Part shown: positions 1-64,000 of the stretch, piece by piece
Numbering within the stretch: position 1 is the first letter of the stretch
Layout of the letters: every line of letters starts with the position of its first letter
From: a virus
DNA: 64,000 nucleotides
Direction: 5' to 3' (one strand)
Virus record (IMG/VR): IMGVR_UViG_3300044673_000097
Location: 21,380-85,379 of that record
Made by a program: the position numbers and the translations under genes
The notes under the pieces: generated by a model
The model's database searches: none
What the model was told of the DNA's origin: nothing
The model's input: only the letters and a program-made list of their open reading frames with translations

Positions 1-418
1 ACGACAGGCGCAGCTCGTCGAGGAGCATCACGTCCTGGGTCGTCGTCTCGCAGAAGTAGGCGATGCCGATCAGCGCGGCCGTGTGCAGCGCCGCGTAATT
101 GGCCTTCGTCATCGTCGATTCGAGCCGGGTGCCAGACGAATCCGTCCACTCAGCCGAGTCGCGCGAATTCATGCGAGACACAAAGGGCCCCGCCGTTGCG
201 TGAGCCACGGTCCCGCCTGCCGTTCCCTGATTCGGAATCGCCGTGACGCGGCCTCCACTCACCGTGCGCCCAGGGTCGTCTACGCGAATCCAGACCGCCG
301 GGACCGCCGTCTGTCCCACCCAATTCGGAGACCATGGCGGCCGCCAGCGCTCCGTCCAAATGGCCGGTGGCACCGTGCCGGGCCTGATTCCAGTGAGGTC
401 GTCGCCGGTCGTTCCCAT
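1..418 (-). CDS. Tail fibre / lectin-like protein, N-terminal part (runs off the window)
   Basis: The ATG at 418 lies 3 bases downstream of the stop of the preceding fibre gene, and the frame stays open to the window edge, giving 139 visible residues. The stretch around residues 44-77 (WIRVDDPGRTVSGGRVTAIP onwards) has the look of the linker that precedes concanavalin/LamG-type domains in phage and bacterial surface proteins, where a tryptophan, a 'dpGrtvsGGrVtai.nqgta' pattern and a Thr/Ala-rich turn follow each other. It is last in the leftward morphogenesis operon, the usual place for receptor-binding or accessory fibre genes. The function assignment is inference; the C-terminus is not in view. 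Confidence 0.6.
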   Translation of the reverse strand, partial: MGTTGDDLTGIRPGTVPPAIWTERWRPPWSPNWVGQTAVPAVWIRVDDPGRTVSGGRVTAIPNQGTAGGTVAHATAGPFVSRMNSRDSAEWTDSSGTRLESTMTKANYAALHTAALIGIAYFCETTTQDVMLLDELRLS

Positions 419-421
419 GGG

Positions 422-2527
422 TCACTCCAGGATTCCGACGATTTGCACGGAGAGCGTGTCGTCCCCGGTCGAGGTCTCCGTTGCCGTCACCTCGCAGCGA
501 GCATCGCGCTCCCACCGGCATCCGGCCGGGTCGATGGTCGTCGTGGTCTTGCCCCATGAGCCGCCCGACAGCGGCTCGATCCCCTGGTAGCTGTTCGACG
601 TGCAGACCTTCGCCGTCCAGGCGCCGAGCTGCACGTTGAGCTTTGGAGGATTTGCCGAGAGCGCACCGGCCGCGAACCGCAGCTGCGCCACGCGCAACGC
701 GGGGCCGGTATTCTCGACGTACGCGCCCAGGGACGACTCGAAGACCGTGGTCGTTCCGGGGAACGAATACGGCCCAGGGACGCCGCGCTTCTCGACGACG
801 ACCCTCGTCGAATCCCCGTACCACACGGCGAGGATCTTGGCCGAGCCCGTATCCAATGCAGGCCCGACGAGGTCGAGCTGCGTGGTCGTGATGGCGTCGC
901 ACAGCATCCACTTGAAAAAGCACACGTCCACGTAGCCCGCCGAGAAGGTGTCCCCGCTCACGACGATATTGCCGCCGAGTCCCGAGGTGTTGTCCGCGGT
1001 GATCGTGTGCGTGCCGAATCCTGTGATCGTGCCGGTGTGGCCGATGAGCTGCGCAGTCGTCGTGTTTGCCCCGCGGTACAGGTCGATCCTATAGTCCGAC
1101 CCTCCGAGCGAGACGCAGTTGCACCGAATGATTCCGTCGGACCGAAGCGCCGCGGCGACCAGGCCAGTCAGGCCCGAGGTCACCGTCCACGCGCCGCCGC
1201 CCGTGTTCGCTCGCTGCTCGTAGCCCGTCGAGTCGAGCACCCGAATCGGCGTACCCGGCTGCACCGACGCCATGTAATCGGCGCCGAGGGTGAGGCGCCC
1301 GGCATTGGCCGCGGTCGTCGTGAAGCTCGCGATCGAGGTCCAGGTCTGGGCGCCGCTCGACGGCGTCGACCAATCGATCGCGTTGGCCGCTCCCACCGTC
1401 AGGACTTTGCCCTCGGTGCCAACCGCGAGCACGACCCAACTCGTTCCGTTGTGCCAGAGGATCTGTCCCTTCGTCCCGCTCGGCAGGCTGGCGCCGGTCG
1501 GTGCCGTCCAGCCGACAGCGGACGCTGCTCCGACGGTGAGCACGTCGCCCTGTGAGCCGACGCCGAGCCCCGACCATCCCAGCCCGTCGTGCCAGACGAT
1601 CGTGCCCTTGACCCCCGCGGGGAATTGCGAGGGGATATTCTCCCAGAGGATCGTGCTCGACCCAGACGTCCGCAGCACCTGGCCCGTGACGCCCGAGTGC
1701 GAGATCGCGACCCACGACGTGCCATTGTGCCAGACCAGGTCGCCCTTGACGCCGGAGGGGAGAAACCCCGCCAGCGTGCCACCGTTCGCCGCGTTGGTGT
1801 GATTGTGCTGCGCGTTGGTGAAGTTGCCAATCGTGGGCGTCGTGAGGGTCTTATTGCTGAGGGCCTGGGAGCCCGTGAGCGTGACCACGTCCGAGCCGAT
1901 GTTGAGCGTGACCGAGCCCGCAGCGTTCGTGACGGTGATCGCATTCGTCGTGCCTTGCAGCGTCTTCCACTCCATCCCCACGCCGCCCGCATTCATGCCG
2001 GGGATCTGATTCGCCGCGGCACCCGCGAAGGTGTGCGTGTTCGAGGTCATGCCGTGGGCGACGGCACCCCCAGCACCCGCACCTTCGATTGCCGCGTTGA
2101 GCTTGGCGCAGTGGCCCGACGTGCGGTTGTATTCGTCCGTCTCCCCGACAGCCATGACGCGCAATCCACCGGGCGTCACGACGTTCACCTGAAGCGCTCG
2201 CGTGTATTCGATCCGCGATTGCCCGTTCGCATCGATGCCGCGGTTGATCGTCACGCACACGTTGACGCAGCGGCTCGACGCATTCGGCATGCGGAAGGTC
2301 GCGGTCTTGGTCGCCTGGTCGACGGTCACCGTAGGCAGCGGGGCGGCGAGCGTGAGCGGGTCCGCGGTGGGAATCGTCACGTCGATCACGTCGACCCCCG
2401 CCGTGGATTGCAGCTCGATCTTGATGTAGTCGTTCGCGGTGCAATCGATCGACGTGTCGTATGCGCCGAAAGACCAAGGCGCCGCGCCCGTCGCGGAATT
2501 GCCGAGGCGGAAGATCGGGGAAGGCAT
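422..2527 (-). CDS. Tail fibre protein with three tandem WHNGTSW repeats
   Basis: This 701-residue protein is beta-rich and Gly/Thr/Ser-rich. Residues 224-250 carry the fibre-type segment LSNKTLTTPTIGN followed by HNHTNA, which is typical of phage tail fibres. Three tandem repeats of about 43 residues follow (near 256-299, 302-343 and 348-389), each built as GxKGxxxWHxGxxW...G..G.VL..G.....W. The N-terminal 110 residues resemble a small attachment domain. The repeats are common in fibres of unrelated siphoviruses and myoviruses and probably form part of a trimeric shaft. It sits between an unrecognised 546-residue structural protein and the truncated lectin-like gene, so it belongs to the adsorption apparatus. 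Confidence 0.75.
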   Translation of the reverse strand: MPSPIFRLGNSATGAAPWSFGAYDTSIDCTANDYIKIELQSTAGVDVIDVTIPTADPLTLAAPLPTVTVDQATKTATFRMPNASSRCVNVCVTINRGIDANGQSRIEYTRALQVNVVTPGGLRVMAVGETDEYNRTSGHCAKLNAAIEGAGAGGAVAHGMTSNTHTFAGAAANQIPGMNAGGVGMEWKTLQGTTNAITVTNAAGSVTLNIGSDVVTLTGSQALSNKTLTTPTIGNFTNAQHNHTNAANGGTLAGFLPSGVKGDLVWHNGTSWVAISHSGVTGQVLRTSGSSTILWENIPSQFPAGVKGTIVWHDGLGWSGLGVGSQGDVLTVGAASAVGWTAPTGASLPSGTKGQILWHNGTSWVVLAVGTEGKVLTVGAANAIDWSTPSSGAQTWTSIASFTTTAANAGRLTLGADYMASVQPGTPIRVLDSTGYEQRANTGGGAWTVTSGLTGLVAAALRSDGIIRCNCVSLGGSDYRIDLYRGANTTTAQLIGHTGTITGFGTHTITADNTSGLGGNIVVSGDTFSAGYVDVCFFKWMLCDAITTTQLDLVGPALDTGSAKILAVWYGDSTRVVVEKRGVPGPYSFPGTTTVFESSLGAYVENTGPALRVAQLRFAAGALSANPPKLNVQLGAWTAKVCTSNSYQGIEPLSGGSWGKTTTTIDPAGCRWERDARCEVTATETSTGDDTLSVQIVGILE

Positions 2528-2530
2528 GGG

Positions 2531-4171
2531 TCAGCCCTTCTTCGTGAATCCGTTGAGGAGAATCAGCTTCGTCGTGGCGACGTTCTCGCGGACATTCGTC
2601 GTGCCCGTGCTCGCGGTGAGCGCCGAGCGGAACGCATCTGAAACACCGGCCACGCCGTATCGGGTCGTCAGATATCCGCCTGGGTACACGGACGCATGGA
2701 CGTTGCCCGTGCGCGAGACGTGCTGCCCGAATGCCCACACGAGCACCTCGTGATACCGCACGGCGCTCTCGAAGTCGGTGGGCTGCCCGGCAAGCAACGT
2801 CGTCAGCGTGGTGTCCACGGATGCGTGGAATGACGTGGGCGCGCCCGAGTCGTGCATCCGATTGCCCACGTGATCGCGGAACACGGACCACAATTCCTGC
2901 ACCGCCGAGACGTAGGAATCGCGGTCGGACGGGTACGCGATGACGTATTGCGAATGGGCATCGCCCGTGATCGCGTGGTAGTCGATGCCCGTGTCGGCGT
3001 TCTGAAGCGAACGGTGCGTGCCGTATCGCAGCTTCATGTTGTTCATGCGCGCGACGGCGGTCGCCTCGCTGGTCGCCTTCGGGTACGTGACCGAGTCCAG
3101 CCGGTTCTCTCCCGGCGCGTAGTGGATTCCAGCCAGTCCCGCCGCGCCATACGTGCGCCCGATGTGCCCGTCGAAGACGCGCCACAGGAGATTGGTGCGA
3201 GCAATGCGGTCGGCCAGCGTCGCCCCGCCCGCGAGGTCTGCCACGCCTGCCATGTCGGCCGCGACGAACGGGTCGGCACCGCCGTGTAGCACGCCGCCGG
3301 GGTCGCCAACGGTCTTCGCGGCGTGCCCGACGATTGCGTCGCGCAGGTCGTTCAGCAGGGTCACCTGTGAGGCTGCATTGCCCGCGGCGGCATCGGGTGA
3401 AACGACGGTGTTCGTGTTGTCCACCGCCGCATGTACCGCGAGCGGGTACTCGATCACGATGTGCTCGTTGATCTGCGCGATCAAGTGCACGAGGTCGAGC
3501 AGGATATTCGACGAGCCGATCTCGTCCCAATCGATGATCAGCGAGGTTTCGCCATACGCCGCGTCACCGTATCGGTGGTAGTCGTCGCCCCAGCCGCCCA
3601 TGTCTTGCACGGCCTGCGCTACGGTGGCGGCCATTGCCGCCGACTTCGCCGCGTCGCTGCTCGCCGTCGTGTCGAGCACGGGGCAGCGGGACGCGTCGGC
3701 GAATCGGGTCACGACGCCCCATGTCGTCGGCGCCGTCTGGTAGTTCCAGTCGGCGTGCGTGCACAGGCGCATCACCACGTCGTCTGGTTCGATTCCGATG
3801 CGACGTTGGAGCGAATCCCCGACCACGACGGAACACGTCGCCGTGCTCCATGGCGTGATCTCGATCGTCCCGGCTGCGGAACCAGCGTGCGCTGGGCTCG
3901 CGTCCCCTAGGTCGTTGCTGAATCGCGGCGGGATGTTCGTCTCGGATTCCTCGACGAGCTGCACATCGTAGACGCCGCCGACATCGGGCGTGATCTGGTT
4001 GTTGGGCAGCCAATTCTCGGCGCCCGCATCCCAGATCGGCAGCGCGGATCCCGGCGGCGCGGACAGCAATCGACACCTGACGCGCGTGCCTTCGTCGAAG
4101 GTCGCGGTGATGGTGACCGTCTCGCCAGCGAATGGGAATCGCAGGTCGCGGCTGATGGAGTTGATGGTCAT
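2531..4171 (-). CDS. Structural protein of unknown fold, probable fibre or fibre-attachment subunit
   Basis: This 546-residue product has no signal peptide or membrane segment. The first 90 residues are beta-strand-like and contain Pro and Gly turns. Later sections repeat a theme of His and Tyr residues, with GDAHSQYV at about residue 400, reminiscent of the DDHxQY motif that recurs in tail fibres. The gene lies between the baseplate genes and the WHNGTSW fibre and shares their close spacing (3 bases to each neighbour). The family is not recognised; a fibre or fibre-connector role is inferred from position and composition. Confidence 0.5.
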   Translation of the reverse strand: MTINSISRDLRFPFAGETVTITATFDEGTRVRCRLLSAPPGSALPIWDAGAENWLPNNQITPDVGGVYDVQLVEESETNIPPRFSNDLGDASPAHAGSAAGTIEITPWSTATCSVVVGDSLQRRIGIEPDDVVMRLCTHADWNYQTAPTTWGVVTRFADASRCPVLDTTASSDAAKSAAMAATVAQAVQDMGGWGDDYHRYGDAAYGETSLIIDWDEIGSSNILLDLVHLIAQINEHIVIEYPLAVHAAVDNTNTVVSPDAAAGNAASQVTLLNDLRDAIVGHAAKTVGDPGGVLHGGADPFVAADMAGVADLAGGATLADRIARTNLLWRVFDGHIGRTYGAAGLAGIHYAPGENRLDSVTYPKATSEATAVARMNNMKLRYGTHRSLQNADTGIDYHAITGDAHSQYVIAYPSDRDSYVSAVQELWSVFRDHVGNRMHDSGAPTSFHASVDTTLTTLLAGQPTDFESAVRYHEVLVWAFGQHVSRTGNVHASVYPGGYLTTRYGVAGVSDAFRSALTASTGTTNVRENVATTKLILLNGFTKKG

Positions 4172-4174
4172 GGA

Positions 4175-4795
4175 TCAGCGCCACAGCGAGAAGTCGGCGC
4201 CACCCTCGGCGGTGTCGACCGTCATCTGCGCCTGAATCGAGCACAGCTTCGCGTCGAGCGCATTCGCCCCGCCTTCGGGCATGATCTGCGCGACGTAGTG
4301 GTAAGCGGCGTTGTTGACGACTTCGTTGAGCCCGAGCACGTCGAGGTACACGCCGCCCACGTCCTCGTAGACCGGGACGCTCACCCACGTGTACGTCACC
4401 GAGCCGAGCGAGGTCAGGGTGCCTTGGATCGAGATCTTCGCGATCGAGAGCGATGGCAATGTCGCGGGCTGCGCGCCGTGTACGCCGCCGGGCATCAGAA
4501 CCACGCGCACGCCCGTGAGCGTGTGCCCGTGCAGAAGGTTGAGCGAGAACACCGCGCCGATTGCCCCGCCGACAATCCCCTTGAGGTAGTGCGCCCCGTT
4601 GAAGTACAGCGGCGTCTTATCCCCGGCGCTGTCGGTGCTGCCGCAGTACGTGATCGGCAGTGCCTTGAGCCCGCCAACTGTCGACGAGCGCTTGATTGCC
4701 GCCGCCGCATTCGTGTCGATGGTGTTCGCCTGCGTCGGGGTGAGCAGGTCGCCTTGCGCCCAATTCGCAGCATTCGCGCGGACATTCGCAGCCAT
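4175..4795 (-). CDS. Phage structural protein of unknown function (206 aa)
   Basis: The product begins MAANVRANAANWAQGDLL and continues as an Ala/Thr/Gly-rich, beta-strand-prone protein without recognisable catalytic residues. It follows the gp48-like tail protein in the baseplate/fibre part of the operon, and its ATG is preceded by a purine-rich stretch (AGGTAGAAC) on the minus strand. The position after the gp47/gp48 pair is where Mu-like phages place fibre or fibre-attachment proteins, so a virion role is likely. No family is recognised. Confidence 0.5.
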   Translation of the reverse strand: MAANVRANAANWAQGDLLTPTQANTIDTNAAAAIKRSSTVGGLKALPITYCGSTDSAGDKTPLYFNGAHYLKGIVGGAIGAVFSLNLLHGHTLTGVRVVLMPGGVHGAQPATLPSLSIAKISIQGTLTSLGSVTYTWVSVPVYEDVGGVYLDVLGLNEVVNNAAYHYVAQIMPEGGANALDAKLCSIQAQMTVDTAEGGADFSLWR

Positions 4796-4803
4796 GTTCT
4801 ACC

Positions 4804-5478
4804 TCAGAGGACAGCAAGACCGAGTTTCGAGACGCCCACGCGGAATCCGTACGTGCCGCCCTCGGCGGTCTCATGGAAGTTGAACGTGCACCACGCGGGC
4901 AGGTATTCGTCGAGCGAGGCTCGAGCGGCATCGACCCGGCCACGCGCATCGTCGTCGGTGGCGCCAGCGGGGCGCACGTATTCGATCGTGATGTTCGCGA
5001 CCGAGCTCGTCCACGCCGTCGGCTCGCTCGTCACCGGCCAATGCATCACAGCCGTCGCTGCGTCGTTGTAGTGCGCAACAGCGGTCCACGGGGCGAACGC
5101 TTCGGTGATCATGCGCGAGATCGAGCCCGAGCCGCCGGAGTAGTACGCGAGCAGTCGAGCCGCGACGCGATTGCGCCGGATCTGATCGGAGTCGTTGACG
5201 CTCGCCGTGATGCCGAGGATCGCTTCCCATCGCGACAGGCGGGGTTCCGTCAGCTTGCGCGGGTCGGATCCCTGAATGACGCGGCGGTCGATTGCCCGGT
5301 CGGCAAGCGAAAGCAGGCGTGCGGCGGCCACGTTCTCCGCGTCGGCAAGCGTCCCGGGTTCGGTGGCAAGCGCGGTCCCCAGCTCGGACTTGATCGAATC
5401 GTAGATCTTCGTGATTCGCCGCGTGCTGTTCGCCCCGAATTGCCGGGGGAATGGCGAGCGCCAGGTGCCGAATGCCAT
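4804..5478 (-). CDS. Mu gp48/YmfQ-like baseplate (tail protein I type) protein
   Basis: This 224-residue protein has a helical N-terminal half with a long alpha segment (about residues 25-75) and the sequence LSRWEAILGITAS near residues 80-92, followed by RRNRVAARLLAYYSG. This corresponds to the 'L..WE..LGL......R..RVLARL' pattern of the gp48/DUF2313 family that follows baseplate protein J. The family sits at the periphery of the baseplate wedge. Two genes upstream is the gp47-like baseplate gene, as in Mu-type modules, which supports the call; sequence similarity outside the motif is weak. Confidence 0.65.
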   Translation of the reverse strand: MAFGTWRSPFPRQFGANSTRRITKIYDSIKSELGTALATEPGTLADAENVAAARLLSLADRAIDRRVIQGSDPRKLTEPRLSRWEAILGITASVNDSDQIRRNRVAARLLAYYSGGSGSISRMITEAFAPWTAVAHYNDAATAVMHWPVTSEPTAWTSSVANITIEYVRPAGATDDDARGRVDAARASLDEYLPAWCTFNFHETAEGGTYGFRVGVSKLGLAVL

Positions 5479-5479
5479 C

Positions 5480-5974
5480 TCAGTACACCGTCACGAAGAC
5501 GCGCTTGTCGGCCACGACGTTGCCGTCGTATCGGTACACGAGCACCTGCACCTGATTCGGCGCAATGGCCTCGGCAGGGGCGAAGAAGTACGGGAATGCG
5601 AGCGACGTTGCGGCCACGGTTGCGTGCGCACCCATGAAGTTCGGCGCGCGCTTGACCCTGCGATCGGGCGTCGGGTTCAGATCGTAATACCCATCGACCG
5701 CCCACGTCAGGGTGTAGTCGCCCATGGCATTGCGCGTGACGGTGGGGCGCACCGAAACATCGTTTCCCCACACGCTGTCGTACTTCAGGATCGTCTGGTC
5801 GGAATCGATCAGGATGATGGCCTTGGGCGTCACGTGCGTCATGGCGGCGCAGTCGACGGCGTGCTTCTCGTAGGTCGCTGCGGTCTGCTCAGTCGTCGGA
5901 TCGACGACGCCCTGGGTGTCGTAGTCGCTGAACGGCAGCCCGTACTCTACGGGGTCGCTTACATTGGGGAGCAT
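5480..5974 (-). CDS. Small baseplate-region protein (164 aa), unknown
   Basis: The protein starts MLPNVSDPVEYGLPFSDY and is rich in aromatic and Asp residues with alternating hydrophobic strands (for example LTWAVDGYYDL). The stop lies 1 base before the gp48-like gene and the start is 7 bases from the end of the gp47-like gene, so it is co-translated with the baseplate set. I do not recognise the family. An immunoglobulin-like or capping module of the baseplate is conceivable but unproven. Confidence 0.5.
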   Translation of the reverse strand: MLPNVSDPVEYGLPFSDYDTQGVVDPTTEQTAATYEKHAVDCAAMTHVTPKAIILIDSDQTILKYDSVWGNDVSVRPTVTRNAMGDYTLTWAVDGYYDLNPTPDRRVKRAPNFMGAHATVAATSLAFPYFFAPAEAIAPNQVQVLVYRYDGNVVADKRVFVTVY

Positions 5975-5981
5975 GCGGACC

Positions 5982-7463
5982 TCACAGCTTGTGAATGGCG
6001 AGCTTGCCGAGGGTCAGAATATTGGGGGCCGTCGCGACGGTGGGGATCGCGGGGAGCGACGGGGCAATCGTCGCCACGTGCGTGATCTCGGTGTGCGCCG
6101 TCGACAGCGCGCCGATCTGCACCGACGTGAGCGCCGACGGCCACGATTCGGTCACAAGCGGGCGACGGTACGAGCGGGGCAAGAGGAGCGCCGATGACGT
6201 TTCCTCGCCGGGCCCGAGCGTGGCGAACTGCTCGATCAGCGTCGATGCGTAGTCGTCGAGCTTGTCGGCATCGGGCGAGATGTAGTCGCCACTCTGCAGG
6301 ATCGAGGTGTCGATCGGGTCGAGCAGCGTCAGGTTGTAGACGAATCCAGCGGACAGCGCGACGGTGGCAATCCTCGTGTGCACGAACTTTCGTCGCGACC
6401 GGCTCCAGATTGCGATACGGCTTCCGACGAGCGGGGTGTTGCCACCGGCCACGGTGTCGACCTGAATCGTCATCGCGTTCGTGGGGGCGGCCTCGAGATG
6501 CGCCGGGGTCGTGGCGACGTACTTCGGCCAGTGCAGAGCCGTGCCGTCAATCCACCCGCCACCGCTTCCGCCGTCTTCGACCGGGAGCGGGATCGTCGCG
6601 CGCAGGTAGACGTTCACGTCTTCGTCCGTCACCGATTGCGTCAGCACGTCAGCGTGTTCGGGGTCGGCCGCGACGACGGCGAGGGCAACGGAATTGACGA
6701 GCGCCACGGACGCCTCGCGGGAGTAGTACGTCTCCGCGGTGGGCTCGACAGCGATGACGACATCGACGGTCGACGGACCGCGGCGCGCCGGGTAGCAGAA
6801 CGCTTTTTGGACGGCCGCATTCGCCTCGGCCCATTCGACGTAATGCGCCCACGAGCCCGACTGCGCGGGATGCCTGAGCGAGTCCTGGAACCGGCGTCGA
6901 AGGCGCGCGTTGTTGTCGGGGTCGGCGCCATTGGTCAGGCCGCCCGGCCCAACCTTGCATTTGGTGTCGCTGCCAGCCGGGGGAGAAGTCCAGGTGAGCT
7001 CAACGCCTTCGACGCGCTCGGTGCGCTTGCCCACGTCGACGCCAATGACCGGAACGAGCCCGCCATTGTTCGTCGTGGTGGAGGTCACGACCTTGTAGCG
7101 CAACCCGTCCGCAGCCCGGCATTCCGAGTCTTTCGCGTACGTGACGACGCCGCTCGTCGTGACCCTGACGTTGCCCTGCGCTCCAGCCCCCAGCGAAGGC
7201 TCCATGCCGCGCCACACCCGGGCCAATCGGATGAGGTCGTCGCCAAGTGCGGAGTCGGGCATCGTCGCGTCTTGCAGCGCCACGTTGCGGGCCATGATCT
7301 CGAGCACTGGGCTGGCGTACGCGTCGCCACGGATCGCAATCTCGGAGCCCGGTGCGACATTGGGATTGGTCACGCCAGCACGGATTCTCCCGAGCCTCAC
7401 GTCTCGGCAGAAGCGATCGGACAGCGCGTTGAGCGAAGGCAGTTCGATGCGAGTGATCGCCAT
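5982..7463 (-). CDS. Baseplate protein J / Mu gp47-like
   Basis: The 493-residue product begins MAITRIELPSLNALSDRFCR. I chose the ATG at 7463, two bases after the stop of the upstream gene, rather than a longer upstream reading. Typical baseplate J features are present: an N-terminal helical region, a central beta domain, the LRRRFQDSLRHPAQSGSWAHYVEWA segment in the middle (family pattern 'yr.Rl......p...G....Y..wA......V..a.v'), and a GPSTVDVVIA strand. In the family this protein forms the wedge that links spike and fibres and triggers sheath contraction. Flanking gp46- and gp48-like genes give the canonical Mu order. Confidence 0.85.
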   Translation of the reverse strand: MAITRIELPSLNALSDRFCRDVRLGRIRAGVTNPNVAPGSEIAIRGDAYASPVLEIMARNVALQDATMPDSALGDDLIRLARVWRGMEPSLGAGAQGNVRVTTSGVVTYAKDSECRAADGLRYKVVTSTTTNNGGLVPVIGVDVGKRTERVEGVELTWTSPPAGSDTKCKVGPGGLTNGADPDNNARLRRRFQDSLRHPAQSGSWAHYVEWAEANAAVQKAFCYPARRGPSTVDVVIAVEPTAETYYSREASVALVNSVALAVVAADPEHADVLTQSVTDEDVNVYLRATIPLPVEDGGSGGGWIDGTALHWPKYVATTPAHLEAAPTNAMTIQVDTVAGGNTPLVGSRIAIWSRSRRKFVHTRIATVALSAGFVYNLTLLDPIDTSILQSGDYISPDADKLDDYASTLIEQFATLGPGEETSSALLLPRSYRRPLVTESWPSALTSVQIGALSTAHTEITHVATIAPSLPAIPTVATAPNILTLGKLAIHKL

Positions 7464-7465
7464 GG

Positions 7466-7936
7466 TCAGCGTCCAATCGGTGCGGTGCTGGTGTGTTGCG
7501 TGCGCCTGCGCAGGTCGGTCCACGTCACGAGCGCATAGACGGAGGTCCCATTGACCTCGACATCCACTGAATCAAGCCGAACCGAACGGTCGGTGATGAC
7601 GGGCTGAAGGGCCACGCGCACGAACTCGTAGACCTCTGGCTGAATGGTGTCGTTCGCCGATGCGGGAGGCGTCAGGCCGAACTCCTGCGTCGAGATTCGC
7701 GAACCACGAATCGTCTTGAGGCAGAAGTACACGCGCTGGGCGGTGTCGCTCATGCCCGTCTCAGAGCCGTTCGCGTCGAGCACCACATCGCCCGTGCGCG
7801 GGTCGAACTCGGTGCTGGACACGGCGCCCGTGGTGCTCGTGTGATACCCAGCAGCGACGAGCGCGGGGGATTCGACGGGCACACCTACGCCGGCCGGCGC
7901 AATCCCTGCGGGGGCTGTTCCATATCCAGCGCTCAT
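7466..7936 (-). CDS. Baseplate wedge protein, gp46/W (gp25-like)
   Basis: This 156-residue protein contains [20 protein letters not shown] followed by [12 protein letters not shown] and TQEFGL. This matches the layout of Mu gp46/DUF2634-type wedge proteins, in which a Gly-rich turn precedes a helix ending in 'RGS......FGs.L'. It is directly upstream of the gp47-like gene in transcription order, as in Mu. The start codon overlaps the stop of an HNH endonuclease gene (ATGA), indicating translational coupling across what looks like an inserted gene. Confidence 0.65.
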
Positions 7937-8760
7937 GCCCCGAACTCATTGACGGCCAAGGCGTCGGCTCGAATGCTCTGCGCAAGGTCTTCGGTACGTT
8001 GCCCAGCCGGCTGCGGAAGAGCCCACAGTTCCAGATTGGATGGCCTATTATCGGCGCGATTGCCATTCTTGTGGTGGACGTTTTCCGTTGGCAGAAGCGC
8101 TCTCCCCAGCGTCATCGACATGATGAGCCTGTGCTCACCCATCTTGCCGTTGCTTGCCGATCCAGGGTGCCCAGGCACGTGCACCTGAACGTAGCCATCT
8201 CTCCCAATCGCTCCAGCGTTGAGGCTCAACGCCGGAGATTCCGCGCCAAACGCAAGTTGCTCTTCATAGTGTGGCTTGCAAATGCGGCCTACGAATGCAA
8301 CGTGTTCGCACCCAACGATGGAGCATCTGCAACGGCGCGACTCCGATGAGAATCTGCGCCTATCGACCAGACCAACCGGTCCGACATCGCCCGTGGCGAT
8401 GGTCCTGCCGTAGTGCATCAGGCAAAACCCCTTCGATCTGGCGATTCTGCTGCACCCTTCCACCGCGCACGTGCGCAATTCTCCAGCCGCGCGTTCCCGA
8501 CTTGTCAGCCCATCGAAGTTCTCTGGCTTCCCCTGCATGTACCACCTGGAAAGGTGGAGTCTGCACATCCCGTCGCTTACCATCAGTCCGTTGCAGCCGT
8601 CGAACTTGCATACACGAGGCGCGTTCGGATCTCGGCGTGGTCTTGACGCTCGTCCAGCCTTCGGGTCGCCATACCGCGTCAGGCGATGCCAATGGGGATT
8701 ACACACGCCCCTGGCGACTGCCTTTCGATCGCAGCCTTCGACGCTACAATTAGCTTTCAT
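7933..8760 (-). CDS. HNH homing endonuclease with four zinc-knuckle repeats
   Basis: The 275-residue product has four N-terminal repeats of the form C-x4-C-(about 8)-C-x2-H (starting [20 protein letters not shown]) and a C-terminal HNH domain with [20 protein letters not shown] then [19 protein letters not shown], the typical HNH_3 core. I chose the ATG at 8760 because it overlaps the upstream stop as ATGA; a TTG at 8784 is the alternative. The 3' end also overlaps the next gene as ATGA. Free-standing HNH enzymes with such zinc repeats are selfish homing elements in phages. Here one lies inside a baseplate operon without breaking the flanking genes. Confidence 0.9.
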
Positions 8761-9074
8761 GATTGAACCAAATCCAGCGGGCAAGGGGGCAGAAGCTGGT
8801 AGGGGATCGACGGCACGGGGATCGACAGCGAAATCGAAGGCAGCTTGATGCCGATCTTGAAGCTCAGGGAGAGCGACGGAATCGACAGCGAGAACGATGG
8901 AAGCTGAATCGTCGGAAGCGCGAGGCTGATGCTCGGCAGCTTGATCGCGATTCGGAAGCTGATGCCCAGCGACGGGATCTCAAGGCTGATGACGGCCAGC
9001 GTGATGGTCGGAAGCGACAGCGAGATCGACGGCAGGCGGATGCTGAACGGCAGCTTCCACTTGCACAGGCTCAT
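8757..9074 (-). CDS. 105-aa Leu/Pro/Ser/Ile repeat protein of the baseplate region
   Basis: After [10 protein letters not shown] the sequence is almost entirely short strand-like units such as [17 protein letters not shown] and IPSLSLSF, with prolines and serines at regular spacing and alternating hydrophobic residues. The C-terminus has PCPLDLVQS. No enzyme motifs are present. The gene is coupled by ATGA overlaps on both sides between the Kelch fibre and the HNH gene. Small proteins of comparable composition occur near the spike of some contractile phages and injection systems; whether this is one is a guess. A beta-solenoid-like or extended structural element is the simplest reading. Confidence 0.6.
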
Positions 9075-10600
9075 GTGAACGCCGCCGATGCGTAGACGGA
9101 ATCAAGCCACGGCTGATGGCCAGCGAGTTGGTGATTCGAGTAGACCGAGCGCGCCCCGTCTTGAAGCGTGCACGGCCTGCCGATCACGGTGTTCGATGGC
9201 ACTTCGACGCTCGCTGTGGATCGCGCCGTCGACTTGAAGATCTGATTCTTCGTCGACCCTCCGTAGAATCCGCCGAACAGATACACCCAGCCATCGGGCG
9301 CCATCCATTGGACGGATCCATATTCCCCACTCGGGTGCGTCGTCGTCGAGACGACTTGCATGATCCAGGGCGTCGAGACGTTCGCCGCCCACATGGTCTG
9401 GATCGCATTGCCGCCGAACAGCCAAACTTTCCCGTCGGCGACGAACACGGATGCGCCGAACGTGGCTGTTAGTAGGCCGATTCCCGCCATGGCGTACACG
9501 GTCGCAGGGTCCGACACGTTTGCGATCCAGATCGACGATTGCGCCGCTCCATTCGTCCCGCCGTAGAACATGATCCAATTACCCACGACGGCGTAACCCG
9601 GCAAACCCAGGGCGACGGGGATCGTTTTCGTCGTGTCGGACCACGAAAGCGGGTTGCTGACAGGGGCCGACCAAATGGTCGTGCGATAGGTGTTGGAATT
9701 GTCCGCGCCGCCGTAGATGTATACGTAGGAACCGACGACGATCACCACGTGCGTGCGCCTTGCGGCGGGAATTGTCGCGCCCGTGTCGGTCCAGGACGAC
9801 GGGTCGGAAACGGGGGCCCGTTGAATCTTGTTGTGGGTCACGCCCTGATCGTCAAGGCCCCCGAAAATGTATAGGTAGTCGCCTATCCGCACGACGGGCG
9901 ACCATGCGTTCCCCCACGCCAGCCATTTGTTTGCCACCTGGGCCCAGCCCGACGTTGGCGTGCCGACGCTTGTGCGCCATATCGTAACCGTGCCGTTCGA
10001 TCCCGCGCCGAGGCCGCCGAAGATCCACAGGTAGGTCCCGTCATTCCAAAACCCCGCGGCCCTGTTCGCCGTGGGGAGCGGATTCGACACGCCAGAATCG
10101 AGGAATTTGGTCAGGTCGTGGAAGTATTTCGTCTCGACCGTGACCCCGCCCACGTTCAGATTGTCGAGCGTGTCGAGCGCCTTCTGCACCGTGTCGTCGG
10201 CCGCGCTCAGGTTGCCGTTGAACGATGCCGTCGAGGTTGACGTACCGCTCGCCGTCGGGGCGCCGGGGATCGCGATGTTGTCGATCGTGTCCAGGGCCTT
10301 CTGGACGGTATCGTCTGCGGCCGAAAGGTTGCCCGCGAATCCCGTCGTGGTGACGCTGATGTCCGACGCTGAACTGCCACCGGGAGCTGTGCCCGTGCCA
10401 CCAACCCGACGCCAATGCGGACCGCGTGTGCCGATGGTGCCACCAGGGACGATGATCGTCGTGCCGTCGTCTACCGCGCTCGAATCGCTCCAGACGAACG
10501 TCCCGCCGCCGCCATCGGCCGATGCCGTGTCGCCGTCTGCGACGATGACGGTGCCGGCGAATGAAATCCGGCTCGTCCGCAGGTCTGCGATCGTGGTCAT
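9071..10600 (-). CDS. Kelch-type beta-propeller tail/baseplate protein, probable receptor-binding protein
   Basis: The 509-residue protein has an N-terminal fibre-like region (MTTIADLRTSRISFAGTVIV, Gly/Ser-rich). Two near-identical copies of a segment ending NLSAADDTVQKALDT occur at about residues 90-105 and 124-140. At least five Kelch-like blades follow with the signature YLYIFGG / YVYIYGG / WIMFYGG / KVWLFGG / WVYLFGG (about residues 190-470), each with downstream Trp. Kelch propellers bind proteins or glycans. The gene is set between the spike and wedge genes and coupled by overlap, so a host-binding role on the baseplate is likely. The call for the propeller is strong; the binding role is inference. 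Confidence 0.8.
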   Translation of the reverse strand: MTTIADLRTSRISFAGTVIVADGDTASADGGGGTFVWSDSSAVDDGTTIIVPGGTIGTRGPHWRRVGGTGTAPGGSSASDISVTTTGFAGNLSAADDTVQKALDTIDNIAIPGAPTASGTSTSTASFNGNLSAADDTVQKALDTLDNLNVGGVTVETKYFHDLTKFLDSGVSNPLPTANRAAGFWNDGTYLWIFGGLGAGSNGTVTIWRTSVGTPTSGWAQVANKWLAWGNAWSPVVRIGDYLYIFGGLDDQGVTHNKIQRAPVSDPSSWTDTGATIPAARRTHVVIVVGSYVYIYGGADNSNTYRTTIWSAPVSNPLSWSDTTKTIPVALGLPGYAVVGNWIMFYGGTNGAAQSSIWIANVSDPATVYAMAGIGLLTATFGASVFVADGKVWLFGGNAIQTMWAANVSTPWIMQVVSTTTHPSGEYGSVQWMAPDGWVYLFGGFYGGSTKNQIFKSTARSTASVEVPSNTVIGRPCTLQDGARSVYSNHQLAGHQPWLDSVYASAAFT

Positions 10601-10609
10601 GACGTTGGG

Positions 10610-11257
10610 TCAGACGAACAGGTTGGGAGCTGCGAGACACGCCACGCCGACCATGGGCTTCGAAGCGGCCATGTGCAGCTTGTGCACGCCCACCTCGTCG
10701 ACCATCTGTGCGGCGATGTTCTGGATCTTCGTGGTGCTCGAATTCGTCACCGGCTTGTCGCCGGCGTTGTGCGTGATGCCGTTCTTCGCGCTCCACTCGA
10801 CGGCCGGGCCGCTTGGGATGACGAACTTGAGGCTTCCGCCATCCTTGCCCGACAGCACGAGCACCATGTCTTGGCCGTTGTCGGTCGGCACGCGGAAGAC
10901 GATCGATCCGTCGGCGCCGAGCTTGATCATGTTGCCGGGGAGCGCGAACAATGCCACGTCACCCTCTGCCAGTTGCCCGAACACGCGAGCCGCCACCATG
11001 ACGCGGGAGGCAATCGCAAAGGTGTTCTCTCCCCAGCGCAGGAGCACCGCCTGAGCACCCTTGGGCAGACGCGAGACGAAGCCGTACTGCTGCCAGCAAT
11101 CGACGGGTTCCGATTCATCGGTGGGCGATTGGTCGGCCCACTGATCGTCAGGGTGCTTGTCGGGCGTTGAGAAGAACGCGCTGATGACGTTCTTCGCGTC
11201 GCCAAGCAGCTCCGTGCGCTTGACCGTTGCGATGTCGATGAGGGCTTCGAGTCTCAT
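10610..11257 (-). CDS. Baseplate central spike, Mu gp45/gpV-like
   Basis: The 215-residue product starts MRLEALIDIATVKRTEL at an ATG that overlaps the upstream stop as ATGA; a longer in-frame extension upstream is Arg-rich and spurious. The N-terminal OB-like part is followed by beta-rich repeats ending in a His-containing tail. The order hub (gp44-like) then this gene then wedge proteins matches Mu, where gp45 is the membrane-piercing spike. Residues such as AVLLRWGENTFAIASR fit the strand pattern of gp45-family proteins. Confidence 0.75.
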   Translation of the reverse strand: MRLEALIDIATVKRTELLGDAKNVISAFFSTPDKHPDDQWADQSPTDESEPVDCWQQYGFVSRLPKGAQAVLLRWGENTFAIASRVMVAARVFGQLAEGDVALFALPGNMIKLGADGSIVFRVPTDNGQDMVLVLSGKDGGSLKFVIPSGPAVEWSAKNGITHNAGDKPVTNSSTTKIQNIAAQMVDEVGVHKLHMAASKPMVGVACLAAPNLFV

Positions 11258-12375
11258 GCTGCGTGGTCGGCATCGGAGAACCGTACCGATCCTTTCGGGA
11301 CCAACTTGAGGTCCGTTGTCGTCCCGCCGCTCGCACTGCGCTTGAACGTGCGCTCGCGGACCCACATGTCCTCGTGCACGTCGAGGATGTCGTCGTCCAC
11401 GTGGACGATGGTGTCGACGGCGTACACGGCGCCCGTGTCTTCGTCGGTGTGCCCGCGCAGGGTGCACTCATAGACGCGGGCGTCCTTGAGCGCTTCGGAC
11501 ATCTCCTGCTCGGCGAAGTCCTGGCACTCAGCGTCCGTCGTCGCCTGCTCATGCAGCACGTAGCGGGGCACGTAGAACGGCGAGCGCGTGGGGTCGTTGA
11601 CGAAGCCTTCGCACGTGGCCTTGTCGAATACCTTGGAGCCGCCCTTGCCGCGCACCATGACGCACGTGGGCGCCTGCAATGCGCTCTCGACCAGCGAGGC
11701 GTGCAGCACCTTGACGCGCTGCAACCCTTCACGGTGCACAATCGAGGCGCACGGGCCTTGGTCGTAGTCGGGCGACGAGACGATGATGTTGCCCTCGGCG
11801 TCGCTCCACATCCACAAGCCGAAGCGCCGCAGGTTGCGCGCGAGGAACTCGAATGCTCCCTCGTTCGGCTTGGCCTTGCAGTAGTCGAGCTCGGTCTGCG
11901 TCTTGCGGGCCTTCTTGCCCTTCTTGAATCCCTTGACGCCCGTGAGGATCTCGCGGTTCGAGTCGTTGTCCGTGATGATCTTTCGACCCATCGACGGATA
12001 CAGCGAGAAGATGGTGGACTCGACGACCTCGTAGATCTTCTTGCCCTTGAGCCTGAAGTCGGGGTGGATGTTCGCGTCGCACAGAATCTTGAGCACGTCG
12101 CGACCCTGCACCTGGACCGTCAATCCTTCGGTGCCGCCAGCCGATACCTGCACGGTGTCGATGAAGCCAGTGAGCTGCAAGCAACCGTCGACAGCGATCT
12201 CGATCTTCTTGTCCTTGCGGACCTGGCTCTTGACCTTCTTCCACTCTGCCTGCGTCGTGAACGACAGCGACCACCCATCGGTGGGCGTGAGGAACTCGCT
12301 GTTGATGGTGTAGTCGCGCCACCTCGACAGGACGGTGCCGTCCTCGAGCGTGAGGGTGACGAGCGAATCCTCCAT
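11254..12375 (-). CDS. Baseplate hub protein, Mu gp44/gpP-like
   Basis: This 373-residue protein begins with MEDSLVTLTLEDGTVLSRWR and then DGWSLSFT, a strand-rich N-terminus typical of gp44/gpD hub proteins. Internal features include CLQLTGFIDTVQ, LTVQVQGRDVLKILCD and the FEFLARNLRRFGLWMW segment (family pattern 'e.l..la...G......dG'). Hub proteins form the ring between tube and spike and often carry a LysM-recruited neighbour. Here the LysM-bearing gpN-like gene lies immediately upstream. Confidence 0.8.
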   Translation of the reverse strand: MEDSLVTLTLEDGTVLSRWRDYTINSEFLTPTDGWSLSFTTQAEWKKVKSQVRKDKKIEIAVDGCLQLTGFIDTVQVSAGGTEGLTVQVQGRDVLKILCDANIHPDFRLKGKKIYEVVESTIFSLYPSMGRKIITDNDSNREILTGVKGFKKGKKARKTQTELDYCKAKPNEGAFEFLARNLRRFGLWMWSDAEGNIIVSSPDYDQGPCASIVHREGLQRVKVLHASLVESALQAPTCVMVRGKGGSKVFDKATCEGFVNDPTRSPFYVPRYVLHEQATTDAECQDFAEQEMSEALKDARVYECTLRGHTDEDTGAVYAVDTIVHVDDDILDVHEDMWVRERTFKRSASGGTTTDLKLVPKGSVRFSDADHAA

Positions 12376-12387
12376 CGTTGATGTTTC

Positions 12388-13296
12388 TCAGGCGTCGGAA
12401 TAGACGAAGATGTCGGTGCCGGGAGGGATTGGATCGCGAGCGGCCATCGCGGGATTGAGCTTGAAGAAGTCCTCGGGAGTCTGGCCGTACCGAGCGGCGA
12501 CGAGCATGGCCCCGCCCTCGGCTGTGGTCGTGCGGATCTCGATCTTCTTTCGCCCGATCTGTGCGCCGAGCGATTCGGCAGCCTGCGTGAGCGCGGACAC
12601 GATCTCGTTGAGCGTGTCGACGACGGCCCACGACTTCGGGTCTGCCACCTCGGACACCTGATCGATCATGCCATTGACGCCCACGATAACGTTGTCGACC
12701 TGCGCCGCGAGGTCGGCCATGGTGAGTTGCAGTAGCAGCATGGCGCCCTGAATCTTCTTGAGCGCGCCGAGCAGGTCCGTCCCGCTGCCGTCGTTGTACT
12801 CGGGAACTGGCGAGATGGTGCCCTTGATCTGGTCGAACTTCTCGCCCATCGAGACGGCGTGCGTGATGGGAGACGACGCGGCAAGCTCGATCGAGATGCC
12901 CTTCTCGATCGTCTCGGACCACGTCACGTCGAGGTCGCAGCCGTCACGCCACGTCGGGTCGTAGTGGACATTGGCCGACTCGACCTTGCAGTCGATCAGC
13001 CCGAACTCCGGGTGAATCAGCGGGCCCGTGGTGCGGTCGGTGCAGGCGTTCCAGAAGTCGCGGAAGACGTACGGGTAGAGAATCTCGCTCCACGCCAGCC
13101 CGTTGCGGAACATGACGCGGAATTGGAACTTGACCGACTTGCGGCACGTGTTCTCGATCTCGCCACCGGACACGCCGTATTGATTGTGCTCGACGGTGCT
13201 GTGTTGCAATGCCGCCGAATTGGCAAGGCACGGGACCTTGATGCCGCGCCACGTGAGCGGAAGCAGGCGTTCGAGGATGTCGAGGGTGACGGGCAT
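12388..13296 (-). CDS. DNA circularisation/tail protein gpN-like with C-terminal LysM
   Basis: The 302-residue protein opens with the motif LTWRGIKVPCL (residues 14-24), as in the DNA_circ_N family 'a.wrGv.F.v'. A beta-rich tail-tube-initiator-like domain occupies about the first 120 residues, and a helical central part follows. The C-terminus (about residues 245-302) has IEIRTTTAEGGAMLVAARYG then LNPAMAARDPIPPGTDIFV, a LysM-like or gpX-like fold with 'a..yG......l..lNp......i..G..l.vp'. The position after the tape measure and before the hub equals Mu gp43. It is probably a distal tail protein linking tube to hub. Confidence 0.75.
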   Translation of the reverse strand: MPVTLDILERLLPLTWRGIKVPCLANSAALQHSTVEHNQYGVSGGEIENTCRKSVKFQFRVMFRNGLAWSEILYPYVFRDFWNACTDRTTGPLIHPEFGLIDCKVESANVHYDPTWRDGCDLDVTWSETIEKGISIELAASSPITHAVSMGEKFDQIKGTISPVPEYNDGSGTDLLGALKKIQGAMLLLQLTMADLAAQVDNVIVGVNGMIDQVSEVADPKSWAVVDTLNEIVSALTQAAESLGAQIGRKKIEIRTTTAEGGAMLVAARYGQTPEDFFKLNPAMAARDPIPPGTDIFVYSDA

Positions 13297-13299
13297 GGA

Positions 13300-15573
13300 T
13301 CACATTCCTGGAGGCTTGCCGGAACGCGACGGGTCGTTGGGGTTGGAGACGTTTCCGCCCTTGACCTTCTCGAGCTCCGCGCTGGCATTCTTCGCTTGTG
13401 CCGCCAACGTCTCCATGGCCTTGATGGTCTCGTTCAGCCGCTCGCTCGAGCCGGCGGAACCTTCCTCGCGAGAACCCTGCTTGAACTTGTTGTAGGCGTA
13501 CTCGGCGCCCATCGCCGCGCCGGGAACGATGTTGACGCCGGGGATTGCGAGCAGGGGCGCCAGAAACTTCGTGTACTTGTTGGTGCTCTTGTCGTCGGCG
13601 GCTGCCTTTTCGGCCCGAAGCTGCGGAAGCAATGCGGCGGCGGCCGCAGCCTTCTCCGGCGTCGCAGGCCCCTGCATCAGGTTCTCGGCCTTCGTCACGT
13701 CAGCGTACTGCTTCCTGCCCTCGTCCTTCGCTGACTTGTCGACGGCATCGATCACCTGCGTGCCGGTGAGGTACACCGCAGTTGCCGTGATTGCGATCGT
13801 GGACAGCGCGGCGAGATTTCCGCCCGCCTGAATGCTCTTTCCAGCAAGGATGTTCTGGAGACCGATCTCCATCACCTTGCCGATTCCGGCACCCGCGAGT
13901 TCCTTCGTCAGGTGAGCGGCGAATACACCTCCGAGCGCGGCGAACGGATTCTTGCTGGCCCACACCGCAAGCTGTGCGAGCGATTGCGTGAGCTGCACCA
14001 CCTTCGGAATGAGCGCGGTGAATGCCGGAAGCGCCTCGCCCATCTTCGCCTTGAACTGCTCGAAGTTGACGCGAATCTGCGCGGCATCCCCGCCAAGGAC
14101 CGTCTTCAATCCAGCGTCGCGCTCACCGTCGGCCAACTTCGCGCCACTCGCCGCGTTGATTCGGTCGAGCACGCCTTGCTTGCCGCCCTTGTTGTAGTCG
14201 GCCATCAGCGACGCGACGACTTGCTGGCTCGTTCCGGTGAACACCTTGTTGAGCGCCTCGGCGCCCTTCAGATGCCCAGCGCCCTTCACGTCGAGGCCCT
14301 TCGTCATCGCGATGTCCATCGTCTGCGCGAGGACTTCGGCCGGGTCGTTGACGAGGTTGTTCTTGCCGTAGACGTTGACGCCCGCCTTCTTCAGGGCGCC
14401 CGCGTGCGTGTTGATGTCCCGAATCAGGTCGATCGTCGCTGTGCGGGATTGCTCCGGGCTCACGGCTGCATCGGCCGCGACTTGCGCGATCCCGACCTGC
14501 CGTCGAAGCATCTGCCCCTTGCTCAGCTCCGTCATCTTGCCGGCGCCACCAAGCCGGGCGAGCTCTGTGGCGAGGTCGGAGATTTCGATCGCGCCGTCCT
14601 TGCCCATGGCGGCGATGTCCTGGATGAGTTGCCTCATCTCCTCGCCGGGCTGGACGCCCGCTTTGAGCGCGGCCGCAACGACGCCGCCCATGTCTTCCAT
14701 CGAGACGCCGAACGCTACGGCCGTCTTGGTGATGTCGTCGAGGTCCTTGCGGAATGCCGTCAGACCTTCGGCGCCACCTGCCCGGGCAGCGACGGTGCTC
14801 ATGGCCTTCATCACGTCGGGAGCGGCCACGCCGTACTTGCCGGCGATGTTCTGCGACTCGCCTACGAGCCCGCCGACGCTCTGGGTCGCGTTGCCTCCCT
14901 TGTCCCGAGTCGAGTTGACCAGCAAGGCCCCCTGCTCGCGCAGAGACACGTTTTCCCACAGGGCTTGGCCGATTGCCATGCCGCCGCCTGTCAGGCCCGC
15001 AGCGCCCGCAATCCCGGTCACGTCGCCCCACGCAGCTCGACCAGCACGACCTACCGGCTGCATCATGCCCCGAGCGGTTCGCTTGTGCTCCGCCTGAACC
15101 TGCTTGGCAATCCTCGCCGACTCCCGCGCGGCTTGCGCATCGGCCCGAATCTTCGCACGAGCGACGCGGAAGATCTCTTTCTCCTCGTCGTCCGCAGCCT
15201 TCTTCGCAGCCTTGGCAATCGCTTCCCCGGCCTTCGTCGCAGCCTTGGCACGCGCATCGAAGTCCTTGAGGGCTGCCTGATTGGCCTTCTTGCTCGCCGC
15301 AATCTGCGCGTCGGCCGCCTTCTTCGCGTCGCGTTCCTGAGCCTTCGCCAATGCCGCGGTCGCACGTTCGGCGGCTCGAGCGGCTTGCTCCTGAGCCTTG
15401 GCGATATCCTTGGACGCCTTCTGCTCGGCCGACACCCGGCGAGCCGTGCCGCGCACGGTGTCGTTGGCGACCTGCTGGTTCATCTTCGCCGCACGTGCCG
15501 CGATCGAATCGAAGGCGGCAGAGACCTCGCGGTCACCTTGCACGCTGAATTGGATGCGGATGGGCGCGGGCAT
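13300..15573 (-). CDS. Tail tape measure protein
   Basis: This 757-residue protein is strongly helical: residues 40-170 are an Ala/Lys/Glu-rich coiled coil with many AKAQE/AARA heptads, and Gly-rich hydrophobic segments follow (for example TGIAGAAGLTGGGMAIGQAL near 185, and around residues 560-640). It lies between the tail chaperone and gpN-like genes, the diagnostic slot for a tape measure. It opens MPAPIRIQFSVQGDREVSAA; its length would specify a fairly short tail of roughly 110 nm on the usual 1.5 angstrom per residue rule. No lytic transglycosylase or peptidase domain is visible. Confidence 0.9.
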   Translation of the reverse strand: MPAPIRIQFSVQGDREVSAAFDSIAARAAKMNQQVANDTVRGTARRVSAEQKASKDIAKAQEQAARAAERATAALAKAQERDAKKAADAQIAASKKANQAALKDFDARAKAATKAGEAIAKAAKKAADDEEKEIFRVARAKIRADAQAARESARIAKQVQAEHKRTARGMMQPVGRAGRAAWGDVTGIAGAAGLTGGGMAIGQALWENVSLREQGALLVNSTRDKGGNATQSVGGLVGESQNIAGKYGVAAPDVMKAMSTVAARAGGAEGLTAFRKDLDDITKTAVAFGVSMEDMGGVVAAALKAGVQPGEEMRQLIQDIAAMGKDGAIEISDLATELARLGGAGKMTELSKGQMLRRQVGIAQVAADAAVSPEQSRTATIDLIRDINTHAGALKKAGVNVYGKNNLVNDPAEVLAQTMDIAMTKGLDVKGAGHLKGAEALNKVFTGTSQQVVASLMADYNKGGKQGVLDRINAASGAKLADGERDAGLKTVLGGDAAQIRVNFEQFKAKMGEALPAFTALIPKVVQLTQSLAQLAVWASKNPFAALGGVFAAHLTKELAGAGIGKVMEIGLQNILAGKSIQAGGNLAALSTIAITATAVYLTGTQVIDAVDKSAKDEGRKQYADVTKAENLMQGPATPEKAAAAAALLPQLRAEKAAADDKSTNKYTKFLAPLLAIPGVNIVPGAAMGAEYAYNKFKQGSREEGSAGSSERLNETIKAMETLAAQAKNASAELEKVKGGNVSNPNDPSRSGKPPGM

Positions 15574-15576
15574 TGA

Positions 15577-16284
15577 TTACGCCTCAGAGTGAGCTTCCGG
15601 GCTGCTCTCCGGTCTGTCGCTCGTAGTATCGTCGGAGGGCAATCCAGACGAGCCAATGGCGGTCTTCGAGGCTCCAAGCCGGTACGCCATAGAAGTCGCC
15701 AATTGAACGAGCTGACCCTGCCCCAATCCAACGAAAGGGTAGTAGCCGGCCCCCGCGGTCAGCTTCTCAATCCAGGAATCCACTTCCTCTTCGGTGAGCA
15801 GGCGCCACATGGGGCCGAGCCGGAATTGCACCGACTGGTAGGCGTCGAACAGCCCGGCCAGTTCATCGGTCGTGAGCAGCCGGCGGAGTTGCGAGGGGGC
15901 GTCCCAGATGTGCTTGGAAGCGTCGTCGCTCTGACGCATCGAAGCGAACAGCACCTCGACGATCAAGGCGTCCTTGAAGATCATCTCCCACGTCTCGGCG
16001 CGCACGCGATTGGCCTGCTCGTCGGAGATCTGGAGCTGCTCGCCCAGCTTGCCGCGCGTGTACTGGTCCGCATTGGCCCGCGCGATGTCGAGCTCGTCGA
16101 CGGTGAGCACGAGCATCCGATACGAGAACAGCGGATTGCCGTCGTCGTCGCGGCGCACGAACGGCAGCACCTCGGAGGGTCTCCGGGTATCGCCGAGCCT
16201 GCGGACCAGGTCGTTGGGCGCGATATCCTTGGGTGGGCCCTTCTGAGACCCGCGCGCAAGGGTAGCTTCGATGTCCAATGTCAC
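15577..16284 (-). CDS. Tail assembly chaperone, zero-frame product
   Basis: The 235-residue protein lies between tail tube and tape measure genes, the location of tail assembly chaperones. It is mostly helical (for example RGKLGEQLQISDEQANRVRA), with an acidic, Ser-rich C-terminal 25 residues that look unstructured. A slippery heptamer C-CCT-TTC occurs in frame at 15739-15733 (residues P183-F184). A -1 slip there would give a shorter-lived but more protein-like end (see the frameshift entry). In lambda-type phages the two chaperone forms bind the tape measure and the tube subunits. The family call rests on position and on this frameshift signature. Confidence 0.7.
   Translation of the reverse strand: MTLDIEATLARGSQKGPPKDIAPNDLVRRLGDTRRPSEVLPFVRRDDDGNPLFSYRMLVLTVDELDIARANADQYTRGKLGEQLQISDEQANRVRAETWEMIFKDALIVEVLFASMRQSDDASKHIWDAPSQLRRLLTTDELAGLFDAYQSVQFRLGPMWRLLTEEEVDSWIEKLTAGAGYYPFVGLGQGQLVQLATSMAYRLGASKTAIGSSGLPSDDTTSDRPESSPEAHSEA
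15584..16284 (-). CDS. Tail assembly chaperone, -1 frameshift product
   Basis: If ribosomes slip back one base at C-CCT-TTC (15739-15733), reading leaves the zero frame after F184 and continues for 48 codons to a TGA at 15584-15586, only 7 bases before the zero-frame stop. The new end contains DFYGVPAWSLEDRHWLVWIA and then LRRYYERQ, with the aromatic/charged pattern of a folded helix. The zero frame over the same bases ends in a low-complexity S/D/P/E tail. Both frames are open, which is the usual picture for programmed -1 frameshifting in tail chaperones. This is a reading of the sequence, not a demonstrated event. Confidence 0.55.
15733..15739 (-). promoter_or_regulatory. Slippery heptamer for -1 programmed frameshift
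   Basis: On the coding strand the bases read C CCT TTC in the zero frame of the tail chaperone gene, an X-XXY-YYZ heptamer that lets both Pro and Phe tRNAs re-pair after a one-base slip. It lies about 150 bases before the end of the gene, and both zero and -1 frames remain open to stops 7 bases apart. GC-rich sequence downstream could form a stimulatory structure, but I did not identify a specific one. Confidence 0.55.
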
Positions 16285-16304
16285 CTCCTATTGTCCCCGG
16301 CGAA

Positions 16305-16679
16305 TCAGGCGATCGTGTCGGGCTCGTTGCCCTGGAACGTGAAGTCCAGTTGCGCGGGCGTGCCCGTACCGTGCTTCTCGGCCACATCCATGATGAAGCC
16401 CTTGCTCGTCAGCTTCTTGCCCGAGCGGTGCAGGATCACCTCGACCTCGGTCAGGTTCTTGGCGAGCGCGTAGAAGTCGACCTCGATTCCAGCGCGCGGC
16501 ATGGCGTTCTGGACCTTGATCGAGAACGTGGGCGCACCGGGCGAGACGCCTGCAAACTTCTTCGCCTGCGTCTGGATGATGTGCGCGCCGTTGGCGTAGG
16601 ACGTGTCTTCGCTCTGCGCCTCGGCGAGCAGTTGCCCATCGAGGAACAGGAACGCGGCGGTGTACTTGGTAGCGGCCAT
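16305..16679 (-). CDS. Tail tube protein (Mu gpM-like)
   Basis: The 124-residue protein MAATKYTAAFLFLDGQLLAE is small, soluble and beta-rich. FSIKVQNAMPRAGIEVDFY and LTEVEVILHRSGKKLTSKGF fit the double beta-sheet layout of tube subunits (Mu gpM/gp40 type are 118-140 residues). It directly follows the sheath gene, the standard sheath-tube pair of contractile tails. The SD-like GGAGAG lies upstream of the ATG. A hairpin sits in the 119-base gap between sheath and tube. Confidence 0.8.
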   Translation of the reverse strand: MAATKYTAAFLFLDGQLLAEAQSEDTSYANGAHIIQTQAKKFAGVSPGAPTFSIKVQNAMPRAGIEVDFYALAKNLTEVEVILHRSGKKLTSKGFIMDVAEKHGTGTPAQLDFTFQGNEPDTIA

Positions 16680-16702
16680 GGTCGAACTCTCCGAGTCGGC
16701 CA

Positions 16703-16732
16703 GCCGGCAATGGGCATTGACCCACTACCGGC
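16703..16732 (-). promoter_or_regulatory. Palindromic hairpin between sheath and tube genes
   Basis: The 30 bases form a nested perfect palindrome: outer arms GCCGG/CCGGC, inner arms TGGG/CCCA, symmetric 3-base internal loops and a 6-base loop. There is no T-run, so it is not a classical terminator. It falls in the only appreciable gap (16680-16798) of the tail operon. Such elements may stabilise or segment mRNA so that tube protein is made in excess. Its role is inference. Confidence 0.4.
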
Positions 16733-16798
16733 GAGGCCGCGAGTGATTGGCGATCGGAAACTGTGAGGCGGGATTGAGGCGAACCGGCGGGCCTGGAA

Positions 16799-18337
16799 TC
16801 AGGCGGCCGAATTCTCGGTCACGAGCGCGGCGAACACGTGCGCGCACGGGGTGACGTGCAGCGGGCACGCGGCGTTGATCCGCGTCTTGTTCACCGGGTC
16901 GATTCCGGTGCGGCAGGCAACGATGTCGCCCGTGGTCTTGTTGCGCGTCTTGTCCGATTCCAGCCAGCCGTGATCGCTGTCGGAATAGAGCAAGTACAGC
17001 GGCGCAATCGTCAGACCCTTGAGCCTCGAAGGCGTTAGGGAATTGGGCGGGGGCACGTCGTTGTCGTTGACCGGGTCGTCTTGCAGCGACGCGTTCGCCC
17101 ACTGCGAGCCGTAGCGCACGGCGAGGTCATCGGCGAACTTGTCGGCCACGCTGACCTTGTTCGTGTCGCGCACGCGGATGTCGGTCGAGCAGGTGCACGA
17201 CTGCACCATGTACGTCTTGCCCGTCGCCGTCGTCGCAATCGGCGTCACGCCTCCCGCAATCGCCGTGGCGATCTCGGTCGAGGTTGGGTAGGACGCTTGG
17301 CTGTACTGCTTCGGCACGTTCCAGATGTCGTTGACGCCCTTGCCGTAGGAGTCGTAATTGCGCCACGGAGAGCCGCCCTTTTCGTAGTTGTACCGAACGG
17401 CGGCCTGATGCGCGGCGAGCTCGTGGGGCTCCCATTCGCTGGTCTTCTGCCACGCGAGCTGGAACCGCGGGTTGTTGCCCGGGCCGTTGCTCGCCTCTGC
17501 CGCGAGCGAGACGGCGTTGGCCGCCGAACCCGTGTGGCCGAAGATGACCTGCTGACGAATCCCGACAGAGGGAAGCGCCTGCCCGACCACCTGCGTCTTG
17601 AGCGCGCCGATGCGCACGTTGCTGGCGCCCGTGGGATTGACCACCGGCACGATGAAGTCGTACTTGTCCGCGAGGATGGTGGCGAGCGCCGTGGTCCACA
17701 CCTCGTCGGTCACGCCACCCGTGAGGGTCGCGGTGGCGCACGTCGCCGTGGTCGCCGGGGCGGTCATCGTCGAGATGCTGACCCGATGCCTGATGAGGTT
17801 GCCGTCGGTGCCCTTGTGCTTGGCCGTTACGGTCACGACGCCGAGCGCTGGCGATGCGGTGACGGGCCAATGGGTCTGAAGGTTGATCGCTGCCGCAAGG
17901 GCCGTGGCGAGGTCGGCAATCGCCGTCCCGCTCGCGAACGCGACGGTGATCGTCTCGCCGGCCAGCGTGTAGCTCACGGCGCCCGAGGCGGTCGTGTTGT
18001 TCACGAAGGTGACGGTATCGCTCGCTGCCGTCCCATTGGATTCGGTCGCGGCGATGGCGAAGACCTGCGCGCCCTTGCACACGTCGGCGAACCGGCGGAT
18101 CGAACGGTGCAGATTCGAGCCCGCGCCGAACAGCGAGATCGCGTCATCGACGGTGCCGATCGGGTAGACCTGCGAATCGACCGTCGCCGAACCAGCCGAT
18201 GTCTTCATGCCGATGAACAGCACGCGCGGCACGTTCGGATCGCCGAGCATCTCGCCCTTGGCGAACTGGACCTCGATGTAGGTCCCGGGAGTGGGATAGA
18301 GCGGCAAGCCGGTCAATGCCTGCTGAAGTGTCGACAT
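16799..18337 (-). CDS. Contractile tail sheath protein (Mu gpL-like)
   Basis: This 512-residue protein starts MSTLQQALTGLPLYPTPGTY and has the sheath-type N-terminus GTYIEVQF followed by VPRVLFIGMKTSAGSA (family: 'PG.y.e.......g......vpllIG.......a'). Ala/Thr-rich insertion strands and a C-terminal domain with VVNPTGASNVRIGALKT and IAPLYLLYSDSD follow. Length and order (tube next) fit Mu-like sheath genes, which make the outer contractile tube. This gene establishes a myovirus morphology. Confidence 0.92.
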   Translation of the reverse strand: MSTLQQALTGLPLYPTPGTYIEVQFAKGEMLGDPNVPRVLFIGMKTSAGSATVDSQVYPIGTVDDAISLFGAGSNLHRSIRRFADVCKGAQVFAIAATESNGTAASDTVTFVNNTTASGAVSYTLAGETITVAFASGTAIADLATALAAAINLQTHWPVTASPALGVVTVTAKHKGTDGNLIRHRVSISTMTAPATTATCATATLTGGVTDEVWTTALATILADKYDFIVPVVNPTGASNVRIGALKTQVVGQALPSVGIRQQVIFGHTGSAANAVSLAAEASNGPGNNPRFQLAWQKTSEWEPHELAAHQAAVRYNYEKGGSPWRNYDSYGKGVNDIWNVPKQYSQASYPTSTEIATAIAGGVTPIATTATGKTYMVQSCTCSTDIRVRDTNKVSVADKFADDLAVRYGSQWANASLQDDPVNDNDVPPPNSLTPSRLKGLTIAPLYLLYSDSDHGWLESDKTRNKTTGDIVACRTGIDPVNKTRINAACPLHVTPCAHVFAALVTENSAA

Positions 18338-18341
18338 GGCT

Positions 18342-18731
18342 TCACTCCGCCTTTCGCGGCTTGGGTGCCGCTACGGTCAAGGCAGGGTGCTCCCCGCCGA
18401 ATGTCGGATCGAACGGCACGCCGCACATGGCCGCCGTAGCCTGGTCAGCCGGCCACAATGCCCCGCCCTGGACCTCGTCGCGGTATTCGCGCCGGAAGGG
18501 AAGCTCCACGACAGCCTCGACCATCGGGAAGGCGTAGTGCGGGATCGGCTTCTCGCCGGGCTCCAGAAACAGGTTGTGCGCCTCGTGACGCGGGCAGCCG
18601 GCGGGCAGCTCGTCGAGCTTCCACGCGGCCACCGCCTTGCGTCCAACGTACTTGCGCTGACCCGTGGCCTGCGCGAATTCCAGATCGAGCACGAGGAGAC
18701 TTCCCCGCGCGAGCACTCGCATCGTTTCCAT
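18342..18731 (-). CDS. Small protein upstream of sheath (Mu gp38 position)
   Basis: The 129-residue product METMRVLARGSLLVLDLEFA ends in a Lys/Pro-rich tail (APKPRKAE). Mu-like phages carry a small gene (gp38, DUF2635) of uncertain function between tail terminator and sheath. This protein occupies that slot and ends 4 bases before the sheath ATG, but is longer than the typical 60-residue DUF2635. I do not recognise the sequence itself. Confidence 0.5.
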   Translation of the reverse strand: METMRVLARGSLLVLDLEFAQATGQRKYVGRKAVAAWKLDELPAGCPRHEAHNLFLEPGEKPIPHYAFPMVEAVVELPFRREYRDEVQGGALWPADQATAAMCGVPFDPTFGGEHPALTVAAPKPRKAE

Positions 18732-18753
18732 ATCGGGTCGCCCTCTGATGAGG

Positions 18754-19467
18754 TCAGGTGTTGTTGGTGACGAACAGCGTTTGCTCGACCGTGGTCTCGC
18801 CCGCGTCGTCCTTGCTCGTGATGTCGGTGGCGATCTGCGTCAGGCGCTCGTATTGCTCGAGCACGAATTCCTCGCGCTCACGCATGACCCACTCCATGAT
18901 CAGCGCGCCGTGATGCGAATCGATCCCAACTTCCGAGGGAATGTGGGCGTACTCCGCCGAGGTGAAGGCGAAGGATTCAACGCCCGCATCGGTCAGGATG
19001 TCGATCCCGTTCTGGTAGCTGGGATCGCCGAAGTGCTTGACGGCCAGTTGCAGGCACGTCCGCATCGCCACGCGAATGGGCCCGAGCTTGACCGTCCACT
19101 CTTCGTCGAGCGGCGGGAGCAGGAACATGAGCGTGCCGGTGCATTCGGCGTCGTCGTAGACCTGTGTGCGCTGGAACAATCGTTCCTTGTCGCGCCACAT
19201 GAACAGGGCGGGGCCGCTCCACGTGCGGTTCGCCACACCGTTGGTCGGCTCGTGCGGATAGGTGTCGGCGACGACGTTGCTTCCATCGACGACGAGGCCC
19301 TTGGCTGCGACCCATGCGGCGTTCAGCTTCGTGTTGGCGAATGCCTTGAACGCGGCGAGCAGCTTCGTCAATGCCGGGTCGCAACTGTCGGCTAGGCCAG
19401 CCCCGCCGATGCCAACCTCTGGCGGAACCACCACCGAGCCAAGCTGGTCGGACCTCGGGTTAGCCAT
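18754..19467 (-). CDS. Tail completion/terminator-region protein (Mu gp37 position)
   Basis: The 237-residue protein begins MANPRSDQLGSVVVPPEVG and contains DEEWTVKLGPIRVAMRTC and LIMEWVMREREEFVLEQYER, that is beta strands followed by an amphipathic helix. It lies between an HK97-gp10-like gene and the gp38-position gene, where Mu-like phages encode gp37, the tail terminator. Its ATG overlaps the end of the gp10-like gene by 8 bases. The assignment is positional. Confidence 0.5.
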   Translation of the reverse strand: MANPRSDQLGSVVVPPEVGIGGAGLADSCDPALTKLLAAFKAFANTKLNAAWVAAKGLVVDGSNVVADTYPHEPTNGVANRTWSGPALFMWRDKERLFQRTQVYDDAECTGTLMFLLPPLDEEWTVKLGPIRVAMRTCLQLAVKHFGDPSYQNGIDILTDAGVESFAFTSAEYAHIPSEVGIDSHHGALIMEWVMREREEFVLEQYERLTQIATDITSKDDAGETTVEQTLFVTNNT

Positions 19468-19921
19468 TGGATGCCACCGAATCGAGCGAGCGCTGAATCA
19501 TCGCCGGAGCTCGCACGTTGAAGTGCTGCCGCGCGTGCTCAGAGAATCCGGCGCCTGCGGTCCCCGGGTGCTTGACGTGCCAGAATGCGACCCACGCGCC
19601 GACCTTGTACCAGTAGAAGCGCAACGGATGGCCTTCGCTCTTGGGGAAGATCCAGTGCGCCTTGGTGGGCTTGTCGACGAACAAGGCGTACTTCGCCGAG
19701 GTCTTCACCTCGCCAGCCCACGAGAATGCGCCCTTGCGGGTCGTCTCGAAGGACATGGAATCGGTCAGCTTGCCGGTCTTGTTCTGGTAGCCGTATTCCT
19801 GCTGCGATTCCTTGGCGTCCTTGGTGGCACGCCAGAACGCCTCGAACCCTTCGTCGCCCATCCGTTGCTCGAGCTGCTTGAACGACTGGACGAACGGGCC
19901 GGTTTCGATTCGGACGAACAT
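19460..19921 (-). CDS. HK97 gp10-like / tail completion (morphogenesis) protein
   Basis: The 153-residue protein has an N-terminal helix with FVQSFKQLEQRMGD, a central strand ALFVDKPTKAHWIFPKSE and then RFYWYKVGAWVAFWHVKHPG. This is the 'Ya.~v~.G...h.i.P.......f.w...G....... v.HPGt.a..f' pattern seen in HK97-gp10 and virion morphogenesis (Mu gpG-like) proteins. It overlaps neighbours by 1 and 8 bases. Such proteins sit at the head-tail joining region. Confidence 0.7.
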   Translation of the reverse strand: MFVRIETGPFVQSFKQLEQRMGDEGFEAFWRATKDAKESQQEYGYQNKTGKLTDSMSFETTRKGAFSWAGEVKTSAKYALFVDKPTKAHWIFPKSEGHPLRFYWYKVGAWVAFWHVKHPGTAGAGFSEHARQHFNVRAPAMIQRSLDSVASNG

Positions 19922-20370
19922 CAGAACGGCCCGTGCTCGATGTCGTCGAGGATGAATCGATCACCGACCGCGGGGGCGTAGGTTGTGCCGCCCACGGCCG
20001 CAGCGGTGGGTGCGGTCGAGCTGCCCATGCTGCGCTCGCCGCTCTTGAGCTCGCGGAGCATCTTCTGGGCGCGGTCGTAGCGCTTCTGCTCGGGGTTATC
20101 GGAGCTTTGCGGGCGTCGGAATTCCGGCTTGCGCTCATAGCCGTAGAAGATCGCGAGGTCGACGCAGCACCGCTTGACGACACGCGGGATCGATCCCGTC
20201 ATCGGCACCGTGTACCCGGGGCCGAGGATGGTATTCACGTCCGCCTCGGCGTCGGCGATCGCTTCGGTCACGAGCGCCGCGCTGATTCCGCCGCCGCCGT
20301 CGGAGAACAATTGCGCCAGAAGCGAATTGCCCACCGCGCTCACGAGGTCGGACTGGACGATGTAGGCCAC
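19921..20370 (-). CDS. Mu gp36-like (DUF1320) head-tail connector protein
   Basis: The 149-residue product MAYIVQSDLVSAVGNSLLAQ continues as a bundle of helices with EAIADAEADVNTILGPGY and VPRVVKRCCVDLAIFYGYER, the DUF1320 pattern ('Y.t..dl....g...l..l.d......d...i..ai.dA...id.yl..rY..P......l...c.dia.y.L'). In Mu-like phages this is gp36, a head-tail adaptor. It lies between the major capsid and tail completion genes. Confidence 0.8.
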   Translation of the reverse strand: MAYIVQSDLVSAVGNSLLAQLFSDGGGGISAALVTEAIADAEADVNTILGPGYTVPMTGSIPRVVKRCCVDLAIFYGYERKPEFRRPQSSDNPEQKRYDRAQKMLRELKSGERSMGSSTAPTAAAVGGTTYAPAVGDRFILDDIEHGPF

Positions 20371-20377
20371 GGTCGGG

Positions 20378-20677
20378 TCAGCCTTCCTCGTTGTCGTCGA
20401 TCAGCACGTTCGGCTCGGGCTCGATCGCGCCGAGCTTCAGGTATCCGTCTCGGTCCTCGTCGCTGAGGTCGTCGACGATTGCGCTCGTGCGCACGTCGCG
20501 CAGGTCGCCCATTCGGTTGGTGTACCGAAGGCCGGTCAGCGCAACGTATCTGTTGGGCCGCTCCACAGCGACGGCGGCCACGACGCGCCCACGATCAACC
20601 ATTGCTGGCTGAGGCGCGGGCGTCGTCGGGACCACCACCGGCTGCGGTCGCGTCTGGTATCGGTTCGCCTTGCTCAT
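20378..20677 (-). CDS. Small head-region protein (99 aa)
   Basis: A Pro/Thr/Val-rich N-terminal 30 residues (MSKANRYQTRPQPVVVPTTP) precede a compact acidic C-terminal part, LSDEDRDGYLKLGAIEPEPN. It is placed directly after the major capsid gene, matching Mu gp35 in position. The sequence suggests a flexible N-terminus attached to a small domain. No function is recognisable. Confidence 0.55.
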   Translation of the reverse strand: MSKANRYQTRPQPVVVPTTPAPQPAMVDRGRVVAAVAVERPNRYVALTGLRYTNRMGDLRDVRTSAIVDDLSDEDRDGYLKLGAIEPEPNVLIDDNEEG

Positions 20678-20712
20678 GGCAGGTGTTTCCGATCACTCAG
20701 ACCGCGTCAGGC

Positions 20713-21768
20713 TCACTGGTACGCGGCGGTGTAGAGGTAGCCAGTCGCGGCGGCCACGACCTTGACATCCTCGTTGTACACGACGGCAACGCGCTCGCCG
20801 CCGTCCTGCCCGCGGCCCGACTCGATCCAGCTCCGGAGGCGGAAGCCCGCGCCCGTGCTGGCCTTGCGCCAACGGAAGGTGCGCGCCGTGGGCACGTTCT
20901 CGCCGTTGGTCGTGGCGCCCGCGGGGACGTGGAGCAGCGTCACCGCATTGCCCCACAGGTACCCGTAGCTGCCGTCGGTCGTGCTCTTGCCCTTCATCCG
21001 CCCGATGACGAACGGAGGCAGGCCGAGCAGGCGGGCAATCGCCTGCGGATCGCTACCGAGCGACTGCGCGCCCGAGTAGCTGAAGTGCTTCGTCACGTTC
21101 GGGTTCTGGATGAACGCGAAGTACGTGCGCTCGCTCATCGCCACGTGGGTGATGGGCAGAAGGGCATTCTCGATGCCCGTCATGATGTCCTTGATCGGGT
21201 CGGAGCTGGCGCCGCCGTTCCACTTGCTTCCCGCGGCGATCGCAGCGGTGAAGCCCGAGAACGCCGAGGCGCTCTGCAGGGCAGCGACCACGCGCTTTTC
21301 GTGGTGGAGCGTCACCACGTTCATGCACCGCTCGACGGCGGCCAGGCGGGGATTGACGCCCGCGTCGGCATTCGCCACGGCGCCCTGCGACACGAACGAG
21401 CTGATCCCGTACGGCTTGCAGGAGTAGTTGTCGGTCGACTTCTGCGGCGAGATCTCACTGAGCGCGGCATCCTCGCCGGCCATCTCGTCGGTGACCTCCT
21501 GGAACTTGTTGTCCTTGCTCCAGGTGTGGAAGGAATCGGAGGCCTTGTCCACCGGCAGCGGGGGCGCAACGATGTCCGCGATCGCCTCGCTCATGTTCGA
21601 GCCGTAGCCCGTCACGAAGCCTTCGAGCGCGCCGTTGATGTGCACGTCGCTGACGCTCAGCTCGCGCATCTCGAACGGCTTGCCGTCCACGTGCACGATC
21701 ATGTTGTCTTCGTCGATCAGCCGAACACGGCCGTCGTCGGAGCGCAGCTTGATGAGATTGCCACTCAT
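20713..21768 (-). CDS. Major capsid protein
   Basis: The 351-residue protein lies downstream of a DUF2190 decoration gene and upstream of gp36-like genes. It shows typical HK97-fold capsid features of Mu-like phages: an acidic N-terminal region and a central alpha/beta segment with SAFSGFTAAIAAGSKWNG (spine-like). A later segment has DIMTGIENALLPITHVAMSE followed by VPTARTFRWRKASTGAGFRL, reflecting the 'n.lvms...w..l......' pattern. RVAVVYNEDVKVVAAATGYL completes a P-domain. No prohead cleavage site was identified with confidence. Confidence 0.85.
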   Translation of the reverse strand: MSGNLIKLRSDDGRVRLIDEDNMIVHVDGKPFEMRELSVSDVHINGALEGFVTGYGSNMSEAIADIVAPPLPVDKASDSFHTWSKDNKFQEVTDEMAGEDAALSEISPQKSTDNYSCKPYGISSFVSQGAVANADAGVNPRLAAVERCMNVVTLHHEKRVVAALQSASAFSGFTAAIAAGSKWNGGASSDPIKDIMTGIENALLPITHVAMSERTYFAFIQNPNVTKHFSYSGAQSLGSDPQAIARLLGLPPFVIGRMKGKSTTDGSYGYLWGNAVTLLHVPAGATTNGENVPTARTFRWRKASTGAGFRLRSWIESGRGQDGGERVAVVYNEDVKVVAAATGYLYTAAYQ

Positions 21769-21793
21769 TGGGAATTTCCTTTCCTGCTCACGC

Positions 21794-22231
21794 TCACGCC
21801 GACTTCGGCAGCGTGTGAGGGTTGACGTTGATGACGAACAGGTCGTTGTCCGCAGCGGCGGCGAGCAGGCAGGTGCCCAGCTCTTCGGTCGCGGCGGCGG
21901 CGGACGCGAGAATCACGTCTCCCTCGCTGCCGGCCACGTCGCAGATCATGACCTTCTGGCCCGAGGCAATCGCCTCACCCGCCTTGGCGATGGCGGGACC
22001 CATCACGGTCACCTTGCCGTAGCCACCGGCGGGAATCGATTCGGTCGTGATGCCGGCAGTCTTGGCGCGGCCACCACCGGCGCCCGGGAGCGCGACGGCG
22101 AAGGGCTTGCCGGACACGGCCTCGAACAGGACCGCCCGATTCGCGTCGATCGCGGTCGCGGCGTTGTTGAAGCAGACGATATTGACGGGGTGCGAGCCAG
22201 CGGGCAGCGCAACCTGAGCATGCTGTGCCAT
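21794..22231 (-). CDS. Capsid decoration protein (DUF2190-like)
   Basis: This 145-residue protein has long stretches of Ala, Gly and Val strands, including VLFEAVSGKPFAVALPGAGG and VTVMGPAIAKAGEAIASGQK, typical of DUF2190/decoration proteins with repeated 'v.v.G.a.v..ga.i..G..v.' elements. It lies between protease/scaffold and major capsid genes, exactly the Mu-like position. It presumably stabilises the expanded capsid. Confidence 0.75.
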   Translation of the reverse strand: MAQHAQVALPAGSHPVNIVCFNNAATAIDANRAVLFEAVSGKPFAVALPGAGGGRAKTAGITTESIPAGGYGKVTVMGPAIAKAGEAIASGQKVMICDVAGSEGDVILASAAAATEELGTCLLAAAADNDLFVINVNPHTLPKSA

Positions 22232-22266
22232 GAGATCTTCTCCTCTACGAAGTTGCGGTCAGCGAC

Positions 22267-22794
22267 TCAGGCCGACGCCTTGGCGAGTTCGTATTCGTTG
22301 AGGGCGCGCGAATACGCGTCCATGTACGAGAGGCCGGACTTGCGCAGTTCGGCGATGCGGGCATTGAGCGGGCTCTCGCCGGTCTCCGCGGTGGCGCGCT
22401 GGGTGTTGGTGGAATCGGCGGGCTTGACCACGCGGTCGAGCAGCGCCTTGCGGGGCGGCTCTTCCTGCGCGGGGTACAGCTTGCGGAACGCCTCGGGCGC
22501 CGCCTTCGCCGTCACGAGCAGCGCATCGCGCTTGCTCTCGGGCTCGCGTCCGCTCTTGATCAGCGCTTCGACCATGTCGACGATCGCGCGCTCCTCGGCC
22601 TCGCGGTACTTCGCGACGGTCGATTCGGCATCGGCCGCACGCTGCTCGGCGGCGGTGGCCTTGTCGGTGGCGGCCTTGACCGCGAGATCGCGATCGGCAA
22701 TCGCGCGCACGGCGCTGTCCACGTCCTGGCAGCCCAGCACTGCGGCGAGTGCCGCCGGGAGCGTCTCGACCTGATGAGACTTGTTTTCGGGCAT
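22267..22794 (-). CDS. Nested scaffold product from internal ATG (candidate)
   Basis: A second translation start at 22794 (M489 of the fusion) is preceded by GGAGGAGCAGGTAGTC, an excellent ribosome binding site at nine bases spacing, inside an otherwise Pro/Glu linker. It would yield a 175-residue Ala/Glu-rich helical protein beginning MPENKSHQVETLPAALAAV, comparable to lambda Nu3 nested in gene C. This is an inference from the SD and the linker position. Confidence 0.5.
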   Translation of the reverse strand: MPENKSHQVETLPAALAAVLGCQDVDSAVRAIADRDLAVKAATDKATAAEQRAADAESTVAKYREAEERAIVDMVEALIKSGREPESKRDALLVTAKAAPEAFRKLYPAQEEPPRKALLDRVVKPADSTNTQRATAETGESPLNARIAELRKSGLSYMDAYSRALNEYELAKASA

Positions 22795-24258
22795 GACTAC
22801 CTGCTCCTCCGGCGGGGCCGGGATTGGAGACGGCGCCGCACCCTGCGACACCGTAATTGCATTGGTCGTTGTGGCTGCAGTCGCGGGAACGCCGGGGATC
22901 TCGACGTAATGACTGCGGGCCTGGAATTCTCGAAGCTGATTGGCGAGCGTGTTCGGATTGCTCGGCACCGGCACGACGCTGATCTCGACCAGCTCGGCTT
23001 CCTCGATGATGAGAACCTCGTCGGCGTTCGAATTGCCGTCGCGCTTCTCCCATCGGTACTTGAGCGGGACGAATCCGACCGACAGCCCGCGGATGATCTT
23101 CTTGACCATCTTGCGGAACACCGTTTCGGCCTTGGGCTCGTCGTCGAATTGAAGGTCGGCGATGAGCTGCGAGCCATCGATGCGGGCGACCGTCTTGCCG
23201 AGCACGTCCTCGGGCTCTGGCGAATCCCACCCGCCGGTCTTGTGCGCCCAGATCAGGACGGGATTTCGCAGGTATCGGTCGAGCTTCCAGCCATTGGCCT
23301 TGATGATCGAACCGTGCGAATCCTCGGTCTCGTCGGACGCGATGCAGCCGCGAATGGTGCGGGCGCCCTCGTCCACCTCGCGCGTGTCGTCCACAGCGAC
23401 ATAGGCGCGCAGGAACGGCTGAGGCGAGGGCCGATTCGGCTGCGTCGTCGTGGTATCAGCAGGCATTGCAATCTCCCTCTCGGGGACAATCAGGCCGAAC
23501 GCGTACAGCGTCGTGATGCATTGACATCGGGCGTGCGCACTCGGCCCGGGCAGCGAGAACGAAAAGCCGATCGGCCGAATCTCTCCGTGGGCCGCACGGC
23601 ACTTGACGCATGCGTCCGACCGCGAATCCCAGCGAAGGCACACGACCACGATCGGCTGCTTGCCGTCGCCTTCTGCTCGCGTCTCGGCTCCGTCGAATGC
23701 GCGCAGGTCCGATTCGGACTTCGCCACCTTGAAGCCGAGTGCCGTCGTCGCCGACTCGCTCATTTCCGAGAGCGACGATTCGGCCGCGCGACGACCGTTC
23801 GTGTACGCGTTGGTCGCCTCGGATTCGATGATCGTGTCGGTGTGGTACGCGGCTCGCTCGAAAGCTGCTGCTGCGTCCGACTCGGTTGCCTTCGCAGCGG
23901 CCACCATCGATCGAGCTGTCTCGACGGCGTTGTCGATGTACTGCTCGACATCCGCGGGCGACGGGTCATCGCCGATGCTGATTGCGACGTTCCCGGCGCC
24001 GTCACCGATCATCGCTCGCAATTCGGCCAGCACGTGGGCCAGGGCAAGCTGGTGAGCCTGCGACCTGGCCGCCTGAATCCGGATTGCGATGGCGCTTCGA
24101 AGGCGCTCGTAGACCGTCTCCGAATCGACGACCTGTGCGAGCGCCTTGTATGCGCGTGCCGTGTCTGCCTTCGCCGACTCGACGGATGCGGCGCACTCGT
24201 TGGCGTGCCTCTCCGTCAGCGCGACCATGCGCGCTCGGATGTCAGCGAGCGTTCCCAT
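22267..24258 (-). CDS. Fused MuF head morphogenesis - prohead protease - scaffold polyprotein
   Basis: The 663-residue chain has three parts. Residues 1-264 are helical and end with a MuF core (DACVKCRAAHG at 216-225, then AHARCQC at 241-247). Residues 265-455 form an S78 prohead protease with VLIWAHKTGG (His339) and RGLSVGFVPL (Ser393) and then EAELVEISVVPVPSNPNT. Residues 480-663 are a helical scaffold-like tail rich in Ala, Glu and Lys. Internal ATGs at M265 (SD AGGGAG six bases upstream) and M489 (SD GGAGGAG nine bases upstream) could give separate protease-scaffold and scaffold products. MuF is usually a separate gene; here it is fused in one frame. Confidence 0.85.
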   Translation of the reverse strand: MGTLADIRARMVALTERHANECAASVESAKADTARAYKALAQVVDSETVYERLRSAIAIRIQAARSQAHQLALAHVLAELRAMIGDGAGNVAISIGDDPSPADVEQYIDNAVETARSMVAAAKATESDAAAAFERAAYHTDTIIESEATNAYTNGRRAAESSLSEMSESATTALGFKVAKSESDLRAFDGAETRAEGDGKQPIVVVCLRWDSRSDACVKCRAAHGEIRPIGFSFSLPGPSAHARCQCITTLYAFGLIVPEREIAMPADTTTTQPNRPSPQPFLRAYVAVDDTREVDEGARTIRGCIASDETEDSHGSIIKANGWKLDRYLRNPVLIWAHKTGGWDSPEPEDVLGKTVARIDGSQLIADLQFDDEPKAETVFRKMVKKIIRGLSVGFVPLKYRWEKRDGNSNADEVLIIEEAELVEISVVPVPSNPNTLANQLREFQARSHYVEIPGVPATAATTTNAITVSQGAAPSPIPAPPEEQVVMPENKSHQVETLPAALAAVLGCQDVDSAVRAIADRDLAVKAATDKATAAEQRAADAESTVAKYREAEERAIVDMVEALIKSGREPESKRDALLVTAKAAPEAFRKLYPAQEEPPRKALLDRVVKPADSTNTQRATAETGESPLNARIAELRKSGLSYMDAYSRALNEYELAKASA

Positions 24259-24269
24259 TCAGGCTCGAA

Positions 24270-24926
24270 TCAGGCCAGCGGCTTGCGCTTGTAGACGAGC
24301 TGCACGCGGCTCACGATCACGTCGTCGGTGCCGAGCGTGCCGTCCTTCGGCTTGATGCTCATGGTGACGTTGGACCCGGTCGCAGCGAGGTTCGCGAGCG
24401 CGAGGGTCAGCGAGACTTCCTGAAGCGTCTTGGCTGCAGCGTCGCCCGTCATCGCCGAGGTATCGCCACCGAAGTCGGCATCGGCGTCATGCAGCGCGCC
24501 GACGACGTTGTTGTAGCAAGCGATGGTGAACTTGGTCGCGTCGCCGACGGTGTTTCCGGTCTTGGACGCCTCGACCTTGAGGTAGGCATTCGCCGTGATG
24601 TCCATGTCCGCGGGCATCGTGAAGCGCGTGAAAACCGCGGTCTGCCCCGCCTGATTGTTCCAGCGAATCCCCATGCACTTCGAATCAGCGAGCGTCACGC
24701 CGGGAGCCGACGCGCCCGCATTGTCCGCGAACGCAGCCATGGGCGTTCCCGCGGCGAGGATGGCGCCGGTCAGGTCGATGTCGAGCGTCGCGTTCGAGCT
24801 CGTCGCGCTCGTCTTGACGTACGTCGCAACGGCCTCGAGCTCGCGGGCCATGCGCTCGACCTTGAGCGCGTTGTCTTCGATCTGCCCGAACGAGGGGACC
24901 GTAGTCGGGAATCCAGCAGTGCTCAT
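24270..24926 (-). CDS. Head-associated protein of unknown family (218 aa)
   Basis: The protein starts with a helix (MSTAGFPTTVPSFGQIEDNA, then VERMARELEAVATYVKTS) and continues as a Gly/Asp/Thr-rich beta domain with VSLTLALANLAATGSNVTMS. It occurs between the portal and MuF-fusion genes, a slot usually empty in Mu-like phages. An N-terminal helix followed by a beta sandwich would suit a decoration or fibre-like head protein, but I do not recognise it. Confidence 0.5.
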   Translation of the reverse strand: MSTAGFPTTVPSFGQIEDNALKVERMARELEAVATYVKTSATSSNATLDIDLTGAILAAGTPMAAFADNAGASAPGVTLADSKCMGIRWNNQAGQTAVFTRFTMPADMDITANAYLKVEASKTGNTVGDATKFTIACYNNVVGALHDADADFGGDTSAMTGDAAAKTLQEVSLTLALANLAATGSNVTMSIKPKDGTLGTDDVIVSRVQLVYKRKPLA

Positions 24927-26380
24927 TCGTCTTCTCCATCGCCCTCGTCGGGCTGGGTTGAATCGTCCTTCGCGTCGGTGGAGTCGCCCTCCATGTCGGG
25001 CATCACCGGCGGGGTATCGCTCGCAGGCTCATCCGGTTCGACAGGCTCGGGCTCGTCGTCCTCCGGGTCCTTCTCGACGGGCGCCACATAGGCCACGGCC
25101 GTGCCGTCCTTGCTCATCACCACGTCGCCGGGGACAGCGTGCGGGATTCCGAATCGCTCGGACGCCCACACCGTCGGGACCGGCACGCCCTTGTCGACGA
25201 GCCCCGTCACCGTCTCCATCGCCAGCTTGTCGTCTTCCGCCGGCTCCACCTTCGTGTGGTAGGTCGGCAGGTACTTGTCAGCCGCAGCTCGACCGAAGTT
25301 CAGAATCACGAGCGGTCGCACAACGAACTGCTGAACAGCCTCGTCCCACGCGCGCCCATCGACGCAGATGATCTCGTCCTGATCCTTGCTCTGCGTCTCG
25401 GCCTGCGCACCCTCGCCGCGCTTGCTCGTGCCCGTGGTCAAGTGACCGCCGAGCACGGCCTCGGATTCCTGCGCGTCGCACAGGTCAATCAGGCCCGTGT
25501 GCGGCGTGTTCGATCCAGCCGTCCCGGATTGCGAGCCCTGCCCTTTGAAGGACAGCGAGAATGCGTCCGAATGGGCGACGGCGCCGAGGCCCGATGCGAC
25601 CTTCTGCGCCACGCCATGCGCGTCTTCGATGTCCTGCGCTGAGGCAGTCGTGGAGTTGCCGCTCTTCCACTCGACATCGACGAGCGACTTGCCGCGCGAC
25701 TCGACGAACACCATCATGTCGCGCCACGCGAACCTCTTGAACCCCATCGGGTAGGCGATGATTCGCCCGAGGCCTTCGCGCGTCGGGTATTCGTCCGCGA
25801 GCTTCGGCTCGAAGATGAAGAACTTCCCCTCCCACTGCGGGTCGCCGGGGAAGACGCCCGTCGAATTGCCGTAGCCGTCGCCCACGTACAGGCGGAACTG
25901 CTCGTCGTAGTCCAGCCGACGGTTGTGGATGAACTCGAGTCGGTCGATCAGCCAATCGCCATTGGTGCGCCGCCAGATGAGTTCCCGCGCGGAGACGCCG
26001 TAGAAGGTGCCCCACAGGAGCCCGCGGCAATGCGTCTGCCAATTCGGGATCTGCGCGATGGCCTCCCGTACGAACTGCGCGACCAGCTCTGCGCCTGCGC
26101 GGTCAGCCTCGTTGTCCTCCCCGAACTTCGCCGGCAGAATATCGAAAGGCTTGTTCGCGACAGACGAGAAGCGCTTGGACAGCACCGAGAACGCGTGCGG
26201 GTCGCCTTCGAGAAGCTCCCGCAATACGTCGACGTACGTCTGCCGATCGCCCTGCTCGGCGTACCGCATGGCCGAACCGATTGCGGCCACCGTCGCCCTC
26301 GCGCCGTAGTGCACAGGGAACCGATCGTTCGGGTCCGGGCGCACATATTGGCGCTCGAGCTGTGCGAGGCGGATGGGCAT
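24923..26380 (-). CDS. Portal protein, Mu gp29/DUF935-like
   Basis: This 485-residue protein follows the large terminase. It includes the DUF935-type features DVLRELLEGDPHAFSVLSKR (helix), VANKPFDILPA, LLWGTFYGVSARELIW (family 'a..yGys..Ei.w'), RRLDYDEQFRLYV, KFFIFEPKL and the YPMGFKRFAWRDMMVFVE segment. The C-terminal 50 residues are acidic and Pro-rich. Portals form the dodecameric DNA entry vertex. Confidence 0.9.
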   Translation of the reverse strand: MPIRLAQLERQYVRPDPNDRFPVHYGARATVAAIGSAMRYAEQGDRQTYVDVLRELLEGDPHAFSVLSKRFSSVANKPFDILPAKFGEDNEADRAGAELVAQFVREAIAQIPNWQTHCRGLLWGTFYGVSARELIWRRTNGDWLIDRLEFIHNRRLDYDEQFRLYVGDGYGNSTGVFPGDPQWEGKFFIFEPKLADEYPTREGLGRIIAYPMGFKRFAWRDMMVFVESRGKSLVDVEWKSGNSTTASAQDIEDAHGVAQKVASGLGAVAHSDAFSLSFKGQGSQSGTAGSNTPHTGLIDLCDAQESEAVLGGHLTTGTSKRGEGAQAETQSKDQDEIICVDGRAWDEAVQQFVVRPLVILNFGRAAADKYLPTYHTKVEPAEDDKLAMETVTGLVDKGVPVPTVWASERFGIPHAVPGDVVMSKDGTAVAYVAPVEKDPEDDEPEPVEPDEPASDTPPVMPDMEGDSTDAKDDSTQPDEGDGEDE

Positions 26381-26389
26381 GGTGTTCGG

Positions 26390-27763
26390 CTATTCGTCGT
26401 CAAAGCAGCTTGTGCGAGCGAAGGTTGAGGCGCGGGATTGGGGCGCCTGCTGAGGGCCGATCATCAGGAACGTCAGCCCCCACACGAGCGCGTCGACGCG
26501 GTCTGGTGAGCCGTCATCGTTGACGGGGTCCCATGCGCACATCTGGTCTTCGAGCTTGGCGAGCACTCCGACGTGGTGCACCCTGCCTTGCTCGTAGAGC
26601 GCCGAGATGGGCTCGGCTCGCGTCATCTTCCCGCGACTCGCGTGCACGCCCTCATACGGGATCGTGTTGCGCGCCGTCCGCACGTTGGACTCGACGAGGT
26701 CGCCGCCGTTGTTCGTCTCGCCGATGACCTTGTCGGCCCTGTGCGAATCGAATGCGGCAACGGCTCGAGCGGCCCATTGCGCCGGGGGAAAGATTCCGGA
26801 CTTGTCGTCGAGCACGTAGGCGTGGCCGTCGATGCCGAGGCCCACAACCACGATGCCCGTTTCGTTGCTCTTCGGGTTCGCCGTGACCGCCGGGTCGATC
26901 GCTACGACCACCCTGCGCAGCTCTGGCGCCGTCGCAACCCTGAGCGCGTCAATCCGTGGCCGTTGCCACAGCGCGCCGGGATTGTCTTCGAGCACCTCGG
27001 CCTGAAGCTCCTGCCTGCCGAGTCGCGTCCCCTCGTACTGCCGGATGATGGCATCGAAGAACGCGGGCGCCAGGTTCGATCGATTCTCGTAGGTCGTGCC
27101 GCGCGTCACCGCAACGTCATTGCCGTTGCGAGCGAGCAGCGCCTTGACCAACGGAATCGGCCGGGGGGTCGTCGTGACGATTCCCTGCGGCGTGGCCCCC
27201 AATCGGAAGCCGAGTTGCAATTGCGTCCACGCGTCGGGATAGCGCCATGACGCCAACTCTTCGGCCCAGAACGCGTCGCACTGCTTGCCGCGGAATCGGT
27301 CTGGCTTCTCGGCACTGATGCACAATGCCTTCGCGCCGTTCGGCCATTCGACGCGGCCACGATTCGCCACGTACGTCGGCTTGCACCATGGCGAGGCAGT
27401 CGCGAGAATCCCCGACTCGCCTTCGATCATGATGTCGCGCAGGTCGTCCGCAGTCGGCGCGGCGAGAATGATTCTCTTCGCCTTGCCCGTCTCGACCTTC
27501 TCGCGAATCCACTCAGCACCGCACCGGGTCTTGCCGAATCCTCGACCTGCGAGAATCAGCCAGATGACCCACTGCCAATCCGGCGCAATCTGCTTGGGTC
27601 GGGCAATCAGCCCGCGCCAATCGTACAGGAGCGAACGCGCGACAGCTTCAGGCAGGCTCGCCAGAATCTCCGCCCGCTGGTTCGCCGTCAGGCTTTCCAG
27701 CAAGCGCCGCAATTCGCTCGGCGAGCATGCTTCGGGCATCTTCGATGGGGATGGCGCCACCAT
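26390..27763 (-). CDS. Terminase large subunit / DNA packaging ATPase-nuclease
   Basis: The 457-residue protein has Walker A GRGFGKTR (residues 73-80), Walker B/catalytic CDAFWAEELA (about 164-173) and a motif III-like TTTPRP, then the RNase H-like nuclease with VVVAIDPAVTANPKSNET and a later VDALVWGL. This matches the DNA-packaging family of Mu gp28-like/COG5323 terminases. The start at 27763 overlaps the small-terminase gene by 116 bases and has AGGAAG 13-17 bases upstream; M9 at 27739 is an alternative. Confidence 0.93.
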   Translation of the reverse strand: MVAPSPSKMPEACSPSELRRLLESLTANQRAEILASLPEAVARSLLYDWRGLIARPKQIAPDWQWVIWLILAGRGFGKTRCGAEWIREKVETGKAKRIILAAPTADDLRDIMIEGESGILATASPWCKPTYVANRGRVEWPNGAKALCISAEKPDRFRGKQCDAFWAEELASWRYPDAWTQLQLGFRLGATPQGIVTTTPRPIPLVKALLARNGNDVAVTRGTTYENRSNLAPAFFDAIIRQYEGTRLGRQELQAEVLEDNPGALWQRPRIDALRVATAPELRRVVVAIDPAVTANPKSNETGIVVVGLGIDGHAYVLDDKSGIFPPAQWAARAVAAFDSHRADKVIGETNNGGDLVESNVRTARNTIPYEGVHASRGKMTRAEPISALYEQGRVHHVGVLAKLEDQMCAWDPVNDDGSPDRVDALVWGLTFLMIGPQQAPQSRASTFARTSCFDDE

Positions 27764-28127
27764 CGGGGCCGCTCACTTCCTGTTTCGTCGGGGCGTCGAG
27801 CCCGAGCAACTTCGCTCGTCGCTCCATGATCTTCAGGGCCGTCTCGATCTTGCGCGCATCGCCCTTGTCGATGTCTTCGCGCATCGCGACGAGCATGCCG
27901 TCGAGCCGCTCCAATTCGATCTGGCGCAACTCGGCAGCCTTCTCGGCGGATTCCGCTTGCAGCTTCGCGAGTTCATCGGACACGAGCTTGTAGGCCCATC
28001 CGACACTGCAGCCCATCTCGGCGGCGATGTCCCGATACGACAGCCCCTTGACCCGAAGCGCGAATGCCCGCGTGGTCTGCTCTGCAACGGTGCAGGCATT
28101 CGGGGTAGTGGCGTTTTTGTCGGGCAT
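27648..28127 (-). CDS. Small terminase-like DNA-binding protein
   Basis: The 159-residue protein carries an N-terminal helix-turn-helix (GLSYRDIAAEMGCSVGWAYK, residues 28-47) followed by a long coiled coil (LQAESAEKAAELRQIELERL) and a Gly/Pro-rich C-terminus. This is the layout of small terminases that recognise pac/cos. It overlaps the start of the large terminase. A palindrome (CGCCGT-CT-ACGGCG) lies a few bases upstream of the ATG. The DNA site it would bind is unknown. Confidence 0.75.
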   Translation of the reverse strand: MPDKNATTPNACTVAEQTTRAFALRVKGLSYRDIAAEMGCSVGWAYKLVSDELAKLQAESAEKAAELRQIELERLDGMLVAMREDIDKGDARKIETALKIMERRAKLLGLDAPTKQEVSGPDGGAIPIEDARSMLAERIAALAGKPDGEPAGGDSGEPA

Positions 28128-28545
28128 TGTTCACGCCGTAGACGGCGTTCATAGTGACTCCCGCCCTCAAACCCCAGCACCGGGCCGGGATTGGTAGCGA
28201 GAGTCGAACCAAAAGCCCGCCGAGAGAGCGCATCGTCGAGAGGCGCGGCGGGATGACAGGAAGGCCCCGCCAGCGATTAGACCAGCGAGGCAGGCATCGC
28301 GAATCCGCGTGTGGAGGCGGACTCCCCGGCGTGCGCGAAACGCGCTCGGCGTGCTGCGGGGCCTTGAAGAGCAGCCCCGAGGATTTGCAGACCGGGAGGT
28401 ATCGGTCGCGGGTGCCGGGGCAGTCCACCCGTGGGCGAGCAAGGGGAGTCGCACCGAGAGACTTTGGCTACGCGTCGAGCGTAGGCGTCCTGTGGAGTTG
28501 CCGAACAATTCGTAACGCGCAAGTCTTCTACCTCGCGTGCGCGCG
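28128..28545 (-). other. 418-base non-coding region upstream of terminase (candidate late promoter/packaging site)
   Basis: No open frame in this stretch resembles a protein on either strand. It contains a CTACGC-GTCGA-GCGTAG inverted repeat at 28468-28484 and a CGCCGT-AG-ACGGCG palindrome just before the small terminase start. Regions between the last early gene and the terminase usually hold the late promoter and the cos/pac site; I see no convincing -35/-10 pair. Confidence 0.5.
28133..28146 (-). promoter_or_regulatory. Palindrome just upstream of small terminase
   Basis: CGCCGTCTACGGCG is a perfect 6-bp inverted repeat with a 2-base spacer, ending a few bases before the terminase ATG and covering the place where a ribosome binding site would be expected; no SD is otherwise visible. 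It could be an operator or a structure that limits terminase translation. Confidence 0.4.
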
Positions 28546-28959
28546 CTAACTAACTTCCGACGCGGCAGCGTCGTCCGATCCATTCCGGGCCTTCCTCGCT
28601 CGGTAAGCCTTCTGCTTGCACGACGGCTTGCAGTATTCCGCCACCCTCCCCGGCCGATCGTGCCGAACCCTGTCGAGCGGGTTGCCGCACCCTTTGCACG
28701 TGACGTGCTCGACAACGATCGCGTCACTGCGGTTCTTCTTCAGCGCGTGGCGCTCGCGGTCTTTCCTGGCTTGGTCGTCCCGCGCGATGTGGGCGTGCAT
28801 CTCGATTCTCGCCGCCCCAGACACGGCTTCGAAGTCCTCCCGGCATGGGCTCGCCGGGACGTTGTCATCGGCGTGCTCGGTGATCTCGGCGAACATGCAG
28901 TTGACCTCCGCCCACCGAACGAACTCCCTGTCGAGCGCGGTCATCGCTTTCGGATTCAT
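28546..28959 (-). CDS. Small zinc-finger protein (CPSCKQKAYR type)
   Basis: The 137-residue protein has an acidic helical first half and a C-terminal zinc ribbon: CKGCGNPLDR near residues 88-97, then YCKPSCKQKAYRARKAR. This small ribbon, usually written C-x2-C ... yC.psCrqkayR, occurs in many phage proteins encoded near terminase genes. Its ATG overlaps the end of the next gene (ATGA). A nucleic-acid-binding role is inferred. Confidence 0.7.
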   Translation of the reverse strand: MNPKAMTALDREFVRWAEVNCMFAEITEHADDNVPASPCREDFEAVSGAARIEMHAHIARDDQARKDRERHALKKNRSDAIVVEHVTCKGCGNPLDRVRHDRPGRVAEYCKPSCKQKAYRARKARNGSDDAAASEVS

Positions 28960-29603
28960 GCCGCCACCTGCTTCGATGCCGTCCGATACGATGCGAGCGC
29001 GCGCTCGAGCTGCTCCTGTGCCTCGACGACGATCGCGGCGAGCACCTCCCGGCCATCATCGGACGTGGCGAGGAACAAGAGCCAGTCGCGCACCGTCGAT
29101 CGCCCATGGACCGGCGGCTTGCGCTTGGGCTTGATCATCGGCTTCGATCGCTCACGATGCCCGATGGCTTGGCGCTTCTCGAGATCGGCGCGGCGGCGTT
29201 CCCATGCCTTGCGGCTTTCCGATGACGCTTTGAGGTGGGAAGAGATGGCGCCCTTCTGCGCGCAGGCAAGCGACAACGAGACGGCGCCGTTGCCCATCGT
29301 CACCACGTCGCCGAATTGCAACTCCAAGATCTTGCGGTCGTGCGCTGACACGAGAGCAAGGCGGGCATGAATCTCGCGAGCTCGTTCCCACGATGCGAGG
29401 CGCTCGTCGGTGGCGCCGTCGTCGCGGGTGCCTTGTCGGGTTTCGTGGGGGTGGATTTGGCCTTCCTGCGCCGGGCCACACAGGGCCATTCGGTGCATGG
29501 CGGACTCGAATCCGCTGAAGGTTGAGCGGCATCCGCAGGCGGCTTCGGCCTGCTGGAAGTACCAGCCGAGATCTACAATCGCTGTCGAAGTGTCCCAATC
29601 CAT
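28956..29603 (-). CDS. Helical protein, possible late transcription regulator
   Basis: The 215-residue protein starts MDWDTSTAIVDLGWYFQQAE with GGGGAGGTG upstream as a strong SD. The segment ASWERAREIHARLALVSAHD then RKILELQFGD (about residues 70-99) resembles the helix-helix before the DNA-binding part of phage late regulators (ArpU/RinA/antitermination-type 'r...l..L....r.il.l.yg.'). Basic residues follow (PMIKPKRKPPVHGRS). Its place just before the late region fits such a role. The family identity is not certain. Confidence 0.45.
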   Translation of the reverse strand: MDWDTSTAIVDLGWYFQQAEAACGCRSTFSGFESAMHRMALCGPAQEGQIHPHETRQGTRDDGATDERLASWERAREIHARLALVSAHDRKILELQFGDVVTMGNGAVSLSLACAQKGAISSHLKASSESRKAWERRRADLEKRQAIGHRERSKPMIKPKRKPPVHGRSTVRDWLLFLATSDDGREVLAAIVVEAQEQLERALASYRTASKQVAA

Positions 29604-29780
29604 CTTGCCACCTCCCCGGATCCCGTCCGGAGTTTTCGCTTGCCTTCCCGCTTTCGGTCGGGCACGCTTTCTGTGGCAGCGGGGGACGCTGCGGATTGTC
29701 GAGGGCCACTCTTGGCGGGGTGGCCTTCTCGCTATTTCGTCATCCTATTCCACCCGGCGGCAATCGCCTTGTCAGTCATC
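29604..29780 (-). other. Non-coding stretch downstream of the CRISPR-like array
   Basis: This 177-base stretch lies between the last repeat and the start of the 215-residue regulator-like gene. It contains a CCCG-8-CGGG inverted repeat (about 29648-29663). No protein-like frame is visible, and I see no clear promoter for the downstream gene. Confidence 0.4.
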
Positions 29781-29953
29781 CTGCATCCAATCCAAGGCCG
29801 CGCATTGCAGCGACACCGCGCGGGAGTCAATCCGCCTGAGGCTCGCACTGCATCCCATAACCTTCCCACCGTGCATTGCAGCATCGACCCAGCGACCTGC
29901 GCAGCGGCGTCTCGTTCCTGCACCCCATGGCGCTCCCGCACACGCATTGCTGC
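29781..29953 (-). CRISPR. CRISPR-like mini-array: three imperfect repeats, two spacers (71-bp pitch)
   Basis: On the minus strand three units start GCWGCAATGC and end in ...GGRTGCAG: DR1 29953-29918 (36 nt), DR2 29882-29848 (35 nt), DR3 29811-29781 (31 nt). They are separated by unrelated sequences of 35 and 36 nt, and unit starts are exactly 71 bases apart. DR1 and DR2 share ATGGGRTGCAG at the 3' end. Each has terminal inverted words (CTGCA/TGCAG), the layout of type V-F repeats (GTTGCA...ATGCAAC). The repeats are diverged, and 71 is not a multiple of 3, so they are not coding repeats. The array is downstream of the Cas12f-like gene and on its strand. Confidence 0.6.
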
Positions 29954-29959
29954 GGGTGT

Positions 29960-30140
29960 CGTAGGACGCACGCGGTTCCAATGCGTTGCGAGATGGTCTG
30001 CGAGCGGTACTGATCCGCGACCCGTTGCCGGACCGCTTGGCTGTGGACCGCTCGCGGGTTGGCGAGCCAAACGCCTTTGGGCATTGCAGTATGCCCACGA
30101 TGCCCCGCCAGACGAACAGATTGTGCAGGGCTTCGTCATC
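29960..30140 (-). ncRNA. tracrRNA-like region beside the array (candidate)
   Basis: On the minus strand GGGCAT-ACTGCA-ATGCCC (30096-30079) is a perfect 6-bp hairpin whose 6-base loop is complementary to the TGCAGT at the 3' end of DR2. Type V-F tracrRNAs (for example the Un1Cas12f1 one) have the same design, a GC-rich hairpin with a UUGCAU loop that pairs with the AUGCAA end of the repeat. Further small inverted repeats (TTGG-CTCG-CCAA) follow before the first repeat. RNA boundaries are unknown. Confidence 0.45.
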
Positions 30141-30144
30141 GAAT

Positions 30145-30729
30145 TCACGCCGCAGGCTTGTGGAGCAATCCGTTGAGACGCTCGATCTCCGCCTTGAGTT
30201 CCCCGTTCTCCCTCTCGAGTTCCTTGACCCTCTCCTTGAGCCTTTCGACCTCCGATTGCTCCCGCGCTTCCTTGCGCACGGCCTTGACTTCCTGGCACGG
30301 CTTGCGCGCTTCGGGCGCAACGTCGCGTACGATCTGGCGGACCTTCGGCAATCCAGGCGAGCACCCTTCCTTGTCGATGTGGTGCTTGATTGCGGCGACC
30401 AGTTCCGCCTTGCGGGCGGGAGTCGATACCACAGCGGGATGAATCATCGCATGCGCCGCATCGGGGCCGACCAACTTCGCCACCTCGATTCCGTATTCGT
30501 CGATCTGCCTGCACACGTGGTTGTACTGGTGCAGACCGATCACGTTCGGAAACTCGCGCGTCAGGAATGCTGAGAACGTGGCGTGCTGCCCGAGCTTCCA
30601 CGTGCCCTCTTCCTCGATTGCCCGGAGCTGCACAAACACGTCAACGCCTGCGCTGTGCCACGTTGCCAGCAGCCCACGGACGCGATCGACAATCCCCTTG
30701 TACGCTCGCTCGTCGCTCTTCTTGCTCAT
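30145..30729 (-). CDS. Helical DNA-binding-like protein with C-terminal coiled coil, partner of the Cas12f-like gene
   Basis: The 194-residue protein starts MSKKSDERAYKGIVDRVRGL at an ATG that overlaps the Cas12f-like stop (ATGA). Residues 35-75 (GTWKLGQHATFSAFLTREF then IGLHQYNHVCRQIDEYG) resemble the helical 'lG..tFe.y......s...ay..i....' modules of ParB/HTH-like proteins. Residues 150-190 are a leucine-zipper-like coiled coil (VERLKERVKELERENGELKA). Translational coupling to the effector makes a joint function likely. I do not recognise the family. Confidence 0.6.
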   Translation of the reverse strand: MSKKSDERAYKGIVDRVRGLLATWHSAGVDVFVQLRAIEEEGTWKLGQHATFSAFLTREFPNVIGLHQYNHVCRQIDEYGIEVAKLVGPDAAHAMIHPAVVSTPARKAELVAAIKHHIDKEGCSPGLPKVRQIVRDVAPEARKPCQEVKAVRKEAREQSEVERLKERVKELERENGELKAEIERLNGLLHKPAA

Positions 30730-32231
30730 TGCACGACCTCCTGTTGCGGCGCCGTGAGCGCCTTGGTAACCCGGCCCTTCGTCTTCGCCTTGACCTTCTC
30801 TGCCACCTTGCCCGTGACCCCAGCGTGCCCCGCCTTCGCGAGCGCGTTGACGCATGCAACGATGTCGCGGTGTGCCTGGTGCTCGCACTTCTGGCACTTG
30901 AACCGCTTGACCACTTCGGAGCGCGTGAACCGTCGCCCGTGGTATTCGATCACCTCGACCCGCTGCGTGGCATCGAACAGATTTCCGGGGTCGGCATACC
31001 CGCACGCTGGGCACGTCTGCGAATCATACGCGACGTTCTTGATCTCGACTCGAACGCCGCGCTGCTTGCCCTCCCGATCGACGGCTTGCGCGAGTTCGTA
31101 GAACGGGAAGCTGTGAATCATGCGCCGCACTTCCTCGTGCGCCTCTCCTCCGGTCTTGCGCTCGAATCCTTCGCGCGAGTCCGTCATGTCCGGCCACAGC
31201 AGCAGCCCGACATTGTGAGCAAGGCACCACGCGATTGCGCCCGCCGCAATCTGTCGGATGCGCGTAGTCACGAACCGGGACTCCGCGTCCTCGAGATTCG
31301 TCACCGGGCGCATTCGGCGTTTGACCCCGTGGCCCTTGGACCCGCTGCCCATCGTGTTGATGCACCGCTGGATTGATGCGCGACGGTGCGCGAATCGTTG
31401 CCTCGCGACCACGATGTCTTCGCCGGACACGTTGTGCTCGAAGCCGTCCGCTGTGACGATCTGGACGAACCTCGACACGCCGATGTGCGCAGCGGCCACG
31501 CCCGTGGAGGTCACTTCTGCGACAGGCTCGCCAGACCATGAGATGAGGGCGAACCACTTTCGGCGGTTCTCGTCGTAGGAGATTCCCACGCGCCCGAGTT
31601 TCACCTCGCCCGAGACGAGCTTGCGCCACATTGCCTCGCCGTTCTTTCCGCACGGCGCGACGATGACGCGCGTGGCCTTCTTGCCTGCGCCCAACAGCGG
31701 GACGGTGAGCACGGCACGCGACGGCGGCCCCTCGACTTCGCATGAACGCGAGCGGGCGTAGAATGCGGCGGACGCGTGCCACGACGGGAACGATGCCCGG
31801 TTCGCGAGCAGGTCTTTCAGGTGCTCACCCGTGAACCGGGAGGCAATGTTGTCCATCGTCTCGGCCGTCCAGTATTCGGTCACGTGGACGAAAGCATCTT
31901 CCGGCATCGGGCGCGATTGGCGCTTCGGCTTCTCCCGCTCGGATTGCTCACGAGCAAGCGCCGTCGCCATCTCGTCATTCCACATGCGCTGCAACACCGG
32001 GCCGATCTTCCCGGTGAAGGCGTACTTTGCGGAGTTCCTGTCGTCGGCGCGTCGCTTGAACGCGTCGAGCATCGCCACGGCTTCGGGATACAGCTCACGC
32101 ATGGCCCGATTGAGCGCGGGACCGAGCGTCATGCGCATGGCACGAAGGCGAGGACCAACGTCATCCCACGACGCAAGCTCGGGCTTGACGATTTCGACCT
32201 TCAGCGTTCCGGCTAGCGTCTTGGATTCCAA
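30726..32231 (-). CDS. Cas12f-like (type V-F/TnpB family) effector, predicted nuclease-dead
   Basis: The 501-residue protein starts at a TTG with GGAGGTG six bases upstream. Its N-terminus, KVEIVKPELASWDDVG then LR...ALNRA (residues 11-43), parallels that of Cas12f (EIVKP...W..FG..LR...ALNKA). LVSGEVKLGRVGISYDENRR and KWFALISW (205-232) match the Cas12f WED/bridge region. The zinc finger CPAC (407-410) and CQKC (446-449) is intact. The RuvC triad is broken: RuvC-I has AAAHIGV (His249 for Asp) and RuvC-II has LLLWPDM (Pro347 for Glu); RuvC-III HRDIVAC keeps Asp456. Dead relatives (TldR, dCas12f) act as RNA-guided DNA binders, so target repression or activation rather than cutting is expected. 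Confidence 0.8.
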   Translation of the reverse strand: MESKTLAGTLKVEIVKPELASWDDVGPRLRAMRMTLGPALNRAMRELYPEAVAMLDAFKRRADDRNSAKYAFTGKIGPVLQRMWNDEMATALAREQSEREKPKRQSRPMPEDAFVHVTEYWTAETMDNIASRFTGEHLKDLLANRASFPSWHASAAFYARSRSCEVEGPPSRAVLTVPLLGAGKKATRVIVAPCGKNGEAMWRKLVSGEVKLGRVGISYDENRRKWFALISWSGEPVAEVTSTGVAAAHIGVSRFVQIVTADGFEHNVSGEDIVVARQRFAHRRASIQRCINTMGSGSKGHGVKRRMRPVTNLEDAESRFVTTRIRQIAAGAIAWCLAHNVGLLLWPDMTDSREGFERKTGGEAHEEVRRMIHSFPFYELAQAVDREGKQRGVRVEIKNVAYDSQTCPACGYADPGNLFDATQRVEVIEYHGRRFTRSEVVKRFKCQKCEHQAHRDIVACVNALAKAGHAGVTGKVAEKVKAKTKGRVTKALTAPQQEVVQ

Positions 32232-32236
32232 CTGTC

Positions 32237-32486
32237 ACCTCCAATGCTCACGCTTCGATCCTCGATCGCGAGGTCAAGGCCTGTCGTTTCCATTTCATTC
32301 TCCTGCCCTGCAATCGATGACGCTTCGATCCGCGATCGCGAGTCGAAGGGCGCGAACGTGCACGCCACGGCATATCCCCTGCAATCGATGGCGCAACGAT
32401 CCTCGATCGTCACCGTCGTGGAGACGGTTTGCGGCGCCGCGTTTCCAGTGCCTGCACCCGTTCACGCTCCAACCTTTTCGCAATCG
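32237..32486 (-). CRISPR. Second CRISPR-like repeat set immediately upstream of the Cas12f-like gene
   Basis: Four imperfect repeats read on the minus strand: a degenerate one ending at 32451, then 32413-32378, 32342-32307 and 32272-32237. Their 3' ends are spaced 73, 71 and 70 bases apart, with unrelated intervals of 34-37 nt. The middle two agree at 28 of 32 bases and contain a CGATC-N3-GATCG hairpin followed by GCGYCATCGATTGCAGG. DR1 of the downstream array ends GCGCCATGGGGTGCAGG, 13 of 17 identical to this, so both sets belong to one family. The last unit overlaps the SD of the Cas12f-like gene, and the first overlaps the end of the 102-residue gene. Confidence 0.5.
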
Positions 32487-32770
32487 TGGATCGAAACGCA
32501 ATCGTTGGCGAGGACGATGCCTCGCCTTTGCGCCTTGCAGCAGGCGCTCTCGAAAACATCCGACTGGGCATCCTCTCCCACACGCGCAAGGATGCGTTCG
32601 CATTCCGAACTGTCAACGTGCAGCGCTGTCGATTCAGCAGATTGTTCCACTTGACAATCCCCACACCCCTCAAACTCCTGCCGCTCCGGCACCCACACCC
32701 GGCCAGTGCCGCCGCATGGGCAAGGCGGCTTGTACCGGCCCAGCGCTTCGAGCTGTGCGCGGGAGGTCAT
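32462..32770 (-). CDS. Zinc-ribbon protein (CPCGGTG type)
   Basis: The 102-residue product begins MTSRAQLEALGRYKPPCPCG at an ATG overlapping the previous stop (ATGA). CPCGGTGRVW and CGDC at residues 17-42 form a Cys4 ribbon of the DnaJ-like 'CxCxGtG' type. The C-terminal half is helical. It is the first gene of a run of small overlapping genes. Its 3' end overlaps a repeat of the upstream CRISPR-like set. Confidence 0.6.
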   Translation of the reverse strand: MTSRAQLEALGRYKPPCPCGGTGRVWVPERQEFEGCGDCQVEQSAESTALHVDSSECERILARVGEDAQSDVFESACCKAQRRGIVLANDCVSIHDCEKVGA

Positions 32771-33063
32771 CTCCCACCATCCTTGCGTTCGACGGTGAGG
32801 CCGAACACCTGCCCGAACACCGACTCGCAACCGCACACCTGACACACGGCCTTTCGGTCCCGCCATCGGCCGTGCTCCGACAGCAACGGCACCGTGCGCC
32901 CAATGGTCGCCTCCCAGCATGTGGGCTTCATCTTGGACATGCCCAAGTGCACCGGGCACAGCCACACGGACTTACCGTCAATCGTCAGGTGGATTGGCGT
33001 GTCGTTGCCGCACCGCTCGCCGCGATGATACCCGCGAGAGATCAACCATTGGCATTGGCTCAT
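32767..33063 (-). CDS. Small Cys/His-rich protein
   Basis: The start at 33063 (MSQCQWLISRGYHRGERCG) overlaps the upstream stop (ATGA). The 98-residue product has C4, C18, C36, C53 and a C-terminal CQVCGCE, consistent with one or two zinc sites, and a VWLCPVHL core. The 'C....r.G..rg.rCg......' start resembles small zinc proteins that phages encode in large numbers. Function unknown. Confidence 0.55.
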   Translation of the reverse strand: MSQCQWLISRGYHRGERCGNDTPIHLTIDGKSVWLCPVHLGMSKMKPTCWEATIGRTVPLLSEHGRWRDRKAVCQVCGCESVFGQVFGLTVERKDGGR

Positions 33064-33266
33064 GCCAGCCTCCGTAGCAGCTCTCGGTATTTCGCGTTCA
33101 CCCGCGCGAAAGCCATCTCGACCCGGGCTCGCGCTCCGATCGGGCGCGAGTACTCCGTGCACGCATTGGCCCATTCTAGGTAGTGCCAGTCGTCCAGCCT
33201 CCGCATGAACTCCGCGGCGAACATCCGGCTCAGTCGCGGCAGGTCCTCTTGGACAGGCTCGGTCAT
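33060..33266 (-). CDS. 68-aa helical protein
   Basis: MTEPVQEDLPRLSRMFAAEF continues as two amphipathic helices rich in Arg and Ala, ending KYRELLRRLA. It is coupled by ATGA overlap at both ends to small zinc-binding genes. No domain is recognised. Confidence 0.5.
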   Translation of the reverse strand: MTEPVQEDLPRLSRMFAAEFMRRLDDWHYLEWANACTEYSRPIGARARVEMAFARVNAKYRELLRRLA

Positions 33267-33469
33267 GGCTCAACCCTCCACGCAATCCGCCCCATGCCCT
33301 TGCACAGCGCGCATCGCATCCACACGCGCTGGAACCCGATTGCGACCTGCGTATTGCACAGCCCGTCGCACGCTGGGCACTTGTCCACGAACTGCTTGGG
33401 CCCGTCGACCTCGACCTTGATGCCAGCCTTCGCCAGTTCGGCGACGGTGAATGTCAGCGTGACGATCAT
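33263..33469 (-). CDS. Cys4 zinc-ribbon protein (68 aa)
   Basis: MIVTLTFTVAELAKAGIKVE leads to a ribbon with CPACDGLC (residues 31-38) and CALCKGMGR (54-62). The start overlaps the next upstream stop as ATGA; a longer reading upstream is Arg-rich and unlikely. CxxCxGxG spacing resembles DnaJ/rubredoxin-like knuckles. Function unknown. Confidence 0.55.
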   Translation of the reverse strand: MIVTLTFTVAELAKAGIKVEVDGPKQFVDKCPACDGLCNTQVAIGFQRVWMRCALCKGMGRIAWRVEP

Positions 33470-33705
33470 GATCCAAACCTCACCGGCCACAGGTTGATCG
33501 GAAGCGGCTTCCCGTCGTCGTCGGTGTTTCGCGTGGCGGTGATCGAAAAGGCGTGGGCGCCGTGACACCCATCGACGCTCAGCGAGAACAGCCGATCGCG
33601 GGCGATGGTGAACATGCTCGACCGCCCATCGGCTTCCCACAACGTCAGCCGAACGGCATACCCTGCGACGATGTAGTTCAATCGGTTCGTGACACGCAAC
33701 TTCAT
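33466..33705 (-). CDS. 79-aa small protein, beta-rich
   Basis: MKLRVTNRLNYIVAGYAVRL has alternating strands (VAGYAVRLTLWEAD, SMFTIARDRLFSLSVDG) and ends in a Pro/Trp tail. It overlaps neighbours on both sides by ATGA. Unrecognised. Confidence 0.5.
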   Translation of the reverse strand: MKLRVTNRLNYIVAGYAVRLTLWEADGRSSMFTIARDRLFSLSVDGCHGAHAFSITATRNTDDDGKPLPINLWPVRFGS

Positions 33706-33929
33706 GGCTCTTCACTCACCACGAATTGATGAACCGCAGCAGTCGTATTCCTCGGCACGCCCAACCCCTTGACGGCCAGCTTGAGCTTTGCAGTGAGCAC
33801 GACTGGATTGTCCCATGGCATCGGCGTGCACCATTCGATTGCGGCGCGCACGACCGGCTCCCACTTCTCGAGTCGCTGCTCCAGCTCTCGGATGCGGCTC
33901 TCCAACGTCTGCTCTCTCTCCAGATTCAT
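33702..33929 (-). CDS. 75-aa coiled-coil protein
   Basis: It starts MNLEREQTLESRIRELEQRL, a canonical heptad coiled coil of about 30 residues, followed by a small globular end containing WDNPVVLTAKLKLAVKGLGV. The ATG overlaps the upstream stop (ATGA). Possibly an oligomerisation or scaffold protein; unrecognised. Confidence 0.5.
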   Translation of the reverse strand: MNLEREQTLESRIRELEQRLEKWEPVVRAAIEWCTPMPWDNPVVLTAKLKLAVKGLGVPRNTTAAVHQFVVSEEP

Positions 33930-34444
33930 CCCATTGCTCCTTCGCGAATCGCGAACGGCACCGCCACCGTATCCCCCCGCACATACAGCGGGTGGCGCGG
34001 GTGGCCGTCTTTCGTCTTGCCCAAGCACTTCAGCTCGCACACGCCGCGGAGCATGTCCACCACGTGCTCGGCGCGTTCTTTCGCTTTCGGGTGCGCGCCC
34101 CAGCCCGCAATCACAATCGACGACTCTCGGGCTGCACGCGCGATCGCCTCGTCGTTCCCATCGCCCACCGGGTCAGGGTGCGTCAAGAGCGCCTCGGGGT
34201 ATGGCGAGACGAGCGCGAACAGATTGACCACGACCATGCCGCCGCAGCCCCACGCCTTCGCGAATGAACGGCAGCGTCGAAGCGTCGGGTCGAGTTGCGT
34301 TTCATTCGCGACCGAGGGGTTCAAAAGCAGAAAGCACGCGGGCATGTTCGTGCCCCATCGGCGCCACAGCCGGAACCGATGCGCACGGTCGGCGCTGAAA
34401 GTCGCCCCGGCGCCAGCGTCGTCGAAGGGAAGGGCGCAGGTCAC
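33926..34444 (-). CDS. DUF1643 domain protein
   Basis: The GTG at 34444 overlaps the upstream stop as GTGA. The 172-residue protein has FRLWRRWGTNMPACFLLLNP, then NETQLDPTLRRCRSFAKAWG and GGMVVVNLFALVSPYPEALL, the DUF1643 signature ('R.~l.r.w....p.~~~i~lNPStA......D.Ti.r...~a...g~gg~~v~Nlfa.r.tdp..l'). The family is common in phages, probably nucleotide- or nucleic-acid-related, with no proven function. Confidence 0.8.
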   Translation of the reverse strand: MTCALPFDDAGAGATFSADRAHRFRLWRRWGTNMPACFLLLNPSVANETQLDPTLRRCRSFAKAWGCGGMVVVNLFALVSPYPEALLTHPDPVGDGNDEAIARAARESSIVIAGWGAHPKAKERAEHVVDMLRGVCELKCLGKTKDGHPRHPLYVRGDTVAVPFAIREGAMG

Positions 34445-34935
34445 GATGCTTTCCTCTCCGCCCACGCGACCGCCGCTCGGGCCAATTCCCGATCGGTCAC
34501 GGGCTCGTCGAATCCAATGCTCGCCCACATACAAACGCGCTGAAGGAACGCGAGTAGCGTCATGCTCGGTTCCGTCGCCCACGCCTCGCCGATTGCCTCC
34601 AGGACTTCGCACTGACGCCGATCGATGTCCTCGTCAGGCTGCCCCGTGGCGGGCTCGGTCACCTCGGACGCCTCGTTGCCAGTCTCGGGTTCCGCCGTCA
34701 CGTCCTGGGTCAAGCCTGCGTCGCGGCGAATGCCTTTGAGCCAGGCGGCGTCATCGGCTGCCGTCGCCGGGTCAACGTCGGGGAGCTGCTCGGTTGGCTT
34801 CGGGTCGCTCTTGCGCTTCTTCTCGCCCCACGGGAAGCAGGGTTGCACAGGCAAGCACACGGGGCCTGCGCCACGCCGAATGCTCTCCGGGTCCGTCAAC
34901 GTCTTGCCACAGAGCGAGCACCTCACGTCGCTCAC
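34441..34935 (-). CDS. DUF6011-type zinc-ribbon protein with acidic tail
   Basis: The GTG at 34935 (GTGA overlap) gives a 164-residue product. Residues 4-30 contain CSLCGKTLTDPESIRRGAG and then PVCLP, the 'Cg.CgR.Ltdp.Sv..GyGp.C' ribbon found in many phage and actinobacterial proteins. The middle is acidic and Pro-rich, and the C-terminus has helices with VLEAIGEAWA. It may bind nucleic acid. Function unknown. Confidence 0.65.
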   Translation of the reverse strand: MSDVRCSLCGKTLTDPESIRRGAGPVCLPVQPCFPWGEKKRKSDPKPTEQLPDVDPATAADDAAWLKGIRRDAGLTQDVTAEPETGNEASEVTEPATGQPDEDIDRRQCEVLEAIGEAWATEPSMTLLAFLQRVCMWASIGFDEPVTDRELARAAVAWAERKAS

Positions 34936-35189
34936 GACTCCCCTCCCGTCCCGCCGATGCCGCCCTCGCGCTCGCATTCGATCGGCCCCGGCAGGCGCAT
35001 ATCGGGATCGTCTCGCACCATGTCGAATCCCGCGGGCATCACGCGCGCCCGTTGCCCATCGGGCAGGCGCACGATCGTTCCGGCCTTGACGCCGCCGAGC
35101 GAGCCGAGGCGATTCTGGACGTTCTGCCACGTGACGATCTCGCTGCGGGGCAGGTCGACGTATCCGACCGACGTGCGGACCGTGATCAT
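34932..35189 (-). CDS. 85-aa protein, unknown
   Basis: MITVRTSVGYVDLPRSEIVT starts with a short beta hairpin and ends in a Gly-rich tail (GGIGGTGGES). The start overlaps the upstream stop. A Pro-rich segment (MPAGFDMVRDDPDMRLPGPI) lies in the middle. Unrecognised. Confidence 0.5.
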   Translation of the reverse strand: MITVRTSVGYVDLPRSEIVTWQNVQNRLGSLGGVKAGTIVRLPDGQRARVMPAGFDMVRDDPDMRLPGPIECEREGGIGGTGGES

Positions 35190-35419
35190 CGCACCGTTCC
35201 CAGGATGTTCAGGCCGACAGCGTAGAGTGCATCTGCGGCCACGCGCGCTTCGTATGCGCCTTGCAGGTCGTCATTTTCGAGCGCCAGCGAAAGTGTGTGT
35301 CTGCGCTCGACGACTTCATCGAACACCACGTTCGCGCAATCCCGGCGCATGGCTCGTCGGCCCATCACGTACGCCGGGCGCATCGCTCGCGGTAGGCCAC
35401 GGTGAATGCGGCTGATCAT
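35186..35419 (-). CDS. 77-aa helical protein
   Basis: MISRIHRGLPRAMRPAYVMG begins with a basic amphipathic stretch and continues with helices (VVERRHTLSLALENDDLQGA). It overlaps both neighbours. Unrecognised. Confidence 0.5.
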   Translation of the reverse strand: MISRIHRGLPRAMRPAYVMGRRAMRRDCANVVFDEVVERRHTLSLALENDDLQGAYEARVAADALYAVGLNILGTVR

Positions 35420-35742
35420 GATTCGCCTCCGTTCCCAAACGCCATGTGCGCGCACACGCCCGTTGCCTTCTCGCCGCACACCCCGCATTGAATCACCCGG
35501 CCGTTGTCCAGGTGGACCTGCCGCTCGGACATGTCGGCGCGCATGCGGGCGAGTTCGGCTTGGAGCCTCACCACCTCTCCGGCCAGCTCCTCGAACGCCT
35601 GCCGGATGGTCGTCGCCCGATCGGTCTCTTCGCAATCCCACCACGACGCCTCGACCTGATCGGCAATCTCGAGTGCGTCGGGCTCGTGGTAGACCTCGCG
35701 CAATGCCGCGAGCACCCTTTCGCGTTCGTGGTACTCAGCCAT
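35416..35742 (-). CDS. 108-aa coiled-coil protein with C-terminal Cys pair
   Basis: MAEYHERERVLAALREVYHE is followed by a helical coil (FEELAGEVVRLQAELARMRA) and a CGVCGEKATGVCAH ribbon near the C-terminus. Overlaps the next gene by 8 bases. A zinc-stabilised helical protein is likely; function unknown. Confidence 0.5.
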   Translation of the reverse strand: MAEYHERERVLAALREVYHEPDALEIADQVEASWWDCEETDRATTIRQAFEELAGEVVRLQAELARMRADMSERQVHLDNGRVIQCGVCGEKATGVCAHMAFGNGGES

Positions 35743-36037
35743 TGGACGCCTCGGCTTTCAGTTCCGCCGCGCAGTTGTGGCACGTCCACACCGCGTCGTC
35801 GTCCATTGCCCAGCCCGCGGGGTTGTCGGCGGGCGACTCGGCTCCGCAGCCCTCGCAGCGAATCACGTCGCCGTCGAACTCGTCGTCGGATTGCTCCATC
35901 GCCTCGGCCTTTGCAGCCATGAAGCCGCGGGCGTAGCTGTTCATGTCGAGCGTCCGCAACTCCGCGCGGGTCAGATACCCGTCGAGTAGCAGCGCGAGGA
36001 AGAAACACGACACCATCACCGATTCCACGAGGCTCAT
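35735..36037 (-). CDS. 100-aa protein with N-terminal hydrophobic helix and zinc pair
   Basis: The ATG at 36037 (ATGA overlap) gives MSLVESVMVSCFFLALLLDG, a hydrophobic N-terminal helix, followed by a charged middle and CEGCG (residue 59 on) and CHNCAAE. The gene at 42756 begins with a similar MSVVESVM stretch. A membrane-anchored small zinc protein is likely. Confidence 0.5.
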   Translation of the reverse strand: MSLVESVMVSCFFLALLLDGYLTRAELRTLDMNSYARGFMAAKAEAMEQSDDEFDGDVIRCEGCGAESPADNPAGWAMDDDAVWTCHNCAAELKAEASNG

Positions 36038-36390
36038 TCCGTCACCTCCAACACCTTCACGCCCGCCGCCTTGCAGCACTCGACGCAGCTCGCGGTTCCA
36101 GCACCACCCGGGAACGCGACCGCGCCGTCAGGCTTGCCCATGCTCACCATGCACTGGTTGCGCTTCGGACCCGCCGCATTGCCCAGCACGACCCACACCC
36201 AATCGGGAACGGGATACGGCTCACGAAGCACATGGTGCCGTTCGGCCCATTCGTCCGCAAGCGAATCGGCTCCCGAGCACCCGCCGTGGATCAGCACGTC
36301 GATGCCCTTGGCCTTGTGCACGTGGTCGAGCGTCGCGAACACCTTTGCGCGATCGCGGTACTCACGCCCGCCGGTTACGAGCAATCGCAT
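36034..36390 (-). CDS. SLOG/YpsA-like (DUF2493) nucleotide-binding protein
   Basis: The 118-residue product MRLLVTGGREYRDRAKVF has the Rossmann-like LLVTGGREYRD at the N-terminus, then VLIHGGCSGADSLADEWAER, the DUF2493 hallmark ('GGrdf.d.......l..........~~i~G.a.GaD..a..wa'). GKPDGAVAFPGGAG completes the fold. SLOG proteins bind nucleotides or their derivatives; phage copies may sense or alter nucleotide pools. The start overlaps the upstream gene by 16 bases. Confidence 0.8.
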   Translation of the reverse strand: MRLLVTGGREYRDRAKVFATLDHVHKAKGIDVLIHGGCSGADSLADEWAERHHVLREPYPVPDWVWVVLGNAAGPKRNQCMVSMGKPDGAVAFPGGAGTASCVECCKAAGVKVLEVTE

Positions 36391-36560
36391 TTCGCCTCCT
36401 CGAACCCCGCGCAATCGATCTCCGACTCGCCCCACCACCTCGGGTTGACCAGCCCCAGCGGTTTCAGGTTCGGCAGGTTCCGCTCGTCGCAATGGCCCCA
36501 GCCCGGGATCTCGGGGTCGGGTTGGAAGTTTCGGCACTTGGAGCAGCGGACGATGTTCAT
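36375..36560 (-). CDS. 61-aa Cys-rich protein
   Basis: MNIVRCSKCRNFQPDPEIPG has C6, C9, C24 (GHCDE), C51 and a C-terminal CDC. This is typical of small zinc-stabilised phage proteins of the 'rC..C..f......g.G.C' type. The start overlaps the next stop as ATGA. Function unknown. Confidence 0.55.
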   Translation of the reverse strand: MNIVRCSKCRNFQPDPEIPGWGHCDERNLPNLKPLGLVNPRWWGESEIDCAGFEEAKCDCS

Positions 36561-37000
36561 GGCCGATACCAATCCTGCGGTGAGGTGTTGAACCGAAGGG
36601 CCACGTCGCAATGTTCCGCGAAGGTCATGTCCAAATCGGCAACGCGGAACGGGGTAGCGTCGTCCTTGCCGTGGTAGTGCCCGACGTGGCACACCACCAC
36701 GTGCTCGCCCGAGCAATGCCAAACGGCACCTGCCACGCATTCCTTGATCTGCTTGCGGTGATACCACGTGGCGACGATCTCCTTGCCGTTGATGTCCAGC
36801 AATCCGATCCACGTTTCGCCGTGAGCTTCTAGAAACGCCTCGCGTGCCGCGTCAGACATCTCGCGGTCCACGGCATCGATCGCACCACGAAGGCAGAATC
36901 GGCAAAGTCGGTATGCGCAGAACGAGACGACCGGCGTCAGGCGACCGCCGCAATGGTCGCACATCTCGTGGCGCTTTGCCTCGAATGTGGGAGCGTTCAC
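36557..37000 (-). CDS. 147-aa zinc-ribbon protein
   Basis: The GTG at 37000 gives VNAPTFEAKRHEMCDHCGGR (GTGA overlap). CDHCGGR and CRFCLRGA form a Cys4 ribbon (residues 14-37). Later HCSGEHVVVCHVGHYHG adds Cys/His. The central WIGLLDINGKEIVATWYHRK is beta-rich. Unrecognised. Confidence 0.55.
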   Translation of the reverse strand: MNAPTFEAKRHEMCDHCGGRLTPVVSFCAYRLCRFCLRGAIDAVDREMSDAAREAFLEAHGETWIGLLDINGKEIVATWYHRKQIKECVAGAVWHCSGEHVVVCHVGHYHGKDDATPFRVADLDMTFAEHCDVALRFNTSPQDWYRP

Positions 37001-37266
37001 GGCACCCTCCGCACGATCGTTCGCGTGCCCTCGTTGCTCAGGCATTGTGCAAGCAGCTTGCCGTCGCGGGACTCGCACGACGACACCCAATCGTCGCCAC
37101 ACGCCGAGGCACAGGCGGCGCGAACCACGCCCGCTCGCTTCTCGGCCACCGCGCAATCGTGGATTGCCCATGCTCCAAAACCAAAGCAGACGGCCATCAG
37201 CACAGTGAAGCCGGCCGCCGCCCCGATCGCGTTCCAATCCACCTTCCCATTGAAGTCGCGAATCAC
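36997..37266 (-). CDS. Small membrane protein (89 aa)
   Basis: Starts GTG at 37266 (GTGA overlap): VIRDFNGKVDWNAIGAAAGF followed by a transmembrane segment TVLMAVCFGFGAWAI (residues 21-35). The rest has Cys pairs (AACASACGDDWVSSCES) and basic residues. It probably sits in the host membrane. Unrecognised. Confidence 0.5.
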   Translation of the reverse strand: MIRDFNGKVDWNAIGAAAGFTVLMAVCFGFGAWAIHDCAVAEKRAGVVRAACASACGDDWVSSCESRDGKLLAQCLSNEGTRTIVRRVP

Positions 37267-37361
37267 TCTGACCTCCCGCGTTCGCTCTCCCACAGCACGG
37301 CGTCGATGAACCTCCACCATGCAATCCACGCCACGATAACCACGCCGATCCAGAATGTCAT
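37263..37361 (-). CDS. 32-aa transmembrane microprotein
   Basis: MTFWIGVVIVAWIAWWRFID then AVLWESERGRSE: an N-terminal helix of about 18 hydrophobic residues, then a charged tail. Its ATG overlaps the end of the next gene and its stop overlaps the next start, so it fits the operon exactly. Unrecognised. Confidence 0.55.
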   Translation of the reverse strand: MTFWIGVVIVAWIAWWRFIDAVLWESERGRSE

Positions 37362-37813
37362 CGGGAGGCATCCGAATTGTTGGGGGTTGAGGTCGATTCT
37401 TCCTCTCGCCAGAACGCGCCGATCTCGCGCTCCAACTCCGGCACGCGCTCCCATTCGTAGTTGCTGTTCTGGCGCCAGAATTGAAGCACGCGCCGCTCCA
37501 CGCTGTTCATCGTCGGGCCGCTCGGACAGCAATCGATGTTCGGCGGGTCGCCCCAGTGGATCTCGTCGCGCGCAATGCTGTCGGCGAGCTTGCTGCGCTT
37601 GCCTACCAAATAGTCGTGGTTGCTGCGGCTCATCGCCACATCGAACTCCCGCTCGCAGTTCTGGCACTCGATCCGAATCAGCGCGCACTCCATGGCGTAG
37701 ATGTCCGCCGTCTCGCGCGGGCTGAACTCGCTCCATCGCGGCACGGCGTTTTCGTCCCACCACTTCGGCGGGTCTGCGATGCGTCCTCGGATGTCGGCGT
37801 AATGGTGGTTCAT
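37358..37813 (-). CDS. 151-aa protein, unknown
   Basis: MNHHYADIRGRIADPPKWWD starts 18 codons inside a longer open reading, at the ATG overlapping the previous stop (ATGA). Features: CQNCEREFDV (a Cys pair) at about 50-59, and an acidic, Ser-rich C-terminus (EREIGAFWREEESTSTP). Possibly nucleic-acid-binding through the Cys pair. Unrecognised. Confidence 0.5.
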   Translation of the reverse strand: MNHHYADIRGRIADPPKWWDENAVPRWSEFSPRETADIYAMECALIRIECQNCEREFDVAMSRSNHDYLVGKRSKLADSIARDEIHWGDPPNIDCCPSGPTMNSVERRVLQFWRQNSNYEWERVPELEREIGAFWREEESTSTPNNSDASR

Positions 37814-38304
37814 GATGCGGCCTTTCTCGCCAGAAGTTTTCGCCCCACGAAGATGCCTAGCCCGCACGCGTCGCGCACGTGCGGATTGCTCCGCTTCGGC
37901 ATGTCTGCCACGTGCTGAATCTCGACGAGCGCGTGTTCGATCTGCTTGTCCTTGGCGGTCGGCGTTCCCGTGATCGTCTTGCGCCAGTCATACGACGACG
38001 CAGGCACGACCTCGCACGAGCACTTCGCCGACAGCCAGCCGCGAATGATGCCCGCCGATTGCGACGACTGCACCATCTGCTGAGCCTGCGCTGGCCCCAC
38101 GTACTTGCGCGCGAAGTCCTCGATCGCGATGGCGCGGGCGATGTGCTCGACGCCAATGGCGGCGAGTTCGCCGGCGCAGTCAATCTCGCCACCGTCGGCA
38201 AGCTCGATCGTTCCGGCAGCGACCCATCGCGCGTCATGTTCTGCGACATCGACCACGCACCAGCCAATGTGCTTGCCCGGGTCGATTGCGAGGATGCGGA
38301 TCAT
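37810..38304 (-). CDS. RuvC-like Holliday junction resolvase
   Basis: The 164-residue protein opens MIRILAIDPGKHIGWCVVDV with the RuvC first motif (IDPG, Asp7), followed by AIAIEDFARKYVG (Glu) and a C-terminal VRDACGLGI (Asp) in the right order, so all three acid motifs appear present. RuvC-type enzymes resolve branched DNA; phage copies act in replication/recombination and packaging. It is next to the helicase in the replication block. Confidence 0.75.
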   Translation of the reverse strand: MIRILAIDPGKHIGWCVVDVAEHDARWVAAGTIELADGGEIDCAGELAAIGVEHIARAIAIEDFARKYVGPAQAQQMVQSSQSAGIIRGWLSAKCSCEVVPASSYDWRKTITGTPTAKDKQIEHALVEIQHVADMPKRSNPHVRDACGLGIFVGRKLLARKAAS

Positions 38305-39713
38305 GATTCCGCCCCGTCGTCTTCCCGCTCCTTCGGCGGCTCGTCATCCTTGGGCGGGTCGATCCTGTATTGGCTCCCGATGAACTCCAACTTCACCACC
38401 GTCGCCTCCTCGCCTCGAATCTTCGGCATGATGACCTCGAGCACGTTGTCGCGCTGATAGCCGGGGTCGTTGTAGTGGTAATGGTCCTCGCGATATAGCA
38501 GCAGCGTCGCATCGGCGAATTCCTCGAAGGCTCCCGTCTCTTTCAGGTCGGAGATCTGCGGACGCTTGTCCTTGACCGTGCGAGCCTCAAGCGCGCGGTT
38601 CATCTGCGCCAGTGCAATCACGCACAGGTTGTGCGTCTTCGCGATGTTCTTGAAGTGCTCGATGATTCCGTTGAGCTGATCCCGTCGAGGCTGCCTCTCG
38701 TTCGTTCCATGCACGAGCAGCGTGTGATCGATGACGACCGCGAACAGGTTGTCGTGCTCCTTGATGTGCGCGACGATGCGCCGCTCGATCTCCGCCGACG
38801 TGAGCCCAGTCGCCTCGTCGAAGTGCAGCGGGATCTTCGCCATGTCGCCCGCGGCCTTCGTGAGCGCGGACCAGTGCGACGTGAATACCTTCTTCGCTTT
38901 GAGCCGCCACACGCCCACCTGAGCCCGGCAGAACAGCGCTCGCACAATCTGCTCGTCGTTGGTCATCTCGAGCGTGAAGTACAGGACGCCTTGCCCCGCC
39001 TCGGCGAATCGGAGCGCGAGGTTCAGAGCAGCGACCGACTTGCCCATTCCAGACCTGGCGCCGATGACGTACATGCACTTGCGCTTGAATCCATTGAGCG
39101 CGTAGTCGAGGCGCCGATACCCGGATGCCATGCCTTCGAGCTCGTCGCCGCGCTCGATGCGACACCTGATAGCCTCGAATGCTGTTCGGATGCCTTCCTT
39201 GATTCCGGTCTTCGTCGAGATTCCCTTGGACGGCTGCTTGAGCAACGTCTCCAGCGTGGTGTCGGCCCGCTCGGCGTTCGGGACCGTCTCGATCAGCTTG
39301 TCGTAGTAGTCGGCCGGCGGGTCGTTGGCTGCGCCGTTCGATCGATATCCGCCTTCGCGCTTCCCCGGAGCGGGAGTGCTGAATTCTGACGCGGCCCACC
39401 TTGCAGCTTCAACCTTGTCGCACTGCCGAAGCTCCATGATCGAATCGACGTTCGTGCGGAATCCGTTGCGACCCATCGACGCACATGACGCATGCAGGCA
39501 CTTCCACCCGCCGCTGACGAAGTCCACGCCGGCATCGGCGCCGCAGTGGGGGCAATGACGAATCTTGCGGCCATCACGCTCGATGCCCAGCCGGTCGCCG
39601 ACGAGCTGCGGATCGATGTCGTTGATGTCCTTCCACATGCCCGGCTCCGACCCGATCGTCGGCGACCTGTGCTGCTGCGGTTCTGCCTGGAGAATGCCGT
39701 CGGCAATGCCCAT
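38301..39713 (-). CDS. DnaB-like replicative helicase with N-terminal zinc ribbon
   Basis: The 470-residue protein (ATG at 39713, TGATG overlap with the primase) has an N-terminal CHC2/primase-like ribbon: HCPHCGAD (53-60) and KCLHASCASMGRNGF. The RecA core follows with Walker A GARSGMGKS (218-226), LYFTLEM, FAVVIDHTLLVHGTNERQPR, CVIALAQMNRALEARTVKDK and KETGAFEEFADATLLLYREDHYHY, all DnaB-type motifs. The fusion of a ribbon with a helicase resembles T7-gp4-like or P4-alpha organisation without the primase domain; the primase is the adjacent gene. Confidence 0.85.
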   Translation of the reverse strand: MGIADGILQAEPQQHRSPTIGSEPGMWKDINDIDPQLVGDRLGIERDGRKIRHCPHCGADAGVDFVSGGWKCLHASCASMGRNGFRTNVDSIMELRQCDKVEAARWAASEFSTPAPGKREGGYRSNGAANDPPADYYDKLIETVPNAERADTTLETLLKQPSKGISTKTGIKEGIRTAFEAIRCRIERGDELEGMASGYRRLDYALNGFKRKCMYVIGARSGMGKSVAALNLALRFAEAGQGVLYFTLEMTNDEQIVRALFCRAQVGVWRLKAKKVFTSHWSALTKAAGDMAKIPLHFDEATGLTSAEIERRIVAHIKEHDNLFAVVIDHTLLVHGTNERQPRRDQLNGIIEHFKNIAKTHNLCVIALAQMNRALEARTVKDKRPQISDLKETGAFEEFADATLLLYREDHYHYNDPGYQRDNVLEVIMPKIRGEEATVVKLEFIGSQYRIDPPKDDEPPKEREDDGAES

Positions 39714-40435
39714 CACAGAGCCTCGATTGGAATGCGCCGCACGATCGGCCGGCAAGAAAAGAACGTCCCGCGGTGCGGGCGCTCCCGGCAGTCGACGCCC
39801 TTGCGCTTGCGGGTCCCGAACGCCGGGCACAAGCGCGCGGGATTGCACACGGTAGCGTCGACCTTCACACGGGGCGTGTTGAACTTTACAGCCATTGCCT
39901 TCAGGAACCGCTCGATTCGCTTGCGCGTGTCATCGCTCGGCATGACGGGCTTGAGCGCGACGAACAGCGAATAGCCGTTGCCCGAATCGCCACGCCCAAG
40001 GCACTCGTCGCCACCCAGCGCCGTCGCCAGAAACTCCTCGCACGCTTTGCTCACGTCATAGGCCGCCGCCTTCTCCCCATCCGTCGAGCTGATATCGCGC
40101 GGGCGCACGCAATCGAAGTCGAGGTAGACCGCCACAACCTGCGTCACGTCATTGTCGCTCGCCCTCGACGCAAACGGCGTCCACTTGCCCTCTCCGATGC
40201 GAGCATACAGGCCGTCGTGGATTCGGTTGAATACGGTGTAGACGCCCGACACGTCCGAGCGGGAATCCGCATCGCGCATCAGCCGAATGTGGTCGGCCTC
40301 GGTGCGAGCATACGCAACCGAAACCTTCTTGCGGGAATCGAACAGGGTGAGCTCGACGGTATCGGCGGGGCCAACGACCATAAAGCGCCGGAACAGCGCG
40401 GCGTTGATCTCGGTGCTCCCGTTGTCGTCAATCAT
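39713..40435 (-). CDS. Primase-polymerase-like protein (archaeo-eukaryotic primase family)
   Basis: The 240-residue protein starts MIDDNGSTEINAALFRRFMV. It contains VVAVYLDFDCVRPRDIS (residues 96-112; 'yld.D..rp') and the later GNGYSLFVALKP with DATVCNPARLCPAFGTRKRK, resembling PrimPol/AEP motifs: D-x-D catalytic acids, a 'sG.G.h~~~' segment and 'd.....p..~R.pG'. It sits beside the zinc-ribbon helicase. A primase role fits, so helicase and primase are split here; the family call is fairly strong. Confidence 0.65.
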   Translation of the reverse strand: MIDDNGSTEINAALFRRFMVVGPADTVELTLFDSRKKVSVAYARTEADHIRLMRDADSRSDVSGVYTVFNRIHDGLYARIGEGKWTPFASRASDNDVTQVVAVYLDFDCVRPRDISSTDGEKAAAYDVSKACEEFLATALGGDECLGRGDSGNGYSLFVALKPVMPSDDTRKRIERFLKAMAVKFNTPRVKVDATVCNPARLCPAFGTRKRKGVDCRERPHRGTFFSCRPIVRRIPIEAL

Positions 40436-41444
40436 CGAAACCTCCAGCCCAGAACGGGTCGGTCGTGCTGGCCTTTCGGCCGGTTGCCGCCACGAGCAGT
40501 TCGTCGATCCGCTCGGCGGTGATCTCGACGAGTTCCTCGCCGGGCGGGTCGGGCTCGGGTTCGGGTTCGGGAATCCAATGCCCCGGCTCGTCGTCGGGCA
40601 ATGCCGGCGGTGAATCGACAAGCGCGATCGCCTTGTCGATGTGCTCGGCGTCCCTGAACACAAGGTCGACACCGACGTAGCGCTTGCCGTTCGTGCGAGG
40701 GTCTCTCCCCATGCGCCAGTCGTCGAGCAGGGTCCCGTCAACGGCCAGCCGCAACTCCTCGACGGAGTAGGTCTTGAGAGCGCGAGCGATGACGGCCCGG
40801 CGCTTGTCGTCGAGCTTGGCCTTGGGCGCTAGGTGCGCGCGCCAGTAGTCGAACACGAGCTCGACGGGCGACGGCTGGGCGGGCTTGCTCGCCACGGGCA
40901 GCGGCAAGGGCAGGTCGGCAGGCGTGACCTGCCTTCGACCCGATGACGGGGCCGCAGTCGAGTTGTCGCAACTCGACAGATCAATGGTCGGGGTCGGAGG
41001 TCCAGATCGGAGGTCGGAGGTCAGGCGCGAGGGTCTCGGCCAATCCCCGAGAGTCTCGCGAGGGTCTCGCGAGGGTCTCGCGAGGGTTTGCGTTTCTGGT
41101 TCTTTTTCGGCTAGTTCCGGGCCAGGGACTCGGGGCTTGGACGGGTGATCGATCCTCTGGTGCTTGTCCCAACCTCGGACGTGCCCGTATGGTTGGGAGG
41201 ACACCCGATAAAGGGTCACCAGACCCACGTCCGAGAGTCTCGCGAGGATCTCGCGAGGGTCTCGCGAGGGTGTCGCACACCAGAATACCTGCCCAAGAAG
41301 CCACGTCGGGTTCGCCCGAAAGTTGCCGTGGTCGTCGGCGAGCAGGAGCAGCCCGACGAACAGCCGGAACTCGTCATCCTTGAGCGATGCCGTCTTTTCG
41401 TCTTCGAGCAGCTCGGGCTTGATGGTCCGAATGCGTCCGCTCAT
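40428..41444 (-). CDS. Phage replication initiator (O/DnaD-like), containing DNA iterons
   Basis: The 338-residue protein has a winged-helix N-terminus: GRIRTIKPELLEDEKTASLK, then FRLFVGLLLLADDHGNFRAN and ILARLSDVGLVTLYRV. This is the usual start of phage replication proteins 'rirtikPeff.de..a..s...rll~igLw~~aD..G'. The centre is Pro/Ser/Arg-rich, and the C-terminal half has a conserved-looking helix FDYWRAHLAPKAKLDDKRRA. Two clusters of an 11-bp repeat lie inside the coding sequence (41029-41091 and 41233-41276), as origin iterons do in lambda O. Confidence 0.7.
   Translation of the reverse strand: MSGRIRTIKPELLEDEKTASLKDDEFRLFVGLLLLADDHGNFRANPTWLLGQVFWCATPSRDPREILARLSDVGLVTLYRVSSQPYGHVRGWDKHQRIDHPSKPRVPGPELAEKEPETQTLARPSRDPRETLGDWPRPSRLTSDLRSGPPTPTIDLSSCDNSTAAPSSGRRQVTPADLPLPLPVASKPAQPSPVELVFDYWRAHLAPKAKLDDKRRAVIARALKTYSVEELRLAVDGTLLDDWRMGRDPRTNGKRYVGVDLVFRDAEHIDKAIALVDSPPALPDDEPGHWIPEPEPEPDPPGEELVEITAERIDELLVAATGRKASTTDPFWAGGFDD
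41029..41276. repeat. Two clusters of GAGGGTCTCGC 11-mer iterons inside the initiator gene (candidate origin)
   Basis: Four tandem 11-mers occupy 41049-41091 (gagagtctcgc, two exact gagggtctcgc, gagggtttgc) with an isolated copy at 41029. Four more lie at 41233-41276 (gagagtctcgc, gaggatctcgc, gagggtctcgc, gagggtgtcgc). The unit contains the palindrome CTCGCGAG. Eleven is not a multiple of three, so the repeats are conserved as DNA and not as peptide. Iterons within a replication initiator gene usually mark the origin. Confidence 0.65.
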
Positions 41445-41929
41445 TTCTCCGGCCTGATCCCGTCAATGGTTCGGATGCTCGCCCGAAGGATCGCTGCCGC
41501 GAGTCGAAGCGGCACGGGTCGCTCCTTCAGCCCCAAGTTGCATTCGTCGCAAAGGGCGGCCAGGTTCTCGTCGTCGTTCAATTCGGCGTCGGTCAACCCG
41601 CAATCCATGCCCACGGCGACGCTGAGCAGATGCCCGACGTGCAGTGGCTTGTCGTAGGAGTGGCAGATGGCGCACGCCTTACCGTCGCGCATGAAGACGC
41701 GGGCGCGCTGCTTCGGGCTGATGCCATTGTGCACGGTGGTCACGGTGCGAACGGCGCGGCCCGTTTCGACACGCGGGGCGTTGTACTGGAACTTGCCGCA
41801 TTCGCAGAATACGCAATCCTGGACGCCGCGGGTATCGACGCGCCCCGATGTGCTTCCGCAGAAGCGACACGGAGCGCGCATGCGGTATGCGGCGTCAACG
41901 TTGGCAAAGGGCAATGCCTCGTTGATCAC
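41441..41929 (-). CDS. HNH endonuclease-like protein
   Basis: Starts at a GTG at 41929 overlapping a microprotein stop (GTGA). The 162-residue protein has an N-terminal ribbon, CRFCGSTSG then CVFCECGK. An HNH-type core follows with FMRDGKACAICHSYDKPLHV, GHLLSVA... and a final LAALCDECNLGLKERPV, the classical 'c..C......h.~.H~.p.........N...lC..Cn' design. The linked Cys4 ribbon and HNH suggest a nicking or homing-type endonuclease or a recombination nuclease. Confidence 0.75.
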   Translation of the reverse strand: MINEALPFANVDAAYRMRAPCRFCGSTSGRVDTRGVQDCVFCECGKFQYNAPRVETGRAVRTVTTVHNGISPKQRARVFMRDGKACAICHSYDKPLHVGHLLSVAVGMDCGLTDAELNDDENLAALCDECNLGLKERPVPLRLAAAILRASIRTIDGIRPEK

Positions 41930-42009
41930 TCCCCACCTCCAATCTTGGCCGCGTTGAGCTCGTGAACGCTCACCTTGACACGCGGGCCAGTCACACTATC
42001 ATGGCACAT
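41926..42009 (-). CDS. 27-aa leader-like microprotein
   Basis: ATG at 42009 with AAAGGAG nine bases upstream reads MCHDSVTGPRVKVSVHELNA then AKIGGGE and stops so that TGA overlaps the GTG of the HNH gene. The Shine-Dalgarno and the overlap are the evidence. It may simply couple translation of the HNH gene. Confidence 0.5.
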   Translation of the reverse strand: MCHDSVTGPRVKVSVHELNAAKIGGGE

Positions 42010-42036
42010 GTCGAATCGCTCCTTTCGGTTCGGCCG

Positions 42037-42065
42037 GGCCCCGGGCGCTCCAACGCCGCGGGGCC
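42037..42065 (-). promoter_or_regulatory. GC-rich hairpin in the 103-base intergenic gap
   Basis: GGCCCC (42037-42042) pairs with GGGGCC (42060-42065), extended by GGCG/CGCC, just before the SD of the microprotein gene. No T-run follows on either strand, so it is better read as an mRNA processing or attenuation structure than as a terminator. Confidence 0.35.
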
Positions 42066-42112
42066 GTTTGCAATGTGCGCACGAATCCGCCCGCCGCAAA
42101 TGGAATCGGCAT

Positions 42113-42448
42113 TCATCGCTTCACCATCTCAAGCAGGCTGATACGGTTCTTTCGGGTCATGCACCGCAGCTCGTGGACCCGTCGTGGAGGCATCGCCACG
42201 CGCGCTGGCTGACGCATGACGGGCTCGGGCAACTCTCCCCGGGCCAATTCCCGTGAGCGACCCACGGCCTCGTAGCGGGCCTGCCAGGCGCGAAGATCCC
42301 ACATGCGCTTGGTCTCAGGCGGCGGAGCTGGGACGTTGATGACCCAGTAATCGCTGACCGCCGTGCAGTCGTCGAGAAAGGTGACGGCGGGGCCATTGGA
42401 CCACGGCGGCACATACCGATTGGGCTCGAATCCGGAGACAGCGATCAT
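42113..42448 (-). CDS. 111-aa protein, unknown
   Basis: MIAVSGFEPNRYVPPWSNGP starts with beta segments, and the C-terminal half is basic and helical (RRVHELRCMTRKNRISLLEM). The start overlaps the upstream stop (ATGA). Unrecognised. Confidence 0.5.
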   Translation of the reverse strand: MIAVSGFEPNRYVPPWSNGPAVTFLDDCTAVSDYWVINVPAPPPETKRMWDLRAWQARYEAVGRSRELARGELPEPVMRQPARVAMPPRRVHELRCMTRKNRISLLEMVKR

Positions 42449-42759
42449 CGTCCCATCTCCTTCCGCCTCTCATCGCGCCACATGAGCCAGCGGGCGAGGC
42501 GTTGGATCGCCTTGATGCGATAGGCACGTCGCACTGGGTCGGGGATTGGCTCGTGATACCCATCGCCGAGCGGGTCATACACCGTGGCGTGTTCTCGGCA
42601 GTAGATGAGCCCGCCGTCGCCGGACCTGCACATGCACGGGTGCTTGGCCTTCCAAGCCTGCCATGCCGCGTCGAGGTACGCCTTGCGCTTCGTGAGCCGA
42701 GGCTTGCGGCCGACCGACGAGCGCCATACGGGTTGGAGCTTGCATTCGATGGTGATCAT
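42445..42759 (-). CDS. 104-aa basic protein with Cys/His pairs
   Basis: MITIECKLQPVWRSSVGRKP is Arg/Lys-rich, with a CMCRSGDGGLIYCREH segment (residues 42-57) that could bind zinc, and a basic C-terminal helix WLMWRDERRKEMGR. The start is the ATG overlapping the upstream stop. Likely nucleic-acid-binding; unrecognised. Confidence 0.5.
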   Translation of the reverse strand: MITIECKLQPVWRSSVGRKPRLTKRKAYLDAAWQAWKAKHPCMCRSGDGGLIYCREHATVYDPLGDGYHEPIPDPVRRAYRIKAIQRLARWLMWRDERRKEMGR

Positions 42760-42977
42760 TGCCCCCACTCCCCGCTGTGATCGACCACGTCCGGAATCGG
42801 CGGCGCTGCGTGGGCGGGTCGAATCTCGACGCCGTTGAACCACCACTTGCCGTCGCGCTCGTCCATGTGGATTCGCATCAGGCGGAAGTCGTCGTCGTTG
42901 AGGTAGAAGACGCGTGGATACCAGCCGCGCCGAGCGACATCGCTCAGGCCCGCCATGACGGATTCGACGACGCTCAT
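42756..42977 (-). CDS. 73-aa protein (MSVVESVM start)
   Basis: MSVVESVMAGLSDVARRGWY then VFYLNDDDFRLMRIHMDE, a beta-rich core and a Pro-rich end. It begins like the gene at 35735 (MSLVESVM). Overlaps both neighbours by ATGA. Unrecognised. Confidence 0.5.
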   Translation of the reverse strand: MSVVESVMAGLSDVARRGWYPRVFYLNDDDFRLMRIHMDERDGKWWFNGVEIRPAHAAPPIPDVVDHSGEWGQ

Positions 42978-43246
42978 GCTGTCCTCTCGTGTGCCGCGCG
43001 AAGGCCGCACTTGGAGCATTGGGCACCCTCGACGCGCCATGGAAGCCCGGCGCATTCGGCGCACACCTTGCGTTCCCCGCGCATGTCGAGGGAGGCGATG
43101 GGACGAGCTGCCGAATTGCGAAGTCTGCGCCACCTGGAATCGCAGTCCTTGCACTTGCTCTGCAGCCCGTCGACGTTTCCGCTGCACCGGTAGAAGGACG
43201 AGCGTGGCTTGAACTTTCGGCACCACGTGCAGCGCTTCGTGCTCAT
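42974..43246 (-). CDS. Endonuclease VII-type / zinc-ribbon protein (90 aa)
   Basis: MSTKRCTWCRKFKPRSSFYR and later LQSKCKDCDSRWRRLRN are the start of the 'C..C.~.kp~~~F......dG....Ck.C' module found in recombination endonuclease VII and HNH proteins. CAECAGL and CSKCGLR form a second pair. No HNH follows, so it may be a ribbon alone. Coupled to the methyltransferase by overlap. Confidence 0.6.
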   Translation of the reverse strand: MSTKRCTWCRKFKPRSSFYRCSGNVDGLQSKCKDCDSRWRRLRNSAARPIASLDMRGERKVCAECAGLPWRVEGAQCSKCGLRAAHERTA

Positions 43247-43800
43247 GCCGCTTCCCTCCCGCAATCGAGGACAAGCCAACGACGTTGGGCGACGGCTGAG
43301 AAGACGAACCACGCATAGTCGGCGCTGTCGGTGCCCTTGCCCGTGAACGATGGGCGACGCGGCAATACGTGCACGTCGCTTGGGTGCGCCCGATGAAAGG
43401 CCGCCCGCTTCTGTCCGGCCATCCATGCGAGTCGCAGGAGGAAGCAAACCTCGCCTCCGGGACGGACCTCACGCAATGCCCGTTCAAGGAACTCCATCGC
43501 CAGCGAGAATGGCGGGTTGGCGATGATGAGATCCGGCCGACCCCAGTGCTCCGTGGCAAGGGCGTCCCGCACAGTGCCCCACTCGCACCCGCGATCCTCG
43601 ATGTCGAACCCTCGCAGAATCGCCTCGGGCCAACGCTCACGGCAGACGCGCAGGATTGCCCCGTCACCGCATCCGGGGTCGAGGATGATGGGAGCGCTGA
43701 ACCCGGGCCGAAGATGCGGCAGGATGGCAGCGGTCGCCCACGCTGGGGTCCTGTAGTAGTCGTCAGCGTTTCGGGTTGCCCCTCGGTTCGTGCTGCTCAT
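43243..43800 (-). CDS. Adenine-type DNA methyltransferase
   Basis: The 185-residue protein MSSTNRGATRNADDYYRTPA has the AdoMet motif I ILDPGCGDGAIL (residues 39-50) and the catalytic NPPF motif LIIANPPFSLAMEFLERALR. The YRTP start and the length match phage N6-adenine methyltransferases that protect DNA or modify it against restriction. Coupled by ATGA overlaps. Confidence 0.85.
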   Translation of the reverse strand: MSSTNRGATRNADDYYRTPAWATAAILPHLRPGFSAPIILDPGCGDGAILRVCRERWPEAILRGFDIEDRGCEWGTVRDALATEHWGRPDLIIANPPFSLAMEFLERALREVRPGGEVCFLLRLAWMAGQKRAAFHRAHPSDVHVLPRRPSFTGKGTDSADYAWFVFSAVAQRRWLVLDCGREAA

Positions 43801-44030
43801 CTCCCCATCTCCTCTGCAAGCGCGAGCCATTCGGCCCGGTACGGCGTGTTCGGTCCAACGCCCGCCCTGATCTCCCGCCAGATCAATTCGCGATCCTCGC
43901 GTCGTAGTTCGTGGGCCTGCGCGCGAAGGATCTCCATCATCTCGCCGGGCGCATACGAGCCGCGTCCGAGCGTGTAGCGGAAGGCGTAGATCAGCAGCGA
44001 GCGCAGGTGGTCGATTTGGACGGTGGGCAT
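43797..44030 (-). CDS. 77-aa helical protein
   Basis: MPTVQIDHLRSLLIYAFRYT and RAQAHELRREDRELIWREIR form helices. A phage family with the layout 'R.L..~ya~RYaLGR.tya........l......' exists and this fits it, with the phrase RYTLGRGSYAPGEMMEIL near residue 17. Function unknown. TGATG overlap with the next gene. Confidence 0.55.
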   Translation of the reverse strand: MPTVQIDHLRSLLIYAFRYTLGRGSYAPGEMMEILRAQAHELRREDRELIWREIRAGVGPNTPYRAEWLALAEEMGR

Positions 44031-44227
44031 CACAGTTCCTCCGCAGGCTGGTGAGCGGGCGTCGATTCGGCTGGCTCCCCGTGGACGACGACGCGGTAGA
44101 TCCCATATTCGGCCATGCCGAAGGGCCTTGCCTTGCACACGAGGCCGGACAGGATGCGTGCCACGTCCTCGGACATCTCGAGCACGAGCACCCCGTGGTC
44201 GTTCCAAAGTTGAAGCGGAACGATCAT
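44030..44227 (-). CDS. 65-aa protein, unknown
   Basis: MIVPLQLWNDHGVLVLEMSE has a strand-rich start, a central VCKARPFGMAEYGIYRVVVH and a Pro/Glu-rich end. Overlaps neighbours by TGATG/ATGA. Unrecognised. Confidence 0.5.
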   Translation of the reverse strand: MIVPLQLWNDHGVLVLEMSEDVARILSGLVCKARPFGMAEYGIYRVVVHGEPAESTPAHQPAEEL

Positions 44228-44610
44228 TCTGGTGCCTCGACGGATGCCGGCTTTTCAGCCCACTTGCCAGTGGCTCCGCACCGGGGGCAATCGCGTGTCT
44301 TCGTGCCGGTGTCCTTGTTCCAACTCACGAACAGTTGCCCGTCGCCGCTGCACTTCGGGCACACGTCGTGATCTTTGCACCACGACTCCCACCACGCATG
44401 GTGCTCCTCGATACCGATGACGAACTTGCGCCTGCCATCGGTGCCGTATTTCGGTTCGCCATTGCGTGGCCCGCTCTTGTAGACTCCGGTCGGAGCGCTC
44501 ATCTCGACCATGAATGCTTGGTCTTCGATGCGCTCGAACTTGCGAGCGGACCATTCGTCGGACAGCCCAAGCCTTTCGCGAGCGTGGATTTCGAGAGCGT
44601 TGTGCCTCAC
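44224..44610 (-). CDS. DnaJ-like zinc-ribbon protein (128 aa)
   Basis: A GTG at 44610 (GTGA overlap) starts VRHNALEIHARERLGLSDEW. The C-terminal half holds CPKCSGDGQLF and CPRCGATGKW, a two-Cys4 DnaJ-type zinc ribbon. The N-terminal part is helical. Possible nucleic-acid or protein binding. Confidence 0.6.
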   Translation of the reverse strand: MRHNALEIHARERLGLSDEWSARKFERIEDQAFMVEMSAPTGVYKSGPRNGEPKYGTDGRRKFVIGIEEHHAWWESWCKDHDVCPKCSGDGQLFVSWNKDTGTKTRDCPRCGATGKWAEKPASVEAPE

Positions 44611-45503
44611 GACGCCACCTCGGATTCCGCGGGCGCCTTCTTGCCCTTCTTCTTGCCGCTCGGTTTGGCCACGACGGTTTCGGCACCGCCGTTGACCGAA
44701 ACGGACAGCGTCATGTCGTGTTCGTCGGCGAGCCTCTGGAATCTCTCGACGGCTTTCTCCATTCCTTCGGTGCCCGGGATTGCGGTCTGGCGCACGTCCT
44801 CGGACACGAGCACTTCTCCCGTGTCGAGCCGCACGACCTGCCGCGTCTTGCCGTCGCTCGTAACTTCCTCGACGCATTCGACGGCGCCTCCGAGCGCAAC
44901 GGGCATCAGGATGACGGACAAGTCTTCGGACATCGGGCACGTGACGAGCACGGGCGCTCGGTCGGTCGGCCCGAAAGACATCTGCAACGTCGGCTCGGGC
45001 CCGGGGTCTTCGGGCGCTGCCTTGCGGAATGCCTGCGCGATCTTCGCGAGGAACTTGGAATTGACCGCGACGGCTTCGAGCATTCCGCGCGTGGTACCGG
45101 TGACGAGCGATTCGATGTCGGGGCCAAGCTCAGCCATCGTCGGCAGGCGAACCGACCACTTCGAGCATTCGATCTCGAACTTGCCAGCGGTCAGCTCGAC
45201 GGTGAGCGGGTCGTCATCGTCGGAATCCTCGTCGGGCTTCTTGGGCTTGTCGAGGTCGAGGATGCCGGCGAGGAACTTGGCGTCAGGTTGGGTGATGGCA
45301 ACGCGGTCGATGTCCCCGATGCACCCATCGACGGCCACGAAGACGGCAGCATAGAAGCCGTTGGTGGCAGCGAGGTAGAATCGGTCGGCCTTGTGCCAGA
45401 CCTGCACCTGATAGAGCGGGATGCGCTCGGGCTCGTCGGACGCCGCTTGCAGAACCGAGATGATGCCTCGGAACATGTCGAACTTGCTGATGTCGAATCG
45501 CAT
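44607..45503 (-). CDS. Sliding-clamp-like (beta/PCNA-type) protein
   Basis: The 298-residue protein MRFDISKFDMFRGIISVLQA has a clamp-like N-terminus, AATNGFYAAVFVAVDG, and the repeated GKFEIECSKWSVRLPTM block, similar to DnaN 'g.f.i.....~~~~lp....fP'. A later domain carries ECVEEVTSDGKTRQVVRLDT, and the C-terminal 20 residues are Lys/Glu-rich. In phage replication modules such clamps hold the polymerase; no DNA polymerase is visible in the window. The ATG at 45503 lies at the end of a long upstream frame of no obvious protein character. Confidence 0.45.
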   Translation of the reverse strand: MRFDISKFDMFRGIISVLQAASDEPERIPLYQVQVWHKADRFYLAATNGFYAAVFVAVDGCIGDIDRVAITQPDAKFLAGILDLDKPKKPDEDSDDDDPLTVELTAGKFEIECSKWSVRLPTMAELGPDIESLVTGTTRGMLEAVAVNSKFLAKIAQAFRKAAPEDPGPEPTLQMSFGPTDRAPVLVTCPMSEDLSVILMPVALGGAVECVEEVTSDGKTRQVVRLDTGEVLVSEDVRQTAIPGTEGMEKAVERFQRLADEHDMTLSVSVNGGAETVVAKPSGKKKGKKAPAESEVAS

Positions 45504-45525
45504 TGAATTCCACCTCCAGTTGCGG

Positions 45526-46008
45526 TCACGCCACCCATGCGGTGTCGGTCTCGAACCCGACGGGCTTGCCGGCGGGGTATGCTTGGTTGATCTGGTCGAG
45601 TTGCTTGCGCGAGGGGTTGGGCCACATCGTCCGCAGCTTGCATCGGTCGTTGGCTCGCAGGATGAGAGCGCCCCACCACCGATTGGCCTTGGCGAATTGC
45701 GAGGCCTCGACGATCGAAGGGAAGGGCTTGCCGTCCGCGTCGCTGTAATCCTGGCCGTCGTACTGGACGATACAGGGATTCGCGGGGCCGGCCTCGACGG
45801 GTGTGACGTAATCGGAGTTGTCGCGCCACAGGTGCTCGGGGATGCCGATGCGAATGCGGAACACGCGGCGCTCGTTCCGATTGGGACGGCGCTTGCCGGA
45901 TTCGATCTGAAAGAAGTTGTCGGCCCTGACGCCGATCTCACCGGCCGCGCGGATGTGCGTCCAGCCGTTGGTCTTGCGCCAAACTCGAAGCATTTCGTTC
46001 GGTGTCAT
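45526..46008 (-). CDS. XRE-type helix-turn-helix protein with C-terminal domain
   Basis: The 160-residue product MTPNEMLRVWRKTNGWTHIR has an HTH region (AAGEIGVRADNFFQIESGKR, residues 21-40) followed by a beta-rich domain with IVQYDGQDYSDADGKPFPSI. The phrase 'RRPNRNERRVFRIRIGIP' is a typical post-HTH linker. It precedes the clamp gene and may regulate the replication operon. Overlap ATGA with the next gene. Confidence 0.6.
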   Translation of the reverse strand: MTPNEMLRVWRKTNGWTHIRAAGEIGVRADNFFQIESGKRRPNRNERRVFRIRIGIPEHLWRDNSDYVTPVEAGPANPCIVQYDGQDYSDADGKPFPSIVEASQFAKANRWWGALILRANDRCKLRTMWPNPSRKQLDQINQAYPAGKPVGFETDTAWVA

Positions 46009-46238
46009 GCTGCCTCCATGTTGGTCGGAGCCATCGAGCGAATACGCTTGAGCGCGTCGTGAAGACCGAGCATGCGGATACGAGCCCGAAGGCTGCTTGC
46101 GTGCATTCCAAGAGCGCGAGCGGTGGCGCAGACGTTGCCGCGGTTGTGGCGCAGAAGAAGCAAGATGAGGTACTTCTGCCGTCGCCTGAACCGGCGCCAT
46201 CGCATGAGCACGGCGTGGCCTGTGTCCGCCTTGTTCAC
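46005..46238 (-). CDS. Fis-type helix-turn-helix protein (77 aa)
   Basis: Residues 32-60 (NRGNVCATARALGMHASSLR then ARIRMLGL) are a textbook Fis/NtrC-family HTH ('..gn...aA..LGi...tL..kl..lgl'). N-terminal residues are basic (RWRRFRRRQKYLILLLLRHN). A short DNA-binding regulator, coupled by overlap. Confidence 0.8.
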   Translation of the reverse strand: MNKADTGHAVLMRWRRFRRRQKYLILLLLRHNRGNVCATARALGMHASSLRARIRMLGLHDALKRIRSMAPTNMEAA

Positions 46239-46489
46239 TTGCCGCCCCGAATTCTCGCGTCACGAGACGCAACCATCGCATCGTACGCGGAATCGAAATG
46301 GGTATCAGCTGGCGCATCATCACCGGGGAGCGACCACCCTGCGGACGGACTCCAGACGGACGCGTGATCCGCGCTCCTGCGGGTGACAATCCACCACCCC
46401 GGCTCGGACCACGATTGCGCCACTTGACGGCGCACGAACACGTCCTCTCCGTCGATGGTTTGCCCTGCGTAATAGGCGGTCGGTTCCAT
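46235..46489 (-). CDS. 84-aa protein, unknown
   Basis: The ATG at 46489 (TGATG overlap with the microprotein below) reads MEPTAYYAGQTIDGEDVFVR and continues with Trp-rich SWSEPGWWIVTRR. GAGG lies 5 bases upstream. Unrecognised. Confidence 0.5.
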   Translation of the reverse strand: MEPTAYYAGQTIDGEDVFVRRQVAQSWSEPGWWIVTRRSADHASVWSPSAGWSLPGDDAPADTHFDSAYDAMVASRDARIRGGK

Positions 46490-46569
46490 CATATCCTCAC
46501 GATGAGTTCGATCGCGGCGCAGAATCCGACCACGCCAGCGAGCACGAGAATGCCGAGAAGCCAGTGCAT
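46489..46569 (-). CDS. 26-aa transmembrane microprotein
   Basis: MHWLLGILVLAGVVGFCAAI then ELIVRI: a single membrane helix. The SD GGAGG lies eight bases upstream, and the stop overlaps the next start (TGATG). Phage microproteins of this size often act on host membranes. Unrecognised. Confidence 0.55.
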   Translation of the reverse strand: MHWLLGILVLAGVVGFCAAIELIVRI

Positions 46570-46790
46570 CAGGCGGGCCTCCTACGAGGGCAACAACGCC
46601 ACGCGACCACGGACCCAATCGGGTAGCGGTTCGCCGACGAGCACACCAACCGGCTCCCCGACGGGCGAGCCAATGGTGAATTCAATACGGGGGGGGGCTG
46701 AATCGTCGCGGGACCACGACGGGAGCAGTCGATCGTGTGATCGCCTCGCGTCTTGCACCACGGGCAGGGAATGGTCGGGGTGGGCGCCAT
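46569..46790 (-). CDS. Zinc-ribbon protein interrupted at a 9-C homopolymer (probable frameshift)
   Basis: MAPTPTIPCPWCKTRGDHTI has a CPWC pair at residues 9-12 and a later Cys. Nine C on the coding strand (46689-46697) follow in a Pro codon run. The present frame beyond it is Arg/Cys-rich. One added C would continue as RIEFTIGSPVGEPVGVLVG then EPLPDWVRGRVALLPS, a typical protein, to a TAG 12 bases before the next ATG (after which GGAGG sits). The tract suggests either a sequencing slip or phase-variable expression. Confidence 0.5.
   Translation of the reverse strand: MAPTPTIPCPWCKTRGDHTIDCSRRGPATIQPPPVLNSPLARPSGSRLVCSSANRYPIGSVVAWRCCPRRRPA
46689..46697 (-). other. Nine-base G/C homopolymer
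   Basis: GGGGGGGGG on the plus strand (9 C on the coding strand) interrupts the zinc-ribbon gene above. Runs of this length are rare in this window and are known sites of replication slippage or sequencing error. Confidence 0.7.
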
Positions 46791-47044
46791 CAGTTCCTCA
46801 CCTGCGAGCCGTGGCAGTTGACGCCGACGCGCTCGCACGCGCCTTGGAGACGGAGCAGATCGGCGATCGACGGCTGGTTGTCGGCGCGACGAGGCGGCGG
46901 GATCTGAATGTCGACCACCGGCTTCTCGCCGCGGTTCTCAAGCTCAATGTCGATCTGCATGAGGGCGTCGAGCAATCGGTCGGTCGCCCAGTCGATCGCC
47001 TCACCGATGCGCCGAAGGATTGGGGTGGGGAGGTGGCGGATCAT
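46790..47044 (-). CDS. 84-aa protein, unknown
   Basis: MIRHLPTPILRRIGEAIDWA and LDALMQIDIELENRGEKPVV form helices. The start is the ATG overlapping the upstream stop. A Pro-rich middle (VDIQIPPPRRADNQPS) links to a C-terminal helix. Unrecognised. Confidence 0.5.
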   Translation of the reverse strand: MIRHLPTPILRRIGEAIDWATDRLLDALMQIDIELENRGEKPVVDIQIPPPRRADNQPSIADLLRLQGACERVGVNCHGSQVRN

Positions 47045-47370
47045 GCTCGCAATCCTCGGGTGAGATTCCACGCCTTGGGCGCCATCTTCTCGGCGGCACG
47101 TTGGGCGCCTCGCATTGTCTTGGCGTGCCCGCTCGCCACCTCTTCGTAATCGTCGCGCACGATGCCGACGGTCCAGCGCCACAGGCCGAGCACCTGGTTG
47201 GCGGTGACGTGCAGCTCCAGGGTCTTGTCGGGGTTGTGAGCCCACCGCGAGCCGTCGGTGTCGATGCGCCAATCCCAGGTGAGAGGATAGGGCGCGGGCT
47301 TCGACGGCTCAAGCCGCACATCAAGCTCTACGTGGAAGTCGAGTTCGGTGGGGAAGTCGCCCATCGTCAT
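47041..47370 (-). CDS. 109-aa protein, unknown
   Basis: MTMGDFPTELDFHVELDVRL shows alternating strands with YPLTWDWRIDTDGSRWAHNP and a C-terminal helix GAQRAAEKMAPKAWN. A phage family with this beta-alpha layout exists but I cannot name it. Overlaps upstream ATGA. Confidence 0.5.
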   Translation of the reverse strand: MTMGDFPTELDFHVELDVRLEPSKPAPYPLTWDWRIDTDGSRWAHNPDKTLELHVTANQVLGLWRWTVGIVRDDYEEVASGHAKTMRGAQRAAEKMAPKAWNLTRGLRA

Positions 47371-47882
47371 CGCTCCGTCACAGCGTCAATGTCTCGTTCC
47401 AGCGCCTCAAGAGCGGCATGCGCCTCGCGAATCTCACGGCGCAATCGGGCGCGCTCGTCGGGCGTGATTCGGTGGTCGGCCCACGCCAGCGCCGTCTCCC
47501 GCGCCACGTCGCCCACCTCGGCCATCACCGAGCACACGCGATCGGGTAGCGGGCTGGCGTTGTGGGTGCCGGGCTCGCACAAGGCAACCAGCGCCTGCCC
47601 GACGCAGCGGACCTCGTTCGGGTAACGAGCTGACAGCGCCCACATGTGGCGCAGGAATGCCGCCCCGGACGCCTTGAACTTGTCGATGCGGACGCGCGAA
47701 AGGTCGCACACGGAGGCCATCCGCTGGGAGCAAACGTCGCCGAACGCCGAGCGCATTACGTCCGCCGCCCAGGCTTCCGCGCGTTCAGTTTCGAGAATAC
47801 GCGATTGCGACACTGGCCCGAGCGACTTTGCGTGCGCAACCTGCCCCTCATGAGACACGACAGCGGGAATCGACGAAGCCAC
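47367..47882 (-). CDS. CII-like phage regulatory protein (171 aa, tentative)
   Basis: The protein has MRSAFGDVCSQRMASVCDLS then RVRIDKFKASG, HTH-like. Its C-terminus, DHRITPDERARLRREIREAH with ALEALERDIDAV, has the 'dG.it..E...i..e..ea...l..l' pattern that closes CII/CP76-type phage regulatory proteins. It is a few bases downstream of the antirepressor gene set. A transcription regulator of the early operon is likely. Confidence 0.45.
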   Translation of the reverse strand: MASSIPAVVSHEGQVAHAKSLGPVSQSRILETERAEAWAADVMRSAFGDVCSQRMASVCDLSRVRIDKFKASGAAFLRHMWALSARYPNEVRCVGQALVALCEPGTHNASPLPDRVCSVMAEVGDVARETALAWADHRITPDERARLRREIREAHAALEALERDIDAVTER

Positions 47883-47885
47883 AGT

Positions 47886-48155
47886 TCACCTCCCCATTGC
47901 CGCCGCGAATACGGCAGCGAGATCCGACCGGGTACTGCTCGGGTCCGCATCCGCCGGGGGATACGTCGCGTATGCAAGCGCCGCCCAGCCCTCGGGCGCC
48001 GACCTGCACGACGGGCACAGATGCGCGCCCATGTGCTCATGCCAGCCGGTGACCGCGACGACGATCGACATGCGCGGGCCCATGACGGCCATGCCGCACG
48101 AGACGCACGTGACCGTGGTGGTGTCGGTGTCCGAGTCGATTGCTCCCATCACCAT
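47886..48155 (-). CDS. Cys4 zinc-ribbon protein (89 aa)
   Basis: The ATG at 48155 has AGGAGGT six bases upstream. The product MVMGAIDSDTDTTTVTCVSC carries CVSCGMA and CPSCRSA ribbon pairs separated by a hydrophobic stretch. Unrecognised; likely nucleic-acid or protein binding. Confidence 0.55.
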   Translation of the reverse strand: MVMGAIDSDTDTTTVTCVSCGMAVMGPRMSIVVAVTGWHEHMGAHLCPSCRSAPEGWAALAYATYPPADADPSSTRSDLAAVFAAAMGR

Positions 48156-48227
48156 GCTCGACCTCCTGATGCGTGCAGCGGAATGCGGATACACGGACGC
48201 CCGCCGCGGGGGCGGGATGCGACCCAA

Positions 48228-48971
48228 TCAGCCTCGCCTGGACTTCTCAGCGGCGAAGTTGATGGGGACCTGATTCGCGGACGCGAGCGCCGGCCGTGCG
48301 TCCTGACGCAATGCCGAGATCCATTGGCTCGCGCGAGAGAATGCGATCGTGGATTGCGCAGCCGTGGCGTGTTCCCACTTCGCGCCCTTGTCGCGTGGAT
48401 AGCCGGCCTGCATTCGAATCGACCGGTCGACGATGAGCAGCAGAGCGCGCGGCTTGCGCTCGTCGCCGTTGGCGATCATCAGGTTGCGAATCTCGCGCAT
48501 CTGGCCGGCGAGCACCTTCGCGTCGCGCGTGCCCATGAGGCCGAACGGGTGCGCCCGCTCCGTCGAATCTTTCCACGCGCGCAGCGCCTTGACCTCGGTC
48601 GTCAGCGATTGGAGCAGCTCCAGGAACTGCGCCTCGTGCCCCGGGGCGACGTAGCCTCCGGTCCGGCGAATCGAGGGGATCACCTCGTGCGTGACCCAGC
48701 GCTTGAACGCCTTCGCGGCGGGCTTGCGACTTCGAAGGATGAGCGAGTAGAGCCCCGACTCGGTGACGGTCGCCATTTCCTGCGGTCCGCCAGGGGTGGG
48801 GATAGTAGTCACCCCCCTTTCGTCATCGTCGAGGTTCTTCGTGTGCTGGTGCGGCGGGCCTACCAGTTCCAACACCTCGCACACGTCCTTCGCGATCCAC
48901 TCCTCGCGATCGGCGGTACGGATGACGCGGACGCCGTGACCATTGAAGTCGAATCGAATCAGGTCCGACAT
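48228..48971 (-). CDS. BRO-N antirepressor
   Basis: The 247-residue protein has the N-terminal BRO domain: MSDLIRFDFNGHGVRVIRTA, DREEWIAKDVCEVLEL, TKNLDDDERGVTTIPTPGGP, then VTESGLYSLILRSRKPAAKA and FKRWVTHEVIPSIRRTGGY, all diagnostic. The C-terminal half is a helical coil. Antirepressors bind or titrate phage repressors; the cro and cI genes are immediate neighbours. Confidence 0.92.
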   Translation of the reverse strand: MSDLIRFDFNGHGVRVIRTADREEWIAKDVCEVLELVGPPHQHTKNLDDDERGVTTIPTPGGPQEMATVTESGLYSLILRSRKPAAKAFKRWVTHEVIPSIRRTGGYVAPGHEAQFLELLQSLTTEVKALRAWKDSTERAHPFGLMGTRDAKVLAGQMREIRNLMIANGDERKPRALLLIVDRSIRMQAGYPRDKGAKWEHATAAQSTIAFSRASQWISALRQDARPALASANQVPINFAAEKSRRG

Positions 48972-48974
48972 GGC

Positions 48975-49241
48975 TCAGCCCTCCGTCCCGGTCTTGCCTT
49001 GCTCGGTCGTCGGCTGAGGCGGCAAATCCCACGCAGCGGGATCGATGCCGAACTCGCGATGGAGCACCGCCGCCCACTTGCGCGAGGGCTTGCTGTCGCC
49101 ATAGCGCCAGTGCGTGACCATGCCGCGCCCTCCACCTCCACCGTCACCACCGACGCCGATGCGGCGCTCGATCTCGAACACCCTCAAGGGCAACTCACGC
49201 AGCAAACGGGCGCCCTCGGAATCCTTGCGAATACGAGTCAT
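48975..49241 (-). CDS. Cro-like HTH repressor
   Basis: The 88-residue protein MTRIRKDSEGARLLRELPLR has an HTH-like pattern VFEIERRIGVGGDGGGGGRG then MVTHWRYGDSKPSRKWAAVL, with HREFGIDPAAWDLP. This is the typical short Cro/XRE form 'i...g......vs.WrrG...Ps...~..i...fgi....wd'. A Gly-rich insertion sits between the helices. It is divergent to cI, so it is the Cro of the switch. The likely promoter starts transcription at or next to its AUG, so the mRNA may be leaderless. Confidence 0.7.
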   Translation of the reverse strand: MTRIRKDSEGARLLRELPLRVFEIERRIGVGGDGGGGGRGMVTHWRYGDSKPSRKWAAVLHREFGIDPAAWDLPPQPTTEQGKTGTEG

Positions 49242-49247
49242 ACGCCC

Positions 49248-49276
49248 ATGATTGATCCGAAAGTCGTAGCTGTCAA
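49248..49276 (-). promoter_or_regulatory. Promoter for cro (minus strand), -35 inside an operator
   Basis: On the minus strand TTGACA (49276-49271), a 17-base spacer and AATCAT (49253-49248) form a sigma70-like promoter. Transcription would start about 7 bases later, at the cro AUG (49241). The -35 lies in the operator TGACAGC element. Confidence 0.6.
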
Positions 49277-49291
49277 GTTACAGCGCTGTCA
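49271..49291. promoter_or_regulatory. cI/cro operator region
   Basis: The bases TGTCAAGTTACAGCGCTGTCA, read from the minus strand, give TGACAGCGC, a 6-base gap and TTGACA. ACAGCGCTGT (49280-49289) is a perfect palindrome, and GCTGT...ACAGC (49270-49285) is a second inverted pair. The same TGACAGCGC word pair occurs at 51741-51770. This is the natural candidate for the repressor binding sites. Confidence 0.55.
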
Positions 49292-49358
49292 CGGCGCACA
49301 TCAGGTGGCAGATCCTGTGCTATTGTAGGCGGTGACCGGTTCGGGGGAACCTGCGGCC

Positions 49359-49910
49359 ATGAGCGAATCCATCGGACAGCGGATAAAGCGACTTCGCGAG
49401 GCTCGCGGGCTGAAGCAGAACGAGCTCGATCGGATGCTGGCAGACGAGGGCGAGTCCCCGAAGAAGTACGGCGGCCTGAGCACTCGCCTCGAAAACGAGA
49501 AGAGGGGACGAAACCCGAGCGCGGAAACGTTGGCGAGATACGCGCGCGCGCTCGGCACCACGCTGGAGTACATCCAATCGGGCAAGGGCGACCCGAACCA
49601 ACCGCCTGTGCCGCCGCCGGTGGACGAGCACAGCGCTGCGATGCGCGAGGCATTTATCGAAGTGCTGGGGGGAAAGATGACGGACAAGGAAAAGGCGGCA
49701 CTACGCAAGCTGAAGCTCCCACCCGATATCGACTACGGGTACCTGCACGATCGCCTCGGCGAGCTGCGGACGGCAGCCGAGGAACACGACGCGCGGGAGG
49801 CCGATCGCAAACGGCGGGGCTCTCGAGACTTCACCGACGCGCGCGCGACGCCAGTGCCGAAGTCCGCGGCGAAGGCGCCGACGAAGAAGGCGAAGGGCAA
49901 TAACGAATGA
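49359..49910 (+). CDS. CI-like repressor with XRE HTH
   Basis: The 183-residue product MSESIGQRIKRLREARGLKQ has an N-terminal XRE HTH: QNELDRMLADEGESPKKYGG then LSTRLENEKRGRNPSAETLA and RYARALGTTLEYI. A Pro/Gln-rich linker follows, with a Lys/Ala-rich C-terminus (PKSAAKAPTKKAKGNNE) and no LexA-type peptidase motif, so it may be cleaved or inactivated by the antirepressor instead. A GTG nine codons upstream (49332) is the alternative start; GGGGGAA lies 9 bases before the ATG used here. Confidence 0.75.
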   Translation: MSESIGQRIKRLREARGLKQNELDRMLADEGESPKKYGGLSTRLENEKRGRNPSAETLARYARALGTTLEYIQSGKGDPNQPPVPPPVDEHSAAMREAFIEVLGGKMTDKEKAALRKLKLPPDIDYGYLHDRLGELRTAAEEHDAREADRKRRGSRDFTDARATPVPKSAAKAPTKKAKGNNE

Positions 49911-50620
49911 GACCTTGGGCCGGCGCCATGCTTGCTCTGATCCTCGGCTGCTCGGCGGGGGAGACGACATCGATCTGGACGCCGTCGCGGGACGGGGCCG
50001 TGGACGCACCGATCGAGCCGGATGCCTCGCAGGTCGTGGACAGCCCAGCGGATGCGCCAGCGCCCGACGTGGACGCCTTAGGGTACCTTGAGACGGGACC
50101 CGATGCCGAGGAGCCGGGCCCCGACGCTGGCATCGACGCTACCCCGGCGGACGCGCCGATCGATGCCGCCGATGAGCCCGAGCCGACTTGCCCCTACGAC
50201 ATGGTGAGGATTGACGGGCCGACGGGTTTCTGCCTCGACCGTGTCCAAGTTCAGCGCGGCGAGTATGAAGCGTGGAAGGGCGACGGCGGGGTGTACGAGG
50301 CTGGGTGCGTCGCGAGTTGGGTCGCGAACGAGCAGTTCGCATCGGTGACGTGGTGCGCGGCGGACGCGTACTGCCGTTCGAGGGGCCGACGGGTCTGCGA
50401 TATGTACGGCGAATGGGTGCGTGCGTGCACGACGGCGCATGATGCGATCGATCCCGCGCCGTCGGCGAGGGAGTGGGGCGTGGGGTGCAGCGTTCAGGGC
50501 GGGCAGATGACATGCCCAGCGGGGTGGTGGCTCGGCAGCGACATCCCGCAGCTTGCCCCGTGCGGCGTCCAACGCATCGTGGAAAGCGGGCGCGCGAAGA
50601 TCCGCTGCTGCGCCGACTGA
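49907..50620 (+). CDS. Lipoprotein with SUMF1/FGE-like domain (moron)
   Basis: The 237-residue protein has an N-terminal signal with lipobox LILGCS (Cys15). A D/A/P-rich linker of about 75 residues follows (ADAPAPDVDALG, AGIDATPADAPIDAADEPEP). The C-terminal domain has DMVRIDGPTGFCLDRVQVQR then YEAWKGDG..., VTWCAADAYCRSRGRRVCDM and YGEWVRA, the sulfatase-modifying-factor/formylglycine pattern ('y.W..A..yC...g.RL..E.EWe.A'). It overlaps the CI stop (ATGA). Such lipoproteins are frequent in Myxococcota. As it follows cI, it is likely expressed by lysogens and may alter the host surface. Confidence 0.75.
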   Translation: MRPWAGAMLALILGCSAGETTSIWTPSRDGAVDAPIEPDASQVVDSPADAPAPDVDALGYLETGPDAEEPGPDAGIDATPADAPIDAADEPEPTCPYDMVRIDGPTGFCLDRVQVQRGEYEAWKGDGGVYEAGCVASWVANEQFASVTWCAADAYCRSRGRRVCDMYGEWVRACTTAHDAIDPAPSAREWGVGCSVQGGQMTCPAGWWLGSDIPQLAPCGVQRIVESGRAKIRCCAD

Positions 50621-50629
50621 GGAGGGAAC

Positions 50630-50866
50630 ATGCGAGCGATTGCTCTTGCGCTTTGGGCGATGAGCCTTACGGGATGTTGGCTGCTGCCGTCGTGGTGCGA
50701 CGACGACTGCAAGGCGAGCGGCGGGTGTGGCAAGGAGGGCCTGACGTGCTACCCGCGCAACGATGATGACTGCCGGCGATCGGCGCTGTGCCGAGACATG
50801 GGCGCGTGCAAGGCGAAGGACAAGATGTGCGTGCTCGGCGGAACGCCACCACGGTTCGGGGAGTGA
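50630..50866 (+). CDS. Small Cys-rich lipoprotein (moron)
   Basis: MRAIALALWAMSLTGCWLLP has a lipobox LTGC (Cys16). The mature part is a Cys-rich core (CDDDCKASGGCGKEGLTC then CRRSALCRDMGACKAKDKMC) that may form disulfides. Coupled to the FGE lipoprotein (9 bases). Probably surface-exposed in the lysogen; unrecognised. Confidence 0.65.
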   Translation: MRAIALALWAMSLTGCWLLPSWCDDDCKASGGCGKEGLTCYPRNDDDCRRSALCRDMGACKAKDKMCVLGGTPPRFGE

Positions 50867-50868
50867 CC

Positions 50869-51126
50869 ATGGAGATCGAGATCAAGCTCGGGCACGTCAT
50901 GGTCGACGGCGGGACGATGCTCGCGTCGCTCGTGATCGACGCCGACGGGTCGGGCAGGATCCGCCTGTTCGCGATCGACACCGCGTGCCGGCGACAGGGC
51001 GTCATGATGCACCTCGGGCCCGACGAGTGGACGCAGCTCGGCGAGCTGCTGGCGAAGGTGCAAGCGGCGATCGGCAAGGCGCAGGCGAGCGGGCAGTGCG
51101 CGGAGTGGCCGAAGCTAGCTGAGTAG
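50869..51126 (+). CDS. 85-aa protein, unknown
   Basis: MEIEIKLGHVMVDGGTMLAS has strands followed by a helix (TQLGELLAKVQAAIGKAQAS). Starts 2 bases after the lipoprotein stop. It is the last plus-strand gene before the oppositely oriented IrrE-like gene, with which it overlaps tail-to-tail by 12 bases. Unrecognised. Confidence 0.5.
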   Translation: MEIEIKLGHVMVDGGTMLASLVIDADGSGRIRLFAIDTACRRQGVMMHLGPDEWTQLGELLAKVQAAIGKAQASGQCAEWPKLAE

Positions 51127-51678
51127 CAAGCCGTGGCGCCCCGTGTCGGGCTCGTCTTCGAACTCGAAGCGAAGATGAGCCTTGCGCACTCCCCTTCCAC
51201 GGATCCGGATCACGTCCCGATCGACGTACGCGACCCGATGCCCGCAGACCTCTCCGAGCCGTAGCAGCGCGAGCGGCTCGGGCACGATGAAGGCCTCGGC
51301 AAGCGCGGCGGGGTTGGCGCCCCAGTGATCGACGGCGCGCTCGAACTGCTCGGTCGGGCACAGCACGGCGCCAGCGACGCGTCGGATCGTGTCGTCGTCG
51401 TGGGGCATGCCGCCGAAGTAGAGCCACCACCAAGCGAGCGCGGAGATCGCAGCGTATCGCCCATGCGGGGTAGGCAGCGTGTCTCGCACGAGGATGCGCC
51501 ACCCGAGCCTCGTGCGCTTGACCTGGTACGTCTGGGCGATGGCCGCGTACTCAGGCACGCTGAAGATGATGGGTCGCGTGAGCTCAGCGACAGTGGCAGG
51601 CTCGGACGGGTCGCGTCCGGCCGCTGCATAGATCTGCAAGGCTTGCCCCTCAGCAAACATTGCGGAACGGTGCGCCAT
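51115..51678 (-). CDS. IrrE/ImmA-like protein lacking the HEXXH zinc motif
   Basis: The 187-residue protein has the segment RYAAISALAWWWLYFGG at the place of the ImmA/IrrE zinc helix, and RVAGAVLCPTEQFERAVDHW then LAEAFIVPEPLALLRLGEV, matching the conserved 'Ea.A~.~A..ll~p...f.......~...~a..f.vs....~.R~' end of ImmA/IrrE peptidases. The His-Glu-x-x-His catalytic motif is not visible. ImmA-type proteins cleave or bind repressors; this one may act by binding. It lies opposite the morons and starts beside the 51.8 kb promoter. Confidence 0.6.
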   Translation of the reverse strand: MAHRSAMFAEGQALQIYAAAGRDPSEPATVAELTRPIIFSVPEYAAIAQTYQVKRTRLGWRILVRDTLPTPHGRYAAISALAWWWLYFGGMPHDDDTIRRVAGAVLCPTEQFERAVDHWGANPAALAEAFIVPEPLALLRLGEVCGHRVAYVDRDVIRIRGRGVRKAHLRFEFEDEPDTGRHGLLLS

Positions 51679-51740
51679 TTTCTGCCCGGCGTCTATGCCA
51701 TAGCGGGTGCGACTTGGTGGGGGCTGGTCACACCTATTTT

Positions 51741-51790
51741 CTGACAGCGCACGACTGCAAGTTGACAGCGCTGCGGAAGCGCAGCATGAT
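51741..51790 (+). promoter_or_regulatory. Operator-bearing promoter for the rightward operon
   Basis: CTGACAGCGC (51741-51750) and GTTGACAGCG (51761-51770) are tandem copies of the operator word also found at the cro/cI switch. TTGACA (51762-51767), a 17-base spacer and CATGAT (51785-51790) form a sigma70-like promoter overlapping the second copy. The first gene of the plus-strand operon (ATG 51810, SD GGAGGT) lies just downstream. Confidence 0.55.
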
Positions 51791-51809
51791 GCCCGTGGAG
51801 GTCAGGACC

Positions 51810-52079
51810 ATGGGCTGGACGACGATCCGGGATTCGCTGGTTGGGCAGTTGCGGGCGCACGGTTTCGTGGCGGTGTCGCGCCGGGTGGCCGAGTTCAAGT
51901 CGCCCGACGAGATGATGGGCCAGCGCGCGTGGCTGACATCGATGGTGATGGACCTGACGGATCGCGAGATCGCCGCCGGCGTGCACGGGGTCGAACTCGA
52001 ATCGATCCGGGAGATGGAGCGGACGGTGCACCGGCTGGGCACCGAGGCGTTCAACGCGTGGTTGCAGGAGGTGGCGTGA
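51810..52079 (+). CDS. 89-aa helical protein, first gene of rightward operon
   Basis: MGWTTIRDSLVGQLRAHGFV is preceded by GGAGGTCAGGACC. The helices SPDEMMGQRAWLTSMVMDLT and ELESIREMERTVHRLGTEAF suggest a small all-alpha protein. TGATG overlap with the next gene. Unrecognised. Confidence 0.55.
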   Translation: MGWTTIRDSLVGQLRAHGFVAVSRRVAEFKSPDEMMGQRAWLTSMVMDLTDREIAAGVHGVELESIREMERTVHRLGTEAFNAWLQEVA

Positions 52080-52282
52080 TGGCAATCCTCAAAGGCAAGG
52101 TTCGCAAGGGCGCTTCGACGATGCTGGAATCGATGATCGACTCCGTGTGGTCCGAGGCGGATCACTGGGTCAAGGTCGCTCTGTACGCGTCCAGCGTGGG
52201 CGACGCCGAAGCCGAATCGATGGCGCTGCAGCGTGTCGCCCAACTCGAGCGAATCGCCGACATGCAATCGGTGGCGTCATGA
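52079..52282 (+). CDS. 67-aa helical protein
   Basis: MAILKGKVRKGASTMLESMI then VWSEADHWVKVALYASSVGD: helix-rich, basic at the N-terminus. Coupled by TGATG and ATGA overlaps. Unrecognised. Confidence 0.5.
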   Translation: MAILKGKVRKGASTMLESMIDSVWSEADHWVKVALYASSVGDAEAESMALQRVAQLERIADMQSVAS

Positions 52283-52623
52283 ACCCCCGACTTGATCCCG
52301 ATGGCGTGTACGGCCCGAGTTGGCAGCCGGCGACCGAGCCCGAACCCGAGGTGAAGCGCTGCGAAGGGTGCGGCGTTCCGGTGGGCGATTGCGACGATTG
52401 GTGCGAGGCGTGCTGGGCGCGCACCGAAGCGCCGACGCTCGAATCCATTGTCCGCGAATGGCAGGAAGCCGAGCGCGCGTGCGACGAATACACCCGCGAG
52501 CACGGCTTCATCCTGTGCACCTCCGAGGAGCGAGAGGCATTCGCCCCGCTGATTCGACGGGTGCGGGCGGCTCGGGCGGCGGTGTTGGCGTGGAACACGA
52601 CGAAGGTTGGGGTGGCGGCATGA
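52279..52623 (+). CDS. 114-aa protein with Cys-rich ribbon
   Basis: MNPRLDPDGVYGPSWQPATE with CEGCGVPVGDCDDWCEACWA at residues 28-47, a Cys4 to Cys5 ribbon, then a helical C-terminus. Unrecognised; zinc-binding likely. Confidence 0.5.
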   Translation: MNPRLDPDGVYGPSWQPATEPEPEVKRCEGCGVPVGDCDDWCEACWARTEAPTLESIVREWQEAERACDEYTREHGFILCTSEEREAFAPLIRRVRAARAAVLAWNTTKVGVAA

Positions 52624-52811
52624 ATGACGCGGAACTCACGGCGCTGGCCTTGTACGTCAACGCGCAAGCTCTCGGGCGCAGGTCCGAAGACGAGCAGCGG
52701 ATCGCGAACGGTTGCTCGGTGGCGTATGGCGACCTGCCGATTCAGGGCGAGAACGAGCTGATGCTCGAACTTGTGAGGCGCGGGATTCTGAATGGGACGA
52801 AGGCGGCCTGA
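52620..52811 (+). CDS. 63-aa protein
   Basis: MNDAELTALALYVNAQALGR continues with GENELMLELVRRGILN, a helix-rich small protein. ATGA overlap with the previous gene. Unrecognised. Confidence 0.5.
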   Translation: MNDAELTALALYVNAQALGRRSEDEQRIANGCSVAYGDLPIQGENELMLELVRRGILNGTKAA

Positions 52812-52839
52812 GGGTCGCGCGAGGGTGAAGGAGGACGAC

Positions 52840-53901
52840 ATGGCGAACGCGATTGTGATCCCGATCGAAGACAAGTTGACCGCGCGCTACGGGGTGACGC
52901 CCGAGCAGATCGAGGCGAAGAAGGCGGCGTATGCGGCCCTGAGCTGCGACACGCCGAAAGGCTACGAGGAGACCCGGCTGGCGATTGCGGAATGTCGCAC
53001 GACCCGCGTCAACATCGAGGCCAAGCGCAAGGAGCTGAAAGCCGACGCGCTCGAATACGGGCGCAAGGTCGATGCCGTCGCCAAGTCGCTGACGGAGCTT
53101 ATCGAGGGAATCGAGGAGCCGCTGAAGGCGAAGAAGGCCGTCGTCGATGAAGCCAAGGCCCGCGCCAAGGCCGAGAAGGAAGCCGCCGAGCGTGCTGCGG
53201 TGGAGGCGAAACTTCGGGCCGAACGCGAGGCCGAAGAACAGCGTCTGGCCGCCGAACGTGAGGCACAGCGCATCGAAGCCGAACGACTGGCCGAGGAACG
53301 CCGCGCCTTCGAGGAATCGCAACGGGCAGCTCGTGAGGCCGAGGAGAAGCGCGCGGCCGAAGCACAGGCGAAACTCGACGCCGAACGCAAGGCCATCGAG
53401 GAGGCCAACCGGATCGCCCGTGAGGAACAGGCGCAACGGGAAGCCGCCGCCGCGAAGAAGCTTGCCGACGAACGCGCGGCATTCGAGGCGGTACAGGCTG
53501 CCGCGAAAGCCCACGCCGACATGCTCGCCCGCGAGGAAGCGGCGAAGCTCGCAGCCGAACGCGCCGAGATCGAACGTCAGCGAAAGGAAACGGAGCGCCT
53601 CGAAGCCGAACGCGTGGCCCGGGTCGCTGCCGAGAAGGCCGCCGAGCGTGCGCGCGTCGAAGCCGAGGAAGCCCGCGTGCGTGAGGCCGAGCGCCAGGCT
53701 GCAATCAAGGCCCGGCTCGAAGCGCTCAAGCCCGACGCGGAGAAGCTGCACGCCTTCGCGCAGGCGATTCGGAACCTGAAGGGCCCGAGCGTGAACGACG
53801 CCGAGGCCATTGCCATGGTGACCGACGCCATGGATTCGCTGGCGATGATCGCGGGGCAACTCGAATCCTTCGGCGCCACGACGGCCGAAGCGGCGGAGTG
53901 A
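52840..53901 (+). CDS. Long coiled-coil protein of the recombination module
   Basis: The 353-residue protein starts MANAIVIPIEDKLTARYGVT and is almost entirely a charged Ala/Glu/Arg coiled coil from about residue 100 to 300 (AEKEAAERAAVEAKLRAERE repeats). Globular ends lie at both sides; the C-terminal end has LHAFAQAIRNLKGPSVND. Coiled-coil proteins of this kind often precede YqaJ exonuclease genes in phages and may be structural or regulatory for recombination. Starts after an SD (GGAGGACGAC). Confidence 0.6.
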   Translation: MANAIVIPIEDKLTARYGVTPEQIEAKKAAYAALSCDTPKGYEETRLAIAECRTTRVNIEAKRKELKADALEYGRKVDAVAKSLTELIEGIEEPLKAKKAVVDEAKARAKAEKEAAERAAVEAKLRAEREAEEQRLAAEREAQRIEAERLAEERRAFEESQRAAREAEEKRAAEAQAKLDAERKAIEEANRIAREEQAQREAAAAKKLADERAAFEAVQAAAKAHADMLAREEAAKLAAERAEIERQRKETERLEAERVARVAAEKAAERARVEAEEARVREAERQAAIKARLEALKPDAEKLHAFAQAIRNLKGPSVNDAEAIAMVTDAMDSLAMIAGQLESFGATTAEAAE

Positions 53902-53909
53902 GGTAGACC

Positions 53910-54779
53910 ATGAGCCCTCTTTCACTTGCCCAGCTTGCACAGCGTTCCCAATTCCTGGGAGCCTCGGATATTCCAGCCGTCGCCGGCCTGAACCCGTGGA
54001 AGGGGCCGATCGACATCTACCTGCGCAAGACGGGGCAGGCGATTGAGGAGGACGACCCCGAGGCCGACTTCCGCAAGATGCTGGGCCACAGAATCGAGGG
54101 CCTGATCGCTGAACTGTACGCCGAGAAGATGGGCGTCGAGCTGGCCGAATGCCCGACGATCATTCACCCCGACGAGCCGTGGGCGGGATGCACGCCGGAC
54201 CGGCAGATCGTGGGGCGCGATGCGGGCGTCGAGATCAAGAACGTGGGCGCGTTGGTGGCGCACCATTGGGCGAACGATGAGCCGCCAGACTACGTGACCG
54301 CTCAGGCGCAGTACCAGATTTGGATCATGGGCTGGTCGCGCGTGGACATTGCCGCGCTGATTGGCGGGCGTGACTTTGTTGTGCATTCCGTCTTGCGCGA
54401 TGAGGAAACAATCACCATGTTGGCGGAGATTGGGAGGCGCTTCTGGCACGAGCATGTGGTGCCGAAGATCCCGCCCCCGATCGACGGTAGCAACACCTGG
54501 CGCGAGTTCCTGGCTCGCAAGTTTCCGACAAGCCGCGATGGGATGGGGCAGGCGCCCGAAGACGCCGAACGATGGGCGCGACAATACCTCGATGCGGTGG
54601 CGCAGGAGGGCGCGACGAAGGCGATGAAGTCGGAGGCCGGCAATCACCTTCGGGCCATCATCGGGGAGCTGGACGGCATCATGGGGGACGGGTGGAAGGC
54701 GACGTGGAAGGGCGAGGACGGGGCGAGGATTCTGCGAGTGAGCGAGATCAAGGCGAAGGCCAATAGGAGGGCAGCGTGA
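53910..54779 (+). CDS. YqaJ-type (lambda exonuclease-like) viral recombinase
   Basis: The 289-residue protein has FLGASDIPAVAGLNPW (residues 15-30), KMLGHRIEGLIAELYAEKMG, the catalytic VEIKNVG and the PDYVTAQAQYQIWIMGWSRV segment. These are the motifs of the YqaJ/PD-(D/E)XK exonuclease fold: GH.lE, D..... EiK and Q...y. It is paired with the next gene as an exonuclease-annealing recombination set. Confidence 0.85.
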   Translation: MSPLSLAQLAQRSQFLGASDIPAVAGLNPWKGPIDIYLRKTGQAIEEDDPEADFRKMLGHRIEGLIAELYAEKMGVELAECPTIIHPDEPWAGCTPDRQIVGRDAGVEIKNVGALVAHHWANDEPPDYVTAQAQYQIWIMGWSRVDIAALIGGRDFVVHSVLRDEETITMLAEIGRRFWHEHVVPKIPPPIDGSNTWREFLARKFPTSRDGMGQAPEDAERWARQYLDAVAQEGATKAMKSEAGNHLRAIIGELDGIMGDGWKATWKGEDGARILRVSEIKAKANRRAA

Positions 54780-55744
54780 GCAATCATTTCGACGACAACG
54801 GTGAGGTCCAGGCGCAAGGGTTCGGCGTCACGACGCTGGCAACCCGCGCAACGGAAACGGCGGCGATGGCGGTTGCCGAGCAGGCGAAGGCGGCGGTCAC
54901 TGCCCGATACATCATGGCGCTTCAGAGGCCGCGCGACATGGACAACGTGCGGACCAAGATCCTGAAGGAATGCCGGCGCCCAGGGTTCGCAGCCGTGGCG
55001 AAGTACGCGGTGCCCCGCGGCGGCAAGCGCGTGATCGGTCCGAGCATCCGATTCGCCGAGGCGGCCGTGCGCTGCATGACGAACATCCTGCCGGAGAAGA
55101 TGGTGGTCTTCGATGACGCCGATCGCCGCATCGTGCGCGTGACCGTGACCGACCTCGAAAGCAACGTGACCTATTCCGAGGACGTGGTGATCTCCAAGAC
55201 GGTCGAGCGCTCGTTCGTCAAGGATGGGATGGAGGTCCTGTCGGTTCGCGAGAACAGCTCGGGCAACAAGACGTACCTCGTTCGCGCCGGCGACGACGAC
55301 CTGCGCAACAAGGAAGCGGCGACCGTCTCGAAAGCCATTCGCGGCATGGCGCTACGACTTCTCCCCGGCGACATCCTCGACGACGCGATGGAAATGGTCG
55401 AGGCGACGTTGCGCGACCAGCACGCGAAGGACCCGGCGGCCGAGACGAAGAAGATCGCCGACGCTTTCTCGACGATCAACATCATGCCCAGCGACCTCAA
55501 GGAATTCTTGGGCTGCGAGCTCGCACAAGCGTCCCCCGCCGACATCATCGAACTGCGGCGCGTGTTCCAGGCAATCCGCGACGGCGAGACGACGTGGCGC
55601 GACGTGGTGGCGAGCAAGGTCGTCGAATCCCCGACGCCGGTCGCCACGACGATGAAAGAGAAGCTGCGGCAGAAGGCGGCGAAGGCGCCCGAGCCCGCGG
55701 CTGCGAGAGAGCCCGGGATCGATTCGGAAGGGAATCCGGTGTGA
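54776..55744 (+). CDS. Single-strand annealing/recombination candidate (partner of YqaJ exonuclease)
   Basis: A GTG at 54776 (GTGA overlap) begins the 322-residue product MSNHFDDNGEVQAQGFGVTT. The centre has QRPRDMDNVRTKILKECRRP then VAKYAVPRGGKRVIGPSIRF and AEAAVRCM, a conserved block found in phage proteins next to YqaJ exonucleases ('kRprd....r..~l..c.rp.fa..a.y..p.gg..i.GpSir~ae'). Annealing activity is inferred from context; the sequence is not clearly RecT or Erf. The C-terminus is Pro/Ala/Lys-rich. Confidence 0.6.
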   Translation: MSNHFDDNGEVQAQGFGVTTLATRATETAAMAVAEQAKAAVTARYIMALQRPRDMDNVRTKILKECRRPGFAAVAKYAVPRGGKRVIGPSIRFAEAAVRCMTNILPEKMVVFDDADRRIVRVTVTDLESNVTYSEDVVISKTVERSFVKDGMEVLSVRENSSGNKTYLVRAGDDDLRNKEAATVSKAIRGMALRLLPGDILDDAMEMVEATLRDQHAKDPAAETKKIADAFSTINIMPSDLKEFLGCELAQASPADIIELRRVFQAIRDGETTWRDVVASKVVESPTPVATTMKEKLRQKAAKAPEPAAAREPGIDSEGNPV

Positions 55745-55746
55745 CC

Positions 55747-56052
55747 ATGGCCGCGAAACGATACGACGCATTGACGGTGCGCGAGTACCAGGACAAGCAG
55801 TCAGGCGAGACGAAAGCCCGGTGGACCAAGATCGGCGTGGCGTTCGTGAGCGAGCGCGACGATTCGATCAAGGTGATGCTCGACGCCAACCCCATCGACG
55901 GCATCGTGCACCTGCGATTGCCTCGGCAGGAAGGCGACCAACCCCGCTCGAGCGGCCGGCAGCAATCGGCGTCGAGGCAGGCACCGAAGCCCGCGCCCGC
56001 CGCAAACGACGAAGGCCCCGGAGTGGACGACGACGGATCGTTGCCCTTCTGA
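55747..56052 (+). CDS. SSB-like protein with acidic C-terminal tip
   Basis: The 101-residue protein MAAKRYDALTVREYQDKQSG is a small beta-rich domain (ARWTKIGVAFVSERDDSIKV) followed by a Gln/Pro/Ser-rich linker and the tip VDDDGSLPF, resembling the acidic amphipathic SSB C-terminus (..DDDIPF). The pattern 'kIGvaf.n.dg.i.v.Ldalp..g.~~L' also occurs in small phage ssDNA-binding-like proteins. It follows the recombinase genes by 2 bases. Function is inference. Confidence 0.5.
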   Translation: MAAKRYDALTVREYQDKQSGETKARWTKIGVAFVSERDDSIKVMLDANPIDGIVHLRLPRQEGDQPRSSGRQQSASRQAPKPAPAANDEGPGVDDDGSLPF

Positions 56053-56056
56053 GGCC

Positions 56057-56497
56057 ATGATGACTTCGCCCCGCGAACGCCGAATCGTAAAGCCCTCGAA
56101 AGGCGTTGCCGGGGTCCATGACTGCGATCGGTCCTTGTGTGCATGTCCCTTTCGCTTTGGCAGCATGCGCACAAGCCACGGGTCGATGCCGTGGGCAGTC
56201 ACCATGCACCCGAGCACGCACAGCAATTCGGCTGGGGCGGGCATTCGACACCATGGCTATCCCACGGTGCCGAGCTACGGAGCGGGTGCAGTTCGGGCTC
56301 TCGGTGCGATTGCGATCCGACGCTGCTTGCGCTCGGCGTTCATGGGTCCAGACATCTCCCTTCCTCCTTCGGGCGAAGGGTCGCAATCGCAGGCCGGTCC
56401 CGGGATCATTCCCCGGGGAGTCCACCAGGCGCCGGTCGAACACCTGCACTTCGGCAGGCTGAACGGGAAGAACTGGCGCCGCAGTCTTGGAGGGTGA
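56057..56497 (+). CDS. 146-aa ORF of unusual composition in operon position
   Basis: Begins MMTSPRERRIVKPSKGVAGV 4 bases after the previous stop and ends 1 base before the next ATG, so spacing argues for a gene. The first 100 residues are Gly/Ser/His/Arg-rich with a CDRSLCACPFRFGS cluster; the last 35 (AGPGIIPRGVHQAPVEHLHF then GRLNGKNWRRSLGG) look more protein-like. It may be real or a mixed region carrying regulatory RNA. Unrecognised. Confidence 0.4.
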   Translation: MMTSPRERRIVKPSKGVAGVHDCDRSLCACPFRFGSMRTSHGSMPWAVTMHPSTHSNSAGAGIRHHGYPTVPSYGAGAVRALGAIAIRRCLRSAFMGPDISLPPSGEGSQSQAGPGIIPRGVHQAPVEHLHFGRLNGKNWRRSLGG

Positions 56498-56498
56498 G

Positions 56499-56828
56499 AT
56501 GACCGACGAATACTTGGTGAATGTGGCGAGCAAGCTGGAAGCCTCTGGGACCGACACAGACCCGTGCTGGACCGCGGTCTTGCACGTGATCCGTCGCATT
56601 CAGGAGGACCCCAACCTCGCCTATTACTGCTGCGAATTGACCCGCACGTTCGAGGTCCTGTGCATGGCTGCAGCAGCGCACGAGGGCATGCCCGTGCTCG
56701 AGGTCATGAAGGCGGTCCGCACCAATCTCCAGAACACGCTGTCTCAGCTTGAGCCGGACGTGTGCAGGATGCGAAGCCGCGTCGAGGCTCTGGAAAAGAA
56801 ACTCGAGGCAGCGGGGGTAGAGGAATGA
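56499..56828 (+). CDS. 109-aa coiled-coil-like helical protein
   Basis: MTDEYLVNVASKLEASGTDT has GGAGGG five bases upstream. Helical, with LSQLEPDVCRMRSRVEALEK at the C-terminal coil. Unrecognised. Confidence 0.55.
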   Translation: MTDEYLVNVASKLEASGTDTDPCWTAVLHVIRRIQEDPNLAYYCCELTRTFEVLCMAAAAHEGMPVLEVMKAVRTNLQNTLSQLEPDVCRMRSRVEALEKKLEAAGVEE

Positions 56829-57334
56829 ACGAGCAGGAAGTCTGGCTATCGGCTCGGAGCGCAGTGCTCCAGGCGATGATGACGACCGGGGGTTGGACCC
56901 CAGAGCACGCCCGGAGGGTGTGCAATCAGAAGGCTGACGAGGCGCTGGAGGACTTCCGTGAAAGATTCCCGCCCGCCGATCCCGGCCCCCGCGTCCCGTA
57001 TGAGGGCTGGTGCCAATTGGAGGCGATGGGGCACGAGTCGCATATCGGCTGGGTTCGTGACCTGCGCGAGACCCCAGCCAAGCTGGTCGAACTCGAGGTG
57101 CTGAAGGCCGACGGCACTCGGGGGCAGCGCAAGCGCTATGGCGCCGGGGCCATCTACTGTCTCACCGAGATCGACGAGGAATCCGCGCAGCACCTGGCGC
57201 GAGATGAAAGCAAGAACGTCTGCGCCGAGTGCAACAAGGCGTTCTGGAGTCGGCATTGGGCGCGCCTGTGCACGGAGTGCGAGTCGAAGCACGAGGCGAG
57301 CGAGGAGTGCCGGGAAGACGAGGGCATCTTCTGA
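56825..57334 (+). CDS. 169-aa protein with C-terminal zinc pair
   Basis: MNEQEVWLSARSAVLQAMMT overlaps the previous stop (ATGA). The globular middle is followed by VCAECNKAFWSRHWARLCTE then CESKHE, a Cys4 ribbon near residue 135. Precedes the cytosine methyltransferase by overlap. Unrecognised. Confidence 0.55.
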   Translation: MNEQEVWLSARSAVLQAMMTTGGWTPEHARRVCNQKADEALEDFRERFPPADPGPRVPYEGWCQLEAMGHESHIGWVRDLRETPAKLVELEVLKADGTRGQRKRYGAGAIYCLTEIDEESAQHLARDESKNVCAECNKAFWSRHWARLCTECESKHEASEECREDEGIF

Positions 57335-59628
57335 TGCGCCCGCCCGTCCTCCGCCTGTCGCTCGACGAGCTCGTCGTGGATTCCTTCGCCGGCGGGGGCG
57401 GGGCGTCCACGGGCATCGAGGCCGCGATTGGCAGGCCCGTCGATATCGCGATCAATCACAGCGCTGCAGCGATCGAGATGCACCGGCGCAATCACCCGGC
57501 CACGAAGCACTACCAGGAGGACGTGTGGCGGGTCGACCCTCGCGAGTCGTGCGGCGGGAGGCCTGTCGGATTGGCCTGGTTCAGCCCGGACTGCACCCAT
57601 TTCTCCAGGGCGAAGGGCACGCAGCCGGTACGCAAGACCATCCGCGGACTCGCCTGGGTCGTCATCCGCTGGGCCGAGGCCGTCCGCCCGCGCGTCATCA
57701 TGTTGGAGAACGTGGAGGAGTTCTGCTTCCCAGGGGACACCACGGTTCTCACCAAGCGCGGCATCGTTCCCATCGCGGACGTGCGTGTCGGCGATGAGGC
57801 GTGGACCCATAACGCCAGGTGGAAGCCGGTGACCGCCGTGGCCACGAGGAAAGCCGCGACCGTGCGCCTCAAGGGGTACGGAAACTCCATTGTGGAGACG
57901 ACTCCCAACCATCAGTTCTACGCGCGCGAGTACGCACCGAAGATCACCAAGAGTGGGAAGTTTGGTCGGCATGAACCACGGCTGCTGGAGCCGCATTGGG
58001 TGCGCGCAGATGAATTGGCCGACGTGGATGCTGCGTCCACGTACAGCGCCAACTACTCCGGCTTTGCTTGGGCGACCCCGATCGAACTGCCTCGATATTG
58101 GATGCGATTGCCGGCCGCTGTTGGGGTGGACGTAGAAGCCCCTGCGTTCTTCTACATGCTCGGTCGCTGGGTGGGTGACGGATGGATCCGGAAACGAAAG
58201 GACCGGCAGAACCTCGTTCGTATCTGCGAGGAATCCGGTTCGAAGGCTGACCTTCTAGAGGAGCGGCTCGCTGAAACAGGGCTGACGTGGCACAGGTCTC
58301 GCCACACGGAGAGCGTTGACGTGTTCGACCTGTCCGCCGAGCAGTCTCGACGCCTCCTCACGTGGCTGACCCGTCACTTCGGGCAATATGCGCACAAGAA
58401 GACGATCCCGGCCTGGCTATTCGGAGCATCGGACGCTCAACGAGAAGCCTTCATCGCCGGCTATGTCGATGCAGACGGCCATCAGCAAAGCGAGGGGCGC
58501 TGCGCCGTGGTCAGCGTGTCGCGGTGTCTGGCGGTAGGCGTTCGGCTGCTCCTGCATTCTCTTGGGCGCCTCGCAAGCATCAGCAGTATTCCAGCGCGCT
58601 CCGCCGCCAGCGTTTCTGGAGAACGCCAGATGCAGTGTCGTCAAGCGTACACCGTATCGTGGAGAAAAGGCGGCGAGCCCGACAAGGCGCACCTTTCGGA
58701 GCTTCACGCATGGGGGCGCGTGCGGGAGGTGTCTCCAGGCCGAGATTGCGTCGATGTTTTCGACATTACAGTGGCCGACGATCACAGCTTCATTGCAGAT
58801 GGTCAGGTTGTGCACAACTGCACATGGGGGCCTGTTGTCGACGGCAGGCCGGATCCCACCCGCGCCGGCAAGACGTTTCGGGCATGGTCGCGCAAGCTTC
58901 GGTCGCTCGGCTATGACGTGGAGTTCCGCACGCTCGTCGCTGCGGACTACGGCACGCCCACCACGCGACGCCGGCTGTTCATGGTCGCACGATGCGATGG
59001 GCAGGCAATCCAGTGGCCCGAGGCGACGCATGGGCGAGGGACCGGGCGGGCGTGGGTCCCGGCATCGGAGATCATTGATTGGAGTCTTCCAGCGCAGAGT
59101 GTCTACAATCGCCCGCGCCCGCTCGCTGCGGCGACCATGGCTCGGGTCGAAGAGGGAATCCGCCGGCACGTGGTGGAAGCGTTGCGGCCGATGGTGCGCC
59201 AGACCGAGCTCGGGTTCGAGGCGCCCATCATCACGAAGCATTACGGCGGCGTCATCGGACACCCGCTCGACCGCCCGCTGGGCACCGTGACGGGTCAGGA
59301 TCACCACGCGCTGACGACGGCCTTTCTGATCAAATACTATGGCACCGGCTCGACGCAGGGCGTAGACGGGCCATTGCACACCGTCACTTCGAAGGCTCGC
59401 TTTGGGCTGGTGCAAGTGTACGGGGAGCCGTACCGGATTGCCGATGCGACTATGCGGATGCTGGCGCCGTCCGAACTCTTCGCGGCGCAAGGATTCCCGC
59501 GTGGCTACCAGATGACCGGGACCAAGACGCAGCAGATCTCGCTCGCGGGGAACAGCGTTTGCCCTCAGGTCGCCGAAGCGATCGTGCGCGCCAACGTCGT
59601 CGAGAATGAGCAGAGGAGGACCGCATGA
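57334..59628 (+). CDS. C5-cytosine DNA methyltransferase interrupted by an intein
   Basis: The 764-residue product has an extein of 399 residues. It includes VDSFAGGGGASTGIEAAIG (motif I), the catalytic WFSPDCTHFSRAKG (Cys87) and LENVEEF at motif VI, with the C-terminal RPRPLAAATMARVEEGIRRH and QGFPRGYQMTGTKTQQISLA motifs. The reading is interrupted after ENVEEF (residue 130) by a 365-residue intein and resumes at Cys496. It probably modifies the phage or host genome against restriction. The ATG overlaps the previous stop (TGATG). Confidence 0.9.
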   Translation: MRPPVLRLSLDELVVDSFAGGGGASTGIEAAIGRPVDIAINHSAAAIEMHRRNHPATKHYQEDVWRVDPRESCGGRPVGLAWFSPDCTHFSRAKGTQPVRKTIRGLAWVVIRWAEAVRPRVIMLENVEEFCFPGDTTVLTKRGIVPIADVRVGDEAWTHNARWKPVTAVATRKAATVRLKGYGNSIVETTPNHQFYAREYAPKITKSGKFGRHEPRLLEPHWVRADELADVDAASTYSANYSGFAWATPIELPRYWMRLPAAVGVDVEAPAFFYMLGRWVGDGWIRKRKDRQNLVRICEESGSKADLLEERLAETGLTWHRSRHTESVDVFDLSAEQSRRLLTWLTRHFGQYAHKKTIPAWLFGASDAQREAFIAGYVDADGHQQSEGRCAVVSVSRCLAVGVRLLLHSLGRLASISSIPARSAASVSGERQMQCRQAYTVSWRKGGEPDKAHLSELHAWGRVREVSPGRDCVDVFDITVADDHSFIADGQVVHNCTWGPVVDGRPDPTRAGKTFRAWSRKLRSLGYDVEFRTLVAADYGTPTTRRRLFMVARCDGQAIQWPEATHGRGTGRAWVPASEIIDWSLPAQSVYNRPRPLAAATMARVEEGIRRHVVEALRPMVRQTELGFEAPIITKHYGGVIGHPLDRPLGTVTGQDHHALTTAFLIKYYGTGSTQGVDGPLHTVTSKARFGLVQVYGEPYRIADATMRMLAPSELFAAQGFPRGYQMTGTKTQQISLAGNSVCPQVAEAIVRANVVENEQRRTA
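57724..58818 (+). mobile_element. Intein with LAGLIDADG homing endonuclease domain
   Basis: The 365-residue insertion starts CFPGDTTVLTKRGIVPIADV (block A, Cys1), has block B TTPNHQFY, the endonuclease motifs LGRWVGDGW (about residue 276 of the precursor) and AGYVDADG (375), and ends VFDITVADDHSFIADGQVVH then N with Cys +1. All splicing residues (Cys1, block B His, penultimate His, Asn, Cys+1) appear present, so splicing is expected. It is placed in the conserved ENV motif of a methyltransferase. Confidence 0.9.
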
Positions 59629-61184
59629 CGATCAAGGGACAAGACCCGCCCCGCGAATGGGAACTCTACAAGGTGTATGACGGCGGAGGGCATGAAGAGG
59701 CGGAACCGGCCGACCTCTCCCGCGCGGGGTATGTGCCCGCGCCCGAGCGTGTCGCAGAGCCGCTCGGATACGTGCTTGCGCACCCGGACGGGGAGATATG
59801 GCACCGCAGCGACACGGACATCCGGCTGCACCGTCACGCGTCGCCGAATGGGATCCCGGTCTACACGCGCGCCCAGCCGTGCGTCGAGGCGAGCGGGGAG
59901 GCGGTGGGGTATGTGGCCGCTGCGATTATCCAGGACGCGCGCGACGGCACCCTGATTAGCGCTGGCCTGCACGGAGAGGCCGACAAGACATTCGACACGC
60001 CCCTCTACCTCCACCCCCAGCCGTGCGGGGAGTGCGTCCGTCACGCTGTCGAGATCGCGAGCAAGGACGACGTGATCGACAGGCACGCGAATCGGCTGAA
60101 CGAACTGGGGGACACGCTGCACGAGGTGCATCAGGAACTGCTCGCCGCAGTCGGCAGCGTGTCCCCGACGACGGTTGAGCTTGCCAAGTACGCGGGCTAT
60201 CGGGTGAGGGAATTGGCGGGCATGGTCGACCGGCTCACGGAGCGCTGGCAATCGGCGTGCGTCGCCCTGGATTCGGTCGGGTTGGAGGCCATGCAGATCC
60301 CGGACGGCATTCGCAAGCTCGCGATGCAGCGGGACACGCTGAAGATCGAACGCGACGCCGCCGAAAAGCAACGGCTGGAATTCGAGGCTCGCGCGAATCG
60401 AATCGAGGCGGGATCGAATGCAGCCGGTCGCCGCAAGGAAGTGGCGAAAGCGCTCGGGCTCCAGCGTTCCGGTGGTGCCGATGCACCGATCTGGCCGCTT
60501 CTCATCACGGAGATCGAGCGCCTCAAGTCGGAGCATGAATCCGCCACCGCCCGCGCGGAGAAGGCGTCGAGTGAGCACGAGGCAACGCGGCAGGCAATCC
60601 TTGACCACATCGGAGTCGGCCCGTCGCATCGTTCAGCGGACACGTGGCCTTGGTCGCGCATCGTGGAGCACGTCGGCTACCTGATTCGCCAGATGAACGC
60701 GAACCGCGAGGAAGAACAGGCGGCAATCGTCAAGTGCGTCGAATTGACAGCCCGCGCGGAGAAGGCGGAACGGGAACGGGACGACGAGCGGTCCCGCGCG
60801 GACCGGCTCGCTTCTGCCATCGAGCATTGCTGGAGCTTCCTGCGCAAGGCCACGGACCGTATGGGAATCGCAGACGCCGTGCGCGAAGTGTCGGACCGCG
60901 CCGAATCCGCCGAAGCAGAATGCGAAGACCTGCGCCCCGTGGTGGAGGCGGCGCGCACGTTCGCGGCTGCGTATGTCCGCGTGGGGCAGGACACCGAGCC
61001 GCATTCGACGAACGTGGAGACGGCGGCGCTGGTGCAGGCAGTCCGAGCGCTGGACGGCGCCGAGCCCGTGCGTGAGTGCAGGACGTGCCGGCACTATCGC
61101 ACCCCGGTGAACAAGACGCCGTGCGATTGCTGCTGCGACCACGAGCACGACATGTGGAGCCCCCGCCCGGAGGTGAAGCCGTGA
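59625..61184 (+). CDS. 519-aa coiled-coil protein with C-terminal Cys cluster (Ead/Ea22-like)
   Basis: MTIKGQDPPREWELYKVYDG is followed by a globular N-terminal part with repeated 'EPLGYVLAHPDGEIW' style segments and EAVGYVAAAII. A helical region (RAEKASSEHEATRQAILDHI) fills residues 210-440, and a CRTCRHYRTP...CDCCCDHEH cluster ends the protein. Phage Ead/Ea22-type proteins of similar size lie in accessory regions. Function unknown. ATGA overlap with the methyltransferase. Confidence 0.55.
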   Translation: MTIKGQDPPREWELYKVYDGGGHEEAEPADLSRAGYVPAPERVAEPLGYVLAHPDGEIWHRSDTDIRLHRHASPNGIPVYTRAQPCVEASGEAVGYVAAAIIQDARDGTLISAGLHGEADKTFDTPLYLHPQPCGECVRHAVEIASKDDVIDRHANRLNELGDTLHEVHQELLAAVGSVSPTTVELAKYAGYRVRELAGMVDRLTERWQSACVALDSVGLEAMQIPDGIRKLAMQRDTLKIERDAAEKQRLEFEARANRIEAGSNAAGRRKEVAKALGLQRSGGADAPIWPLLITEIERLKSEHESATARAEKASSEHEATRQAILDHIGVGPSHRSADTWPWSRIVEHVGYLIRQMNANREEEQAAIVKCVELTARAEKAERERDDERSRADRLASAIEHCWSFLRKATDRMGIADAVREVSDRAESAEAECEDLRPVVEAARTFAAAYVRVGQDTEPHSTNVETAALVQAVRALDGAEPVRECRTCRHYRTPVNKTPCDCCCDHEHDMWSPRPEVKP

Positions 61185-61483
61185 GCGGGCTTATGGATCC
61201 CACGACGCGAGCTGGCCACCGTTGGCTCAACGCCACAATGCACGCGCTTTGCAGCCAGAAGATCGGGCACTTCACCTGCGGGATGTGGCTCGCCCGCGAT
61301 TCGTGGCGCGCGCGGAACATCGTCAACCGAAACGCGGTCAGGCTGCAGAAAGAGCGTGCTGATGCAGCCCTCGCCCGCGTGGCGGAGTTGGAGGGGGAGG
61401 TTGCCCTGTATCACAAGCGTGTCGAGGAACTGGAGCGCAGCGAGGCGGCCCTCGCGCGAGCGCTGAAGGGAGCGGGACGATGA
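61181..61483 (+). CDS. 100-aa coiled-coil protein
   Basis: A GTG start at 61181 (GTGA overlap, SD GGAGGTG) gives VSGLMDPTTRAGHRWLNATM and a C-terminal coiled coil (VAELEGEVALYHKRVEELER). Unrecognised. Confidence 0.5.
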   Translation: MSGLMDPTTRAGHRWLNATMHALCSQKIGHFTCGMWLARDSWRARNIVNRNAVRLQKERADAALARVAELEGEVALYHKRVEELERSEAALARALKGAGR

Positions 61484-61827
61484 CACCGAAGGAGATTGCG
61501 GAAGCCTACACTGGTGCTTGGGCGATTCGTGGCTCTGAACTCGACGCACGAGATGTACTAGCCCTCGCCCGCGCCTATCTCGACCTGCTCGCGGCATCGG
61601 AGCAGGCCCGCACCGAAGGCTACCGCGCCGGGGTGGAGGCGGGGACGCAGAGGGCGATTGCTGCGTGCGAGGCGTACTCCGACCGATATCGCGACGTTGT
61701 CAGGAAAGGGCTGCCACAGCACGGATACGACGCAACGACGGCGTGGGGTGCAGCGGAGGATATCGCCGCCGCCCTCCGTGCCCCAGCAGACTCAGATTCC
61801 GGCGAGAGCCGGGGAAAGCAGGGATAG
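61480..61827 (+). CDS. 115-aa helical protein
   Basis: MTPKEIAEAYTGAWAIRGSE continues with helical LARAYLDLLAASEQARTEGY and an acidic end. ATGA overlap with the previous gene. Unrecognised. Confidence 0.5.
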   Translation: MTPKEIAEAYTGAWAIRGSELDARDVLALARAYLDLLAASEQARTEGYRAGVEAGTQRAIAACEAYSDRYRDVVRKGLPQHGYDATTAWGAAEDIAAALRAPADSDSGESRGKQG

Positions 61828-62082
61828 ATGATTCAGGCAAAGTTTCGTGTTACGTCAGTTGACCGAGTATCGACCTGCAGCGCATCGGGCGAATATGCCA
61901 ACGCGGTCGAGAAGGTGATGATGAGCGCCGTCACCGGCAAGAGCGAGGCGAACAAGCGCTGGTCGAAGTACACGCCGAATGGGCAGCTCACGATGCAGAT
62001 CGACAACCCCGAGGCGATGGGGCAGCTCAAGCCGGGCCAGTGCTACCGGCTGGACTTCAACGAGGCCGGCGAGGACGACTGA
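61828..62082 (+). CDS. 84-aa phage protein (conserved small beta protein)
   Basis: MIQAKFRVTSVDRVSTCSAS with LTMQIDNPEAMGQLKPGQCY then RLDFNEAGEDD. Small phage proteins with the pattern 'm~akf~v.sv.........~l.aV..........n..w.k.TP.g.l.l.i.np.a...~~~G~.Y~vdF..a.' share this end. Biological role unknown. Confidence 0.65.
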   Translation: MIQAKFRVTSVDRVSTCSASGEYANAVEKVMMSAVTGKSEANKRWSKYTPNGQLTMQIDNPEAMGQLKPGQCYRLDFNEAGEDD

Positions 62083-62094
62083 CGCAGCGCCATT

Positions 62095-62124
62095 GCCCCG
62101 GCCGGTGTGACAGCCGACCGGGGC
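62095..62124 (+). promoter_or_regulatory. Strong hairpin between two small genes
   Basis: GCCCCGG-C-CGG pairs with CCG-A-CCGGGGC across an 8-base loop in the 58-base gap before the SD AAGGAGG. No T-run follows, so termination is doubtful; a structural RNA element or attenuator is possible. Confidence 0.35.
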
Positions 62125-62140
62125 GCCAAGGAGGATTGTG

Positions 62141-62332
62141 ATGAACGTTACGATTTGGATGCTCGCGTTCTGCACCGCCGTCGGGTGGGCCCTAACCGAA
62201 CGGTGGTTACGGCAGAGAACACAGGAGCGCGTGGACGAATTGGAGAAGTCGATCGCGCGTTCGGTTGCAGACCTCGAAACAATCGTGGACGCCGCGGAGA
62301 AAGCCCCAGCAGACGGCGGGGAGGAGGGGTGA
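62141..62332 (+). CDS. Small membrane-anchored coiled-coil protein (63 aa)
   Basis: MNVTIWMLAFCTAVGWALTE has one membrane helix followed by a coil RVDELEKSIARSVADLETIV. SD AAGGAGG six bases upstream of the ATG. Unrecognised. Confidence 0.55.
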   Translation: MNVTIWMLAFCTAVGWALTERWLRQRTQERVDELEKSIARSVADLETIVDAAEKAPADGGEEG

Positions 62333-62604
62333 TGCTGCACGAGCTGAAAACGTGGCCGTGGCCGTTTCAAGCCATGAAGCGCGGCGAAAAGACCTTCGAG
62401 ATTCGCAAGGACGATCGTGGATACGCCGTGGGCGACACGCTGCACCTGCGCGAATGGGATCCCGACACGAAGGAATACAGCGGCGACACGCTCGACCGAG
62501 TGGTGACCTACCTCGTCCACGGTCCCGCGTGGAAGCTGCCGCGGGACATGGTCGTGATGTCCGTAGCCCCCACCCCACCCGCCGCGGAAGGGGGCGAGAG
62601 ATGA
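62332..62604 (+). CDS. DUF3850 (ASCH/PUA-like) protein
   Basis: MLHELKTWPWPFQAMKRGEK then TFEIRKDDRGYAVGDTLHLR and EWDPDTKEYSGDTLDR, a perfect DUF3850 signature ('h.lKt~p.~F..v..G.KtfEiRknDR.f.vGD.l.LrEwdp....YtG'). ASCH-type folds bind RNA or modified nucleobases; the phage role is unknown. TGATG overlap. Confidence 0.9.
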   Translation: MLHELKTWPWPFQAMKRGEKTFEIRKDDRGYAVGDTLHLREWDPDTKEYSGDTLDRVVTYLVHGPAWKLPRDMVVMSVAPTPPAAEGGER

Positions 62605-62888
62605 TCTGCGAATCCTGCAACACCGAATTGTTCCGAGGCGTGTGCCCATCGTGCGACCTGTACGATGCAGCCGTGGCGGCACAACGGGCTGCAGCGGAAT
62701 GGATCGCGCGCTCGAAGAATCCACGCGCCGAGCGTGCGTGGCTCAACCAGTACGGCGTATTCGCGTTCGTCGACGGTGTGGCGGCGCAACTGGCATCGGC
62801 CGAAGAGGCCGCTCCGTTCGCCGCGCTGACCACACAGGCCCGACAGGTGCGCGTGTTCGGATTCGGGAAGACCGAAGGGAGGGGGTGA
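62601..62888 (+). CDS. 95-aa zinc-ribbon protein
   Basis: MICESCNTELFRGVCPSCDL is a Cys4 ribbon at the N-terminus followed by a helical Ala-rich domain. ATGA overlap. Unrecognised. Confidence 0.6.
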   Translation: MICESCNTELFRGVCPSCDLYDAAVAAQRAAAEWIARSKNPRAERAWLNQYGVFAFVDGVAAQLASAEEAAPFAALTTQARQVRVFGFGKTEGRG

Positions 62889-63103
62889 TGGGAGATCGAC
62901 GCAAGCTGACTCCGATGCAGGCGATGGTAATGCTCGCGGTGCTCGGCATGACGTTGCCCGATCGAGAGAAGCGCGATGGCATCGACTGCGACCGATTCAA
63001 GCGCGGGAAGCCGAGTGGCGATTGCCAGGGTGATGGGCACTACCAGTGCCGAGAATGCACCGAGCACGAGAAGTCCCCCTCGGCGGGGGAGGGGGAGGGG
63101 TGA
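62888..63103 (+). CDS. 71-aa Cys-rich protein
   Basis: MGDRRKLTPMQAMVMLAVLG with CDRFKRGKPSGDC and CRECTEHEK. A short hydrophobic helix precedes the Cys region. Unrecognised. Confidence 0.5.
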   Translation: MGDRRKLTPMQAMVMLAVLGMTLPDREKRDGIDCDRFKRGKPSGDCQGDGHYQCRECTEHEKSPSAGEGEG

Positions 63104-63348
63104 TGAGCTACTGCCGATGGTCCGACGATTCGGACGTGTACGTGTACGATGACATCTGCGGCGCTATCGCCTGCCGCGAGTGCATTCTGCTTGGACGCTC
63201 GCAGTATTTCGAGTCCAGGGCAGATGCAGTCGCCCACCTTCGCGCCCACGAAGATGCGGGCCACAAGGTGCCGGACGGAGTCATCGAGGAAATCGAATCG
63301 GACGCTGCGCGGTTCGGTGACGATGCCGATTGCTGGGAGGGGAAGTGA
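63103..63348 (+). CDS. 81-aa conserved phage small protein (MSYCRWSDDSDVY type)
   Basis: MSYCRWSDDSDVYVYDDICG is a phage family opening seen in many actinophage and related genomes, followed by a Cys pair (IACREC) and VAHLRAHEDAGHKVPDGVIE. TGATG overlaps. Function unknown. Confidence 0.65.
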   Translation: MSYCRWSDDSDVYVYDDICGAIACRECILLGRSQYFESRADAVAHLRAHEDAGHKVPDGVIEEIESDAARFGDDADCWEGK

Positions 63349-63632
63349 TGGGCCTAGATGTGTACTACTTGCGAGTCGGGCGATTCCAGCAGCAGCGCGT
63401 CCGAATCGGTGACACCATCTGCGACCTGCGCAGAGCCTCTCGGATTCTGGCCGGGGTCGAGCAGGCCCTCTACACCGCAATATCCGAATCCGGGCAGGGG
63501 AAGTGCCTCAAGTGTGGGCGAATCTGCGAACGTAGCAGCTTGATGCACCGAGCGATGTCCGCTGGCGAGGCGTGCCATTGCCCCGACTGCGAAGGCGTCT
63601 TGATGCCGTTGCCTGTGGAGAATGAACCATGA
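63348..63632 (+). CDS. 94-aa protein with Cys4 ribbon
   Basis: MGLDVYYLRVGRFQQQRVRI then CLKCGRICERSSL and CHCPDCEG. Unrecognised; a small metal-binding protein. TGATG overlap. Confidence 0.5.
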   Translation: MGLDVYYLRVGRFQQQRVRIGDTICDLRRASRILAGVEQALYTAISESGQGKCLKCGRICERSSLMHRAMSAGEACHCPDCEGVLMPLPVENEP

Positions 63633-63916
63633 TTGAATTGACCTGCACGCAGCCGCACGAGAGCGAACTTGCGTGGCTTGAGGCGTATCGGTGGGACCGC
63701 AAGATGGCGCACGCCGAACTGTGCCGAGCCGTCGAGCGCATCATGACGGCGCCGGATTGGCGCGAGGCCCGTCGAGGGTTCGATGATATTCAGGCGCTCC
63801 AGGGACCAATCATGACGATCGCCACGATGCACCAGATGGCTGTGAAGGTGATGTCGCGAATGATTCCAGAAGTCACCATCGACCCCGTCGAAGGAATCAA
63901 GGTGAAGTCGCCATGA
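63629..63916 (+). CDS. 95-aa helical protein
   Basis: MIELTCTQPHESELAWLEAY is followed by helices ELCRAVERIMTAPDWREARR and IMTIATMHQMAVKVM. Unrecognised. Overlaps the next ATG (ATGA). Confidence 0.5.
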   Translation: MIELTCTQPHESELAWLEAYRWDRKMAHAELCRAVERIMTAPDWREARRGFDDIQALQGPIMTIATMHQMAVKVMSRMIPEVTIDPVEGIKVKSP

Positions 63917-64000
63917 CCCGCTACCTCCTCATCACCCTGTGTCTCCTCACCTCCTGCGCCCCGCTCGGGTGGGCTGCGATCGCGGGGGTCGGGGTAGGGG
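63913..64000 (+). CDS. Lipoprotein, N-terminal part (runs off the window)
   Basis: MTRYLLITLCLLTSCAPLGW starts a signal peptide with lipobox LTSC (Cys15). The frame is open to the window edge. Candidates include a lysogen surface protein or an Rz1-like spanin; too little is visible to decide. ATG overlaps the previous stop. Confidence 0.55.
   Translation, partial: MTRYLLITLCLLTSCAPLGWAAIAGVGVG

What the first reader, a model, noticed from the sequence alone, without database searches (positions are those of the whole stretch)
29781..32486. Phage-borne type V-F-like CRISPR locus with a naturally nuclease-dead Cas12f
A contiguous unit on one strand holds a Cas12f-like protein, a translationally coupled partner, a tracrRNA-like hairpin and two sets of CRISPR-like repeats at about 71 bp pitch. 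Sequence shows: Cas12f N-terminal and WED-region similarity, intact zinc finger, His249 for the RuvC-I Asp and Pro347 for the RuvC-II Glu. Established: Cas12f needs Asp/Glu/Asp for cutting; dead TnpB/Cas12f relatives (TldR, dCas12f) act as RNA-guided transcription regulators. Inference: this temperate phage uses guide RNAs to bind and silence (or activate) host, rival-phage or its own genes. A phage-carried dead Cas12f with its own guides and an unknown coiled-coil partner appears undescribed to me.
Basis: partly seen in the sequence, partly recalled or inferred. Interest (0 to 1): 0.95.

Follow-up and report, generated by a model that had tools for sequence, protein, structure and literature searches.

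The report
Phage CRISPR system that cannot cut
This bacterial virus carries a miniature CRISPR system whose DNA-cutting enzyme has lost its cutting residues, and three other, distantly related viruses carry the same kind of system, which suggests that it switches genes off by sitting on DNA rather than by destroying it.

Summary
The 501-aa protein is a Cas12f relative: PADLOC Cas12f E 4e-34, and its predicted fold best matches AsCas12f1 (E 3e-24). It has His249 and Pro347 at the RuvC-I and RuvC-II catalytic positions. It is not a lone decayed gene. Database scans gave three more phages (IMG/VR contigs L006 and L087, and virus Rctr197k) with proteins of one clade (support 100/99). All lack the RuvC-I Asp (His/His/Asn/Asn), whereas the other 81 Cas12f/TnpB-like hits in phage and plasmid loci keep it wherever that position is covered. 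L006 has 12 almost identical 36-nt repeats at ~71 nt. A 9-nt element, ACCGCTCGC, lies exactly 46 nt before the first repeat in all four loci. The coiled-coil partner is conserved in the three IMG/VR phages and was found only there. Best reading: a phage-borne, catalytically dead Cas12f that binds DNA with array-encoded guides and silences it, as Cas12m does, aided by a dedicated second protein. Targets are unknown. Not wholly new: a phage 'dCas14' was noted in 2020, and TldR and Cas12m work without cutting. The clade, its partner and its guide-RNA signature appear undescribed in the papers searched.

The parts
30726..32231 (-). Catalytically dead Cas12f-like effector, 501 aa, TTG start (P0001)
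   Evidence: RuvC triad H249-P347-D456
30145..30729 (-). Partner protein, 194 aa, ATGA overlap with the effector; all-helical with a ~44-residue C-terminal coiled coil
   Evidence: homologues only beside the dead Cas12f in L006 and L087
29954..30144 (-). Guide-RNA scaffold (tracrRNA-like) region between partner and downstream array
   Evidence: Hairpins in fold; conserved element inside it
30079..30096 (-). Hairpin GGGCAT-ACTGCA-ATGCCC
30000..30008 (-). Element ACCGCTCGC, exactly 46 nt before the first repeat in all four family loci; complementary to GCGAGCGGT upstream
29916..29953 (-). Downstream repeat 1 GCAGCAATGCGTGTGCGGGAGCGCCATGGGGTGCAGGA
29846..29882 (-). Downstream repeat 2 GCTGCAATGCACGGTGGGAAGGTTATGGGATGCAGTG
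29779..29811 (-). Downstream repeat 3 GCTGCAATGCGCGGCCTTGGATTGGATGCAGGA
29883..29915 (-). Downstream spacer 1
   Evidence: no match in phages or plasmids
29812..29845 (-). Downstream spacer 2
   Evidence: no match
32377..32410 (-). Upstream repeat 1
32306..32342 (-). Upstream repeat 2 CTCGCGATCGCGGATCGAAGCGTCATCGATTGCAGGG
32236..32270 (-). Upstream repeat 3, whose end overlaps the effector's ribosome site GGAGGTG
32343..32376 (-). Upstream spacer 1
   Evidence: no match
32271..32305 (-). Upstream spacer 2
   Evidence: no match
32414..32545 (-). Possible diverged second copy of the guide-RNA scaffold before the upstream array (modest support)

Best explanation
A phage-borne, Cas12f-derived CRISPR effector that has lost cutting but kept guide-RNA and DNA binding. 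The locus makes a tracrRNA-like scaffold and crRNAs from short arrays (shown as sequence, not as transcripts). The dead Cas12f loads them and binds matching DNA without cleaving it (inferred from Cas12m and TldR). It so blocks transcription of host genes or of competing phages and plasmids (inferred). The coupled partner, a helical protein with a leucine-zipper-like tail found only with this effector, is proposed to be a second subunit that strengthens or extends the block (inferred).
For: Cas12f by profile, by alignment and by predicted fold. RuvC-I Asp replaced in all four clade members: H, H, N, N. Cas12m proteins with natural H-D-D and N-D-D sites bind dsDNA without cutting and protect against phage (PMC11013384). 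One clade, 100/99. Frames stay open at 26-43% identity and at 44-65% GC, and the zinc-finger cysteines are kept, so the loss of catalysis looks fixed rather than decay. L006 has a 12-repeat array. ACCGCTCGC lies 46 nt before repeat 1 in 4 of 4. The partner is conserved and exclusive.
Against: No spacer target was found in phages, plasmids or the phages' own genomes. The one exact match is a second array copy in L006's genome. No anti-repeat pairing exceeded shuffled repeats. Window repeats are degenerate. No promoter was found on the operon's strand. Rctr197k has no recognisable partner. Nothing has been tested in a cell.
Confidence: 0.72

Rival explanations
1. Binding-based immunity: the guides are aimed at rival phages and plasmids, so the system is a superinfection block like Cas12m rather than a regulator of the host.
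For: Cas12m does this with the same RuvC-I substitutions. L006 has about 11 different spacers, and phage spacers are known to target other phages (PMC7162821).
Against: No phage or plasmid match for any spacer. No acquisition genes were seen near the locus. Public phage records hardly cover these habitats, so this weighs little.
Confidence: 0.35
2. Host-gene control: the guides silence chosen host genes, like TldR on flagellin or the huge-phage dCas14 aimed at glycyl-tRNA synthetase.
For: Two precedents in phages (PMC13418256, PMC7162821). The window phage and L087 carry integrases, so they may live in a host for long.
Against: Hosts are unknown and no target was identified. L006 has an array of a dozen guides, more than the few-target control described for TldR.
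Confidence: 0.35
3. Self-regulation through repeats in leaders: repeats lie just before the effector gene (window), the partner gene (L087) and a phage gene (Rctr197k), and a lone repeat lies before a ribosome-site-like sequence in L006's genome. The complex could bind its own mRNA leader and limit expression.
For: Positions.
Against: Arrays lying inside operons would give this by chance. In L006 neither the effector nor the partner has such a repeat in front of it.
Confidence: 0.2
4. A degenerating remnant of a once active V-F system with no present function.
For: Window repeats are degenerate and RuvC-II is lost as well as RuvC-I.
Against: Open frames, intact zinc finger, conserved coupled partner and conserved scaffold element over four very divergent phages; 12 near-perfect repeats in L006.
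Confidence: 0.1
5. A transposon TnpB gene mistaken for Cas12f.
For: Annotated 'transposase' in phage records, and PHROGs calls it transposase.
Against: Cas12f models beat TnpB models: PADLOC Cas12f 3.7e-34, against NCBIfam TnpB at 76 bits, below its cut-off of 100. CRISPR arrays adjoin the gene in all four loci. Best fold matches are Cas12f.
Confidence: 0.03

Closest known systems
Type V-F Cas12f (AsCas12f1, PDB 8dzj/8j12)
   Same: Fold and sequence over the WED/RuvC/TNB region; array plus upstream scaffold on one strand; small size
   Different: RuvC-I Asp lost in all four members and RuvC-II Glu also lost in the window; dedicated partner in three of four
Huge-phage 'dCas14' (PMC7162821, 2020)
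   Same: Phage-borne Cas12f/Cas14 lacking a catalytic residue, with a CRISPR array, proposed to repress
   Different: Described as a single case in one sentence of the main text; partner and guide-RNA element not mentioned there; its sequence was not at hand, so it may or may not belong to this clade
Type V-M Cas12m (PMC11013384, PMC10442227)
   Same: Natural H-D-D or N-D-D RuvC sites; CRISPR arrays; binding without dsDNA cutting
   Different: A different family by profile and fold rank; found in bacteria; larger (about 600 aa); no such partner reported; inactivation here is probably independent
TldR (PMC13418256)
   Same: Phage-encoded, nuclease-dead RNA-guided repressor of the TnpB/Cas12f superfamily
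   Different: TnpB-derived, with a dedicated guide RNA and a flagellin or csrA neighbour; the paper's text mentions no CRISPR array
Nuclease-deactivated Cas12f, PDB 9n9c/9n9m
   Same: Dead Cas12f solved with guide RNA; matches this fold (E 4.9e-15)
   Different: Shorter chain (365 aa) and more distant than AsCas12f1; recalled to act with a sigma factor (memory, not tested), and no sigma-like domain was found in the partner here

Membership tests
Type V-F CRISPR-Cas (active Cas12f) | Effector homologous to Cas12f along its length | tested here: met
   PADLOC Cas12f 3.7e-34 over residues 9-417; Foldseek to AsCas12f1 E 2.9e-24, TM 0.75 by target length
Type V-F CRISPR-Cas (active Cas12f) | Intact RuvC Asp/Glu/Asp | tested here: not met
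   H249/P347/D456; relatives N-E-D, N-E-D, H-E-D
Type V-F CRISPR-Cas (active Cas12f) | Adjacent CRISPR array | tested here: met
   annotated CRISPR in Rctr197k
Type V-F CRISPR-Cas (active Cas12f) | tracrRNA with anti-repeat | tested here: inconclusive
   Conserved scaffold element at fixed distance, but no anti-repeat pairing better than shuffled repeats
Type V-F CRISPR-Cas (active Cas12f) | RNA-guided dsDNA cleavage | not testable with these tools
   Needs a biochemical assay
TldR | Nuclease-dead RuvC, phage-borne | tested here: met
TldR | TnpB-derived, guide RNA without a CRISPR array | tested here: not met
   Cas12f models fit better, and arrays are present
Cas12m (V-M) | Natural RuvC substitutions with a CRISPR array | tested here: met
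Cas12m (V-M) | Sequence membership in the Cas12m family | tested here: not met
   No Cas12m-named model among the PADLOC hits; Cas12m structures rank below Cas12f by fold
dCas12f with sigma factor (PDB 9n9c) | Sigma-factor partner | tested here: not met
   Partner shows no sigma-like match in Pfam or PHROGs; the definition is from memory
Huge-phage dCas14 | Same clade as the 2020 protein | not tested
   Its sequence was not at hand under that name

The most novel reading that the evidence does not exclude
A new two-protein, RNA-guided silencing complex of phages: a clade of inactivated Cas12f that works only with its own helical coiled-coil subunit, uses short arrays aimed at host or rival genes, and limits itself through repeats placed in the leaders of its own genes.
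Probability: 0.3. Interest if true: 0.87.

Novelty: new variant of a known kind. Interest (0 to 1): 0.72.

Why it matters
It turns the one-sentence 2020 remark about a phage 'dCas14' into a testable family: four phages, one fixed catalytic loss, a private partner and a guide-RNA signature. If it silences, phages have independently made a natural CRISPRi from Cas12f, parallel to Cas12m and TldR and down to the same Asp-to-His or Asn changes. The effector and partner would also be a compact, natively non-cutting DNA-binding pair.

Tried and rejected
Assembly or decay artefact: rejected because intact relatives exist. Plain TnpB: rejected. Anti-repeat search by duplex energy: no better than shuffled repeats. 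Spacer targets in phages, plasmids and own genomes: none, apart from a second array copy in L006's genome; low-complexity or weak hits only. Relatives in the GTDB genome contigs: two scans, none; these use short patterns and can miss divergent kin. More viral members: scans with A6, A7 and A9 gave the same two contigs. Partner fold: confident helical model (pLDDT 86) but no structural match. Rfam: no family in the window. A second scaffold copy upstream: 0 of 300 shuffles, but random real stretches of the window reach a score of 90 against 88, so support is only modest.

Full report
WHAT WAS CLAIMED. A phage locus on the minus strand at 29.78-32.49 kb with a Cas12f-like protein lacking catalytic residues, a coupled partner, a tracrRNA-like hairpin and two sets of repeats.

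THE RECORD. The window is bases 21380-85379 of an 85,379-base IMG/VR virus record classed as linear. It encodes a terminase, a Mu-type portal, a head protease/major head protein and a tail sheath, so it is a contractile-tailed phage. A tyrosine integrase lies at G000:2732-3232 (E 4e-16), which supports a temperate life.

THE EFFECTOR. The 501-aa ORF (TTG start, strong ribosome site) matches PADLOC Cas12f over residues 9-417 (E 3.7e-34), the Pfam Cas12f1-like TNB domain (5.5e-12), and AsCas12f1 structures by sequence (4.6e-16). The AlphaFold2 model (mean pLDDT 77) finds AsCas12f1 first (8dzj, E 2.9e-24, TM 0.75 by target length), and also a nuclease-deactivated Cas12f (9n9c) and Cas12m. His249 replaces the RuvC-I Asp and Pro347 the RuvC-II Glu; Asp456 of RuvC-III and the zinc-finger cysteines remain.

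RELATIVES. tblastn against phages gave virus Rctr197k (26.7%), annotated as transposase-like beside an annotated CRISPR array. Scans of IMG/VR gave L006 (42%, E 2e-125) and L087 (36%, E 1e-99). At RuvC-I they have His (Rctr197k), Asn (L006) and Asn (L087). Of 84 Cas12f/TnpB-like proteins compared, only the window, L006 and Rctr197k lack this Asp; two fragments do not cover the position. L087 was found later. A maximum-likelihood tree of 41 proteins groups the four dead ones with support 100/99, beside the active phage Cas12f proteins. The inactivation is thus most simply read as old and inherited.

THE PARTNER. Homologues adjoin the effector in L006 (34%, E 7.5e-37, again with an ATGA overlap) and L087 (E 8.7e-38); none was found in Rctr197k. 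A pattern scan of IMG/VR for the partner returned only those two contigs. The model is confidently helical (pLDDT 86), with a 44-residue C-terminal helix that matches leucine zippers by sequence; the N-terminal part matches no family or structure.

GUIDES. L006 has 12 repeats of 36 nt, eleven identical and one with a single mismatch, at about 71 nt. L087 has three, flanking the partner, and Rctr197k four. The window's upstream repeats are far beyond chance; the downstream ones are weaker alone. ACCGCTCGC lies exactly 46 nt before the first repeat in all four loci. The 9-mer occurs once per about 34,000-170,000 positions in these genomes, so this coincidence is not chance. It can pair with GCGAGCGGT just upstream in the window and L087, less well in L006 and Rctr197k. 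I could not show anti-repeat pairing above shuffled controls.

TARGETS. No spacer had a convincing match in phages, plasmids or its own genome. The single exact repeat of a spacer is a second mini-array in L006's own genome.

HOW IT LIKELY WORKS. Shown: homology, loss of catalytic residues, arrays, conserved element, conserved partner. Inferred: RNA-guided DNA binding without cutting, and silencing. The inference rests on Cas12m, where natural H-D-D and N-D-D sites give binding-only interference (PMC11013384), and on phage TldR (PMC13418256). Whether the targets are host genes or rival elements is open; I give the two about equal weight.

KNOWN OR NEW. A phage Cas14 lacking one catalytic residue, with a spacer against host glycyl-tRNA synthetase, was noted in 2020 as a possible 'dCas14' (PMC7162821). 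So phage-carried dead Cas12f is not new as an idea. In the open-access papers searched I found no description of this clade, its partner or its guide-RNA signature; Rctr197k's own paper (PMC5099504) counted three transposases in that genome, and the passages I retrieved do not mention its CRISPR locus. Subscription papers and preprints were not searchable. Verdict: a real new variant of a known kind.

Noticed in passing
L006 genome (G002) 27957-28064: A second mini-array (degenerate repeat, spacer, perfect repeat) carries a spacer identical to spacer 10 of the main array. The spacer would encode a CPHC zinc-binding motif and lies just after a CPHC zinc-protein ORF; unexplained.
   Followed up: partly
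L006 genome (G002) 20336, minus strand: A lone repeat with one inserted base lies directly before a ribosome-site-like AAGGAGG and ATG, as if a single guide or a leader element.
   Followed up: partly
L004 (Brevibacillus plasmid) 2078-2289 and 3900-4111; L003 (Alicyclobacillus phage) 1390-1868: Cas12f loci with intact catalytic residues and two guide-RNA/array units, in L004 one on each side of cas12f: scaffold plus repeat duplicated at 92% in L004, weaker in L003.
   Followed up: partly
L003, L004, L009-L023: Many phage-borne Cas12f genes with intact catalytic residues have small arrays with 65-75 nt pitch nearby; those in annotated records are named only transposases.
   Followed up: no
window 57229-59628: 799-aa ORF whose N-terminal and C-terminal parts match DNA methyltransferases while the middle matches other families: possibly split by an insertion.
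   Followed up: no
window 41048-41087 and 41232-41276: Two short arrays of the same 11-nt unit CGAGGGTCTCG.
   Followed up: no

Follow-up and report, generated by a model that had tools for sequence, protein, structure and literature searches.

Three related but diverged units, repeated at a fixed distance on the minus strand of a viral contig, raise the question of whether they form a CRISPR array and, if so, what kind of system the array would serve. They lie in the stretch of DNA analysed here (the window), 64 kb out of an 85,379-bp IMG/VR virus record, where the order on the minus strand is a 501-aa gene, a 194-aa gene, approximately 190 nt with no evident gene and then the three repeats. 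The repeats start at 29953, 29882 and 29811, a spacing of 71 bp; each begins with GCWGCAATGC and ends with GGRTGCAG, and the intervals between them are 35 and 36 nt. Repeat 1 (GCAGCAATGCGTGTGCGGGAGCGCCATGGGGTGCAG, 36 nt, 29918–29953) is followed by spacer 1 (35 nt, 29883–29917), repeat 2 (GCTGCAATGCACGGTGGGAAGGTTATGGGATGCAG, 35 nt, 29848–29882), spacer 2 (36 nt, 29812–29847) and a shortened terminal repeat 3 (GCTGCAATGCGCGGCCTTGGATTGGATGCAG, 31 nt, 29781–29811), all on the minus strand. The repeats were located both by motif match and by a blind scan. The motif combining head and tail occurs at these three places and nowhere else on either strand of the 64 kb. The blind scan, which sought three equally spaced 10-mers 55–90 bp apart with at most one mismatch between any pair, returned this trio alone from the window and nothing from 100 dinucleotide-preserving shuffles. 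A preliminary description of this DNA had reported the three units with the same coordinates, sequences and spacing, which the scans confirm, and had called the repeats highly divergent, which is borne out by their middles. The mutual divergence of the window repeats exceeds that among the repeats of the related loci described below, which are near-identical. A separate search of IMG/VR for pairs of GCWGCAATGC yielded 63 stretches, none with a related effector; most resemble coding-sequence repeats, and these candidates were rejected.

The 501-aa gene (30726–32231, minus strand, TTG start) encodes a Cas12f/V-U3-like effector, as judged by profiles, alignment and fold. The protein matches the Cas12f profile (3.7e-34), the Cas12u3 profile (8.1e-34) and a Cas12f1-like TNB domain (zinc ribbon), and these Cas12f/Cas12u3 profiles match all six of the family members scanned. 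AsCas12f was the best match by profile when the family alignment served as the query (1.1e-43) and also by fold (Foldseek, 2.7e-20, from a model of moderate confidence with pLDDT 70.8). The fold matches also include a natural dead Cas12f (9n9c). The units had earlier been likened to type V-F, and the presence of a Cas12f/V-U3-like effector next to the array agrees with that view.

Searches for relatives using one or two query sequences had found none. The family was instead seeded with Virus Rctr197k and a codon pattern for the GxGxKGHG motif, the latter giving the first IMG/VR relative. Six homologous phage loci were recovered, from Virus Rctr197k and five IMG/VR contigs, each containing the effector, an accessory gene and a CRISPR array. 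The arrays comprise 4 repeats in Virus Rctr197k (L002, KX853510), 3 in 3300027740_000040 (G001; L080/L084), 12 in 3300037225_000673 (L081), 2 in 3300049929_000026 (L082), 5 in the 392-kb contig 3300029893_000001 (L083) and approximately 10 in 3300035696_001034 (L085). The preliminary description had taken conserved intervals in related phages as the sign of some other kind of element, and we observed the opposite: the first spacers of the seven loci are unrelated (11–37% ungapped identity). Because six homologous loci combine the same effector and accessory gene with arrays whose spacers are unrelated, the window unit is, on comparative sequence grounds, a CRISPR mini-array, and its description as a CRISPR-type array is supported. 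In the L085 array (L085:2856-3460), 36-nt repeats (GTTGCAACGCCTGAAGAAGCAGTCAAGAAGTGCAAG) are separated by spacers ranging from approximately 9 to 38 nt, which is unusual for CRISPR.

Among five other phage records, one contains the terminase of the window phage and none contains its portal (0/5), which is why the module seems to travel between phages that are not related. A search of six phage records, possibly fragments, found neither Cas1 nor Cas2. No family member was detected in 84,980 bacterial and archaeal species genomes by a scan limited to the peptide patterns used, and for this reason the effector family may be mainly viral. The Virus Rctr197k effector (L002:4998-6401), a Cas12f relative lacking the RuvC-I aspartate, is annotated as a "transposase-like protein" and adjoins an annotated CRISPR. 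Alicyclobacillus phage MMB025 (L003:1880-2380) also encodes a Cas12f-like protein annotated as a transposase, with intact catalytic residues, and two small arrays lie 5' of its gene, their repeats differing from each other and each starting with GTTGCAA.

Aligned with intact relatives, the window effector has histidine in place of the RuvC-I aspartate and proline in place of the RuvC-II glutamate, and keeps the RuvC-III aspartate. The RuvC-I aspartate is replaced in all seven members, by histidine in the window, Rctr197k, G001 and L083 and by asparagine in L081, L082 and L085. The window is the exception at RuvC-II, as the other six retain the glutamate along with the RuvC-III aspartate. The intact D-E-D RuvC triad that defines type V-F was tested for and is absent from 7/7 effectors; we therefore do not file the clade as a full V-F member. 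With a support of 100/100 the seven effectors group as one clade apart from the outgroup, which has seven rows: six with aspartate at RuvC-I and one, from Ruminococcus, with asparagine. Since the residue is lost in 7/7 members of a single, fully supported clade, the clade is probably nuclease-dead, and one inactivation event would be the simplest reading of the loss, although histidine or asparagine at this site might still hold a metal.

The 194-aa accessory gene (30145–30729, minus strand) overlaps the effector stop through an ATGA. Its sequence is weakly conserved (BLASTP 2.7e-8 between the window and G001, 8e-10 between Rctr197k and G001, and 0.002 between the window and Rctr197k), yet the gene is present in 7/7 loci, in the orders accessory-effector-array, effector-array-accessory and effector-accessory-array. 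Its presence in every locus despite the differing gene order speaks for functional linkage to the effector. The predicted structure is helical throughout, and its C-terminal part is a long helix or coiled coil (model pLDDT 87.4). In Pfam and the PDB the sequence matches coiled coils and leucine zippers, and its PHROG matches are mostly families of unknown function. Fold searches gave no match at E ≤ 0.001, a sequence search of 50,697 phage records gave none, and no domain was recognised beyond the coiled coil, including no sigma or other transcription domain. The protein is presumably a dimerising helper. In the G001 locus, a truncated fourth repeat (L084:7601-7640) overlaps what is probably the ribosome-binding site of the accessory gene, and expression of the partner could in this way be tied to RNA from the array.

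The sequence preceding the array contains an element held at a fixed distance from it. The motif CTCGCA (29999–30004 in the window, minus strand) starts exactly 51 nt 5' of base 1 of the first repeat in 7/7 loci, within an 8-mer that starts at -53. Sixteen of 90 leader columns are identical in at least six of the seven loci, whereas 5000 random draws gave 0.66 such columns on average and never more than 5. The 40 nt separating the motif from the repeat are poorly conserved across loci, as are the repeats themselves, and because this gap, the repeats and the first spacers all diverge, recent common ancestry does not explain the fixed motif.

In the window the motif falls in a candidate tracrRNA core (30000–30055, minus strand; z -3.7), its arms lying at -102 and -47 relative to repeat 1. 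Its 9-bp stem pairs GCGAGCGGT (30055–30047) with ACCGCTCGC (30008–30000) and encloses an inner hairpin with a GCAA loop. In each member of the window clade, though weakly in L085, the motif pairs with an arm placed exactly at -102 and the helix ends at -47 (z -3.7 in the window, -2.0 in L081, -4.6 in L082 and -1.8 in L085), while the inner hairpin varies. L083 and Rctr197k have similar arms (GCGAGGGGT/ACCGCTCGC) farther upstream (z -5.5 and -3.4). Taken alone, the helix is modest evidence, since approximately 7% of random stretches of 260 nt contain a comparable arm pair; the strong part of the leader evidence is the fixed position of the motif. The AsCas12f1 tracrRNA has a comparable CCGAG/CUCGG stem. 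We regard the leader element as a candidate, unproven tracrRNA core; alternatively, it could be a DNA operator bound by the partner.

The preliminary description had also placed a tracrRNA-crRNA contact in a hairpin, GGGCAT-ACTGCA-ATGCCC. This hairpin exists (30096–30079, minus strand), and the letters of its loop do complement the TGCAGT that ends unit 2. The window repeats, however, pair with their own leader no better than they do with shuffled leaders or with leaders taken from other loci, and the hairpin lies outside the conserved leader element. A tracrRNA as such is reasonable to propose, the contact through this hairpin is unsupported, and the stem-loop of the window-clade leader is the better tracrRNA candidate. 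Of the overall interpretation offered earlier, the mini-array beside a Cas12f/V-U3-like effector is supported, and the specific tracrRNA contact found no pairing support. Over all loci, repeats pair with their own leader at p 0.04 (-110 leader), a result driven chiefly by L083 with no signal in the window, where the repeat-leader duplex energy fell within what shuffled leaders give. The fold of the whole window region was unexceptional (z -0.6) and an Rfam search gave no match. RNAalifold on the whole leader proposed only a weak 5-bp helix between CTCGC and the repeat end, which fails in the window and was rejected.

Neither the two window spacers nor those of the relatives had a convincing match in phage or plasmid collections, where the sole above-chance match was to the array of Rctr197k itself, and comparing spacers with the genomes of the other loci gave no convincing match. 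Within the L081 phage, spacer 10 has a perfect second copy flanked by repeats. This ectopic unit (L086:3964-4064, contig position approximately 27.96–28.06 kb) lies 12 kb from the array and consists of a repeat minus its first 7 nt, spacer 10 and a full repeat. Removal of its two repeats leaves one open frame through the spacer, with a zinc-ribbon-like start. It could be a self-target, a unit that has relocated or an assembly error such as a chimera.

What the module does we infer as follows, with a probability of roughly two in three for RNA-guided DNA binding without cutting that silences targets with the help of a dedicated partner. It would be a compact, phage-encoded CRISPR system descended from type V-F/V-U3, in which the array with its two spacers, together with the structured leader before it, would be transcribed on the minus strand and the resulting RNAs loaded onto the Cas12f-like protein. 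Having lost the RuvC site, this complex would bind matching DNA and leave it uncut, blocking transcription or replication of the target. The targets could be genes of the host, competing elements or genes of the phage itself. The coiled-coil partner would probably dimerise, and might assist the complex or alter its effect on RNA polymerase.

Several other explanations have to be weighed against this one. Sigma-factor-linked dCas12f systems are thought to bring RNA polymerase to promoters, and the effector could likewise be an RNA-guided activator, a dead protein recruiting its partner and thereby RNA polymerase to a promoter. The conservation of a dedicated partner in all loci and the natural dead Cas12f among the fold matches fit such a role, but the partner shows only a coiled coil, with no sigma-factor or other transcription domain, and the dCas12f match is weaker than that to AsCas12f; we consider activation unlikely. 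The window copy itself may be decaying, as its repeats diverge more than those of its relatives and its RuvC-II glutamate is lost too. That it is already a remnant, with a readable effector and an old, disused array, would account for the mutually divergent repeats, the shortened third one, the loss of the glutamate and the contrast with near-identical repeats elsewhere. Both genes are nevertheless open, and neither the repeat ends nor the leader motif nor the 9-bp stem is damaged, which makes a remnant rather improbable.

It is quite improbable that the effector is still a nuclease, with the RuvC-I histidine or asparagine supporting some cleavage of DNA or RNA in ordinary phage-borne CRISPR interference. 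Retention of the RuvC-II glutamate and RuvC-III aspartate by 6/7 members speaks for such activity; against it, the RuvC-I aspartate is replaced clade-wide, the window effector is without two of the three catalytic residues, and Cas12m with histidine or asparagine at the same site did not cleave dsDNA (PMC11013384). Hardest to credit is that the units are not CRISPR at all but arose by chance or are three sites, operators or iterons, to which a DNA-binding protein attaches. There are just three of them, they are divergent, and the partner has a leucine-zipper-like helix. However, homologous loci have canonical arrays at the same position, spacers are unrelated between loci where operators or iterons would keep their intervals, and no such trio arose in 100 shuffles.

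In its mode of action the clade most plausibly resembles Cas12m or TldR, and it is related to Cas12f. With type V-F/V-U3 (Cas12f, AsCas12f1) it shares the effector sequence family, fold and zinc ribbon, repeats of approximately 36 nt, a CRISPR array beside the effector and a structured RNA candidate before the array; the window repeat ends (CTGCA..TGCAG) also resemble V-F repeats. It differs in the clade-wide loss of the RuvC-I aspartate, in the dedicated coiled-coil partner and in having no Cas1/Cas2 in the records searched here, genes that are variable in V-F. Cas12m effectors (type V-M, V-U1) with H-D-D or N-D-D sites bind DNA uncut and act as roadblocks (PMC11013384), and the present clade likewise has histidine or asparagine at RuvC-I. 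Cas12m is reported to silence by binding rather than cutting (PMC11013384), behaviour that the present clade may share. Cas12m is nonetheless a separate lineage: the present effectors match Cas12u3/Cas12f profiles best, Cas12m2 first appears at rank 23 among the effector fold matches, and the present loci have a partner gene and a structured leader.

TldR is also a phage-encoded, nuclease-dead TnpB relative. It uses a single guide and is not known to have a CRISPR array, unlike the present loci, which have arrays in 7/7 cases plus an unrelated partner. Nuclease-deactivated Cas12f (PDB 9n9c, 9n9m) is similar as a natural dead Cas12f, but is a weaker fold match (3.7e-12, compared with 2.7e-20 for AsCas12f), and the conserved partner here is without the sigma domain of sigma-linked dCas12f. 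Virus Rctr197k (KX853510) shares the clade, accessory gene, leader motif and array with the window; it differs in keeping the RuvC-II glutamate, in its repeat sequence and in having the accessory gene 5' of the effector. A survey of huge phages found that most phage effector nucleases retain their catalytic residues (PMC7162821). A landfill survey described type V-like proteins of phages whose RuvC motifs were weak or absent, and offered binding without cleavage as one possibility for them (PMC12607003).

Whether these loci constitute a phage CRISPR subtype that trades cutting for regulation, combining a RuvC-I-inactivated Cas12f, a leucine-zipper-like partner and a fixed-distance leader RNA motif, spreading between unrelated phages and able to carry self-genome spacers, is in our judgement an evenly balanced matter. 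If so, phages would carry multi-spacer, non-cutting CRISPR systems, and natural RNA-guided gene control would extend beyond Cas12m, TldR and dCas12f. The loci would also add a new partner protein with a directly testable role and provide a source of compact natural dead-Cas12f proteins. Elsewhere in the window, at 41048–41087 and 41232–41276, there are two tandem arrays of an 11-bp unit (CGAGGGTCTCG), approximately 180 bp apart.
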